Shown here: piece by piece, positions 1 through 64,000 of the stretch
How positions within the stretch are numbered: position 1 is the stretch's first letter
Layout of the letters: each line of letters opens with the position of its first letter
NCBI RefSeq assembly: GCF_010093535.1
Contig: NW_022985194.1
Span: 720,586 to 784,585 of the forward strand
From: Lindgomyces ingoldianus
Lineage: Eukaryota > Ascomycota > Dothideomycetes > Pleosporales > Lindgomycetaceae
Length of the DNA stretch: 64,000 bases
Direction: 5' to 3'
Notes under the pieces: model-generated
What the model saw: only the letters and a program-made list of their open reading frames with translations
What the model was told of the DNA's origin: nothing
The model's database searches: none
Translations under genes and position numbers: made by a program

Positions 1-2813
1 CTGTTCATCGATTCCGCCTCTTCGTACTTGCCTTGGCGCCCCAGCACTCCCGCCAAGTTGCTCATGCTCGTCAGCGTGGAAGGATGCTCAGGCCCAAGCA
101 CCTTCTCTCTAGTATCTGTTGACACCCGGAGAAACCCCTCCGCTACTCTATACTCCCCTCGGAGGAGTAGATACCAGCCCGCACGAAGAGCACTCTTTGC
201 TTGGTTTAACAAATCCTCCTCATCTTCTGTAGCATGGCTGATAATCTCTTTGACATGGGGAAGGAGTACTTCACATTCCTCCCAAGTCTTGTATTCTCCA
301 CTTGGAAATGCTGCACTAAGAGCCCGCACTGATTCCTTCACCCACTTACTCAGCTCCTTCTCCGCCTCGAGCCACGTCCTCATCGACAGCTGCACGAGCC
401 GGTGCATCTCTAATGCCTGCTCCCCAATCTCAGTCCTCACGAGGGAAAAGCTAAGCAACGGCGCCAGAGCATCGTCGAAGTCCAGCTGGCTTACGCTATT
501 GGTCTGCAGCAGCCATCTCGGGATTCCCTGCTTGTCAAACATGCTCATCATCGCAAGAAGATCGGCAGCCGACGGCGCCGTCTTTTGGATATACTTGAAC
601 GAGATCTGCCATGTCGCAATCACTGCATGCCGGATGCTGTGGTCGCGTCGAATGTCTTTCAACTCCTTCTTGCCGAGGAGATGCATCTGGTTGGCTTCAC
701 TCTCGCGGAACAGCTCGAGGTACGTGGACACGGTGGTTGTCGCTGCTCTTGTCTCGATGTACGTCGCGGCGTGCGTGATAGCTAGAGGTATCCACTCCAG
801 CATCCGAACAAGCGCCTCGGCGTCTACTCGGCTGGACTCACTAAACGGCACTCTTGTCCGCAGCAGGGCCAGCGCGTCCTCTTCCTCCATCGGCTTTACC
901 TGGACAATGCCGCCGGTTCCCCCAACGAGATTGACCGCTGCAGTTTTGTTCCTTGATGTGATTACGATCATTCCATTCGCCGTCTGAGGGAGGAAGCTCT
1001 CGAGCGGGCCGCTGTAGTCCGCCGCGTCGACTGTCTGCAGAGGGCCCGCGTTGTCTTCGTCATCACCAAAGAAAACGCTATTGTCGTCGACGTTATCGAG
1101 TATCATAAGCCACTGCCCATTCCTCCTGTCTGACAGCCAGGCATAGACCAACTGCAAGACATCCGCCTTTGAGTCTTCCCACCCGGGCAGTAGGAGCTTG
1201 TAAGCGATATCTCTGTATCCTTGCCGAAATCTAGTAGGATTGCTTGCGTGTATCCAGACGACTCGGGTGTGCGGCTCCGCCTTTTGGACACGGTATGCAT
1301 ACTCGATCGCGACTTGCGATTTCCTAACCACTGTCAGTGCTGTAGTCTAGAAGGAAACTATGCAATACTACTGACCCTACACCTCCTAGGCCAACAAGAG
1401 CCACGCGTGTGTGTGTCTGTGAGGCTCGATGCTTGCTAACTTCTGCGATGATGTCTTCTCGGCCAACAAAGCAGTTGTCGCGAGAAAAGGGGACCATGAA
1501 CAAGGCATCATTTGCTAGTAAAAGAACCTTTTGTGAGCGTCCTATAACGCTATACTTGACAGGTAATAGTCTTACGTACATGCAACGTCCGCCACATCCG
1601 CAACGTTAGTAGGCGGTAGCTGCTGACTTCCAAGCTCTTGTCGGACGAAGGCTTTCAAGACGCCAGAAATGGCACGATAGCCTTGATCGTCTTTGCTGCT
1701 GTACCTGGTCATCTGCATGTGATTGGCATCTATGCTTTCGACAGTCTCTAGCGCTCGTGGGAGGTCGAGTTTTGACGAGAAGTCGTCTACTACCTGCAGC
1801 CATCAGCCTTGTTTCGACTTGTCTGCGGTGCACGACTTATAGCTAACAAAAAACATACTTTCTCGTTCAGCCCTTTCATACCAGTGATGCTCCGTGCCTC
1901 CTGAAATGAATGAATCTTCATTGTCCCCTTGAACGCGATCGTCTTGAACTCCTCGTGAATGTTGTCTAGAACTTCGTTGTTTACTTCTAGCGTCTCGAGA
2001 ATCTTCTTGTTCGAATCTTGAAGTGTGAGGGACGCAAGGTTTGAAGCAATCTGGCCCCAGCCTGCATACGCACTCCCTCGGTGCGGCGTCCCGAGGAAGA
2101 TGATGAGCTTCGTTTGTTCACGGATCAGCTCTGATCGGTGGATAGCCTGTAGCAACAAATAAGCAGAGTTGTCGTTATAGCATGGACAACTAGGCCAATA
2201 CATCTTTGACAATAATGCCACCCAGACTGTGTACCACGAACGCGATCGGTTTCTACACCGCTGTTAGAGCTAACTTCAAGCGAATACAGGCTGGCACCAT
2301 CCTACTCCATTCCCAATTTCTCTCTCTAGTCTGACCGACAGGTCCCGACCATGCTGTGAGATGCTGTTCTTGTTGTTCGCCTGGAAAAGACCTCCGATAA
2401 CGTCTGCGTTATATCCGTATGTCCACACCTGGGCTTCAGGGACATCCGGCACGAGGTACTCTTCCGGCCAGAAGATTGTAGACGATGGTAGTGACGACGA
2501 GGCGGGGATGGAGGAGGGAGCGTGCGCTTGTTCAGTGTCTGTTGCTGAAGACTTGACCGTTCGTCGCTTGAACAAGGCCCTGAAGCTCTTGGGCTTTTTG
2601 GTCGCGTCGCTGCTGCTACTGTGGCTCGCGCTCGCCGCCGCTTCCCAAGTTCCTCGAGGATGACCTCGAAGCCCGTGGACGAACACGATACTGCGAATCG
2701 TCAGCAGAACTCCTCCGATATTTGAGGACGCGGTCTTACTTCAAGCAAGACTGGTCATCGTTCTGATCTCCAGCAGTCAGCCTTGTGAAGCTGTGCCGGT
2801 GTACGGTTGCCAT
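1..2813 (-). CDS. NLR-like protein: serine esterase-like + NB-ARC + TPR (C-terminus off the left edge)
   Basis: Intracellular STAND/NLR-type protein, presumably in self/non-self or immune-like signalling (inference). Model: complement(join(<1..1323, 1376..1514, 1580..1793, 1859..2146, 2202..2252, 2306..2690, 2740..2813)); all junctions are GT-AG and in phase. The N-terminus has the FVHGLRGHPRGTWE motif and VHSLGG nucleophile elbow of alpha/beta-hydrolases, then FLGTPHRGS. NB-ARC begins at FVGRE and has Walker A GLGGVGKS, Walker B WLMILDNVDD, IVITSRN, a WIPLA (GLPLA-like) motif and MHRLVQ (MHD-like). A TPR of the type LGPEHPSTLTSMSNLA starts near the left edge, and more repeats probably lie outside. 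The start at 2813 is chosen because the short first exon splices in phase onto IVFVHGLRGHP. An intron splits the Walker A codons (1324-1375). No frameshift or stop was found, so it looks intact. Confidence 0.85.
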
Positions 2814-3199
2814 GCGCGCTGCACGCTTGAAAGCGCGTCACCCGCTTAAGAGCAGACAACAGGGTGCACAGTTATCAAGGGTCAAGTCTGTAGACTTCGT
2901 CGAGACTGCAGTGAGTGTGTATCGAGGAGGGAGGATTGTAAGCCATCACCACCAGTGCAGCGAAGTAGAAGTCGCAGGCGCCATCGATCTCAGCCTCACG
3001 CACAGCGGCTGTAGGTAGAGCGCAGCGCGAACTGGACGATGGCGCCTTGCCAGTTATCGGGCTCGATATGCCGCCGGCCTGGCGTGCTGGGCACTCCTCC
3101 GGAGCCACCCATAAATTGTCACGTGATGTCTATTTTTAGGTACGGGGACTGCGCCGCTCATTAAGACTAGCTGTCGATTTGTACCTCCTCGATCACCAC
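2814..3199. other. intergenic, 5' flank of the NLR gene
   Basis: Upstream region of the minus-strand NLR gene, bordering the decayed transposon to the right. I see no gene. The ORFs here are short and unlike known proteins. A CACGTG core occurs near 3120. Confidence 0.4.
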
Positions 3200-4904
3200 C
3201 ATCGTGAACATGGATCGAGCTAGTCTGGCTCTCGTTCAAGTGCTTCCTGCAGATGTGCCTAAAACCTATGCTCTTTTGGCACCCTTCAGCATCGCGATCG
3301 CGGACGACGCTCGACAGAAGAGCATGCCAAAAGTCAACAATACCTTACTCCAGAAGAAAAAGCTATTGTTAGGTTCCTCCTACTTATGTCTAACCTTAGG
3401 CACCCTGTGCGTATCAAGCTCATAGTTCATACCCTCACTAGCCTATAGTATCGCCCGCCAGCGGTCTACAACATATATGCCAATCAAGCCCCTCGACAAG
3501 AACTAGCCGCTAGCCTTAAGAAACGCCATCCTGCGCTCAATGCAAAGAGAGCCAGGGCAATTAACTAGAAACCTCACAGGAGCAACATAAATCCTAAGAC
3601 AATAGAGTGGTTTACGTGATTAGTAGTACTATAGGATCTAGTTGTCCTGCCAGAGAATGTCTATTAAATAGATAAGACAGGTGTTATGCTAAGTATGCTA
3701 GGCTCTGTTAAGGTTCTTGTAGGCAAGGACAACCTACAAGGCTATAGAAGCGCTGGTGTGAAGCAGACAATAGTTACTGCTATTAAGTGAGTCAACTAAT
3801 GCTAATAGTAGGTCGCTGCATCCTCTTATAATTTAGCCAGCTTTAACACCCTAAAGCAATTAGACTACACACCCTGCCCCTTGATAGTACTACAGATTTT
3901 CTAAGAATAGGTTTAATAACTCTAAGATTAGCTTAGAGTGGTTCACGTGCTTTTTTAATTCCCAAACTAAAGGACTAGGTAACAGCAAACTATAGATGCT
4001 AATCAGCGACAGTTTTAGGACTTATAAGACGCTAGAGATTCTAGAGTTCCACTTTAAAAAAACAATATTATTATCTAGTGTTGTCTGCCTTGTACCTCTT
4101 ACAAGCTCTAGCCCTGTGACGGTAGACTCTTCGCCTTCTTGAAGACAGCATATCGCAAATAAGATTAAGCAGCTGAACAGAGGAGGTGTAGATATAATTA
4201 GCAAACAGCATTTTACCTATTTGTACATATTTGTACATGCCAGCAAGGGAGAGGGCGTTAACTAAAAGGAACATTACCGGCAGGTGGTCTGCCACTAGTT
4301 TGTTTCCTTTCAACCCTGAGTGAGTACTCTGAGATATACTAAAGCAGCTCACAGAACTTACTCTTCCTCAAGCTAACAGAGTTGTAGAATACTGCCCTCA
4401 AGACAAAGTTTTATTAACTCCTATAACGCCTATCACGCTAGTAACAATAGAGGACCTTACGTCTTTATACAACTAGATTAAAAAGAATACTTGTGCATTT
4501 GATGAGCCAAAAAGACAGCGCCTTCAGCGGCACGTACGGAAACTCGCGAGTACGGCCGATTATCCTTCGCTAAACGAGCTCCCCTCTAAGATCAACCTAA
4601 ATTTCTGTTCCAGGTGAACAACGAAGGCAAAGCTCGTCGGTCAGTCAGATCAGTGGTGCTAGGGAAGGCAAAGATAATGAGCTATGACGATCTTGAAGAG
4701 GCACGAGCGAAGTGTGCCGCTAAAGACAAAGCTACCACAGACAAGAGTAAGGGCAAACGTTGCCGTAAGCGCAAGCCTTCCACACTGGAGGCAGAACTAG
4801 AGGCAGGGCTAGAGGCAGAGGAAGAGGTGGATACAATTTCATCGATGCCAAAGGACAAAGTCTAGGAGTGGGCGACGTGGAGGGCGCCAGTAGCGCAGAT
4901 GTGA
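3200..4904 (+). pseudogene. Pogo/Fot1-like DDE transposase relic (RIP-decayed)
   Basis: Remains of a fungal Pogo/Fot1 (Tc1-mariner superfamily) transposase. Family order can be followed in the three plus frames: N-terminal HTH part (LPADVPKTYALLAPF, about 3235), an EEKAIVRFLLLMSNLRHPVR segment (about 3355), LPENVY and GVMLSMLGSVKVLVGKD (about 3645-3735), a DDE-like LISDSFRTYKTLEILEF (about 4000), LNRGGVDIISKQHFTYLY (about 4175), and a basic C-terminus GKAKIMSYDDLEEARAK ending WRAPVAQM at 4904. Many in-frame TAG/TAA codons stand where Trp or Gln is expected, and there are frameshifts, so it cannot be translated. I could not fix the terminal inverted repeats. The C-terminal 250 bases (from about 4614) are best preserved. 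Confidence 0.8.
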
Positions 4905-5575
4905 TTAGGGGAATGTTATTACAGTGCAAGTATATTCTTCATAAGTTGCGGAACCTCAACAGGAGAATAACTAACTTCAGCAGATGCTCTGTGTCTGACG
5001 GCTATTGATGTCTTTTACGAACAGCTCCATGCACAGTCATAACGCTGACAGGCACAGTCTATGCTTACTACACAACTAACGTCTGTAATTAACTCTGTTG
5101 TGATTATGTAGGCAGTGTGGGGTCGTTCCAAACTAGCTAGAATTAGTACTCACTGTAGTGGCAGGTACCAACCGGGGGTAGCAATGTTGCATTGATTTGT
5201 GCGGTGCAGCAGACGCGAGGCTGATATGACTTCCAGGCTTCGTACTTCGTTTTTAAGACTGAGATAACACCGTTTAAGATTAGTTTAGACGAGGAAGAGC
5301 CTAATTATAGTGCTGTAAGAAAGGAACTCTGTGGTGTTATAGAATAAGGCATGTTGCGTGTCGGGCGACAAGGCGAACTACAGGTACGTAATTTTTAGGT
5401 AAAAGGGGTCCTAGATGTCTAAATGTAACTACAGTACATCGCCTATGCGTAGTTATAGTAATTATTAGTATGTGTATAGATATCTCATCACTTGAAGCTG
5501 AAGAACCCCTAATTTCTCATAATTCTCGGCGCAGAGAGTTTCTCGCCCCGCAGGGATAGACGTTACATGGGGAAT
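4905..5575. other. AT-rich intergenic, probably transposon flank
   Basis: No gene seen. The sequence resembles the RIP-decayed element to its left (TA-rich, stops in all frames) and probably includes the transposon's 3' untranslated end. No clear inverted repeat matching the left side was found by eye. Confidence 0.3.
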
Positions 5576-5746
5576 TTAACCTAGATCTGGCTTGGCGCAA
5601 TTGGTGCACTCTTTTCCCGACTCGCGACATTCAAAGTTTGCCCCTCGCTCTTTGCAAGTAATACCCGTGGTCTTCGCTTCGGAGCAGAGGTAGAGTTCCC
5701 ACCGGGTACATTTGCAATCATATTCCCAAGAAACAAAGGTACACAT
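5576..5746 (-). CDS. small Cys-rich protein, 56 aa, starts MC, ends CxxC
   Basis: ATG at 5746, stop at 5576-5578, no intron. The 56-residue product starts Met-Cys, has nine cysteines in total (one near the N-terminus as YDCKC) and ends with ECTNCAKPDLG. On the minus strand a GCATATAAG TATA-like box lies about 100 bases upstream, as expected for a short fungal gene. It shares its layout (MC start, an aromatic-x-C early motif, a final E/F-C-x2-C) with the ORFs at 7899 and 18928. No signal peptide is visible. Function is unknown. Proteins with this layout are common as lineage-specific hypothetical proteins in Pezizomycotina (general knowledge). It may be real, but coding status is not proven. 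Confidence 0.45.
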   Translation of the reverse strand: MCTFVSWEYDCKCTRWELYLCSEAKTTGITCKERGANFECRESGKECTNCAKPDLG

Positions 5747-7898
5747 CTTGGTTTGTGACCGTGCTAACACAATCCTAAAGGGTTTGTTCAGAAGTTAATG
5801 CAGTTGGACGTTGTCAGTCAGCATGTACGTGGGGTTCTTATATGCACAAGTAGGCATTGTATTGTGCACAAAGGGAACAAGTTGCATGACAGCTCATACT
5901 GATACTACTTCACAATGCAAATGTGAGCAATCAAGCAGCAAGATAAACGTTTCTCTTTAATTTAGAGAATTGACTTAGGAATTCCGTTGCGCGGAACCCT
6001 TAATAATTCACAAAACCTATGCCAAGCTGAACTTTCCACAATTTCCTCGCCAGTTGCTCCACGGAATGGGGATGTTCTTTATCTCCCGCCGCTAAATTAC
6101 TTCAGAGCACTAATAGGTTATACGATCTTAATCCTAGCCGACAAAGATTCTTATACAGCAACCTCTGTAAGGCCTAAAAAATCCTAGCATTTCCCTTCAA
6201 CATGGACCTCTCGATTTTGTCCACAGAAAGATAGATGGATGATACGACTCTTTTTGCCTAGAGGGCGCGAAACCCCACCTGTTGTATCCAAGCCCAGGCA
6301 TCCAATTTCAGAATTTATCCATCGTGGCTTATAAGATGTTAGCGTCTGTCAAGTGTGACCAAATATATAGTAAAACGACCATGCCAAATTGATATATATT
6401 TGTGAGGACTTTTTAGGTCTTGTAGTTTCTGTTGATTTAGAAGATGTTTATGGCATCTTATATACATACCTTAGTAGGGGTTTGTACTCGTGTAGACAGA
6501 CCGTCAAGTAGTACACAGCAGTACTCTTCTCCTGGTTGCCCATTGGATTAAAACGCAGCAGAGAAATGAGTACCAACGCCTTGGATTGCCAGCTCCGTCA
6601 TACCAAGAGATCTAAAGTATGAGAAGACTAAAAGTGGCTGTGGCTCTTTAGGCTAGCAATAGCTCCCCGGTGCTTCTAAGAACAGGGGGATTTGTGGCGG
6701 ACAGACCCTCATCAGACAAACCATCCTTGGACGCAATCTTCCTGTTGATACAAGTTCGTGCGCGGTGCGCCTCGCGATGGTGTGGTACGTTATTGCATTG
6801 CTAAATGCTGCAAGTGGAAACAGGTCAAACTCTAACTGGGCAGTAGAAGAATACATATAGGGGGATAAATGGACGTGTGATCATAATTATAAACGGTTTG
6901 ATAGCACGTATTTGCTGCTTTGCCTAGGGCCACAGGGTGGAACGGGCTGCAAAGAGCTACAACTATATTGCGGCGGGAACGGTGCAGTTGGCGAGCATTA
7001 TGGAAGGGGGTGAGAAACTTCCATACGATTTCTGGTTCGACTAGTCGAAGTCGGTCTAACCTAGTTGATTGGACGCCCTGGCTGAGAAGACAACTTTTAG
7101 GATACTTGCACCGTAGAGGGCCACTGAATCGAGTCATCTATTAGCCAACCCCATCGTTCATAGTGTGACATTGAATAAATAGGAAGCATTTGGAATTCTT
7201 GATTTCAACATTGGTAATTCTACACCCTCGCCCCACTATGTGCATCCGAATATACACTCATGGGAGTCCTGACCATAATCAGGCATCACGTCCTCCGTTA
7301 GGCCTTAATACTTGACAAAATTTCCCTCTCAACACCCTGCTCCTTCGTACTATGTGTAGTTTAAACAGGTCGCCAATCCTCGAAGGGTTCCTTCCACGAG
7401 AAACCCACCTCCATCAAACTCTAATAATCTGTGGGGAAATGATCTAATTCTACAAATTTGGAGCAAAGCCCTACTCTCTAACCAGATTATCACTTGCATT
7501 ACAAGTCGCCCGGACTGAGGCTTCTTTGAAAGCAAAGAGTTCACAGACATAAATTGGGAGACGGTAGTAGACAAGTGTGGGGATTGCTGTTTCTTGTCTC
7601 TTTAGGGTTGTTTTGGGGCTCGTTTACGTTTTGGGGCCGTTTAATAGCAGTCCAGGGAGAGGCATAGATTAGCGTTGTCATTGTTTGGCGGGTCTTGGGA
7701 CCTATCACATCAGCGCGCATGACGGGAAGAACGCATCGCCTCTGCCAAACGCTCAAATTAACAAGTGCCACGTCTCATCCGAAGTGATGTCAATGGCATT
7801 TATGATATATAAATCAATTCCTCTAGGTAGCGTCCTTCTTCTTAAAGATATCAATCAACCTTCCTCAAATTCTTAAACAAAACTTCTGTATAACTAAA
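5747..7898. other. gene-poor, AT-rich stretch
   Basis: No convincing gene in 2.1 kb. ORFs are short, scattered over both strands, and carry no motif I recognise. The far right holds a TATA-like box (about 7801-7812) and a CT-rich leader serving the ORF at 7899. Confidence 0.4.
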
Positions 7899-8156
7899 AT
7901 GTGTAAAGAAACTATCTACCGATACGAGTGCTGGTCCCTGACCAATGACCCTGACCATACCGTATCGTGCAACGTACCTTGCGGCCATCCTTCGTGTCAT
8001 GGTGCTACAGAGCCGGAATACCAGAGGGTGAAAGGAGAATGTGAGGAATGCTCCGGTTCATCGTTGTCCTTCTGGGGTCTTATTGGCAGGGAAATGGAGC
8101 GGGTTGCAAGGGAACGAGAAAAGGGGGAGGATAGTGCGGAGAAGGGCAATAAGTAA
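7899..8156 (+). CDS. small Cys-rich protein, 85 aa, MC start
   Basis: ATG at 7899, stop ends at 8156. The 85-residue product starts MCKETIYRYECW. Further cysteines occur in SCNVPCGHPSCHG and GECEECSG, so the Cys-rich half resembles a small zinc-binding or disulfide module. It is followed by a charged helical tail (REMERVAREREKGED). A TATA-like ATATATAAATC lies about 90 bases upstream and the leader is CT-rich, which is typical of expressed fungal genes. The first 50 residues share the pattern of the ORFs at 5746(-) and 18928(+). Function unknown; no signal peptide. It lies next to the 3' end of the PKS gene and converges with it, but nothing indicates a functional link. Confidence 0.5.
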   Translation: MCKETIYRYECWSLTNDPDHTVSCNVPCGHPSCHGATEPEYQRVKGECEECSGSSLSFWGLIGREMERVAREREKGEDSAEKGNK

Positions 8157-8267
8157 TACTTCCTTCAGTTTGCGCTGTCGGTGCTGGGACAACTGGCGTT
8201 TATCTGCTCGGCAATATCCAAGCACACTGCCAAGGGTCAGCCAATATTCAAGGGGTTATTAGTTACA

Positions 8268-11200
8268 CTAACATCGATGTATGCTTCTTGCCCCTAAAAT
8301 CTTCAGTGCCGGGACATCTCTCTCAATCATTTTGTAGAACCAATTCCGTAGTTCTACCACAATCAACGAATCCACCCCCAAATCGGTCATATTCTGTTCC
8401 CTACTAACGGATCCACCTGGTAGCACTAGAAGAGTCTCTAGCTTCTCAACGAAGAAAGCAGATACCACATCTGCGATCTTTGGGGCCGATTCGAGGTTCG
8501 CAATCTGATCTTTTAGGCTTTGTTGCGCTTTCGTCGCTTCTGCAGAATCTTGAGTTCCATTATGTTTCGTGAAATGGCAGAATCTAGGGTCCATTTGCCA
8601 AAAGAGTAAGTCAGGGCTATCAGCTCGGTATCGGCTTAATCCTGTTGTTAAGTCTAGTGGCTGATCCGGTACATTGGGTCGTCCGGCAAGAATAGCTTCG
8701 TGAAACATGTGGTGAAGGTCGCGTTCGGAGATCGGTGGATACCCCTCCCTTTCTAGTCCCGCGTATAAATTCTGCTTCTCACGAAGTAGAAAACCAAGTC
8801 CGTAGATGACCCCGATATTTAGCACTGATCCTGCTACTCCGTGTGCTCGTCTATTTGCGGCGAGACCATTCATGTACATGTTCGCAGCAGCATAATTCGA
8901 TTGCCCTGGATGACCACCTATCGCGGCAAAAGAAGAGGTCATGATAAAGAATTCCATCTCCGGGTCGCTGAATACACTGTCCAAATTTTTAGAGCCAATC
9001 GTCTTGGGATGTAACACTCGATTCCACGTTTTCAGTGTCATTTGTGCGAAAACTCGATCGTCTAGAACCATGGCACCATTCACGACTCCAGCAACTGGAG
9101 GCATGCTCTGAGATAGCTTAGCCTTGAAGCGTCTTACATTGACGATATCAGTGACATCGAGCTTCTCGATTGCAATTTCTACCCCATGCGTTGAGACGAG
9201 TTCGTCCTTCCATTTCGGGTGCATGTTTGGATTGCGACTAGCGAGGACAATGTGTTTTGCACCAAGGTCGATGAAGAATCGGCTGAGGCTTTGTCCCATA
9301 TCGCGAGTGAGGCCGACTAGGATGTATGTTCGATCGGGTCGGAGCATTCGGTGCGAGACGAGCGGACTTACTATTCGAGATACCATACGTTCTGCCTTCC
9401 AGTCTATTATGGTAAAAAGCGGGAATGGATGACGAGTTTCGAGCAAAGACGGTACAGAAATAGTGTTTGTATGGAAGGACCGCGGGGCTGTATTGTCAAG
9501 GCCGTCTAAAGCAGCGGAAATAGCACCGACCCAAGAGAGCCGCGCGCTAGAAAAGCCTCCGTCGCCAATGTTGGTGTTTGAGTCGCTCAGTACAGGGGGT
9601 GGCAGGAACTGACAGGCTTCTGGAAAACAGTGTCGAATCTTCTGGGAGAAATCATCATTCTCGGGAAGGAACGAGACGACAAGGGCATTGAAGGATGATA
9701 GCAGGGCTTTAATTCTGGAGATTGGTGTTCTTGGGTGAATGCCGAGAGTTCGCACACCTAGGTTTGGCGCTTCATCATTCGCGCTAGTCCTGACAATGGA
9801 TATCCGAGCCTCATAAATTTGTTGAATGGCGTGAAGGGTATACGTATCTGGTTCGATTAGAACAAGACTCCGCCCCCTAGCTTTCCGTGCTATGGTTGCG
9901 GCAATTGCAAATCTAGTGACACTGTTTAACAAATCCAGAGGCCTGGTTTCCGCTTTTAAACTATACACTCGGGTAGATGGCATGGAGATATATGACGAAT
10001 TTGCTGCGGAGGGCGCAACGACAAGATTCCCTGTCGTCATATCATTTCCGATGCAGATGTAGGCAGCGTAGTTATCAGTTATTGGAACAAGATTTAGAGA
10101 ACTATACGAAACCTGTATGGTGGAGATGTTGCCGTTAACATCCCTCGGTGGTAGATTCTCCAGGGCAGCAGTTTCCAAGGTCACTTGTTTCCCGTTCTGT
10201 TTGACGGTAAGAGCCGTGTTGGCTGAAGTCACTGAGTCGGACACTATTCGCCGAGATGAATTAACGCGACTATTTCCAGGTTCGAATGGCAGCACTCGTG
10301 ATATCAAGCGACGTCCATCTTCCATGAAGATCTCCCTCTCAGAGATCCACGATCTACCATCTGGATGCCAGTGGGATACACCGTCATCGACGATCATTCC
10401 TAAGAACATTTCCGCAACGAGGAGAGAACTCCCCTCAGTCCTCTCCAAATCGAGGTTGCGGACCGTCAAATTAGGAATCTCGGCAGCAATGGTTCGTGTA
10501 AAGCCAAATGTAGCTGCATGATCCGGATTGCTGTATCTTGCACCAAGGGTCAACCACATAGCCTTCATTTTCGGTCGCATGAGGTCTTTCAGCTGGGTAA
10601 TTCTCTCCTCGGTCATGTTTGACATGACGCTTTCGTCTAGATCCGCTGCGATTATGGTGGCCGTGCATTCGCCAATATCCTCAGCCTCGAGTGTATCAAA
10701 GGAGTCGCGGAGAGTAATAGTATGGCAGAATGAACCTAAGAGTTCTTGCAATTCATTCCCCAAGGAAGATGTGTATGCGCTCGTACCGCCGATGATCAGG
10801 AGATGTTCGACAATCTCACGACTTTCTTCTTCCAGGAGACGGTGTGGTATGGCTAACTGAGGATCTATTGCTTGTCTGACAAAGATAGAGAAGCCGGAGG
10901 GGAAGACTTGGTTGGAGTACCTAGCGACTTGGCCAAAATTGCAGTTCTCTAAAACGTCCGGCCACTCGGATGGCGTTGGGAGTTCGCTAGGAAAGGCGGT
11001 CGGTAATCCATGGAGTCGATCCGTGAGAACAATATTAGGTGAGTCGAGCAGAAGCAAGAAACCTCCAGTCTTCATGATCGACCTGATCTCTCTCATGATT
11101 TTTCCGGTTGATTTACTTTGCAGAATCGATGCCGAAAGAAGGACAAGGTCGAAGGACACGGCGGGCGGGGTTTGCTCGATCAAATCTTTGTTCAGATCCA

Positions 11201-14200
11201 CATCCACCGTCGTAACATAACTTCGTCGCATGTTTAATTTGTCGATATCTCTCGGCGATGTCACTGAGGGGGTAAAGTTGGCAACCGTGAAACCTCCGAG
11301 GTGCAAGCGAGGGTTTCGTAAAATTTGCTTCGTGAGGCCCGACTCTGGATCAGACATATCGAGTACCTGTATTTGTGGATATTTGTGAGAGATCTGCTGG
11401 ATGACTCTACCAACGTGCTCATTGAAGTGATGCATACTGTGCCCAGAGGCAATCACATGAGGCAACAACTCCAGAAGCAATTCTGAACGTGTTTTACCAA
11501 CGGCACTAATTAATTCCAGAGAAGAAGAATAGTCGGAGTCGAACATGAGCGATTGAAGGGAATTCTCATCGTCGCTGGCCCATCCATCGTGGTGTAGGAA
11601 AATGAAAGGGGTACGTGCCACACTCGGAAGAGCAAGCTTGAATGGTATAGCTTTGTTATTCTTTCGGAGGATGAAATTTGTTACGCGAGCGCATTCTTCA
11701 ATAAAGCTAGGGTCATAGCCAGAGTCTTCACCGTTATAGGATTGAACAATTTCGTCTTCAGGGTCGACATCAAGAACCGAATGGAGATAGAGCTCATGAT
11801 CATCCTCTGGTCGTGTGTTTGCAAAAGCGGCGACTACTAATCCTTCCACTTGGATCTCGGTGTCACCTTGTTCGTTAGCAATGCCGATGTCGACTGTGAT
11901 GATGGCTTTGGAGGTAAGTGAAGGGTTTCCGATGTGGGTGCAATATGAGTCGACCCGCAAGAGCTCATCAGTGATTGGCTTGGGTTGATTACAATATGCC
12001 AAGTTGAACGTCAGGCTTTGAATTGATACTGGAAGAAAAGGCGTCCACAAAGACCTATCAAGTGTTAGATTTATCGTGCACAACGACGGTGGAACTTACT
12101 TATCGCCGGCAAAGGCGTAAGATAGAAAGGCGGACTGAAAGCAACTATCCAATGTCGCGGGACTGACGGAAAGTTGGGTAGTATCTTCAGAGTGGTATCT
12201 CTTCAGTGTAGTAGCGGCATAGTTGAGGCGTCGGTCGATAGTCTGCAATGATCTGAAAGGCCCGCTGTAAACCAAACCAGTTTCGTCCATCATTCTATAG
12301 AAGGCTTTGGTATCAGCAGGTAACGTTTCGCTGTTCTCTGTCTGCCTCGGGGGTAGCAAGCCCAGCATTGGTTCGCCTAAAACCATTCTCATGTTCCCAT
12401 GCATGTTCATTTTTGGTGTGGTGGTTCCATCCGCTGGACAAGAGGTCAAGGTAAAGGATGCTTCGATCTCGGGATCCGATGGGCGGTGGGGCATAATTTG
12501 TAAGGAGAACAGTATCTCAGTCCCTTGTGAGTTGGGCTCTAGATTAATACCACTTTCAATTGTTAGATTGAGAAGTTGAACACTCGTCGCAAATTGCTTC
12601 CCAGCTTTGAGATGTACACGAGCAGCATCCAAGGCCATTATGCAATAGGCGGATGCTGGAACAAGCGCCTGGCCTTGGAACTTATGGTGGTTTAGCCATG
12701 GTACTTTATCTACCTTCAGAATATTTCGCCAGCGGAGGTTATGTTCGTTGTCGTCGCGAGTGCGCACTCCTAAAAGCTCATGTGGAGGATCGCTGCGGGA
12801 ATGGTATTGACGAGATATCCGGGTCTCTCGGTAATGGATCTGAGAGTGATCCCACGGGTATGACGGCATATCCGAGATCTTGCAACGTGATAGGTCATCT
12901 TTTGGTGAGCTTTGGATATACTTGGGAATGTTAATGGCGTGTGGCCCTGAGGTGCACCATATGGAGCCGATGGATTCCGCAAATGCAACGCTGTCGTCCT
13001 TGTTGCGGTCAAGAAAGCCAATGTAAGGAGGAACTGGGCTAATGGTTGGTTTCATAGTTTGTATGGAAGGCCCTTTCAGCGCCGGGTGCGGGCCAATCTC
13101 GACGACGCAGTCAAATGGCCCGTGTTTGGCAAGTGCGGATTCGAGTGCATCGCGAAACCGGACGGAGTTAGTCATATTATCCCTCCAGTACTCCATGGCT
13201 ACGCTCTGATTCAACATTTCCCCATACCCCTCCACACTAGAAGACCATCGAACGTCACTCCGGCCGGGGAGAGATTTTATCCCACATCTTCGGAGGGCCT
13301 CAATATAAGCGGCTGCTGGTTTCGTCATATGCGGAGAATGATAGGCCGTGTCGACAAGCAATCTTCTCGCAAACTTTCCAGATTTCACAAGAGCAGAACT
13401 TGCTGCGTCTATCGACTCGGTATCACCCGATAGAGTCACGCTTGAAGGACTATTGTTTGCTGCAACAAACAGTTTTCCTTCAAATTGCGGAGCCTTACAG
13501 AATTCGTCGGCTTCATCACTCGACAGTCCTACTGCAAGCATAGCTCCTTTCTCGCTGTTCGTACCTTCAGCGAGATGAGCAACTTCGCCTCGATAATAAG
13601 AGATCAAGATTGCATCTTTCGCACTCAGCCTTCCAGCTGCATAAGCAGCACCAATTTCCCCCGAAGAATGACCAACCACGGAATGGAATAAAACTTCAAG
13701 ACTTCGGAGTAGATCAACGAGCCCAATTTGCAAGGCAGTACACAGTGGCTGAGAGACGGCTGCTTCGTGAACACGTGACATGCCTTTCTCGGCAAATATC
13801 TGCTCTTCGAGAGACCATTGCGGGGGGTCTCTGCAAGCCTTCAGGATCTGATCCAATTTCCGAATTGATGATCGGTAGACTTCGTTTGACAAGAACAAAG
13901 TGCTTGACATCTTCGGCCATTGTGCACCTTGTCCGGTGAAAACAGCGAGGATGCGGGGCTGTCCTTGCACACCTGCAGCTCGGAAGCCAAGCTGGTCGGT
14001 ACTGATACTGAGAACGTCATCTAAGGCCTTGATCATTCCCGGCGTTGTTGTTACCGGGAGAGAGAGTCTATACGGGAAACAAGTCCGAGATGAGAGCTTC
14101 AATGCAAGCCGGTTGCAGTTAATGTGAGAATTTTTCAGAATGAAGTCTTTTAACAACTCAATTGATGATCTTAAGGATCTCCGGGAGTTGGCCGACAGCA

Positions 14201-15704
14201 GAAGAGGTACCGGCCTCGAGGATTCCTTCTTTTTCGTCGGCGTGTCCGCTCGATCCTCCGAAATCGTGAGAATATGTTTCGCATGAATTTGGGAATCGAA
14301 GAGTTCCACGATCGCATGCGCGTTCGTTCCTCCAAACCCGAATGAATTCACACTAGCTCTAAGTGGCTGTCCGGTTGGTACTTGAGGCCATGATTCCAGC
14401 GTTGTGGGAATACGAAGATTCTTGGAGAACGGGCTGACGTTGGGGTTCAGGGTATGCATGTGCAGATTGGGTGGAACTTTTCCATGCTTCATCGCCTGAA
14501 TAACCTTGAGCAGGCCGGCAAGCCCTGCCGCCCCTTCGGTGTGGCCAATAGCGGTTTTCACAGATCCAACAAGCAATTTGCCTGGCCCCTCAGGTTCCCG
14601 CGATCCTCCAAATGCCCGAGATTCAGTGGTTACATCGAATCCTTTCGCTACGCCCGAACCTTCGGGAGGCGAACTTGCGATGGGTTCAAAGAAAGCCTCA
14701 TAAATTGCAGAAGCCTCACGTGGATCTCCAGCTTGGGTTCCTGTTCCATGTGCCTCAAAATACTGGCACCTGTCCGCTGCATTTCGCAAATCCAGTCCCG
14801 CACGAAGATACGTGTCTTTGATCAAGTTCGCCTGAGCTGCAGGGTTCGGCAAGGTGATGCCAGGGGTTCTTCCATCCGAATTCACCCCTGTTTGTCGAAT
14901 GACAGCCTCAATCTCGTCGCCGTCGGCAAGCGCCCTGGACAACGGCTTAAGGAATATGGCCGCGACTCCTTCTCCGCGCGCATAACCGTCGGCACTGATA
15001 TCCCACATGCGACATTTCCCTGTAGGACTGAGCATGTGTAGACTGGCTTCAACAATAAATTGCTCGGGAGTGAGAAGCAAATTGGCGCCCGTAACACAGG
15101 CCATTACACTCTCCCGAGACCGGAGGCTATGGACCGCCTGATGCAACGCGACGAGACTTGAGCTGCACGCCGTATCGATGGTCATAGACGGCCCTCGGAA
15201 GTTGAAAAAGTACGATACCCGGTTCGATATCAGAGATCTCGCGTTCCCTGTTGCATAATATTGGCTCGCAGTCAACTCATCTCGCCCGGAAAGGGTGTCG
15301 TAGTCGGCGGTCATGAGTCCAGCGAAAACCCCGACATTCTGCCCAAAGTATCGATCGAGTGTGTATCCAGCAGATTCTAAGGCTTCATACACAACTTCAA
15401 GTGTCATCCGCTGCTGAGGATCCAGTGCTTCGGCTTCTCGAGGTGTGATATTGAAAAACGCTGCATCAAACTCTCGGTGGTCCTGCTCCAGCCAATAGGC
15501 CTTGATCGAGTTCGTCGTTCCGTGATACTCTCCGTCTGGGTGATAGAAGGCATGAGGGTTGAAGCGCGTGGTCGGCACTTCTCGCGACAAGTCAGGAGGG
15601 GCCGATAACAGTTCCCAAAACTTGGAAGGTGAAGTGGCACCGCCGGCAAATCGGCAACTGCTCCCAACGACTGCAATCGGCTCTGATGGTGGAGGGACGA
15701 ACAT
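8268..15704 (-). CDS. highly reducing polyketide synthase, PKS-NRPS-type, no NRPS (KS-AT-DH-MT-KR-ACP)
   Basis: Model: complement(join(8268..12054, 12100..15704)), 2,463 aa. The 45-bp GT-AG intron joins YAFAGDK in phase to SLWTPFLP inside DH. The start is the first ATG (15704), just before EPIAVVGSSCRF. KS: Cys180 in DTACSSS, then EAHGTGT and GHTEGAAG histidines. AT: Ser680 in GHSSGEIG. DH: His1007 in HKFQGQALVP and Asp in LDSCFQ. The MT region (about 1330-1460) lacks the SAM-binding GxGxG, having LDMSDPESG instead, so it is probably inactive. No ER. KR (about 2100-2290): GLTRDMGQS replaces the usual GLTGDLGQS, but the Ser/Tyr (TSSFAAIGG, QSNYAAANM) are present. ACP: Ser2431 in GVDSL. The protein stops 32 residues later, within the segment that normally leads to the condensation domain of PKS-NRPS hybrids. 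Closest type by my reading is the PKS half of PKS-NRPS enzymes. No tailoring genes flank it. Confidence 0.9.
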
Positions 15705-16922
15705 CTTGAAAGCACGATATGGAGAGTACTGCAAGAACAAACAAGCAGGCGGAAAGGGTGAGGCTTTTGTGCGCCTTACTCCAATGTTGGAACCTACCAG
15801 GAATCATGAGACAATTAGTACAGTGATATCGGGATCGAGGGGTCATGGCTTTAAGCTGCATAATGCCGCTCGCAAGTCTTCAAGACCTAACATGAGATCT
15901 TGACCAAATCCTCTCGCTGATTACATCGTGGATTCGTATGCGGTTGTTTGCCCATATTTAGGAGTCAACAAGCACTCCACGTGGAATGTCGAATTATGCC
16001 ATCCACTCGGGTCCCGGCTAAATTCAGCTTCAAGGAATAAAGAACGCCACCAATATAGGACTGCGTCTCAGCCCTAATTCTTATCGAGTGTTATCGGCCA
16101 AAAACATGCAGCGGTTGAGATCGCAAGGGTACATACCAATAGCGAGGTCCCACTACCGAGACTAGGGACTTGCATGCCTCTCTGACCAGGAAGCCGGAAC
16201 GGGAAAAGGAAAGCAGAAGGCTATCCCACCGTCATCTATAAGAACCACTGCTCAAAAGAGAATCACATCCTCGGATGATTTCCTCTTTCATGCTGCGCGT
16301 GGCCCCATGTGAGTGCTAGGAAATCTGGACCGTCCCGTTCCGAGGCCCTAAAGCCAATCGAAAATCTCACAGGCTGGAATCATTGGATGAAAGCAGGAAT
16401 TCTGCAGGAACTATCTCGCGTGATTGCTTACGCTTTTTTTAGGATTACCCAATAGCCTTCGCCACCGTCATTGCTGTCCGTATGTAAACGAGAACGAGGT
16501 AACTGCATTGCACTTTGAAGCATACATCTCAGCACATGAATCTTATCTGCACAAGATTTATCACACGCCCCGGAGAAAATCCTCTTGGTATTTAGGGACT
16601 CATAAACAACCCAGTGTTCAAATCCTCTACCTTATGTGGAGAGAATTTGCCAGGTAGCGTTAATTACACAGCGCTGAAGTTTAGAGGTTGGCCAAACGCG
16701 ATGTTCACAGTAAATCGCCACAGCTATCTTCGGCTGATCCCACTTCTGAATCACTCCATTATTCTCAGCTGCTTACTCAAACTCCGGTGGACATGTGGGG
16801 CTGATGATTGTCATCCTCAACTGACTTTTCCTCCATTTGCCTGACGTTTCCACATTTCTTCATGTGGTCTCACTCAAGGATGTGGTGTTCGCAGGATCGT
16901 TGTTAAGATGGATTTCGAATCT
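15705..16922. other. intergenic, PKS 5' flank
   Basis: About 1.2 kb upstream of the PKS start. No gene seen on either strand. Nothing identifiable as a pathway-specific regulator or tailoring gene lies here. Confidence 0.4.
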
Positions 16923-17414
16923 CATGATGTTTAATAGAACGTAACCGTTACTGTCAGTGGTGTTTTTAGTGCGCTACTGGTGGCAACAGAGTTCGTTCTT
17001 TCAGATAGAGTGAATTTAAACGGCCATGCAGGCAGTAACAGTAACTGCTAAGTTAACTAAGGGTGGAGTAGCTACTGTTTAGTATAGTTACTGCAGTAAC
17101 TACTATTTCTAAAGGCTCTAGAGAGCTTAATTCTGACACAATCTTGCTAATATAGTCACAGATATTAGTCTAACTCTAAGCAAACAAGTCTACTAAAGCC
17201 CTAATTATAGATAGAAATAACTAGTTATAATTATTAATTGTCCTTCTAGCTTTGCTAAAGCGCTAAGATATTAAACAGTATGGGCAGTTACTGCAGTAAC
17301 TAGAGCCTTATTAACTATACGGTAATGGAAGACAATTCGCTTTTGTTCTAACTGCTAAGAGATTGATGCTATCAGTAACAGTAGCAACAGAACTAAGTTC
17401 TATTAAACACCATG
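16923..17414. mobile_element. candidate MITE-like inverted-repeat element, 492 bp
   Basis: An 18-bp inverted repeat bounds an AT-rich, non-coding segment: CATGATGTTTAATAGAAC at 16923-16940 and the complement of CATGGTGTTTAATAGAAC at 17397-17414 (one mismatch). The interior contains the palindrome AGTTACTGCAGTAACT twice (about 17079 and 17285) and several CAGTAACAGTA-like motifs near both ends. The string ATTTCGA occurs near both outer edges but at different distances, so a target duplication is only possible. It has no coding capacity, and its class is undetermined. Confidence 0.5.
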
Positions 17415-18927
17415 ATTTCGATTGTGGCAAGAATTGGAGAAGAATTTGGAAGTAGGAAGAGGAAACTTTAGCGTGTTAGCGGAGAAATTCGTGGATCCTC
17501 TTTTCTCGAAGAAGAAGGCATCGACCATGGCTAGACCCTAAGTAAAAGTCCTCTGCCATTCCACCAAGTGCTTACCATACTTATAAACGCACTCTTCTAC
17601 ATTGTTGCCTCGCTAATGTCTTATTCAGCTCATTAGACTGATGAGAACCCTAAAGCGGGCGACGCGAACACCTCACCAGGATCTGGATCATGAGGGCTTG
17701 AGTCAACACGTGGGATATGTTCAAGCACGCGCGACTTCTTACAGTCAGAGCTTTCCTCGACAATCAAACAATGATAGTAGTTCTTGTGAAGTAAGGTCTT
17801 GTATTCCTAGCTAATCTCACCCAGACAATCGCAATCCAGACACAGAATCCAACATGAACATTCAATGTATACGGCTCTCCAACAGTCACTTCTTAACAGC
17901 GAGGACTCAGTATAAATTCAGTTGCCACGTTTTCCTTTTCCTACTCAGACCTCCAATCAACAAGAAGTAAATCTCCAATTCATTCATTCAAGAAATCCTT
18001 GCTATATATTACAATCTTGGGCTACCTGGTTACCAACTCAATCTTTTTCTGCTAGGATGCCTGCCCTAATAAAAATCACACTGGAGTGGTAAATTGAGCT
18101 CACAACCCACAACCCACCCCTCTCTTCTATTGGCCCCAAAAGTGAACTGGGCACCCCCCGAGGTATATGGAGGATCTCTGTCCTGCCTGGCAGAAGAAAT
18201 ATCCTACGAGCGATGGACATCAAGGGAAAATTCATTGAGCAGGTGTCGGAGAAGATATTATGCAACATTAAAGTCACACCTTTTATCTTAACCAGAATTA
18301 CATTTCTAAGCTTTCAAGTAGTTTTGATAATTGAAGTCCTTTAAATCTTTTACTACGACATCCCGCGCCTAATTGAGGACATTCCGTGTGAGAACTACGT
18401 TGGCATTTCACAACATAGGTGGGTAGAGATATCACATTCCGGTTGTCTCAAACATGCATCCTCCGGAATTGCATTGCTTCTTTAAGATAAGTGTGGGTAA
18501 ATACACAAACCTCAAAGAAATCCGCGAAACCCATTCTTCATTGAGAGAAGACGAGAAGACACCGAGAATGCACGAAAACATAAGCTTAGAGAACCCAGTC
18601 GAGGTATCGCGTTCCTGAAATCTTTTATGAGGCGTTCTTCTTAGAAAACCGCACAGCCAATTCACTGCACGCGATGCCGAGTAGAAACGTGTATTTGAGA
18701 CATGTCCCAGGGCCCTCGGTGTGAATGCCTGACAAGACACGACAATGTACAACGAGCTTCTGGAAAGCGTAGGTTCAATACAAATACAAGGACTGAACTT
18801 TCTTCCTTCATTAAAAGCTTTAAAGCACCTTGTCTACAGAACACCATCAATACATTCCTCCAACTGTCTATCAACAATTATCGACATTCCCTCAACTACT
18901 TTACCAACCCACTCTGTTCCTCACAAC
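17415..18927. other. gene-poor stretch
   Basis: No gene recognised. The ORFs present are short and motif-free. The last 200 bases form the CT-rich leader of the ORF at 18928. Confidence 0.35.
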
Positions 18928-19098
18928 ATGTGCAGGAAGATCGAAATAGTTTACGCCTACTGCCCAGATGCATGTAGAATATTCATCACGTATATATATT
19001 GCATACAGAATCCGTACAAGAACGACCCACATTTATGTCCTCTGTACATAGTTGAACCTGGGGAATGGAAACCGGAGTTCTGCCCCGATTGCCGCTAG
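18928..19098 (+). CDS. small Cys-rich protein, 56 aa, MC start, ends FCPDCR
   Basis: ATG at 18928, stop ends at 19098. The product starts MCRKIEIVYAYCPDAC and ends EFCPDCR. Between these are further cysteines in YCIQ and LCPLY. The CT-rich 5' leader before CACAACATG is typical of fungal transcripts. Same size and plan as the 56-aa minus-strand ORF at 5746 and the N-terminal half of the ORF at 7899. No signal peptide is obvious. Function unknown. The CxxC ends suggest metal binding or a structural disulfide, but that is inference. Confidence 0.5.
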   Translation: MCRKIEIVYAYCPDACRIFITYIYCIQNPYKNDPHLCPLYIVEPGEWKPEFCPDCR

Positions 19099-19318
19099 GG
19101 TTGACACGCAACTGTAGAGGCGGTTCTAATGCGAATGATTATGTAGCAAGTGGAAAGAATAGGCTTGGGCCCCTTCCACTCATTTGCGTCTGGGACAACT
19201 TTCTAATCTAAATATTCATCTTCACTCTTAAACCTCTCGTTCTAGTTCTTGATATAAAAGCTTCAAATTGTCTCATAGTCTGCGATGTAAATGTTGGATG
19301 CTATCTAGAGGTGGGAGA
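19099..19318. other. intergenic before solo LTR
   Basis: Short spacer with no gene seen. It ends at the ATAAT target duplication that starts at 19319. Confidence 0.4.
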
Positions 19319-19323
19319 ATAAT

Positions 19324-19510
19324 TGTTTGCATTTGCGGAGCTCTCCGAGCTTCACTACTTGCTCACATTCAGGAGTTACTGCTGCCTGCTATAGTAATAT
19401 GTTACCTACCCTGCTGCCTAGCTCAGTCTTTACATATATAGACCCTTAGGTACCCTCGTTTAGTAATCAATCTGATTCCTCATGCCTCTGGTGCTCCCAC
19501 AAGCTTCACA
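19324..19510. repeat. solo LTR (187 bp) with 5-bp target duplication ATAAT
   Basis: The segment starts TGTTTGCATTTGCGG and ends AAGCTTCACA, i.e. the canonical TG...CA of an LTR. It is flanked on both sides by ATAAT (19319-19323 and 19511-19515). A diverged relative lies at 52838-53031, sharing the start TGTTTGC, a central TATATAG-CCCTTAGGT block, and the end TTCCT(C)ATG-C-TGGTGCTCC. It has no internal coding region, so it is a solo LTR left by recombination between the two LTRs. The orientation of the parent element is unknown. Confidence 0.85.
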
Positions 19511-19952
19511 ATAATTCTGAACTTCAATTTTTTGAAAAGCGAAATTTGTTCCTAAAATTAGTGATCGCAGTTACAGCATTGTAGTGAGTGTTTAGAGACA
19601 TAGGTAGAGCAGATGAAAAGCAAGTACGTTCTACCGGTGTGGGAATCGCTGTGAAACGAGATGTGTATCCAGAATCTGAAGAAGAATGTAAACAATCACG
19701 TCCAGTGTCCGCCTTGAGCAATTGAGACCCCTTAAATCGGAAGAGAGTAAGCAGACAGTTTGATTTACCAAGATATATACAGCCATTCTAATACATGACA
19801 TACGAAATCCTATAGCTAGAGATGTGAAAAGCTTATCGTTAGCCACATACTAAAAGTTACGGCCTGATTCTTCAACACAACTCCGTTCTTACCGTAAAAA
19901 TACCCCTTATATATTTGGCCCTGCTTCAATCCCTACCACCATACCCACCGCC

Positions 19953-20066
19953 ATGTCTACTGATGCAAACACCCTCATATTATGCCCATGGTCGACTCCT
20001 GTGATACAAGGGAGAGGTGGATCATGTTTGACGTGTGATCCGAATCTGACCCTATCCATCATCTGA
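19953..20066 (+). CDS. possible tiny ORF, 37 aa (weak)
   Basis: ATG at 19953, stop at 20064-20066. The product MSTDANTLILCPWSTPV... contains one CLTC motif. Support is limited to a TATATATT sequence about 45 bases upstream, a CCACC-rich leader and a CCGCCATG start context. It resembles no known family and may be chance. The rest of 19516-20184 holds nothing identifiable. Confidence 0.2.
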   Translation: MSTDANTLILCPWSTPVIQGRGGSCLTCDPNLTLSII

Positions 20067-20189
20067 GCAGAAGCTGTCTAGGTGGTTTGTGGTGGCATGA
20101 AGGATTCTATATTGAATAACCGTCAGGTACTCTTGAAATATGTGCTAGCAGTCGCTATATGGGGTCCCCAAGTGTCTTAAGCCTGATTC

Positions 20190-20391
20190 TCTTGCATGAG
20201 CTGAGGAGGGGACATATGGCAAACGACTCGACAAGGGAGCGAGATCCAAACAAGGTGGAATGAGTGTATTGTAAGGTCTGAGGAGCTCGATAGAGCTCTG
20301 AGCTGACTATATACTGTACGAGATAGGAGCTATGCCTAATGAGTGAATAGTGCAGTGCATGGGTATGATATCGCGTGAGACACGTGCGACA
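20190..20391 (-). repeat. 3' LTR of the copia element
   Basis: Read on the minus strand, it starts TGTCGCACGTGTCTCACG and ends CATGCAAGA. By eye it is identical over all 202 bases to the copy at 23399-23600. It is bordered on the left by the target duplication GATTC and on the right by the polypurine tract. Confidence 0.9.
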
Positions 20392-20400
20392 CACCCCCCT
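20392..20400 (-). other. polypurine tract of the copia element
   Basis: Minus-strand AGGGGGGTG lies directly against the 3' LTR (which starts TGTCGC at 20391). This is the expected position for the plus-strand primer of reverse transcription. Confidence 0.7.
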
Positions 20401-20512
20401 AGCTTTGACGAAGTGAATACTGAAGCAAAGCTGTACAAAGAGAAATAATAGACTGCAGGTGTACAGTAGTGCACTTAAGAGTGCGAAACAGCAAAAAAAG
20501 AAGTTAGTAGGC

Positions 20513-22801
20513 TTAGGCTTTAAAGCTAATGTTAGTAGAGTAAGCCTTTAGGGCGTCACTTAGGCGGACAAGGCCTAGTTGTTTAATAAATGCTTAATGC
20601 TTTTGTTAAGGTAGAAACTTAGTAAGGCCGTTAGGCGGCATGTCTGCAGTAGGGATCTAGTGTATGCAAATCCTTCTTTCCTAAGGCTCATAATTAATTA
20701 GAGCTGTGTGCTAAGTAGTTATAGCTTGCTTAAGATTATTATTATTAGTCTTAAAGTCTATAGCTGCGTCGCCTGTTCGCGGACAGACCTTAATAACTAA
20801 TAGTGGCTTGTTGTTAGAGCTATTATCTAGCGTGTTGCTAGGGTTATGTTAGGAGACTAAGTTAATATTAGTTTCCCTTTTAGAGTTAACCTCTAGGACA
20901 GTTTCTAGGGTTATTTTAGGAGAGGGCATATAATAGAGGGAGCCTTGCTGGCGCTTTTCCTGCAGCTAATTGCTAGGTCCCACATCGCGCTCCTTAAGCT
21001 CTAGAAGCTCTTCTGTAAAATTAATGTAATCCTTATTGTTTAAGGTATTATCTTACGCAATAAGTTGCTGTGCAAGGTCTTTAGCAGCTATAACTATTAG
21101 CAAAATAGATCTAATGCATAGATCCTCTGTGCGTGATACTAGGGCCTAGTGACCCTTAGTTTAAGTAGTAAAGCAGATTAGTGATTAAGTGCCATTATAA
21201 AGTTATTTATATATAAGGTTGTCTCTAGAGTTAAAATGTATGTCCTGTCCTTAAGAAAGAGATATAAGACTAGTAAACATGCTAGGGATGTAGGCTACAT
21301 TATTTAGGTTTATCTTAGTAGGTCCTCTAGGACCCTTTACAGTAAGTGTGACCGTGCCCTATGCCAGTATAGGAAGGTGTTAGCTGCCAGCCCTAAGTTA
21401 GTCTAATAGGGATAAGCTCTAAGTCTATTAAAAGTTAGCTAGATTATTGTAAACATAGATGTCTGCTCTAGGATCTAAGATCTATAAGTGCTAGAGAGGA
21501 TTCTCTTTGTTATCTGGCTCCACAGCATGTTCCTTACTCACAAGGTTTGTTATAAAGCTTATAAGAGTAGCTGCTAATTGCCTAGTGCTAGTTAGAGCAT
21601 TAGGTAGATTCTAGTTAGTAGAATTATTAGGAGCTAGCGTCTTAGAGATTGCATTTAGATGTAGACTAGGTTAAGACTGTAGGCTTTAATTATACAATTA
21701 AGTTGCGTAACTAGACAATTAAGTTAGCTAATAATAGTTGCTATTGTTGCCGCCTCTTCTGCGTCCTCTTCCTTAGTTTAGTTAGTTTCTTAGTAGTAGA
21801 GGAAGGTCTCTGTTCTTAAGCCGCTTAGCTTCTGCTTTAAGCTAAGGATTGCTGCTTATCTGCTTGTTGTATTCCTGCTAAAGAAAAGTAGAGATCTAGA
21901 ACCCTTTAGGTCTTAGTTAAGGATTGTTAATTTTGCAGTTTTTAGATTTATAGCGACCTTCACAGAAGTCGCATATAAACTGCTGTTGCTGCTGTTCTGG
22001 TGTGGACAAACGTCCTTAGTATGTGGCGAAACTGCTGTGGGTGACGCTAGGTTGCTAAGCTAGCTGTGATTATTGCTAATTTTTAAAGAACTCTAGACAG
22101 CTAGTAAGGAAATTAGGTAGATCCTTATTAGTCTGTTTATGCTAGACTAGGATTAATTAGATAGCTGCTGCGCATCTAGGGTTTATGTCTAAAATTGCCA
22201 ACACAAAGTTATAGTGTAGTTAATATTCTGTCACATTTAGCAGGTAGACTAATTTAGCATTAATATATGCGTTCCTGTATGCTGTAATCTATTAGTCCTA
22301 TTTTATTTTTAATAACTACTTCCTTGCGCAGTTGTATGCTGTTTGTGCGCTCTGCTTAAGCTGCTTGTTAGAGGGCTCTAGGATTGCCCTTAAGGCCTTT
22401 AGCCTTTTATAGATTGTTTCTTTGTCCCTAATAATAGGGTAGTTTAATGTGTTAACAGTGCTCTTAATAAGCACATAGATGTCTAATAGGGCTTTGTGTT
22501 AAGCTTAGAATAACCTTAGATTATTACAGTAGTCTTTACAGGCTATTATGTAGCATCGCTGATTGTTAAGGTTTAGGTCAGAGACTATAGGGTTGGGACT
22601 GAGCTGGGTGCTGCCTGTATGAAACTTCGCGACCTCAGGCCTCTGTGGCATAGTGTTAACCAGGAGATTTTCTAGTAAGAGGTCTAGATTAATATACTCC
22701 CAGACATATTCTCTAGTTGCCTGTGTCTTGATGCGACTAAACTAGGGCTGCCAGTCGCTCTTTTTGGTAAGCTGTACAGAGGCATTAATGTTTAAAGTCA
22801 T
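20513..22801 (-). pseudogene. Ty1/copia gag-pol remnant (gag, zinc knuckle, protease, RNase H tail)
   Basis: One continuous frame of 763 codons from ATG 22801 to TAA 20513. I counted more than thirty in-frame stops by hand, all TAA or TAG and none TGA, where Gln (CAA/CAG) or Trp (TGG) is expected. Gag reads KKSDWQP..FSRIKTQATREYVWEYIN and LKALRAILEPSNKQ, typical of copia gag. A zinc knuckle CDFCEGRYKSKNC lies at about 21936-21973. The protease is recognisable around 21300-21500 (ILDPRADIYV in place of the family's D-S-G-A site, then GTVTLTVKGPRGPTKI). The C-terminal RNase H end reads IPTADMPPNGLTKFLP (about 20620-20665). Integrase and reverse transcriptase are absent. The lack of frameshifts shows decay purely by transitions. 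Confidence 0.85.
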
Positions 22802-22828
22802 CTTTCTGTGTGTTGATAGAGTAGGACG

Positions 22829-23305
22829 AAATAGTTATTGTTTAGTTAATTAGGCTCAGCTAGTGAGCAATCTGTGATTAGTATGTTTTAGAATAGACAG
22901 AAGGTTATTGTCTAGTTGATTAGGCTCAGCTAGTGAGCAATCTGTGATCAATTTGTTTTGGAATAGACAGAAGGTTATCGTCCAGTCGATCAGGCTTAAG
23001 TGGTGAGCAATCTGTGATCGAAATGTTTTAGAATGGACAGAGGGTTATTGTCCTGTCGATCAGGCTCAGGTGGTGAGCAATCTGTGATTGATATGTTTTA
23101 GAATGGACAGAAGGTTATTGTCCGGTTGATTAGGCTCAGCTGGTGAGCAATCTGTGATCAATTTGTTTTAAATGGACGGAGGGTTATCGTCCAGTTAATT
23201 AGGCTCAAGTGGTGAGCAATCTGTGATTAATATGTGTAGAATAGACAGAAGGTTATCGTCTAGTTAATTAGGCTTAAGTAGTGAGCAATCTGTAATTAAT
23301 ATGTG
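22829..23305 (-). repeat. 70-bp tandem repeat array, about 7 units, in the retrotransposon leader
   Basis: The string GTGAGCAATCTGTgAT recurs at 22863, 22933, 23003, 23073, 23143, 23212 and 23281, so the period is 70,70,70,70,69,69. Each unit contains GGCTCAgctggTGAGC flanked by GATT/AATC, which can fold as a stem-loop. The array lies between the primer-binding site and the gag start, the place of packaging signals in retroelements. Units differ mainly by C/T and G/A transitions. Confidence 0.9.
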
Positions 23306-23368
23306 TCAAGGTTCGCGGGGCCCTAAAGCTAGATGCAAAAGCTAACTGTGCAGTGGTGACTAGAGGAC

Positions 23369-23398
23369 TAGTCAGGAGCGCGACTCCGGGCTCATAAC
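23369..23398 (-). other. half-tRNA-Met primer-binding site
   Basis: The plus strand here reads ...GAGCGCGACTCCGGGCTCATAAC, which is a tRNA D-arm 3' side, an anticodon stem (CCGGG) and the loop CTCATAA (anticodon CAT) plus one base, i.e. the 5' half of a Met tRNA up to about nucleotide 39. Its complement is therefore a primer-binding site on the element's RNA, directly against the LTR at 23399. Copia elements are known to prime with a 39-nt 5' fragment of tRNA-Met. No 3' tRNA half follows, so it is not a tRNA gene. Confidence 0.75.
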
Positions 23399-23600
23399 TC
23401 TTGCATGAGCTGAGGAGGGGACATATGGCAAACGACTCGACAAGGGAGCGAGATCCAAACAAGGTGGAATGAGTGTATTGTAAGGTCTGAGGAGCTCGAT
23501 AGAGCTCTGAGCTGACTATATACTGTACGAGATAGGAGCTATGCCTAATGAGTGAATAGTGCAGTGCATGGGTATGATATCGCGTGAGACACGTGCGACA
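23399..23600 (-). repeat. 5' LTR of the copia element
   Basis: Identical to 20190-20391 over 202 bases by eye. It is bordered on the right by GATTC (23601-23605), matching 20185-20189. Confidence 0.9.
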
Positions 23601-23605
23601 GATTC

Positions 23606-25395
23606 ATGGCTTCTGAGGGACTGTGCCAGTGGTTGAAGTTACGAGTTTCGTCAAATGAAGAGGGTATAATTAGGCTAAGCCACTATCTACTAGTGCCTGT
23701 AACCCCCTGTATATCATGGCTGCCCTAGGCGCTCCACATCAATACAACACTCTGCCGCTGGACTGCCATCCACTGCATCCAGGCTTACAGAGAGTAAACT
23801 TGAACGCTAAAGTTATCGTGTTTCTATTATACTTCATCACGAATTGATACACGGTCTTCAAACCCTGACCTCGCTCTCTGCTCTTGATAAGTATCCCCTT
23901 GTATTCCTCATAGTCCTTCTCTAGAATCTCCAAAAGGCTTTCCAAAAGCAATAATATCTCGAAGTTAGTCTATGCTTAACGCACAGTGTCAACACTAAGC
24001 TGACATTGTCCACAGTGCCAAGCCCCCACACACTCAATTATTATCAGCCTCTCCACGATTCGTTCCGTCGAAAGGAAGCTCTTTGTTGTTGCCCAGATTG
24101 CCTATAAATTTGGTCCGGCTAGAATCCCACTTTGGGTTGCGCTACAGATCTCGCGCGAATAAGCGACCAATTGGAGTTTCTGAACTCTGGCTTGCAGTAT
24201 TAGCCTCGAGAATGCTAATTCCCAAAAAAGTGCTTGCATGGAATATTCGAAGCTTCAGTGTTGTGATTGCGGTTGACACGGCCCATATAAATGATAGCTA
24301 ACTGATGAGTGCAGTAGGTAGAGTTAAAGCCTTGAATCATACTCTGACTGGAGAGGGGGCTCAGACTAGGAGTACTAAGAGATCACGGACTTGTGCATTA
24401 CCTCAGCAATGAGAGCGCAAACATGTGTACACTTAGAGAGTGTCTTTGTAAAGACTAGTGTTGAGGCTAGTGAGGGATCTGAGGTATATGCAGGTGTCTG
24501 GATGCAATACCGGAGGGAATAACATTTCTCACTTGTATACTGTTCAAGCAGCTCTGGTAGCCTATTGGGAGTCCCCACCCTATATACATATATGCATGCT
24601 AACGTTATCCTAATACCTCCCTTTGCACTCTCCAATCTAAGCACTTCTCTGTACTCTCTTCAATAACCTTATTCATCTTAAGAAATTCAGGCACCTATAT
24701 CACCTCCTATAAATCCCCCTTGCAACTCTCAATCCTTGTTACACGATGCGCTGGGATCTCGTGCTAGGGATAAGCTTGTCTATTAAGCAACGAATGTCTT
24801 GAGTTCTCGGGAGGTGTATCCGCGGCGATGGCCTGGGGAGCCGTAGCCACGGAAGTAGTGGGAGAAGCGGAGGTTACACATTTTTGGAAGGCTTGTTGGG
24901 GTGTCGGGGAATTGAGCTGGTAGGTGTCGATTGTCGTGATTAGTTAGGTTCACAAGGTTGATAGCTTGCTCGTGTTCTTGAAAGTCGATTGCTAGTGGTG
25001 AAAGTATTTGTGTCTTGGGCTTTGACTGTGGGGGAGATTGGCAAAAGTACGCGGAAATGGAGGCAGCAACGAAGGATAACGCGGTGGTGCATCATTGTGT
25101 GAAGAGCAGACTTGAAGACCACAAACACTAGCACTGCTAAGCATGATGAAAGCTGTTGACTGTGCAAAATCTAAGAGCAAATTGAGGAACTACCCTACGT
25201 ATATGTCCGAATGCGATGCCGGAACGCCTAACAAGGCAAATGAAATCTAGATGGTGTATCGATATCTAGAAAGCAGAAGCCAAAAATAGAGGCCAACAAA
25301 GCCGAGATTCTAAAATGCAAATATACGGATACAGACAAGGTAAGAATATATGCCCAAGATAGCACTAAAAAGAGAAAATGGCTTGCTATATGCCT
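23606..25395. other. gene-poor stretch between copia element and conserved island
   Basis: No gene recognised in 1.8 kb. There is a minus-strand open stretch around 23739-23951 with a charged segment (LEKDYEEYKGILIKSRERGQG), but it has no ATG and no family I know. The right end is 3' flank of the carrier gene. Confidence 0.35.
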
Positions 25396-26585
25396 TTACT
25401 TAGTGAGGATTGGTCCCGCGTGCTTCGCTTTCTCGGCGGCTACGTCTGCGAGCTTTCGGAGCTTCTCGGCTCGCATTTGGCGGACATATCTGAATAGTAG
25501 GATGAACATCAACTCCATTCTGCGCGAAGCGTTAGCAGGGTAGGGATAACTGCTAGGAAGAGCAACATACCTCTCCTTAGTCATCATCAGGAAGCCTTGA
25601 ACAAGGAGGCCTTTCATGATCTGAGGGCCAATGCCTTTGAATAGAGCCAGGGGCCCCTCGTGCTCTATAATGTACCTCATGACTTCGCCAAAAGTCTTGA
25701 AGGGCTTGCCGTTCCGTGCTGGCGGCGGTTTGGATTGGAGACCAACTTTAGCAACAATAAGCGGCTGGGTTGCAATGGTTGCGAGGGCTTTCGACATGGA
25801 TCCGAGGACTATAAGGTTGTTAGAATGGCTATTCTAAGCCATATCAGAGCAGTTGACACTTACTAAACGCCTCCCACGGTCGCAGTGTCTTCTTGCCGGG
25901 GAATATGCCTTCTCTCAGACGCTGATATGCTCCGTACGTGATAGCTGGGTTTACAACTAGCACCAAGCTAGCCTTCAATCCCCTCCAGAGTCCGGTCCAG
26001 CCATCATCGCTATCTATAACCTCTTTCCCGGTCGCGATTAAACCCTTCCGTTCATGTTTGCTGACTGTCTGTTGGCGGGTTGTGACTACTGCGACGGGAA
26101 TCGTAAACAGCTGCGCGATCGCCCCAGCAACGGCTCCTAGCGACAACTCAATGGCGGTGCTCGGGGCTGTTGAGGTCTTCCGGTACGACAAGTACAGCGT
26201 GCGGACGATGGTATACCAGTAAAAGTAGGCGAAGTTTGTGGATGCGACACCGATCAGCGAGCCTGGCATGCCCGCGTACAACCCAGGGATGCCCTCTGCT
26301 TTGATTATTTTTGAGATGGCGTCCATGGCGGAGGTGTAATGCTCGCCATCGGCTGGACTGGGGCTGGCGGAGGAGCGAGAGTGCTTGACCTGGACTTGGA
26401 GACGAGTTTTGACTCTACAGAGCCCATTAGCATGCCGGAAAAGAATTATAACGGGAGGGTTGCCGGAAGCTGCACACTCACATGTCTAACGGATACACCA
26501 GCGCATTCGCGATGACGGCGCCCGCTGAGCCTGCGATAGCATTACCCCATGGCGGTAGTGCTTCCACCTTCGATTGGCCAGCCAT
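25396..26585 (-). CDS. ANT1: peroxisomal adenine nucleotide carrier (Ant1/PMP47 family)
   Basis: Mitochondrial-carrier-family protein expected to exchange ATP for AMP across the peroxisomal membrane, supplying fatty-acid activation. Model: complement(join(25396..25519, 25571..25808, 25864..26414, 26482..26585)), 338 aa, all introns GT-AG and in phase. The three carrier repeats are visible: PLDIVKTRLQVQ at the first exon junction, a second with IPVAVVTTRQQTVSK, and a third with TQPLIVAKVGLQSK. Each is followed by a glycine-rich loop such as GIPGLYAGMPGSL or GPLALFKGIGPQ. The ending GFLMMTKER plus a basic tail is characteristic of PMP47 rather than of mitochondrial ADP/ATP carriers. Start ATG 26585 (MAGQSKVEALPPWGNAIAG). 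Diverges from palB with a 720-bp shared upstream region. Confidence 0.9.
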
Positions 26586-27305
26586 TGTTTATGTTGTCGT
26601 TGACAGGGAAGCTGCGAGCAAGAACGAGGGAGGTGCGATGGGCGATTTAGCAGGAGCAGATGACGGAAGCGGCTGTGGGGTATCTGGATAGATTGCGCTG
26701 CACGACTGCTATCTCATGGCCGGGTGAACTCAGAGCACAGAGAAAGTCGACACAGAATGACGCTCGGAGCGAGAAGACAAGTGAAGAGGCGGAGAAATGG
26801 GCTGGGAAGTGTTGACAATGTTTCCCCAGCCCGGATGGTGTCCATATTCCCACATGGCTGACGAGACCCGAAAAAGGCCGAGGTTGAAAGGGCAGCTTCT
26901 GCCAAGACGTTGCAAACAGCCATTTGCTCAGTGGCTTCTCGTGTCTCCTGGGCTGTCTTCAACCATCATCGAAAGATTGTGGTGAGCCTTCGCACTCACG
27001 CCGCTACATGCCCCTTGAGCTTCCATTTCGCCGGGATCAAGCGGCGACGATTTCACCAGGCGAGAGAGTCGACAGCAGCTTCCTTTTCATGGAGTCACGT
27101 GTCTCGGCGCTACCGGCTTTACGTGGGGACCAGTGGAGCACAAGGGTTTCAGCCTCAACACCACAGAATCCATTACGAAAACAAGCTGCGCCTTTACCTC
27201 CACACACCTGCGTAATCTGTCCTCCATGCCTCCTGATCAGTAGAAACATTGTCAAGTATCACAATAGCACGCCGATCGCCTCATGCTCCTCGCTCCTCCT
27301 TCACT
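26586..27305. promoter_or_regulatory. divergent intergenic region, ANT1 / palB
   Basis: About 720 bp between the two start codons. GCCAAG at 26901-26906 matches the PacC consensus GCCARG, which is of note because PalB acts on PacC, but a 6-mer match is expected by chance at low frequency. No extra gene seen. Confidence 0.35.
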
Positions 27306-30300
27306 ATGGCTGAGCAGAGGAAGCAGCTCGAAGCGTTCAAAGCTGCCTCATCCGTACGTGAGATTGACCACAACAGCTTACTATTGCGCCTTTCATGCAC
27401 GCGGGCAGGCTTGACTTACCGTATCTACAGAAATACCAATCTCAGCTTCGCGAGGCGGCTTCCAAGGATGAGGCCATCGCCCTTGCTATCAGTTCCGCCG
27501 AGAACCTAATGAAGGCTTTGAAGATCTGCTCCGACCCCTCTGAAAAAGGGGAACTCCGCGCACAGGTCAACGTGATTATTGACGCTGCAGATCGCATCAA
27601 GAAGACCGAGCAGTGGAAGCCGCTCTCTCATCAACGCTCGGCCCACGCCCATGCAACCTCGAAAGACGATGAGATTAATCTGTGGGCTGCCGCCGTCGCA
27701 GAGTCGACAAAGCCTGGAATCCCCAATGGAAAACTAGGTTCTGATGTCCCCCATAATTCCGCACCTACCTCCTCGGTTTCCCTCGTTGATCCTTCAGACA
27801 ACAGCGCTCCTTCCCCACTTGCCCCAATGCTAAAGACACCGGGCACTTCTGCTATCTCTGACATTCCATTTCCCCCAATGGATGCTGAGTGCACTGTCTC
27901 CCATGGCCCCAATGTTGCAAAGGAGGTCAGGAAAGACGTTTTTGGCGCACTCATTGACTTGCATCAACACCAGCCTCCGCGGCAGCCAGCCAGCGTTGCC
28001 CAAGCGTACCCGAACGCCATAACCAACACATCGTCTAGCTCTCAAACTATTGTTGCAAACGTTTCTCCTGTTGAATCACATTCAGTGACTCCTAAAGTCC
28101 TGTCATCTCTCAAGTCTACGTCTGTTGGTGATCTTCATCAAGCCCACCGGACAGTCAACGGAAATCCGACCGTAGCGGCATCAACTGCGCGTTCCCGCAC
28201 GCAAGTCAGGAGATTGAAAGAGCCCATTTCTACTCGAAAGCTGGCACGGAAGGAGGAAATCCTTCTTCTACGATCTTCCGTTGTCAATGGGTTCAAATTT
28301 TGGCCCTGGGACAAGAACCCGGCGACTTCAGAATTCGTTCTGGAACCCGGGGCCGACTTCTTCACGTAAAACCCCTACTGTGGTTTTTTTTTTTTTGGGA
28401 ATAGGGTTTACTCACAACTATAGTGACTCACCTGATTTGGACCTTTCTCCTTACCAGCATCAGTTTTTTGCTGGCTGGGTGCGAGCCAGAGGAGCCCTCC
28501 CCCCCCCTTCAATGTACCCAGTCGATCGAGATGGCCTTGGTCCTGTAATGGGCACCACGCGCGCTATCGACCTTGTTCAAGATGCAGCTACTGACTGTTC
28601 TGTGGTTGCCAGTCTGTGCGCAGGCATTGCACGATCTGAGCGTGGGCATGACATGGTATGTGGGTTCAATGAGACTCGTGTTCAAGCTGATATAACTAGA
28701 TGCTTTCTAACACGGTATGGCCGTTTGACCAAAACCGTGGGAGGCCTGTCATATCTTCGAACGGGAAGTACATGGTGCGCCTCAATTTCAATGGCTGTTG
28801 GCGGAAGGTCGTGATCGACGATCGACTGCCTGTATCTAAATCTCATAGGTTACTGCACGTCATTGATAGGCACAATCCTGCGCTGCTCTGGCCAGCGCTT
28901 CTTGAGAAAGCCTATCTGAAAGTACGAGGGGGTTATGATTTTCCCGGGAGCAATTCATGTAGCGATCTCTGGACATTGACAGGCTGGATCCCCGAGCAGA
29001 TATACTTGCAAGAGTAAGTCGCTTAGCCACTGATCCGGAGCACACTAACCGAATCCTAGAACGGATACGGTTCCGAGCCAGCTTTGGACTCGGCTGTACA
29101 AAGCATTTCTCTATGGAGATGTCCTTGTGACCCTGGGAACTGGTAAGATGTCTAATCGGCAGGAGCGCGAATTGGGCCTTGAAGGACAGCACAGCTATGT
29201 CGTGTTGGACATGCGGGAAACAGATCACGACAGGCTTCTGCTAGTGAAGAACCCATGGGTTGAAGGCAAAGGTTGGCGTGGGCCCCGTCCTCCCGCGGCT
29301 CCAGTTGCCGACATATCTTCATTGAGTGAATACTCCGCTACTGGAACAGATGCTCTACATAAGGACAGTATACCATCGAAAGAACGGCCGCATCCCACGA
29401 CATTTTGGATAGGACTCGACCATGTTATTCAATATTTCGAAAGCCTTTATGTCAACTGGAATCCTGGTCTCTTCCGCTACCGACAAGACATCCATTTTGA
29501 ATGGGTGATTGAGAATCAAAAGTCCCCTGCCGGTTGTATTATCACTCATCCACAGTTTTCCTTCTCCTCGAAAGAAGGAGGCGTAGTCTGGTTTCTTTTA
29601 TGCCGCCACTTTCGTGACACGCCCGGAGAGATGCACGAGTCTTCCGATGCCTTCAACGATGGCACTCTCCAACCGCATTCACACATGTCCTCCGCCGGGA
29701 GTCCGCCGAAGGGCTATATGAGTGTATCTGTGTGCGACGGGCACGGCGAGCGCATTTACATCAAGGATGCCTGCTTAGAGAGTAGCCCATACGTCAATGT
29801 TTCTCAAAGCCTCCTGCGGTGGGATTGCGATGCGGACTCGACATACACGGTTGTTATTGACCAAGACGAGCTACCAGCGTCCACGTACATATTCTCGCTA
29901 TCAGCCTTTTCTAACGGAACAATTAATCTCGAGCCGGCTACTTCGAAATATGCCCATACGAAGATTCATTCGGATCAATGGAGGCCACAGACTGCGGGCG
30001 GAAGCACGAGCTCGCCGAGATACTTTGAGAACCCTCAGTACACGCTTGAGGTGAAGGAGAGGTGCGCATTGGCGATCCTGCTCACAAGTGTAGATCATCA
30101 GCACCCACTCCACGTGAAGCTTGTGTATGGATATGGAAAGAGGATGTATAGGCTCCAAAGTCGAGATGTTCTCATAGACTCCGGAGATCACCGGGGTGGA
30201 AGCGCTTTTGCAGAGATTCAAGGCCTCCAGCCGGGAATCTACACTATAATCTGTTCCCTGTTTGAAGCCGGCAAGACGGGGGACTACGCACTGAGAGTCG

Positions 30301-30776
30301 ACAGTACTTCGGAAATTGTGCTCGAGCAAATTCCACGAGACTGCGCGGGTCTGATTCTGATGAAACTCAAGCCCGTTTGTTTCGGCCCTGACGTCCACAA
30401 GATGGCAGCTCCAGTCATCCCATCTCGCCTGGCATCCTACATCGTGATCGCTCGGTTCGTCCGAGCAAAGAGCCCTCGATCTCATGATTTGGGCATGCTT
30501 GGCCGCAGCCCACTACGGCTTAGTATAGAACTAGGCAGGGGACCGGAACGGAAATTCCTCATCGCTAGTGAAGGAGGGGAGTACGCTGACTCTGCAACTG
30601 TTCGTTCCGAGAGCGTTACTCTGGAACCGGCCCTGGCCAGTCAAGGGGGTTTGTGGCTGGTGCTGGATCGATTGTGTGGCCCTGGTAGCCCAGTTGAAGA
30701 GTGGTATGAGGTGGAGATATTCACGGACATCCCCAAGCCTTGCACTGTAGGTGTTTGGCGCGGATGGGATGATTGA
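27306..30776 (+). CDS. palB: calpain-like cysteine protease PalB/Rim13 (ambient-pH signalling)
   Basis: Cytoplasmic protease, recruited to ESCRT-III at endosomes, that makes the signalling cleavage of the transcription factor PacC/Rim101 at alkaline pH (family knowledge). Model: join(27306..27353, 27431..28365, 28424..28655, 28700..29013, 29060..30776), 1,081 aa. N-terminal MIT domain about residues 17-75, then a Ser/Pro-rich linker, then the protease core. Catalytic Cys386 in DCSVVASLCAG, His554 in GQHSYVVLDMRE and Asn574 in VKNPW are all present, with the signature WPALLEKAYLKVRGGYDFPGS and LTGWIPEQ. The C-terminal half contains the tandem beta-sandwich domains of the PalB family. A 15-base T-run sits inside the intron at 28366-28423. 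It appears intact. The short first exon (16 codons) is chosen because it joins in phase to the MIT helix. Confidence 0.92.
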
Positions 30777-31579
30777 GATAGTAGCCGCAGCAATGGATGC
30801 CACCCCTTGACATGCTGCACCTTCAGGATGCATGACTTTGGGATGCTAGGCATTGGGGTGCAAACCAGGCGCGCGGCTACGAACACGTTGCCCACGCCTT
30901 CTAGACATCCTCCTCGCCGCACCAGGCGGGAAGAGATGACAATTGTAGGGATAGACAAAAGTAATAGGGGATATGTGGCAATGGCTTTTGGGGGGGGAGC
31001 GGGGACGAGATCCGGCGACACTGGGGTTACATTAAGCTGACTGATGTCATCACATGGAGGTGGCAGAGACGTTATCTCGCATCACGCGGGGTGGTCAAGC
31101 GAAAGTCGATAGCCAAGGAACATGTCGCAGCTGCAGGTCAAAAATGTTGGAGTTGAGTTCAGTGGCGCCTAGACGAAAGTGCATGCAATGGTCTCCAGCC
31201 CTGACAGTTCGTGTCGCAATGATTGGATGCAGTTTCACCGCCCGCAACCATCCCTACAGTGTTTCAAGCGTGCAGGACGAGATATCAACCGCGATATCTA
31301 AAGTCGACTTTCCGAAGAGACGAGCGACATTGTGCAGCATTTCTCCCCTTGGTGCTCGAGGTTGTTTCTTGCTCCCTTTGTGCCTTGCATCCACCCCACC
31401 AGAACACGATAAGACTATCGGCTGGAATATACGTCAGAGCTTTCGGACGTGCCAAGCGCCGAACGGCAGCTTGAACCTGCACCAAGGCCGCCTTCGAGCT
31501 GTCACGATTCTGTCTGCAGCGTCCATACGCGAAGACTAGTAACCGCATAGCTAGTATATCCGTTGACTTGACCACCTCG
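30777..31579. other. intergenic palB - OSBP
   Basis: No gene seen. It contains the palB 3' flank and the promoter/leader of the oxysterol-binding protein gene. An open frame around 31054-31539 has no motif and overlaps the leader. Confidence 0.4.
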
Positions 31580-33385
31580 ATGGCGGAGAGCGCTGTATCT
31601 CCCGCTGTGGCCGCCATGAGCACTTCACCGTCTGTTTCGGCCTCCACCTCGAAGGAGCCTTCGAGGGCCCCTACGCCCGCAAATGCGCCGGTCGAGAAGC
31701 CCCCGGACGAGAGCTCCAAGCTAAAGGTGTTCCTGGGAGTCCTGAGAAGGTAACGTAGCACCACGGCGACCCTGTCCACCTGTCCAATGCAGTCTGCAGG
31801 CCCTGCGGAACGTTGAGCATGGTCGAATGCAGGTGGCTAACTGTTCTACCTCGTTGCATAGGTTTATTGGCGTTGCGGACCTCGCTGCTGTCCGATTCTC
31901 TCTCCCCGCACAGCTCCTCGAGCCCACTCCCAATCTAGGTATGTATTTCCCCTCTCCCGGCGTCCCTGCGCTATTTTTGAGCAAGCCTTAACAGATGGCA
32001 GAATACTGGCACTACCTCGACAGGCCCGAGACATTTATCAGGTTCGCACTCCGCTGGTCGGATATGGCCAGACTCAGTGGGCGCTGACGGGAGTAGCATC
32101 GGCGACTCAGACGAGTCCCTGGGCCGCATGCTGGGGACGTTGAGGTTCTGGTTCTCCAAGGATCTGGTAGGCATGACTGGCGCCAGTCTTCCTACGCGCC
32201 GCTGCTGACGATAGTAGAAATACGTCAAGGGCAAGCCGTGCAAGCCCTACAACTCTACCCTCGGGGAGTTCTTCCGCGTACGTCCATCCCTCCAACAAAA
32301 TGTGCACACCCTGATCAGCGCAGTGTAATTGGCAAGTCGAAGACACCCAGCCCCCCCTCAAACATGCCCCGAATTCGGCGCCCTCCAGCAGCTCCGCCAG
32401 CGCGACCGGCGAGAAGTTCGTCAAAGTCTCCTACCTCACCGAACAAACCTCACACCACCCTCCCGTCTCTGCCTTCTACATCGATTGCCCCGAGAAAGGT
32501 ATAATTGCAAGGGGATATGATCAATTGAGCGCAAAGTTTACGGGCACAAGCATCCGCGTGATTGCTGGCGCGCACAATCTGGGAATCTTCATCACGTTGC
32601 AGAAACGGGATGATGAGATGTACCAGCTTACTCACCCGGCCGCTTATCTTGGAGGTCTACTGAGAGGTAAGTTGTTTGGATTGTTTGCGGCGCCGGGGGG
32701 GAGGATCTGATCAAGCTTCTAGGCTCGCTAAGTGTTTCTGTCGCCGACTCCTGCTACGTTACTTGCGCCAAAACAAAGACGAAGGTCATCCTACAATATC
32801 TCGAGGAAGGATGGCTAGGCCGAACGCAGAACAAGGTCGAGGGTGTCATCTTTAAATACGACCCTGATAACGATACCAAGACCAAGGTCAAGGACGTCCC
32901 GGATAAGGACGTGCTAGCAAGGATAGAAGGCTGCTGGCAAGACAAGGTGTACTACACCCTCGGCAGCCAGCCCTTCAATAAGTCTTCCGTACGTCCCCCC
33001 TACCCCTTTCTCCCCCCTACTAACCACCCCCCAGGAAAAAATCCTCTTAATCGACCTCAACCCCCTCTTTCCTGTCCCCAAAATCGTACCCCCAATAGAC
33101 CAACAACTCCCGAACGAGTCCCGCAAGTTCTGGCAAAACGTGACCGCAGCCATCGTTAATAAACAGTATTCTCAAGCTACGGCGCTCAAGCAGGAAATCG
33201 AGGAGAAACAAAGACAGAAGGCAGCGGAGAGGAAAGAGGTTGGTAGGGATTGGCAACCGAGGTTTTTTACAGGCGCGGTAACGCCGGTCGGGAAGCCGGA
33301 TTTGACGAGCGATGGGGAGGAGGTGCTTAGAGGCCTGCATAAGGATAGCTGGGCGCTGGAGGAGAATAAGGAGTATGGAGCGTAA
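31580..33385 (+). CDS. oxysterol-binding protein-related protein (Osh/Kes1-type, ORD only)
   Basis: Lipid-transfer protein moving sterols and/or acidic phospholipids between ER and other membranes at contact sites (family role). Model: join(31580..31749, 31862..31938, 32002..32041, 32097..32166, 32218..32277, 32324..32666, 32723..32988, 33035..33385), 458 aa, eight exons in phase. The signature EQTSHHPP is at residues 179-186. Upstream are PTPNLEYWHYLDRPE and KPYNSTLGEFFR (lipid-binding lid region and phosphoinositide-contact residues). Downstream are ARGYDQLSAKFTG, KVEGVIFKYD and the C-terminal WQNVTAAIVNKQY...ATALKQEIEEKQR. There is no PH, ankyrin or FFAT segment, so it belongs to the short ORD-only class, nearest Osh6/7-like proteins by my reading. 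Start is the first ATG, followed by a Ser/Pro-rich 50-residue N-terminus. Intact. Confidence 0.9.
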
Positions 33386-35309
33386 AGGGGAGCCTGGAAA
33401 ACGGCATGCGGTTAGAGTAGCGACACGACATGACATGTATTGGAGTCTATCTGGGTGGGCGGGGGGACCTTCACTTGAATACCTAGACCTAGACCCAGCG
33501 AGAGCGAGTGGATGAGAGGATGGTGGCCTGCGGGTCGTTTCGATTGCTTTGCTTGGTTGAAGCCTCATCAGTCGGAGTTTGGCTCTTTGCTTACCTGGTC
33601 GGGGGTGTTCGCACTTGCTATTTATCGGACGGGTTGGGTAGTGAAGGAGGAATGGGAGCGATGGTATACCGGGAGTCTTTGCGCACATGATTGCATAACG
33701 ATGAGCAGATATCACAGTCTAATAGATTGAATTCCTTTAACCCCCCTTAGGCTATGCTATATGTTTGGCTACTTGTGTATAGTTCTATAGGTTACCGCCT
33801 ACTACGGAAAATTGTAAACGGGCATTTGGGTTGCGAATGAGGCCCGCTTCGGCATCCAGGCCCGACCGGGAACAACATCGCCCATCCCGTCCGCCCGTCC
33901 GCCCCGAATTCCAGAACCAGAACCCAGCAGAAGCTCTAATATAGGCTAGTATGAAATATCTTGCTGCTGCTGGGCTGCTAGGATATCTAGGGGTTGTGTG
34001 AGATGGTTGGGGTCACATCACCTCACGTGGTCGCTATCCCGAAAGCTAAGTGGTTGGATGGTGCGAGGTACAAATCCCCGCCGTGCCCTATGTGGCGAAA
34101 GATCCTTGCGTCCCGAAAGAAACAGAGTACCTGGATTTCGACGTATAGGCGCAGCGTAGTCCCGCCTATACGCCGTGGTTTCTATCAAAATCCTCGTAGC
34201 GCGAATCGCGATAAAACGAGCAAGCAATGCGGCAACTCTTACTCGAAGATTCGCTAGTTTCGTTGTCCAGTCGCTCGGCATACCCAACATGCTTTTATGT
34301 TACCGCAACTCTTCTTGCACAGCAATGTCACCTCGTTTTAGCGTAAGCTTGAAACTAGTGCGAGTTATACACTCGAGTTTGCAATACTCTCCTCTTGTAT
34401 TATGGGCTATTGTCTCTTAAGGGCGTGCTGCAAGGCGTGAATCCGCAAAGCTTGGTACATCAAGCTCCAGCGACGAAAGCGGACGCAGCAGTATCTGTAA
34501 GCTGGAGGGGGCTCGACAATGGGCTGCCCAATCAACCTTGGGCTTGGCGTCTCATCGTACTTTTAAATCATATAGCTCCTCCGACCCTCAGTCCACAATA
34601 CATCACCCCTTTCATGACTCATACCCAGTACAAGGCTACAGTATCATTATTATGTGATACTGAGACCTACGGCTATATGTATTGTTCCGATTTCTTTAAC
34701 CCGTTTGCCCCCTGTGAAGCGCGGCAAAAGCTTTTCTCTACGGATTATTCTCTCTAGCTTTGTCCACGGAGCCTCTATCGCCCAAGGATGAGAGGTTAGG
34801 TGTTGACAGCAGGGAGGAGAGACACATGTGGTGCAACTCATGAGATTGCCGCATCAATGAAGTCGCAGTAGCACCTTGTTCAAAGATCAGGTTAGGAAGA
34901 CGGCTGCTAAAAGGTGTGTAGTGCAAAATTCGAGACTATTGGAGCCTTACGTCCCTTATGCTATTGTGCCTTACTATGCCGCTGCAGTTATTGTGCCTTG
35001 CAGTGCCACAGCGGTCTTGATTTCTGAATGTCCGATATACACTCTCTGCAAAGACATGCCCTCGCTACTAACCGCCTTGCTACTAACCGTAAGAAGAGCA
35101 TATCGAAATTTCAACCAGGAGTAAATTGTGGCCTCCTATGGGTGAGGTATGTGAATTAACGTAAATTTTAAGTCACCCAAAACCCATAGAACTCGAGCGC
35201 CTCGAAGGCGAGCCCCTTTCGAAAGGCTATCGTGGCGAGGGTACGAAGAACGACCCGAGAAAGCTTGACGTTGTGCGCAAAGGTTCATGGGGGGTGCGAC
35301 TCCCCGGCT
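33386..35309. other. intergenic, decayed DNA
   Basis: No gene recognised. A perfect 10-bp inverted repeat (34142-34151 / 34163-34172, CGTATAGGCG, 11-base loop) is present. There are no coding motifs. Base composition drifts to AT-rich toward the right. Confidence 0.35.
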
Positions 35310-37240
35310 AGCGTAAAGGAGTCCTCGCTTCGATCGTAGTTACTATCTTGGTATTATTGCTAAATGCAATTCTAGCTATAATAGCTACGACGGCATGGAT
35401 CCAAAGGGTAGTATTGCAACGGCGTTCATAGGTGACTGCAACAAGGTCGCAAGGTAGACAACAACTCTGCATTTGATCATCAACTTACTTAGCAGTCTGC
35501 TGTTTGGTGCTTCGAACTATTGTATGCAGCGCCTAGCTGCTCTAACGAGGAAGGAGATTGACAGGGTACATGCAAAGAAGAAATGGTAGGATATTAGGGT
35601 GCCAATCATAAGGATTCTCTCATCGATTAAGGGGAGGGTCGGGCTGTGGACCATGCTTGGTTTAAACAGCTTACCTCTTCACCTCGTGTGAATATTTCCT
35701 AATCTCCTACGGCCATAGGCTAGTCTCTCGCCAGCTATAACTCGGTTGTCTTCGAAGCGATCCTAACAAACGACGAGTGTTCGTTACCGTAGCCTAAAAA
35801 AATTTTCAGACAAGAATAGCTGGTCAATTAAGTACGTGGGTAACTTCGATACTTCGTTGAATGCTACGTCCGAAGAATCCCTTACCTAATTACAGGAAAC
35901 GCTGTCAGATGGAAAGTATCCAGATCACACCCATTTTGAGAACATCACCGGGCCCAATTGTGCTGAGCGCTATATCTCCCCTTTATTACAACGGGTACCG
36001 GCTTCGACATTCCAAATGCAGAGTACTAGAATGAATATCTCTTGAATGCTTCGTATTATTTGTCATCCCTACCGATTAGCAGTGGGGGCTTGAATTTGGA
36101 TAACAACTATGGTTGTAGATCCCTCCCGATGCTCTCTGCCCTTCCATTCTCCATTATTTTCTAAGTCTAGGTATGGTCCTTGGATGAAGAACTCACTACC
36201 CTAAAAGCGCCAAGCTATTCGTACTTCGCAAGTCACCGAACTAACCGCGGCTCCGAGACAGCTTATGCGAGATCATTCCTTCAATATGCTAGTCCAATCC
36301 TCAACAATTACCCTTTCCGTTGGTTATCGCAGTCAACATACTTAAAAATTGTTCTTATGGCTCTCGTTCTCTGGCACCTAAGCTGCCTACTCTAGACACT
36401 ATTGGTGATGCCATTCAATCTTTCCTCACAAGACCTGATCCCACCACCGAAGAGTGCTGTCTCGTGCCTAGGCACAATGCGGATGTAGTTTGGGCGATTC
36501 CAGAAAACGGACAGAATCATCGATTCAACCCTCGTAGACGAGATTGGTCTAGTGCTGTCAGTGTTGCCGATGGTCCGTTTGTATCGCCTTGTAAGGAATG
36601 GGTTTCAATGCTTTTTAACTCCGCTAACCAATGCCAGATAAATCTCAATTGTAGCTGTGACGGCTCTTACTGAAATTAAAACAGGGAAAGAAGGGAAGTT
36701 CGGCATAGTTGACATGAACACGCGTCAAATGACCTAACACACTCTTAATTTGTTTGAACTAACCAGATCTTTAGATTATCTACTTGGCATTAATCTCCCC
36801 TTTGGTAAACAGTCCATCTTCCTATACGTCCTCCTAGCAAACTTGCCGCAAGCGATAGCGTCTTCTATATATATCACATACAACAGCCTCTTCACCTATA
36901 TGCTAGCTACCGCTAATGGACTAGATACACCATCGAAAGGGTCCTGTTGCGTGTTACTATGCTAATATCCAGCCAACGCTCAACGTACTTCCCCCCACTG
37001 CTTATGCGTGGAGCCTTCCGCTACTTGCCGCAAGTACCTTCTTCCGTTGGTTTATATCACAGTCGATTTCCTCGTCCACATTGAGATACACCAGGACGGT
37101 ATTTTTTGGCCTTCAGTGATGACAGGCTAAGGGCATGATATTAAGATCTTCCCGCTATCGGAAATGTATTTATTGGGCTAGGATACTTAGGGGGTGCACT
37201 CCATTGGGGGATTTTCTTGGCTATTTCACTGGTTATGATT
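35310..37240 (+). pseudogene. relic of a DUF6536-type multi-pass membrane protein
   Basis: Pieces of a fungal membrane-protein family (DUF6536) can be followed in plus-strand order across frameshifts and stops: a hydrophobic segment VVTILVLLLNAILAIIATTAW (about 35332-35395), FIGDCNKVAR, LHLIINLLSSLLFGASNYCM (about 35468-35527), LAALTRKEIDRVHAKKKW (about 35535), LGLNSLPLHLV (about 35655), LANLPQAIASSIYITYNSLF (about 36835-36893), SSQRSTYFPPLL (about 36967), FISQSI and HIEIHQDG (about 37045-37098). The order and spacing match the family as I know it. In-frame stops replace Trp/Gln codons, so RIP-type decay is likely. Function of the intact family is unknown. Confidence 0.65.
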
Positions 37241-40200
37241 GCCTGCTTGTTGCAGGTATTTGTACGTATCCAAGTGGTCTATCGGTCGGCGGGACAAATA
37301 GCGCCGTCGTTAGTGTGGCGTGCCACTTGCGACATGACTTACACGAGGACCAGCCAGAAGACGAAGTGCAAGAAGACATTACTAGGAGCCGCTCTAGTGG
37401 GGGTTACAACACTGGGGGATCGAACTGATTGAGTAGAACATTGTACTTTAGTAGCGGAGAGGTTAAACCTCTTGAGGCAGAATGTCTATATGCCGGGCTG
37501 GCCAGAGGGTAAGTCTAGCAGCAATATTTGGCGACACCTTCCCCAATTAAATAAGGAATAATCATGCTTAAAAATCGCCACACATGTATCTGCTGTTTCA
37601 TAACTTGCCTGAAATAACGGCATGGTTGCATTCTATCATGGCCATGCACCCTGACGCCTACTCTGCACTAGCTATATACATAATGCTCCATCTTGCCTTC
37701 TACAGTTCAAAATCCAAGCATGAAACTTACGGATCCCTTGTCTGACGCGATACTCGACCCGGGAAAATAAGAGAAAGCGAGACAATCTGTACATTGGAGA
37801 GTGTCGGGGGTCCGCGAGCCTAGGGATCTAGTCTCTGCGCCTCGCGTCTACAAAACCAGTCCTGTTTCTTGTACTTCTTTACCGTCCGCGTATTTGCCAG
37901 GAGACTTGCGGAGACGGCCTCTTTCCACAATCACCGATGAACAGCTTTTCACCGCCATACAGGCTAGAATGCACACTACACCTTACACTACACCCATTCA
38001 CAACTCCTTTCCCAGCAGCCCGGTTGACTACGCCAAATTTCGACGTCTTGTCCTTCTCTACGCCAACACGCGTACCCTTCGCTATCTTACTTACCTACAC
38101 AGAGACAACATTCCTACTCACTTAAGTTCACACAGTCCTGTGTTTGCGATTGGTTTAGCCATCCTCAACCCTCGTAACATCCTGCTTCTACAATACGTCT
38201 ATGTGCTAATGCTGCTACCCCGCGCTACCCTAATTTAGCTTACCGCACGCCCGCTCCGGACTGAGGTGTCTTCTTATACCGTGTTCTTCAAACCGTTATT
38301 GATAGGCGGCAGAGTTTTAAAGCTTTGGTTAAGGTTTGTGAAGCGGGGAAGGAGGGTGGGTTTACAAGCCATAAATCTACACACTAGATGGACTATATAT
38401 GTTAGGAGATATATTATTTGAGACAGGCTTCCTAGAGGCCCAGATGAAAATGAGGCTTTTCTTAGTTATTTTCGGCAGCTGTGGCGTGGATGGCTTGGAG
38501 TAAGAATTGATTTACAGCTGACTATACTTCTCACCAGTCCTGTACTCTTGGGAAGAGTACTGTTGTGGAAGAGTGTGCTCGGTGCAATGCTCCTATAAGT
38601 GTGAATGGTTGAGTAGTGATCCTCTCCGGTCCTTGTAGGACTACGTACGAGAACACAGTGCTCCGCCACAATACCTTCCTAAGACCCGAATTCACCTGTT
38701 CCCATATTGCCGTCTATCTTCGCTATGGTACACTAAGAGAAGGGAAACAAGAGTGGAACAAACGGTTTACATGCCAGTTAAGGCGACACTCGCTTAGAGA
38801 CTTGTGGGTACAGGACGTAGGCTGCGCTACCACGAAGCGAAGCCCTTTACCGTTGCTGCGGCTGACAAGTGTCAAGTGTAGCACCCTGGATAACAATAGT
38901 TCAGACTACTTCATTGCCAAGCTCTACGGGGCACGCGGGGTAAAGAAGTCCGATCAGTACTTGTGGCTGTACTAATCGGTATTATATAATCATTCAGCCA
39001 TCGTCCACATTTGTAGATATGGCTTGCCGAATGTACTAATCACTGTAGCGAATAGATGTCTTGCACCACACATGGGACTAATAGCACTTCATGCGGGTCG
39101 TACATAGTATCGCACCGTTTATGGATTCAGTTAGCTCAGGTTGCAGGTAGTGAATGGACGAAATGGCGTTGTTATGGCAATAATAGTGTTGTAAGGTCCA
39201 AATACGTCGGCCGCCTGACGGTCGATAAAACGATAAATCTGGGGTAATTTTCAGGTAAGAGTCTCGATTTTGCTTAAGCTCTGCCTCCATACGATATTGC
39301 TTGTTTCTTAGCACGAAAAATAATTTTGGAAAGTTGAGTTTACTGCGAAGTCAAGGGACCTCTCGCTTCGTATAGGATGCAGGGGTCATTCGTCATACAA
39401 GAGGGAGAGTTAGCTGGAATGGCCGATCGGGAAAGAGCCGGACACAGTACGAAAATGCAGGGTGATGGATGGAAATTGTTATCGCTTGCCTTTCTTGGTA
39501 GGTTGCACGGTGATGAGCTAGGCTGTAATGGGGGTATGTTTGAGGTGAAAGGTTACCTTACAACAGTAGGTTGCACCGTACTTAGTCATCTACCACTCCT
39601 CCCTCAATACCTGCTGGATCTTCTTGAAGAGCTCCCGAGTACGCTCTGAATCCCATTTGGTGACACTAGACTGGTTCAACTTCGGGCCAATTGACACTCG
39701 GCTACTCATCTAAGTCTTTGCTGTTGCTCGCAAGGTCAAGGGGAGGTAGGTATTGATTTTTGAACGAGCTGTCACAAAATTGCTTCTTCCTCCCACATCA
39801 ATTAGCGCACCCACAATCGAAATTGCTGGGCTATGCCGCATTCGTCGTGTGTCACCCAAGAATGCACTGGAGGTGAATATAAGGTTGAAGAACCTAATCT
39901 TTCGAATTCCACTGTGGTATTTCAGTATTAGTGACACGGCAGAAGACTCCAGGGGGAAATATTGATGGCTACGCGAGATGTCTGTAACCACGAGTTATAG
40001 AGGAGTCATGTATTGTGGGCTGAGGGTGCGAAATGGTTTATAAAGTATGGTGGGACGCCAGGCCCAAAGCTGATTTGGCAACCCATCGCAGAGCCCCTCC
40101 GACTCACAATATCGCTCTGGATTGCCGTGTGAGGTACGATGTAGGATGGCATATAAGCTTAAGAGGATAAGAGTTGGAAACTCTTGGCTTGAGGATGAAG

Positions 40201-40764
40201 GAGCTTGAAGTTTAGGGGGTGAGTGTTCTAATCAAAGAGAGCAACTTAGGGAAATACGTGAGCCACGAGTACTGCTTCCTGAAACTCATACGCTCCAATG
40301 GCCTCACGGACCATAACAGATGGTAATTCGGACAGGGGTGCGCATCCTTTGAATAGATTTGCCCTGCACTGGGAAATATATGTTGCCCACCCTGGGGGTG
40401 GAATAGAGGGTAGGTGCCGTATAAATTATTAATGAACCGCATTTAACACTCGTACGCGTTTTATCTCAGTAAAGAATAGTGGTGAAGGGGCTCACGTGAT
40501 TTGCCATTGCCCCTTTTCCCGACGCCCCATCGTGGTGGCAAACCGGCCCCTCGCGTACCTTTTCTAAGTTCACTTGTGCTCAGCAATCCCTGTCATCATC
40601 CTCAAAGAGTGCTCGAGCATAGCTTGATATCTTCTAAGCTGTAATTGACTTTTGTGTCCTTCACTCTTTCACAATCATGCGGAAAAGTGCTAGTTCTGTA
40701 CTTAGGCGCCGAAGTTACATAGAAAGAGGAACAGTACAAGTTATAAGTTACGATTAGCTGCAAA
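37241..40764. other. gene-poor stretch, 3.5 kb
   Basis: No gene recognised. ORFs at 37801-38238 (no ATG), 38616-38975 and 39377-39649 are open but carry no motif, signal peptide or codon pattern I can support. This is probably decayed repeat or former coding DNA. Confidence 0.35.
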
Positions 40765-43597
40765 TTATGCAAAGTTTAGTGGCTGATAGTAAGACACGCC
40801 ATCAATCGTTGTTGTTAAGTTGCCCTCTGCATAAAACAAATTCGTCATGTAATCAATGGTGAGATGGAAGCCACCGGGGGTAGTCACCTTTGTGCCGGAG
40901 CCATGGGCGCCTGTAGATGTGATATTTGAGTACCAATTGTACAGGCTGGCGGTGGCATTGTACGGCGTGACCGAGACGCTCTCGAAACCCATCACCGTGT
41001 TAACACCGTTGTCGCAGAGATCGTAGTATGTGACGTTGATGGTCTGTATGTACGAGCCGGATGCGTCGTAGGTGATGGTGACGGCGGCGGAGCCGGACGC
41101 TCTACCCTGCAGAACGTAGCTGCCAGCGGCCAGCGACTGTACCGACGGAATCGTCATACCTGGCGTATACTGAATAGCCCAGGGGATGACATCGGGGATC
41201 CCCGGCACGCTCGGAGGGTCGATAGGCGTGCGGCTAGTTAGATTCGCCACTATGATCCGGATTCCTTGGCCGTAGGGCTCAGTTGATGTCTCGCACGGGA
41301 GGGGAATGGATCCGCCGCACGCGGGCGAGCTCGCAAGCATCTGGTAGTAGACGATGCGGGTGCCATCGGGGGACCAGCGCGGATCGGCGCCGGAGTTCCA
41401 GTTCGGATCGTTGACGCTGCCTGGCAAGCCATCGCCCTCGGAATTGATCTGCTGGCCGAAGTAGAGGCCTCTGTCGCCATATTGGTCCAGCAGCCACGGC
41501 TGGAAGAAGCGGCGGGCGCCGTTGTTGCGCACCGAGGACACGGCCCCGGTAACGAGCATGTCAATGATGGGAGGTATGGTTCGTAAGCCGGCGAGAAACA
41601 TTTGGCGCCCCGTGCCGCGTGTGTCCATGATGATCTGCCATCTGCCGTCGGGAGAAAAGTCGATGGGGTCGACGTACTCGGGATGCTCGGTAAGGCGACG
41701 CACAGCGCCAGTGTCCAGGCTGATTGCGAAGGCGTCAATGTTGCACGATTCGACCGGGTAACCGATATAGGTGAGCTCTTCGCCTTGGCTCGCCCAGCCG
41801 CGGAGCTCGCCCATGGAAATCCCAGAGGTGTTGACAGCGCTTCCAACCGTACGTACTACGACTCAGAAAAGTGAATAGTTACGGTCACGTGAGCCGTACA
41901 AACGTAAGAGGACTGTCAATCGTAACGTACGACTGAGAGAGGTCCCCTTACGGTCCGTAATACGTCTCAGAAAGTCGATTTTTCCTAGTAATATAGGACC
42001 TGATTAGACATCCATGGGCAAGCGTTGGGAGGGCGTTTGAGGGGGCGTTTTTGAGTAACAATCAGTGAAAACTCTGTTGTGTGCTACAAGCAAGAACGCG
42101 TTAGAGAGGGGGGCTAGGGTATTAGATCTTATGCAAACAGTTAACTTTTTGCCCTTACTATTGTCCTTAAGTTATAATTTGCTATTCTCTCTTACTAGCA
42201 ATTGCTTATACAAAAGGCATTAGAAAACCTTAGAGTTGCAGCAATATTATAACTCTTATTAAGAGGACTTTACTATAGCTAAGGATAACAGCCCCTTGTT
42301 CGCAGATCCTCTTACATAGTAGACAAAAGTAGGACGTTTCTCCTACCCCACGCTCTTTAAAATCGCCCTTGATTTCCTCTCTATCCTGTGTACGTCCTGT
42401 GACCGCGAGTAGGAGAAGGACTTGCCACCTTAACAGGAACTGCCTCTCTAGAGAGACAATTAAGGCTCTTTAATTGCAGAAGAACTAGCTCTGCTAGAGG
42501 GCAATTCACTAAGCTCTTAGCTCTCTTAGATTATATTTGTTCTAGCGTTACGTTGTAACTTCTGCTAAGTTGTTAAGCTGTACAAGGATTCTTAATTGTT
42601 ACAGTTAAGACTTGTAAGTGGTCCTTATGTTAATTGTATAGTAGAAACGTACTAAGAAAGTCAGACGTAACGTCCCGGATTTGGTCGAGTCGAATCGTAT
42701 TACGTACGGTTGGAAGCGCTGGGTGTTGATCTGCAACTGATTGCCGTTGGCGGCGATGATGCCCTTGTTGTTTGGGTTGAAGAGCAAGTTGACATTGGTA
42801 AGCTCATAGCGGGGATTAGTGCCGTCAGTGCCAGTTGCGTTGAACTTCAAGCGGGGGGTGAAGCCTATCTCATTCAGCTGGGTGCCCGAGTAGATGTATG
42901 CGTTGAACGAAATATGAACCTGGTCTGGAGCTAGCCGGAGTTCGCGAATAGAGCCACCCGCCCCAGTGTTAGAGTCATTTGCTGTGTTGCTCCATCTGAT
43001 CGGGTAGATGTGAACTTCATCCGGTGTGCAATCCTCACTGGCGAGTTGATGCGCGCCGCAGTCGACGATGTTTGTGCCAACCATGACCCGACTACCGTCT
43101 TTGAAAGCCTGAGGATATGGAGTCAATGCTGTGGAACCGACACTATTGGCCGCCGAGACACCACAAGTAATGCATTTCCACGAATCGCCGTTGGGGAAAA
43201 GGTTGCCATCTGTCTTCAATATGATCAGCTGGGTTCCAGTATATATGGTGGCGGGGTCTGGCGCTGCTGGAGCTCCAACAAAAGTCACGTAGGCGGTAAC
43301 ATGGACACCATCAGGCAGGAAACTCCCACTGCCCATGACATTGCCTGAGGTTGTTATGCTGATACATCCTGTTCCATGAGGATTAAGCGTTGTAGTACAG
43401 CCGTTCTCTGAGGTGTTAGAGGTTGCGGGCGGCGGGGGAACCCGGTAGATCTCAATTGGTTCAGGTGAAGGAATGGGTGCTATCGTTGTGCTGGCTGCGC
43501 TCTTCTTGCCCAACGAAGGAAATTCGAGTTGGGGGATGCTGATGCTACCGCCAAGCGCAGGCAGAGATAGGGCAACAATATTTGTAGGAATCCGCAT
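40765..43597 (-). pseudogene. secreted saponin-hydrolase-like glycosidase, split by a hAT-like element
   Basis: Resembles the fungal saponin hydrolase precursors (soyasaponin-type glucuronidase). ATG at 43597 gives a signal-like N-terminus MRIPTNIVALSLPALGGSIS. Recognised blocks: CTTTLNPHGTGCI, LPDGVHVTAYVTFVGAPAAPD, SWKCITCGVSA, DCTPDEVHIYPIRW, then beyond the insertion GELRGWASQGEELTYIGYP, ESCNIDAFAISLDTGAVRRL, MDTRGTGRQMFLAGLR, DPNWNSGADPRWSPDGTRI and a C-terminal TTTIDGVSYYQPLNFA. The two halves (43597-42722 and 41826-40765) total 646 codons and are in the same frame once the 887-bp insert plus one 8-bp duplicate is discounted, with no other lesion seen. As it stands the frame continues into the transposon and stops at 42605. 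Divergent from the GH3 pseudogene, with 731 bp between the starts. Confidence 0.85.
41835..42721. mobile_element. non-autonomous hAT-like DNA transposon, 887 bp
   Basis: The ends are inverted repeats starting CAGCGCTTCCAACCGTACG, identical over 21 bases and then imperfect. They are flanked by a perfect 8-bp target duplication GGTGTTGA (41827-41834 and 42722-42729). An 8-bp duplication with CAG-initial ends is the hAT pattern. Sub-terminal copies of ACGTACG/ACGTA motifs occur inside both ends. The interior is AT-rich with no transposase frame, so it must be mobilised in trans. It sits inside the saponin-hydrolase-like gene. Confidence 0.9.
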
Positions 43598-44328
43598 TGT
43601 AATGAGGGACCAGAATCTAAGTGCCTCGACAGGCTGGGATGCAGCTGACAGCAAATTCAATGCCAGTTTATAACCGCAGAATCTGTAGTAATTCATCAAA
43701 TGCCCACCATCCGATATGTCCCCTCCTCGGCTCGGGTTAGTAGCGACTACGGGGCTGGGCGTTCTTTTACAAGGGAAAAATCTAAAGTGCGTTACAAAAC
43801 CTATCCTGGAACTGGTGTCCAGGGGTCTGTACTGACTCCATGCAGCCGGATACGATCTTTCGCATGGAAACACTCCCCGCATATGACCACGCAGTAGTCC
43901 CGCGGGGTGGCCGCAGGATGAATTGCGGGCATCAGGACTGTAACCAGGATACTGCTCCTGAGTGAAGCGTGTGGTCGGCGTGAGAAGTCGGAAAATATCC
44001 CGCGTACATGAGCGACAATAGCGTTGTGGTCGCCAGATCTTGATTGAAATGTCCGCGGCAGGCGAGCCAATAGAAAAGTGCACAGTATGCGCACAATACG
44101 CCGTGCTACCGCGGAGAGATTCTTACGCTAGAAAAAGTCCGTGGCCATCGCTTAGCTTATGAGTAATACACCATGAATGGACACAAATTGGACTGATACG
44201 ATGTCTTAGCAGTCGGGGGAATACTGGTTTGTTGTTGGAAGTTATCTCTTAAACTACAATATTGCCGGCTTCCGTCTCTACCATACAATGTTGAGAAGCA
44301 TCTCGCAGACTGCTAGAGGCACGAAGAC
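43598..44328. promoter_or_regulatory. divergent intergenic region, saponin hydrolase-like / GH3
   Basis: 731 bp between two divergently oriented starts, presumably their shared upstream region. No further gene seen. An open frame continues upstream of 43597 on the minus strand but has no support as coding. Confidence 0.35.
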
Positions 44329-47050
44329 ATGCAGCCAACGACGCCGCAAGAGTTCAGCGCGCCCAGCGATGTAGACGAGGGGCTCTTGCAGTTGAGTCTC
44401 GATGAAAAGTTGTCCTTCTTTCTGGCAAGGAGTCGTTCCAAGCGAATGGGCTGGAACGGCTCGGAATCCCCCCTCTAATGGTAGCCGTTGCGATACCTCG
44501 GATACGAAGAGAAATACTAATTATAGACATTTGATGGTCCACACGGAATACGCGGGATAAGGTCCCTCCGCCTAGTACGTTCTTCTTTCCACGGCTCAGG
44601 CCTGTGCTCACGGTATTGGAATAGCACCCTATTTGTCTTCTGCCATGCGCCATATCCACGATGTTGAGCTGCTAGAGCAAGTCGGAAAGCTCCTCGGTGA
44701 CGAAGCTCGAAACAAGAATGTCTACGTCTTGTTTGTGCCAACAGTTTGTCTGTAACGATCGCCTCTCCTCGGTCGTGGCTTCGAGGAAATCGGGGAAGAC
44801 CCCGTACTCAGCGACACATTGGGCGCCGCCTTCGTTCGAGGCCTGCAATATCGAGGTGTAGCTGCTTGCACCAAGCTCTATGCCGCCCACGACTAGCCAA
44901 CAGATTCCATCGAAGACAACGTGTGTATGATGCGGCGGACGCTTCGTGAGCTGCACTTGTTGCCATTCCAACTGGCATGTAAGCTCTCTAACCCCTGGGC
45001 AGCCATGACTGCATACTAAAAGATCAACGGTGTGCATGCCAGTGAAGATCCATTCCTGTTAAGAACCATTCTCCGCGAGGAGTGGGGTTTCGATGGCCTG
45101 ACCATGAGCGACTGGGGGGGGACCTATAGCACATCCGAAGCCATGAATCCTGGTCTTGATTCAGAGATGCCCGGACCCACGGTCTTTTGGGGCAGGGCTT
45201 TGAGCTGGGCTGTCTCTAGTCGTATGGTCTTGGAGGGAGCTGTTGACTAGTCTGTGCGGAACCTGCTAAGGCTGCTTTAGAGGGTGATGCCGCATGGAGT
45301 CTCTTCCTCGGACGATCCTGCCGCAGCTAATACCGTCGAGAATCAAGTGCTTATTTGTCGAATTGCCTCTGAAGGTGTTGTGCTCTTGAAAAACGCTCGG
45401 AACATCTTGCCCATCAAGCAAGGAGAGAAAAAGACTTCTGCCTTGATTGGGAACCATATTATGAACCCTGCCCTAGGTGGTGGGAGCTCTGAGGTCGAGC
45501 TATATTACACCGTCACACAATACGATGCCACCGTCGAAGAGGTAGGAAGAGAGCAGGAAGTATGCTCTTCGTGCATATTGTAAGTCTCTGGGTCCCATCG
45601 GTCATGTTCTGCAGCCAACTTGACCGTAAGAATTTAAATTCAGGCCTTACTTGCGGAACCTTACCATTCCGGAATCGGCGGATGCTAGCAGGCTAATCTA
45701 GATATTCGAAGAAGATCCCGGAGAATGTTCTCACGCCGACCCGCTGCTCAGGACGACTTCTTCGAAGAACCTGATTGATATTCCAGAGAGCCTCAGTGGC
45801 TCCCTTTCTGAAAAATTTTAAGCCCGGGCCCGATCGACGTTCACTCCAGTGAAATCGTGTCGCTTTCGTATCGTCCTGGCGGTCACGGGGTAAGGAAAGC
45901 TCTTTATCGACGGTACTGAATCAATCGACCTGTGGACGGACCGTCCTCCCGAAACCGGTGAGACGCCCGTATTGAACCGCGTGTCCATAGAGAGATTTGC
46001 CGATTTCGATGCTTTGGCGGGCAAACCTGTTCAGCTGAGTTGTTTCTCAAGAACTTGAGGCTCGGAGAGCTATTGGCACCGCCGCCACACCGACAGCACG
46101 CATCGGCGGTTTCGAGGCCATTGACGAAGACCAAGCCATTCGCGAGGCGGCGGAACTCGTGAAGGTGGTCGAATTTCTCACTGCCATGACGGGCCTTTCC
46201 ATCGATTACGAATACGCAGAGTCAGACCGCAAAGCCTTGCGACTCCCCAACCGCCTCGACGAGCTGATTGAGGCCGTGCTGAGCACAAATCCCAACACGG
46301 TGCGTTATAACACGCTCTTCATTTTTCTTCTATGGCTAACGTTGCAAGATCGTTGTGACGCAGTCCGGTCTACCCATCGAGATGCCTTGGGTTGACAAAG
46401 AGGGCACCGTTTTGCATGCTCGGTTCGGCCGGTAAGAAACAGGAAATGGCCTGATCGATGTGTTCTTTGGCCACGTCAACCCCGCGGGTAGATTCTCCAT
46501 GACCTTTTCAAAAGCGCTGCGACATACCCCAGTATTCCTAACATTCGGCAAGGTGGACCCCACCATTCTGTATGGAAAAGGCGTCTTCATTGGGCATAGA
46601 TACTACGAGAAGATACAGTAGGTTCCGCTCTTTTACTTCGGATACAGCCACTTGTATCCTATGTTTGAACTTGCGAAATTTGTGGTTCTGTCAGTGTTTG
46701 AAGCGTCGCCAGATCACGAAATGAAGGTATCTGTCAAGGTGAGCAATGCTGGTCCGTATGCTGGAGCCGGAGTCGTTCAGATCTATGTCCAGTATCTCAC
46801 GAGCTCTATTCAAAGACCCATTCGGGAGCTCAAAGGTTTCAAGAAGGTGAGAATCGGTGTGGGAACGACGGCCTCGGTCGAACTTCGGCTGGGCAAGTAC
46901 CCCATTTCGTTCTGGTGCGAGGAGCATTCCCGATGGAAGGCAGAGCAGGGCCAATATGTGGTCATTGTCGAACGAAGCACTAATCCGCAGGACGACGTTT
47001 TGCGAAAGAGCTTCACTTTGGAGGAAACATTTTACTGGTCGGGGCTGTAG
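44329..47050 (+). pseudogene. GH3 beta-glucosidase with PA14-type insert, decayed
   Basis: From a plausible ATG at 44329 to the stop at 47050 the GH3 family can be followed through several frames: TFDGPHGIRG (about 44531), GEDPVLSDTLGAAFVRGLQYRGVAAC (about 44790-44870), KINGVHASEDPFLLRTILREEWGFDG, then the nucleophile motif TMSDWGG at 45101-45121, EGVVLLKNARNILPIK (about 45372), RIGGFEAIDEDQAIREAAELV (about 46099), NPNT | intron-like | IVVTQSGLPIEMPW, and the fibronectin-like end PIRELKGFKKVRI ... RKSFTLEETFYW. Multiple frameshifts and in-frame stops break it (e.g. near 44476, 44740, 45248, 46620). The best open pieces are 45032-45250 and 46652-47050. It probably once encoded a roughly 830-850 aa enzyme. 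Confidence 0.8.
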
Positions 47051-47120
47051 TATTGCCTTAAATAATTCTTTCTACAGTATTGGAGTCGTAGAATAGTATC
47101 TCCGCTCAACCTGCCTCGAG

Positions 47121-48854
47121 CTAGAGCGTAGCTTCTGGTCCAGTCCCATCGAGATCATCGGATGCTTTGGAGTTGAGCATTGCCAAAATGTCCAGAAGTC
47201 TTCGTCCGTAGGTTCTAGCGCGTTTTCTGATCGCATCGTTGCTGGTGGTTAGCCTCAATTCGAGGAGAATGGTCCCTACTCGCCGGATTCGTTCAACCTG
47301 CATGCACGGTCAGAGACAACCAATGACGAACGTGAGAACACTAACTGTTGGCTCCCCCTTTACTTGGAGGTAAATGAATGGAATGTCATCTAACGTCTGA
47401 AGGAAATCCGAGATCATCTCAATGTTCTTCATGGACAAGACGAGAGGATCGTCGGCCAGCCCCGTGATGTCCGCCATCCTACTCTGGGTACTTTGTCGTA
47501 AAATAACCAGTCTGAAGCAATGGAATGTTACGAGGATGGTGCATCTCTGGACCCAGAAAGACCGCTTTTGAAATCTGACACCCTCGCTATCGTCATCGGA
47601 CGTCTCCAGGTTGGACACATACAGCCAGTGAGGGAGATCGTCCAAGAGACCTGTGTATTCGAAGTAGTCCTGCGCGAGTCGTGCCCTGTCCTGTTCTCCT
47701 TGAACCTGTGCACACTTTCGTATTTCCAGGACCAGTTTAGCGGCGCTCAACGAGACGCGTCGAAAGAGATGGAAGCCAGCCAAGAGGCGATCTTCAAATG
47801 CTTCATCATACCAAGGCTTGCTGGGGTCCACCAACGGTGCCTCTTGGCCAGAGTCAGGCTGCAGGGTCAACCCTCCATAGAAGAGAGGTTCGAGCAGCAG
47901 GGCTGTGCGGTCTCGGAAAGCGGCAGCCACGTGGTCCGAAGCATACATGTGCCAGAAATTCAGACGCAGCAACTTGCTTTCCACAGGGTCAACACGGGGT
48001 AGCCTCTCCTCGCTGTACAGGTGGAGCGTCTGGGCAATGAGGGTGGCTTGGCCCTGGACGTGCCATGCGGCGCCGTGCTTCCCCGTCATGTGCTGAAGGG
48101 CAGTGGAGTGGAAGACACGGATGACCATGGAAGCCGAGTTCGGGTGCTCAAGGTCATAGTCCTCGAAGGACCTCAAGGTTTCCCGGGAGGCGTGGAGAAA
48201 AGGCTTCACAAGGAGATGGCGGTACGGGATTAGCGAGTTGGGCATCACCGACGCAACGGACGCGCAGACGGCGGTAACCAGAGCGAAGCCTCTCAAGAGA
48301 GCCACTCGCTCTTGCTCGTTGGCGGCATCGTGATGGGGGTTGGGGAGCGCGTCGGAGAAGAATAGAGCGGCATTGGCGCGCAGCGTGGGCTCGTGCACAA
48401 GGGGAGCGGTGGGAAAAGTGTACTGCATATACAGGTCGATGCAGTAAGTGACTACTTGCAATAGATTCAGCGACGGCAGGACGGCCTGTAGCGACACGGC
48501 GAGGCCATCCTGGATGCCGCGCGGCGACCGGGCCGAGTCGGGAGATGCGATGGCGGGTAAGTCGACATCGGCAGGCTCCCACGAGGCGAAGCCGTCCGCC
48601 GTCGTTACCGTCATCATCGGCGTGGGGGCCATCGTCGGCGTGGGGGGCATGCTTGCCGGTGTCTGGGGGGCGGGCGACGCTTGGATGGGCGACCGTGGGA
48701 GCATCCGGGGACCGCGCTTCCTCTGGGGAATTGTGTAGGCGCAGTCGAGGTGCGAGATGCGGCAATTGGCGCAGGGAATCGACGCGTCGCACCTGACCTT
48801 GCGCCGCTTGCAGCTGTCGCATGCCCGGCTCGCCGACGACCGTGAGCAGCGCAT
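47121..48854 (-). CDS. Zn2Cys6 (Gal4-type) transcription factor
   Basis: Nuclear fungal-specific regulator. Model: complement(join(47121..47297, 47346..48854)), 561 aa, one 48-bp intron. Zinc cluster Cys12-x2-Cys15-x6-Cys22-x5-Cys28-x2-Cys31-x6-Cys38, followed by a basic linker (PQRKRGPR), a Pro/Met/Thr-rich linker, and a fungal-trans middle region. The latter includes YCIDLYMQYTFPTAPLVHEPTLR and KLLRLNFWHMYASDHVAAAFRDR, which resembles sugar-metabolism regulators of the XlnR/maltose/quinate type in general layout. Start is the first ATG before RCSRSSASRACDSC. Upstream GTG-initiated sequence is rejected. It lies 5.4 kb from the GH2/GH35/permease cluster and next to the GH3 pseudogene, so it could regulate sugar use, but no direct evidence exists. 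Intact. Confidence 0.88.
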
Positions 48855-50246
48855 CGTGGACTGTGGATTGCTGTGGATAAGGAGAATTGCGCACGGAGAA
48901 AAAGCGACGCGCTTGTTTTGCAAAATTTCCAGCACCCTGCAAGCGCCATCCCCGCATTTTCATGACTGAGAATTGTTGCCACGGATGCACTCCACACCAC
49001 TGCAAGCGAACCATCACGCGACGACGGGATGCAGGCGGGAATGCGAGGCGGCGTGGCGTGGAAAACAGGGGAAGCTGGCTCCGCTAGCGGCTCCAGTCAT
49101 GTCAACATACACAGTATGTACAATACGAGTGCGGAGAGCTCGAATGCAGTCCCCTAGCGAACAAATCCCGCCTTGCGCATCTGGCAGTGCGCCCCCAACT
49201 TGAAGCACGTGATTTTCCACGTCGCAATTGTATACGGAGTATCCGAGTAGCCTCCTCCCAACATGGCCGAAAACTGTGCGCCCTGGGATAATCTGGAGGT
49301 ACCTCGATCTCTTCGTAACCTCGTACCCCCGACTACTCATTATTATTTCTGTTGCGCTGTTAGTGGTATTATATGCAGCTGGAGATTCACCCTATCGCAA
49401 CTGTCAACTAACAATTACAGAAGCGTCATCGCGTCATCGTTCAGTTCGTCGTCAACATGCTCTTGACCCTGTAACCATATTCTTGCCCATAAAACGCCAT
49501 CTCGTCTTATCCCTGCTTTAGGATTAGCATATCCAATCCTCTACATCATGCTATGCTTTATGCAACTATCACGAATAATACATAAGTTGTGGTAGAGAAC
49601 ACAAATCCGCCAAGAGGTCGGTTCATTCGGCAAGCCACAGCCGCAAAAGTAGACATGTCGGTATGATTACGTAATATCAAGGCATACCCTTTTGCAATGT
49701 TTGGATTTTTACCCATAGTTCTATCCTATCTCCGGCTAGTTTGCCACATTCATCGGCCTTGCTACTTTGGCGGTGCAGCTTGACGCAGTTACTCTCAGAC
49801 AAGCACCCATTTCCCGAGCTGTCGCTCGAACTATTGATCTGTCTATTTATTCCTACCTCCCTGGCTAACAAGAAATGGGTGCATCCCCATGGATAAGCCT
49901 TAGCAGTATGAATAATATGATGCGGCGCAAGTGTCGATGGTTGTGATCAAACAGTGAGGCGCAGAGAGGCTTCTTGTGGTAAGCGTGTTATGTTCTTGGC
50001 ATCTTGCAGGACCCTGTTGCCTAAGCCCATGGACTGAACAACACAACTTTTACTCATGGCAGCTCTTTACTTCCTGTCTTTACCAGGCCTTTCGGGTAAG
50101 GGTGGTTCGGCCGGGCCTGTCCAAACTACGAACCTACGACCTAGCACCAACGACTCACGGAGGCAGCCTTGCTCGGTAGCTCGAAAAGGCAGGGTGGGAT
50201 TGCCGAAAAGAGGGCTAGATCGTATCTTCAAGGAAATACTTCCACA
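48855..50246. other. intergenic, TF 5' flank to HET gene
   Basis: 1.4 kb without a recognised gene. The first part is upstream sequence of the zinc-cluster regulator. The last part leads into the HET gene. Confidence 0.4.
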
Positions 50247-52373
50247 ATGGCAAGACCGTTTCTGGGGGCTAAGGAGCTCTACACCTTTCTTCCGGACGAT
50301 ATTGAGAAACTAAGAATAGGCCCACTAGAGAGCAAACTCTACTCCATACGAGTTTTCGGTTCATTCGAATATCCCAAGCTCCCTGGCCCAGACTACATTC
50401 GGCTCCTCCACCTAGAGCCCGCCTCTGATAACCCCTTGGAATTAAGAGGCTGCCTCAAGGTTCACAGGCTCGACGCGCAGTGCGAATATGAAGCTATCTC
50501 ATATGCTTGGGGCGATTATCCCGAGTTCAACAGGGCTCTCTTCTTGGAAAATCAAGTTTTGAAGATTACCGGCAATCTGTATGCCGCGCTCATGGCATAT
50601 AGCTACCCTGACCGCACCAGAGTACTATGGGCGGACGCTGTATGCATCAATCAAGCGGACACAGTCGAGAAGACTCAACAAGTCGCCATCATGGCTGATA
50701 TCTTTAGCAAGGCAAAAACAGTGCAAATCTGGCTCACGCCAGCCTCAGGATGGGCAAAGGACGCTATGGACTTTATGGCAAATCTCTCATCGAAGGCAGA
50801 GTCTTTTGGGATAAGTGCTGAAGTTGATCAGCCTCGATGGATCCCGAGCTGGCCTTCTCTCAACATCACCGACGAAGAAGCGAAAAACCTCATTCACGAT
50901 GCCATCGAAGCCCACGTCGACTATCTCCTCTTTCGCTCGTGGTTCAATAGAGTATGGGTTGTTCAAGAAGTCACCTTGGCCGTGAAGCTGGTCGTATCTT
51001 GTGGACATTCCGCCGTGGACTGGACTAATTTCGCCCGCGCTTTAGAAATCCTTCGCGGAGCGCTACGGCAAATCCCGCAAGGAGAAGAGCGATCGAGGCT
51101 AGAAGGCATCAAGCCAGCTTGGGAACTTGTACGGCACCGGGACGTCTTCAGACTGCTGGATCAACATGGTGATAGGAACCATCATCTCATGACCAACCTT
51201 GCCGGGGTGCAGATGAGTAACAAGGCTTGCTCTGACGATCGCGACCGGGTCTACGCAATGCTAGCAATGACGAGATCTCCATACTCTATGACTCCAGATT
51301 ATGACAAAACCGTAGCCGAAGCTTATACTAACTTCACCAGGAGGTATTCTCCAAACACACAAATTTATTCGGCGGGACTGTGCCGAAGACAACCCCGCAC
51401 CAATTTTGGGGGTGTAGACATGGACCCCAAGAATAACCAACGACTGCCGATTGATATCGCAGATCGCAACTACCTGCCTTCGTGGGTTCCGGAATTTCGC
51501 CCATCATTAAACCTTGCATGGGCTTCGCCATTTAATGGAAACTATTGTACTGCTAAAGGGACCCCGTTCTACTTCCTCCCGCATCCGGAAATGCTCAATG
51601 TCATGTGCGTCACAGGCACCATCTTCGATGCTATTAGCATAACCAGTTGGGAATACGACTCGAAAAGCGCACTGAATTGCGTGTATGACTCAGGGTTCTA
51701 CTTTTCGGTTATCGATCTTCTGGAGAAAATTACTTGCTCTTCTCCTGACTTTGTATTTCAACCCATTTCAGAACCACCTTGGCTGATCCTAGCTAAAACC
51801 TTGACTTGCGGAACCGGCGAATGTTATGGAGCGGAATTCCCCTTAGTGCGCTACTCTATGTTCCAGAGTCTCAATCACCTCGAACAAGGTAGCTTGCCTT
51901 GGCTGACTGCAATCTGGGATCGCTTCACAGCACATTGCTTTGCTCCAACCGGAGAAGTATTTCAACACATGCTCCTTAAGACACTGGGAGTAGAGCCTAG
52001 GCCGCTTTCTACGGACGGCAAAATTGCATATGGGTTCCTTGTCTACTTAGCTAATACCCTTGTTTACAACCGGTTATTCATAACTATGGAAGGATATGTA
52101 GGACTTGCTCCAAGGTACATTCGGGGTGGTGACCTTGTTGCCATTCTTAATGGCTGCCATATACCATACGTGGTTCGGCCTGCATGGGAGGTGAAGTACA
52201 AGGATGAGCTGCTTAAGGGGGCGCTCCAAGTTATTGGGCCCTGCTATCTTCACGGAATCATGAACGGAGAAATCCTCACGAACCGGGATGCGCCCCGGTT
52301 CTCGCGGTTGAAATGGACAAGGCACGACGGTGATATGGCTGATTCTTTAGAAGGGTGGATGACGCTGATCTAA
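50247..52373 (+). CDS. HET-domain protein (heterokaryon incompatibility family)
   Basis: 708 aa, single exon. Start is the first ATG (50247, ACAATGGC context); the frame is open farther upstream without an ATG. HET domain about residues 78-240: YEAISYAWGD (about 81), LWADAVCINQAD (about 127), KTQQVAIMADIFSKAKTVQIWL, and RSWFNRVWVVQE (about 230). A downstream segment DRDRVYAMLAMTR and a C-terminal GYVGLAPRYIRGGDLVAIL are typical of these proteins. HET domains are TIR-like cell-death effector modules that act when genetically different hyphae fuse. Members are highly expanded and variable, and a specific incompatibility role for this one cannot be read from sequence. No NLR or repeat domain is fused. 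Frame intact. Confidence 0.9.
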   Translation: MARPFLGAKELYTFLPDDIEKLRIGPLESKLYSIRVFGSFEYPKLPGPDYIRLLHLEPASDNPLELRGCLKVHRLDAQCEYEAISYAWGDYPEFNRALFLENQVLKITGNLYAALMAYSYPDRTRVLWADAVCINQADTVEKTQQVAIMADIFSKAKTVQIWLTPASGWAKDAMDFMANLSSKAESFGISAEVDQPRWIPSWPSLNITDEEAKNLIHDAIEAHVDYLLFRSWFNRVWVVQEVTLAVKLVVSCGHSAVDWTNFARALEILRGALRQIPQGEERSRLEGIKPAWELVRHRDVFRLLDQHGDRNHHLMTNLAGVQMSNKACSDDRDRVYAMLAMTRSPYSMTPDYDKTVAEAYTNFTRRYSPNTQIYSAGLCRRQPRTNFGGVDMDPKNNQRLPIDIADRNYLPSWVPEFRPSLNLAWASPFNGNYCTAKGTPFYFLPHPEMLNVMCVTGTIFDAISITSWEYDSKSALNCVYDSGFYFSVIDLLEKITCSSPDFVFQPISEPPWLILAKTLTCGTGECYGAEFPLVRYSMFQSLNHLEQGSLPWLTAIWDRFTAHCFAPTGEVFQHMLLKTLGVEPRPLSTDGKIAYGFLVYLANTLVYNRLFITMEGYVGLAPRYIRGGDLVAILNGCHIPYVVRPAWEVKYKDELLKGALQVIGPCYLHGIMNGEILTNRDAPRFSRLKWTRHDGDMADSLEGWMTLI

Positions 52374-52837
52374 ATCACCTAATGCGAGAAATGACTTCAA
52401 TGCCTTATGTACTTGCTTGGCTCTAGAGCTGCAACTTACGTATTTGAAACTCACAACAATATATCGAACACATTTTTAGGTCTCTGGGTAGTTGATTAGC
52501 CTGCTTCTTTCCTACACGTACAACGCTCTTGTTCGCCACAAAATAGGCCAGGCCGCCGAGAGTCAAAAGCGAGGCGATCTGAAAGAGAATGTGTAGATTA
52601 ATTATAGCTTACATAAATTTGTGCTATGCAATGATACCGCCATGTCTGCTTATTTGGCTGTGGCTGCCCAAGATACTGCCCCCGTAGCGGATTTGCATTT
52701 TGCACCACGTATATCATTATCAATAGCCTGAAAATGCAATGTGAGACGATATATGCTCCGAGGACTCACTCCGTGGCGTAAAGCAATGATAAAATGTAAG
52801 CTGACTAAGGAACCATTACTGGTGCTTATAACTCCCT
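52374..52837. other. intergenic, HET gene 3' flank
   Basis: No gene supported. On the minus strand near 52520-52600 a short hydrophobic frame (IASLLTLGGLAYFVANKSVV) follows a CAG acceptor-like site, but no complete gene can be built. Confidence 0.3.
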
Positions 52838-53031
52838 TGTTTGCAGTAACGGAGCATTCCAAGCTCTACTACCTGCTCGTATTCATCAACCACTGCTGCC
52901 TACCCTAGTGTTGTGCTGCTTTAGCACCATGCTGTCTGGCTTCCTCCTTGGCATATATAGGCCCTTAGGTTCACTTCACTCTTTAGCAATCAACCCAGTT
53001 CCTTATGACCCTGGTGCTCCTAACGGCTTCA
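52838..53031. repeat. diverged solo LTR related to 19324-19510
   Basis: Starts TGTTTGCAGTAACGG, contains GCATATATAGGCCCTTAGGT and TTTAGCAATCAACCCAGTTCC, and ends GGTGCTCCTAACGGCTTCA. The same blocks occur in the same order in the solo LTR at 19324-19510. The flanks (TCCCT / TAGCC) do not match, so the target duplication has decayed. It lies directly against the WD40 relic. Confidence 0.65.
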
Positions 53032-53035
53032 TAGC

Positions 53036-53400
53036 CTCCATGAGTCCCACAACCTTACTATCTTGTCGTCTGACCTGGATGTAACGAGCTTGCCGTTTGG
53101 TGAAGATGCTCCGATGAGACCGAATCTGGATATCTGGAGCAATGCTCCTGTGCCCGAGTCCCACAGCCTCACTGTCTCATCGTATGACGCAGATGCCACG
53201 AGCTTGCTGTTTGGTGGGAATGAGACTGGTTAGACCGAGTCTGTAAGGCCTTCGAGTGTCTGGAGCAATACTCCTATGTCTGAGTCCTACAGCCTCCCAG
53301 TCTTTTCGCTTGACCCCGATGCCACGAGCTTGCCGTTTCGGGAGAACGTCAACGGGAGACTGAACCTGTATAACCCTCGAGTGCCTGGTGCGATGAAATC
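53036..53400 (-). pseudogene. WD40-repeat fragment (NLR-type beta-propeller relic)
   Basis: On the minus strand three WD40 units can be read: FSRNGKLVASGSSEKTGRL, then NSKLVASASYDETVRLWDSG, then PNGKLVTSRSDDKIVRLWDS. The DNA units repeat at about 126 and 114 bases (GATGCCACGAGCTTGCCGTTT-like string at 53078, 53192 and 53318). Such near-identical tandem WD40 units are typical of fungal NACHT/NLR sensors of the HET-E/HNWD type. Stops and small deletions break the frame, and no NACHT part was found nearby. It stops at the LTR relic. Confidence 0.65.
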
Positions 53401-54255
53401 TAGCCGTCTAAGATTATTGGAGGCGCTGCGATCTATTTTAGAACCGAATCCCAGAATTTTGTCGTAACCCAGCTGGCTTGAGGGCTAAAAATTGGAGCTG
53501 AACTATATGCCTGTAAAGGTGCGGCTGAAATGAGTTGCCCCTTGCCAAGAATGAATTTCGTAGCATCATGTATGAGGGTGAGCGGTTTTGTGCTCTTCGC
53601 AGTCTTCCACGTAATTAGAAATTGAATTTCTAAAACTTCTGCCTGGATATAAACTCACAATAACTACTTGCCAGAGCAGTCTGATATCCTGGCCCGTCTC
53701 ATACATCTTCTCCAAAGGCCCTTAGCTTCGAGCCAATGAGAATGTGATCTTGAAGAAACATGTGTATCATGCTGTTGTCACAAAGGATACTTCCGCATCT
53801 CTGAATGTGACCAGGACTCTTGACGCAATCGGTGAGATGGTTAGCCTAGTAGCAGCACGCATATTCAATATGCATAAGAGGGCTATTGCTGATCCAATCC
53901 ACGCGTGCTAGAAATAGTGACTAGCTATGAGGTGCTAAGACTTTCGCCCGAAAGGGTAGAACCTTTGTTGCAGCTGCATTCTATGGGAAGCTGGTTTTGC
54001 GAGTGACTTCTATAATTGCTAGCGTAGGTCTAGAAGCTGTCTATCGATACACAAAGCTCATGATGCCTTTTTGACGTTTAACTTTATACGGAAGGTACGG
54101 CTGCCGGTCTCTGACGGCGCAAAACCGCTGTTACAGGCTATAGCTGTGCATAAGGGTTAAGCCGCATTCGCTAATGGCTATATCACGACCTCGGGACGGG
54201 TACAGCATCAGCAAGACCTTCGTAGATGGTCAGATCTATCATCACCTTAGAACAG
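53401..54255. other. intergenic, decayed DNA
   Basis: No gene recognised. A plus-strand open piece around 53780-53910 has no family match I can support. Confidence 0.3.
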
Positions 54256-58040
<3,785 letters not shown>

Positions 58041-59782
58041 ATGCAGAGCGACAATGGCATTCCCAGACTGAGCAAAATCGGCTCGACATGGCAGCTGCTT
58101 GTCGACGAGAAGCCGTACCTTATACTCGGTGGACAGGTCCAGAATTCGTCCTTTAACTCGGCAGAGTACATGAAGCCAATATGGGGCAAGCTCACCAAGA
58201 TGGGAATCAATACTGTTATTGGGCCTGTGGCATGGGAGGACATCGAACCAGAGGAAGGATCTTTCCAGTTCTCAGACCTTGATGCCATCATGGCAGATGC
58301 AAGATCGCACGGCTTGCGTTTGATATTGCTGTGGTTTGGGTCATTCAAGAACGGTACGTACTTCTTCCTGCTCTGCATTTTTGGATGATAAGGACAGTAC
58401 TTAACCTTTGCACAGGTATGTCGACTTATGTACCGTCTTGGGTGAAGAAGGACGCCTCTAGATTCCCACGGGTGCAAATTGAATCTGCCCAGAACGTGCT
58501 CAGAACAGTTGAAGTCATCTCAGTTTTTCACCAGCAATGCGTAGAAGCAGACGGCAAAGCCTTTGCTGCTTTAATGCGGCATCTGAAAGAGAGCGATCTG
58601 CAAAGGACCGTCATCATGGTGCAAGTGGAGAATGAATGTGGAATTATTGGCGACTCGCGCGATCGGAGTTATCTCGCGGAAGCTGCATTCCAGGCTCCTG
58701 TTCCTCCGCAATTGATTGACTTCCTCGTCCAAAATTGGAGTACACTTCACGCAGACTTTACGCGAAGCTTCCCAGCCTTCTGTCTAGAGAGAATGTCAAG
58801 GCCTGCAAACGATTGGAAGGGGTGCTTCGGGCAAAGTGCCCGAACTGACGAATTATTCATGGCGCATCATTACGCTCTATATATTGAGAAAATCGCAGCG
58901 GTCGGGAAGGAGCAGTACCCGTTGCCGCATTACATCAACGCATGGCTGCCCAAGCCAGACGACACACCCAAAACCGAGGGCCTTGCCGCGGGAGGACACA
59001 AACCGGGAGTCTACCCTTCCGGAGGAGCCACAAACAACATGCTCGATATATGGGAACAATTTGCCCCATCAGTGGACTTCATCGCTCCAGATATATATAC
59101 CGCCGACTACACCGAGACTTGCATGGTTTACGGCAGTCGAAAGTACCCCTTCTTCGTTCCTGAACAGCGCAGAGACAGTTTCGGAGCGCGACGAATCACT
59201 AAGGCAATCGGCTCCTTTCGTGCCATAGGGGTCGCTCCCTTTGGGGTTGACACTATCAAGGTGGAAGACTGCGCATTTTCGAAGCTCTATAGGCTCTTAG
59301 GATCAGTATCGAACGCCATTCTTGCGGCGCAAACCCGTCCTAACGCCATATTTGGCTTCTTCTTCGACCAGTATTCTCCTCCCGCGGACAAATCACACCC
59401 TCGTATTACGAAGCAATTTGCTGCGTATGAACTTGTGATCAGCAGGGCTTTCGTACTCGGCCAGCCGGGCACGGGCTCTGGAATCATAATCGAGCTTGAC
59501 CCAAGCCGATTTCTGATCGTGGGCATGGGCTTCAAGGTCGAGTTTAAGTCACTGTCGGCCGCGTCGCGATTCACGGGCATCCTCACGTGTATGGAAAAGA
59601 GGGTAATCGATGCAGAAAGGGGCGTGTTGGAAAGTGTACGAAAGCTGAATGGAGACGAGACCAAAGGAGGAACTTGGTGCAATATGCCAAACGAAGTTCC
59701 AGACTATGGGGACCAGTTCATCCCCATGTGCATCCCTGCTGGCACTATGATCACGGAAGTTGAGGTATATTCACTTGGCTAG
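58041..59782 (+). CDS. GH35/GH42-like beta-galactosidase with DUF5597-type C-terminus
   Basis: Model: join(58041..58353, 58416..59782), 559 aa. Intron 62 bp, joining WFGSFKN in phase to GMSTYVPSWV. TIM-barrel glycosidase of clan A. Substrate-facing N-terminus PYLILGGQVQNSSFNS, GPVAWEDIEPEEGSFQF, acid/base Glu178 in VQVENE and nucleophile Glu354 in FFVPEQR. The C-terminal third (IIELDPSRFLIVGMGFKVEF, ... VYSLG) is the beta-rich DUF5597 type. No signal peptide, so it is intracellular. Likely acts on beta-galactosides or galactosyl oligosaccharides alongside the divergent GH2 enzyme, but exact specificity cannot be read from sequence. No lesion seen. It differs from classical secreted fungal GH35 enzymes, which are about 1,000 aa. 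Confidence 0.88.
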
Positions 59783-60322
59783 ATAAGTCCGCTCTAGAAG
59801 ATATTTGGTTTCCACCTTCACCGTGGTGCTTGACTCGCTACTATCGTGCACAAGAAAGTCTCCATTTATGACTGTGTATGAGCACGGATGCATCGGAAAT
59901 CGATGTCCGTACCTGGTGTTCGGCTCCGAGGCCCCACTGTTTCTAACCCAGGATTCCCCGTACCCCAGGACCGTTTAGGTTGCAGGCCCAAACCAACTTA
60001 TCGGAGCTCTCAATTACAGATTGCCCCCGCGGAGAAATTCTGAAGAATTCTTCCACGGAGAGGACCCCAGTAGCGCCGCATTTTGTACTTCAAGGCACTG
60101 GGATGGAATTCACGCCACAGAAGGATCCTCCCTAGCTAAAATCTATAGTATAGAGTATGCTCAGATCATTCATGCCCATGGGGAAGTATGCATCTCGGCA
60201 GCCCGGGACCATGGGACTCCTTACTCGTTCTTTTCTCTGCCTGTTGAATTATTTAAACCCCATGCAATACCTACGCTGAGAAACATCTCAACCTGTCTAC
60301 CTGTTCATTCAGCACAGCAAAG
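59783..60322. promoter_or_regulatory. intergenic, permease upstream region
   Basis: 540 bp between the GH35-type stop and the permease ATG. It holds a perfect 12-bp palindrome GAAGAATTCTTC (about 60043) and a CT-rich leader before the ATG. No gene. Confidence 0.4.
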
Positions 60323-62121
60323 ATGGCATCTGAGCAAAAGCAACCGACCTCCATGCAGCAGACTCTCGAGCATGGCATCACCGTCGACGAGGCCACCCAT
60401 CTTGCAGACCAGACTTCTAGTGTCAAGTATTCGCCATGGACGCCGCACATGTTCCGCCTCTACGGCGTGCTGCTGTGCGCGTATTTCTGCGCTTGTCTGA
60501 ACGGTTACGATGGCTCGGTCATGGGGTATGTCGTTCAGGGCGGTCCTGTGTCACAGACGAATGTTAATCTTTTTACTCAGCGGCTTGAACGCCATGACCT
60601 CCTATCAGAAGTACTTTAACATGTGAGTCACTTGGCTGTGCTTTGACCATAGTCGTAGCTCATGCTGTTCTAGGAAGTCAGCTTCTGCAAGCACGGGATT
60701 TGTTTTTGCCATTTACAACGTCGGTAAGTGCCTACCTTCCAATGCGCACGATGGACGCTTATGCATATTTCAGGAGTCATTTGTGCCATCCCATTTGTGG
60801 GGCCTACCAACGACTACTTTGGGAGACGCGCTGGCATGTTTATAGGATCGATCATTGTACTTGCTGGCGCCTGTGTCATCGGCTCATCGTCCACCCATGC
60901 CGCCTTCCTGGCTGGACGGTTCGTACTCGGATTTGGCGTTGCCTTCTGCAACGTCAGCGCCCCCATCTATGTTGGCGAAATCGCCCATCCGGTGTGGCGT
61001 GGAACAATGATGGGTGTTTACAATTCATTCTGGTAAGCTCAAGCTGATTCTAGGGCGACATGTGAGTTAAGATATTGTCAAGGTCTGTCGGTTCCATTGT
61101 GGCCTCCTGGGTCGTCTACGCCGCCGCCCGCATGGAGGGGCGACAAGTCTGGCGCATCCCGCTGTATTGCCAGCTTATATCTGCCAGCATCGTTGCCATT
61201 TTCGTCTGGACGCTGCCGGAAAGCCCTCGATGGCTCATCGCCAACGGACGCAACGAAACCGCTCGAAACGTCCTGGCTGAGTACCACGGCGAAGGAGACC
61301 GCGACCATCCTCTTGTTAAGTTGGAGATGGCAGAAATGGAGAATATGATCTCGACGGAAGCCTCCGACAAGAAATGGTGGGACTATCGCGAGCTGCTCAA
61401 CACGCGTGCAGCGAGACGCCGTATGTTTTGCGTTGTCACCATGGCGGCCTTTGCACAGTGGTGTGGCAATAGCGTCACGAACTACTACATGCCGGTTATG
61501 CTCGAAAATGCCGGAATCACGTCGCAGAGCAAGAAACTCATGCTGAACGCCATATACCCCGTTATCACCTTCCTGGCCACTCTGATCGGCGCGTGGTTCA
61601 TGGATAAGTTTGGCAGAAGAAGGCTGCTGATGACGTCTCTCGTCTTCTGCATCATCTGCTTCTCCATCATCACGCCGACGTCCAAGCTGGCCGCCGAGAA
61701 CCCGTCCAAAAGCACGGCCGCTAACACATCCATTGCCTTCATCTACCTCTTCGGCATCTCATATTCGGTCGGATGGTCGCCGCTCTCGCCCATGTACATT
61801 GTAGAATGTCTCGAGACCAGCACTAGGGCAAAGGGTAAGTCCGTAGCGCAGTTTGTCACTGCGCTCGCTAGCTTCGTCATCCAGTATTCGTCCGGCCCCG
61901 CCTTCGAACACATCAAGTACTACTTCTACATTGTTTTCATAGGCTGGGATTGCATCGAATTTGTCGTCATCTACCTCTTCTGGCCCGAGACCAATGGACG
62001 CACGCTGGAAGAGCTGGACGAGGTGTTCAAGGCGAGGAATCCCGTCAAGAAGAGCCTGGAACCCAAGAACGTCCAGACCATCATCAACGCTGCGGATGCG
62101 CAGAAGACTGTGGCAAACTAG
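60323..62121 (+). CDS. MFS sugar transporter, lactose permease-type
   Basis: Plasma-membrane sugar/H+ symporter of the major facilitator superfamily, 12 expected transmembrane segments. Model: join(60323..60525, 60581..60622, 60674..60723, 60774..61032, 61083..62121), 530 aa, all junctions GT-AG and in phase. Motifs: NGYDGSVMGGLNAM in TM1-loop, DYFGRRAGM (GRR after TM2), PESPRWLIANGR before the central loop, DKFGRRRLLM after TM8, and FWPETNGRTLEELDEVF at the end. The PESPRW and PETNGRTLEELD motifs mark the sugar porter family. Together with no-signal-peptide GH2 and GH35-type enzymes it forms an import-then-cleave unit, as in the LAC12-LAC4 pair of Kluyveromyces (established there, inference here). 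No lesion seen. Confidence 0.9.
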
Positions 62122-63180
62122 GCTCAGACTTAACCCAATCGCTGTGGACATCTTAAATGGGCTCTAGAAGCTAGCCGCTTAGACATGGTAATTCCAAGCT
62201 GTTGTGAACTTAATCTCTCTCCCCTTTATGAGTAGGGATATTTTGTTGGTAGTTATATCTCTTTGCCATTATTATGCTGTCTACTCTCTACCTTGCTTTC
62301 GTGGCCCTGGAAATTCGCGGTGTGGGGTTAGGTGGGCTTATCTGATGTCAACAAACTAACCAACTTGGAACGAGAACTCTTACATCTGTGCGACTGAGAA
62401 GATGATAGGTACATACAATAAATATGTCTATCCTAAAAAGGTTCAGCATTCACAGCAAGCGTGATCACTATTACGACCGGCCTACTTGACTAATGCCAAT
62501 GAGAACAGCAATGATTTTCTGCCGAGAGTAGTCGGGCTCCGACATTTCTTTCATTTAGCCCGATCTATGCGGCGTAGTGTTCTAGTGCGTAAACGCAGCG
62601 CTGAGGAGAAATACAACTAAAAGGGAAATAGAAAAGCCGATAAGATGCAAAACGCCATGCTGAAGAGGAAGTGATATGTAGGGCATTAAATAAGAAGACA
62701 CCTGTTCTTCTATCCAAGTCCCAAGGTATATGTGTCTAGGGAACCTGGCGTGTTTATCGCGGCTGCTTAGTGCCTGGCAATAATAGAAGCGCTGCATTGG
62801 CAAAGCTCTATTGATGTCTCAACACCGTGATTCATGGCGCCTGTGAGCACGGTCATTGGCAGGGTTGGAAAGGAGAGATGCCGTGCAGTGATTCATATTT
62901 ATATCGGGGCTAACCCTTAGGAGTTAGAGGGCGTCTCCATATGTGGCCTCGCGTAACTATACTGTAAAGGAATTGTTGTGGGGACGGGACAACTTAGTCG
63001 TGATCCCGAGAGCGCCAACAGACGCGTTAATAGAGGATAAGCGCCTCCAGGTGCATAGGTGAAGTTTGCAGAAGCGGCCATAACCGAGCGCGCTTGCTGG
63101 AGAAGGATGTATGAAATATTGTTAGAGACGGATGTGCATTTAACTGAATCATTGTAACCTGGCAGATCTCGTTTGAGCAC
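62122..63180. other. intergenic, permease 3' flank
   Basis: About 1 kb with no recognised gene. It leads into the NB-ARC/TPR relic. Confidence 0.4.
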
Positions 63181-64000
63181 ATTGGAAGGAAGATACTGAC
63201 GGCTGCTCGGCTCCTGTCGCTGACAAACCTGTTCGAAGAGTCCCGAGTTGCTTCTTCATGATCGATATAAGGAAGACGAGGATGGGGAGGCTAGCCTCGA
63301 CAACGAAACCCATACGCTGACTAACCTTTCTTTAGCCGAGATGATCGCGGACGGACGCAAGTTAGAGATGTACGGCCTAGTGCAGCTCTCAGCAAAGACG
63401 TGGCTGGGGCTACAAAATGAGTTAGAGCTGTAGCAGGCGACGTATGCAGCTCTGATAGATGAAAGCTACTTGATGGGGGGGTAGGCGAGCTGGCCAGTGT
63501 TATAGCCGCTGTTTCTGGGTGCCCAAGTTGTGGTGAGCAGCCGGCCGAAGGACATAGGCGCTAAAGGCACGGGCATCATAGCTCTTCAAAGCGGCGTGGA
63601 GCGCAAGCAAGATGGGACGGTGTAGTAAGACGTAAGAGATGGAGTCTGCTGCTTTCCAGGTCAGGGAAACTGGTATGGGAGTGTAACACTCAGATATGCT
63701 CAGCAGACTGAACGGCCTTGGCCAGTCTTGAGCAGGGCCAGAATAGTGACACAGAGGTGACGTATCAGCCAGCACTGGAAGCAAAGCGGCTGTTGGTTCG
63801 GACCATCTCGACACTCTGAGCTGAATGGGAAATCTGGAGTCGATGCACTGGAGCCAAGGTCGATAGAAAGATACGGGAGAGCTGAAGTGCAAGTACGGAA
63901 GACTTACAAGACGAAGCTCGAAGAGGATCATCTCGACAGGGCAACTAGTATGAACAACCTTGCCTTCATGTGCGAAGAAAATGGAGGTGGTGCAGAAGCC
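63181..64000 (+). pseudogene. NB-ARC/TPR protein relic (continues off the right edge)
   Basis: The NB-ARC C-terminal end is visible as DGRKLEMYGLVQLSAKTWL at about 63348-63405 (the MHD-like MHRLVQLATRKWLE of the family, with H changed to Y). After an in-frame stop at 63431 the frame is broken for about 450 bases. A TPR unit then reads VRKTYKTKLEEDHLDRATSM and NNLAFMCEENGGGAEA up to the window end, matching the family's R-K-T-L-G-E-x-H-P-D-T-L-T-S-M-x-N-L-A repeat. It is the same family as the intact gene at the left edge but on the opposite strand. Whether the TPR part remains translatable beyond 64000 is unknown. Confidence 0.7.

What the first reader, a model, noticed from the sequence alone, without database searches (positions are those of the whole stretch)
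20185..23605. Coding-dead copia element with identical LTRs: moved after it was mutated
The two 202-bp LTRs are identical and the GATTC target duplication is perfect, so insertion is recent. Yet the single internal frame (22801-20513) carries more than thirty TAA/TAG stops and lacks integrase and reverse transcriptase. Since reverse transcription makes LTRs identical at insertion, the interior mutations must predate the last jump. A RIP-killed element has apparently been mobilised in trans.
Basis: partly seen in the sequence, partly recalled or inferred. Interest (0 to 1): 0.85.

Follow-up and report, generated by a model that had tools for sequence, protein, structure and literature searches.

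The report
Short copia element, mutated in place
A crippled jumping gene in a freshwater fungus has clean ends and a riddled middle, most likely because the fungus's repeat-mutating defence hits the middle first, so the clean ends do not prove that it jumped after it was mutated.

Summary
In detail: two identical 202-bp LTRs, a perfect GATTC duplication, 48 TAA/TAG stops in frame. The genome is Lindgomyces ingoldianus (Pleosporales). The element belongs to a deletion-derivative family without reverse transcriptase: 12 of the 15 copies read across junction J2 share it, and eight of these have both ends, with eight different 5-bp duplications. So the family moved in trans, after losing its enzyme by deletion. 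That this copy moved after RIP killed it is not supported, though not excluded. No assembled copy matches its interior above 93%. The same stops recur in long copies, because RIP here nearly saturates one motif (pyrimidine-C-purine). At rarely hit sites it shares only a few more changes with close relatives than expected. Clean LTRs beside saturated interiors are common here, LTR hits rise with interior dose (rho 0.78, 17 copies), and 61 of 89 LTR hits in paired LTRs are private to one LTR, hence later than insertion. Best reading: recent trans-mobilised insertion, then RIP in place, with RIP reaching LTRs late; LTR identity does not date the stops. The sharp under-hitting of LTRs is unexplained.

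The parts
20185..20189 (.). left target-site duplication GATTC
20190..20391 (-). 3' LTR (element orientation), 202 bp, TG...GA on the minus strand; 0 of 23 RIP hot sites mutated
20392..20401 (-). polypurine tract with a run of six G next to the 3' LTR; one C>T change against un-RIPped copy L014
20513..22801 (-). remnant gag-protease frame plus a C-terminal RNase H stub, 48 stops (gag and RNase H named by eye and from L038, not by a profile match)
20677..20682 (-). deletion junction J1 (about 1.7 kb with reverse transcriptase missing), microhomology TTTCCT
21050..21068 (-). deletion junction J2 (about 1.0 kb missing plus a 27-bp deletion between GTCGC repeats)
22819..23304 (-). leader with seven tandem units of 69-70 bp
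23386..23398 (-). primer-binding site: 13 nt matching the interior of a tRNA-Met gene (half-tRNA priming inferred)
23399..23600 (-). 5' LTR (element orientation), identical to the other
23601..23605 (.). right target-site duplication GATTC

Best explanation
It is a non-autonomous, internally deleted copia-type LTR retrotransposon. Its family was founded by one element that lost the reverse-transcriptase block and a second block but kept LTRs, primer site and polypurine tract. Full-length relatives supplied the enzymes (movement in trans is shown for the family by shared junctions and different target duplications; the helper is inferred). The window copy inserted fairly recently. RIP, acting at pyrimidine-C-purine sites, then mutated it in place (inferred). 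RIP reaches LTRs late, after the interior is nearly saturated, so both LTRs stayed clean and identical.
For: Junction J2 is shared by 12 of the 15 copies read across it (window, L032-L035, L039-L042, L045, L047, L049; not L031, L036, L038). Eight of the 12 have both ends, with eight different duplications. Changes are C>T on both strands at YCR: window CCA 63/79, TCA 52/70, TCG 36/47, CCG 24/36, against GCA 2/81. The window copy has the lowest dose of the 17 copies tabulated (50/881 rarely hit sites). LTR hits track that dose: rho 0.78 over 17 copies, 0.91 over the 14 with un-RIPped flanks. In seven LTR pairs 61 hot-site hits are private to one LTR and 28 shared, so RIP acts on these elements after insertion. 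At L041 the left LTR has 0 private hits and the right 10, while hot sites in the first 50 bp beside the left LTR are mutated 5 of 5; the right LTR there is split by a nested insertion.
Against: The drop of RIP at the left LTR border is sharp: 22/30 hot sites in the first 50 bp of interior against 4/134 in the left LTR, in six copies picked for clean left LTRs, counts typed in. I have no tested reason why RIP stops there. In Zymoseptoria LTRs are prominent RIP targets (PMC10294615, passages). At rarely hit sites the window copy shares more than a site-effect model expects with its closest relatives: L032 18 against 12.0, L033 32 against 27.4, L034 38 against 29.7, L035 40 against 31.7, L045 23 against 13.9 (z 1.0 to 2.7); a cruder estimate puts the commonly inherited part at 0.23 to 0.62 for these five. 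Two more distant copies show a similar excess (L042 43 against 36.0, L049 42 against 35.6), others none (L031 13 against 14.5, L036 21 against 28.2, L041 36 against 35.4). Some inherited RIP is therefore possible. No un-RIPped short copy is assembled.
Confidence: 0.66

Rival explanations
1. One reading: a parent copy was killed by RIP with LTRs spared, was still transcribed, and was carried to this site in trans with its stops.
For: Identical LTRs, intact 13-nt primer site, family known to move in trans. Excess sharing with close relatives. L033 is very close by transversions (3 in 2113) and lacks only 2 of the window's 158 mutated hot sites and 13 of 45 rarely hit ones, as a further-mutated sibling would. 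[quoted passage not shown]
Against: No sibling above 93% among 33 of 33 candidates for a 1-kb interior piece. For the leader the best long match is 87%; only 73-128 bp un-RIPped stubs at contig ends reach 94-100% (40 of 40 candidates scored). With low-dose relative L032 hot-site sharing is at expectation (151 against 146.0). The parent would itself need RIP that spared its LTRs, so LTR sparing is needed anyway and then explains the window copy without a later jump.
Confidence: 0.2
2. LTRs were mutated with the interior and later restored by gene conversion from the many clean solo LTRs.
For: 12 of 28 LTR loci examined are solo LTRs with duplications, with 0 to 2 hot-site hits each; homology would end exactly at the LTR border, as the sharp left border does.
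Against: Non-C>T variants are shared by both LTRs of a pair in 30 cases and private in 12 (seven pairs; L034 has none shared to judge by), and both window LTRs carry the rare G168. The right side shows a gradient, not a sharp border.
Confidence: 0.06
3. Assembly artefact: the two LTRs were filled with one consensus.
For: The assembly breaks inside near-identical copies (six contig ends) and has gaps in some fetched loci.
Against: No N in the window; both LTRs carry G168, which 45 of 50 LTR rows lack.
Confidence: 0.03

Closest known systems
Ty1/copia LTR retrotransposons with half-tRNA-Met priming (copia, Ty5; recalled)
   Same: 5-bp target duplication, LTRs, polypurine tract, 13-nt match to the interior of tRNA-Met, RVT_2 in a long relative
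   Different: window copy lacks reverse transcriptase; LTR ends TG...GA
Non-autonomous deletion derivatives of LTR retrotransposons (recalled as a class)
   Same: keeps cis signals, lost enzymes, many insertions
   Different: keeps a gag-protease remnant; interior heavily RIPped
crapaud of Podospora anserina (PMC10787394; passages and section 11 read)
   Same: full-copy LTRs fall into RIPped and un-RIPped groups; solo LTRs mostly un-RIPped
   Different: here clean LTRs are shown directly beside saturated interiors
RIP of LTR elements in Zymoseptoria tritici (PMC10294615; passages read)
   Same: C>T changes in LTR retrotransposons
   Different: there LTRs are prominent targets and the context is CpA; here LTRs are under-hit and CpA and CpG are hit alike after a pyrimidine
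Aspergillus nidulans MATE (CpG and CpA) and Microbotryum Ty1 (TpCpG) RIP-like bias (PMC2621366; passages read)
   Same: CpG as well as CpA hit, or a preceding base that matters
   Different: here both together: C or T before, A or G after

Membership tests
Ty1/copia LTR retrotransposon | direct LTRs with short target duplication | tested here: met
Ty1/copia LTR retrotransposon | copia-type reverse transcriptase in the family | tested here: met
   L038 RVT_2 E 8e-20; absent from the window copy itself
Ty1/copia LTR retrotransposon | integrase upstream of reverse transcriptase | tested here: inconclusive
   no integrase profile match in the three L038 pieces; position of the 1.0-kb block fits
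Ty1/copia LTR retrotransposon | primer site matching a tRNA | tested here: met
   13 nt match to the tRNA-Met gene in L052; two longer patterns had 0 matches
Non-autonomous deletion derivative | several insertions share the same deletions | tested here: met
   12 of 15 copies with J2, 8 of them with both ends and distinct duplications
RIP | C>T on both strands in repeats, context-specific | tested here: met
RIP | CpA preference as in Neurospora | tested here: not met
   CpA 131/316 and CpG 72/170, governed by a preceding pyrimidine; RIP-like in kind, variant in context
RIP | dependence on RID methyltransferase and the sexual cycle | not testable with these tools
   C-5 methyltransferase domain matches exist on C1 and C36; role untested

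The most novel reading that the evidence does not exclude
LTRs are shielded from RIP in this fungus. RIP destroys the genes of a copy but leaves promoter, primer site and integration ends intact, so each killed copy stays a competent substrate for trans-mobilisation, and RIP selects for short parasites of the full-length element. The first half fits the data; that such killed copies actually move is not shown.
Probability: 0.25. Interest if true: 0.62.

Novelty: new member of a known kind. Interest (0 to 1): 0.38.

Why it matters
LTR identity is the standard clock for retrotransposon insertions, and 'identical LTRs, dead interior' is easily read as movement after death. Where RIP under-hits LTRs that inference fails, and shared stop codons fail too because the hot motif saturates. 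The family is a good test case for why LTRs escape RIP.

Tried and rejected
Shared stops as evidence of descent: rejected, since they recur in long copies and no window change was unmutated in all nine comparison copies. Smooth edge effect as full explanation: fits the right side, not the sharp left side. LTR conversion and assembly collapse: see rivals. Strand-specific cDNA hypermutation: rejected, C and G at CpA are both hit (0.48 and 0.39). Primer site searched with longer tRNA patterns: 0 matches. The first dose correlation used hand-typed values with small slips and is replaced.

Full report
Observation. The window lies in contig C33 of a 68.4-Mb genome in 99 contigs. A protein frame at 47310-48935 is 100% identical over 91% of its length to one of Lindgomyces ingoldianus whose longest contig has the same length as C33, 849,911 bases, a member of the Pleosporales. 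The element has identical 202-bp LTRs, a GATTC duplication, a primer-binding site and a polypurine tract, and reads on the minus strand. The first-reader frame has 48 stops, 26 TAA and 22 TAG.

Family. A search with a 1-kb interior piece gave 37 matches from 33 candidates, all scored; the best other match is 93% identical. I fetched 20 stretches that cover 24 of the 36 other matches; 12 matches, the best of them 84% over a third of the piece, were not fetched. Three long copies (L031, L036, L038) carry two extra blocks; in L038 one holds a reverse transcriptase domain. L037 also carries block sequence at J2. Junction J2 of the short form, a deletion of about 1.0 kb plus a separate 27-bp deletion, is present in the window copy, L032, L033, L034, L035, L039, L040, L041, L042, L045, L047 and L049, 12 of the 15 copies read across it. 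L039, L042 and L049 differ at J1. Eight of the twelve have both ends, each with its own 5-bp duplication: GATTC, GATTG, TCAAG, CATGC, TAAAG, TATAC, GAATC, CTTAG; L032 has an assembly gap inside. Such junctions are unlikely to recur, so a form without reverse transcriptase was copied many times: mobilisation in trans. L035 has an interior near L045 (4 transversions in 1428) but LTRs of a divergent subfamily, so lineages also exchange parts.

Mutation pattern. Differences between copies are mainly transitions. Against L038, the least mutated copy of the interior, the window copy has C>T at 175 of 232 YCR sites and at 50 of 881 other sites, on both strands. L038 is not pristine: it has stops at 15 of 47 of the window's stop codons, so these figures understate RIP. 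Heavily AT-rich DNA next to two copies shows the same context: in L033 and L040 the unmutated fraction is 0.00-0.03 at YCR, 0.08-0.33 at purine-C-purine and 0.40-0.53 at purine-C-pyrimidine.

Are the stops inherited? Stops at the window's codons occur in L037 39 of 39, L036 46 of 47, L031 42 of 46, L041 48 of 48, L033 45 of 47, L034 46 of 48, L032 41 of 48. L031, L036 and L037 are of the long form, so recurrence is no evidence of descent. A model with a site effect, fitted on nine other copies, expects the window copy to share rarely hit changes as follows, observed against expected: L032 18/12.0, L033 32/27.4, L034 38/29.7, L035 40/31.7, L045 23/13.9 (z 1.0 to 2.7). Controls: L031 13/14.5, L036 21/28.2, L037 26/23.1, L039 36/34.0, L040 36/34.6, L041 36/35.4, L042 43/36.0, L047 34/31.7, L049 42/35.6. 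A cruder count gave the same picture, and a moment estimate from it puts the commonly inherited part of the window's rarely hit changes at 0.23-0.62 for the five closest relatives, 0.00-0.16 for L031, L036, L037, L039, L040, L041 and L047, and 0.27 and 0.63 for L042 and L049. Ordinary substitutions on the common stem must account for some of this; the window copy and L038 differ by 24 changes in the reverse direction and 22 transversions. At hot sites the only low-dose short relative, L032, shares 151 against 146.0 expected, and long copy L031 146 against 144.0; for the saturated relatives hot sites are uninformative. Complete inheritance does not fit any copy seen: changes of the window copy that are absent from the relative number 24 hot and 32 rare for L032, 2 and 13 for L033, 1 and 12 for L034, 5 and 7 for L045. 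How much predates the last jump stays open.

Why the LTRs are clean. In the window copy hot sites are mutated 0/23 in each LTR, 1/5 in the first 50 bp of interior, 94/106 in the middle (interior 700-1500), 9/25 at 2200-2428, 7/11 at 2880-2940 and 0/7 in the last 67 bp. Clean LTRs beside saturated interiors are also seen in L033, L034, L044 and the left LTR of L041. Heavily hit LTRs occur where flanks are RIPped (L035, L036, L047) but also where they are less or not so (L039, L042, L046). Leaving out one haplotype site, LTR hits rise with interior dose: rho 0.78 in 17 copies, 0.91 in the 14 with flank score 0.15 or more (of the window and 20 fetched loci it omits L038, the reference, L043 and L045, without LTR, and L050, a divergent inverted pair; related copies are not independent points). 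In seven LTR pairs 61 hot-site hits are private and 28 shared. The left border is sharp (22/30 against 4/134 in six copies chosen for clean left LTRs); this remains unexplained. Solo LTRs have 0 to 2 hot-site hits, as reported for Podospora (PMC10787394, section 11).

Active source. Six contig ends (L012, L013, L014, L015, L017, L020) carry one LTR haplotype with un-RIPped interior stubs and different flanks, which points to recent, near-identical copies that the assembly could not resolve. In the scan for the RNase H region 135 matches were listed of 303 candidates; of the nine best only L038 is free of stops, and its frame is broken elsewhere. More distant stop-free frames exist (43-59% identical, on C84, C52, C7, C15 and C28). 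Which element is the helper is open.

Literature. In the listings I recognised no title or abstract start about RIP-killed elements moving in trans or LTRs spared by RIP. I read passages of PMC12543289, PMC10294615, PMC4858203, PMC7296669, PMC2621366 and PMC4352252, and passages plus section 11 of PMC10787394; the rest I saw as listings. [quoted passage not shown] RIPCAL notes slightly more RIP towards the ends in one repeat family (PMC2621366), both against a general edge effect. Neurospora is CpA (PMC12543289 and PMC10294615 passages); TpCpG is known for Microbotryum and CpG plus CpA for A. nidulans MATE (PMC2621366 passages). I found no mention of YCR in what I read; the search was not exhaustive.

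Verdict. Observation confirmed; trans-mobilisation supported on other grounds; the order 'mutated, then moved' not supported, probably reversed, and not excluded.

Noticed in passing
window 20392-22820; L033 5800-9800; L040 5800-9901: RIP-like mutation prefers pyrimidine-C-purine (CCA, TCA, CCG, TCG) rather than CpA alone; seen also in DNA beside this element.
   Followed up: partly
L012, L013, L014, L015, L017, L020: Six contig ends stop inside un-RIPped copies with one LTR haplotype: a recent burst that the assembly could not resolve.
   Followed up: partly
L035 3227-6700: Interior of the window clade with LTRs of a divergent subfamily: a chimera of element lineages.
   Followed up: no
window 22819-23304: Seven tandem 69-70-bp units in the leader; role unknown.
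   Followed up: no
L031, L033, L034, L041, L049 left LTR border: RIP falls from most hot sites to almost none within about 15 bp at the 3' LTR border, but fades gradually on the 5' LTR side.
   Followed up: partly
L033 and L034: This pair shares the most rarely hit changes above expectation (109 against 86.2, z 3.1) and one LTR haplotype: the best candidate in the family for RIP before a jump.
   Followed up: partly
window 8268-15740: Two abutting minus-strand open frames (1271 and 1214 aa) that read like one polyketide synthase split by an intron or frameshift (family name recalled, not searched).
   Followed up: no
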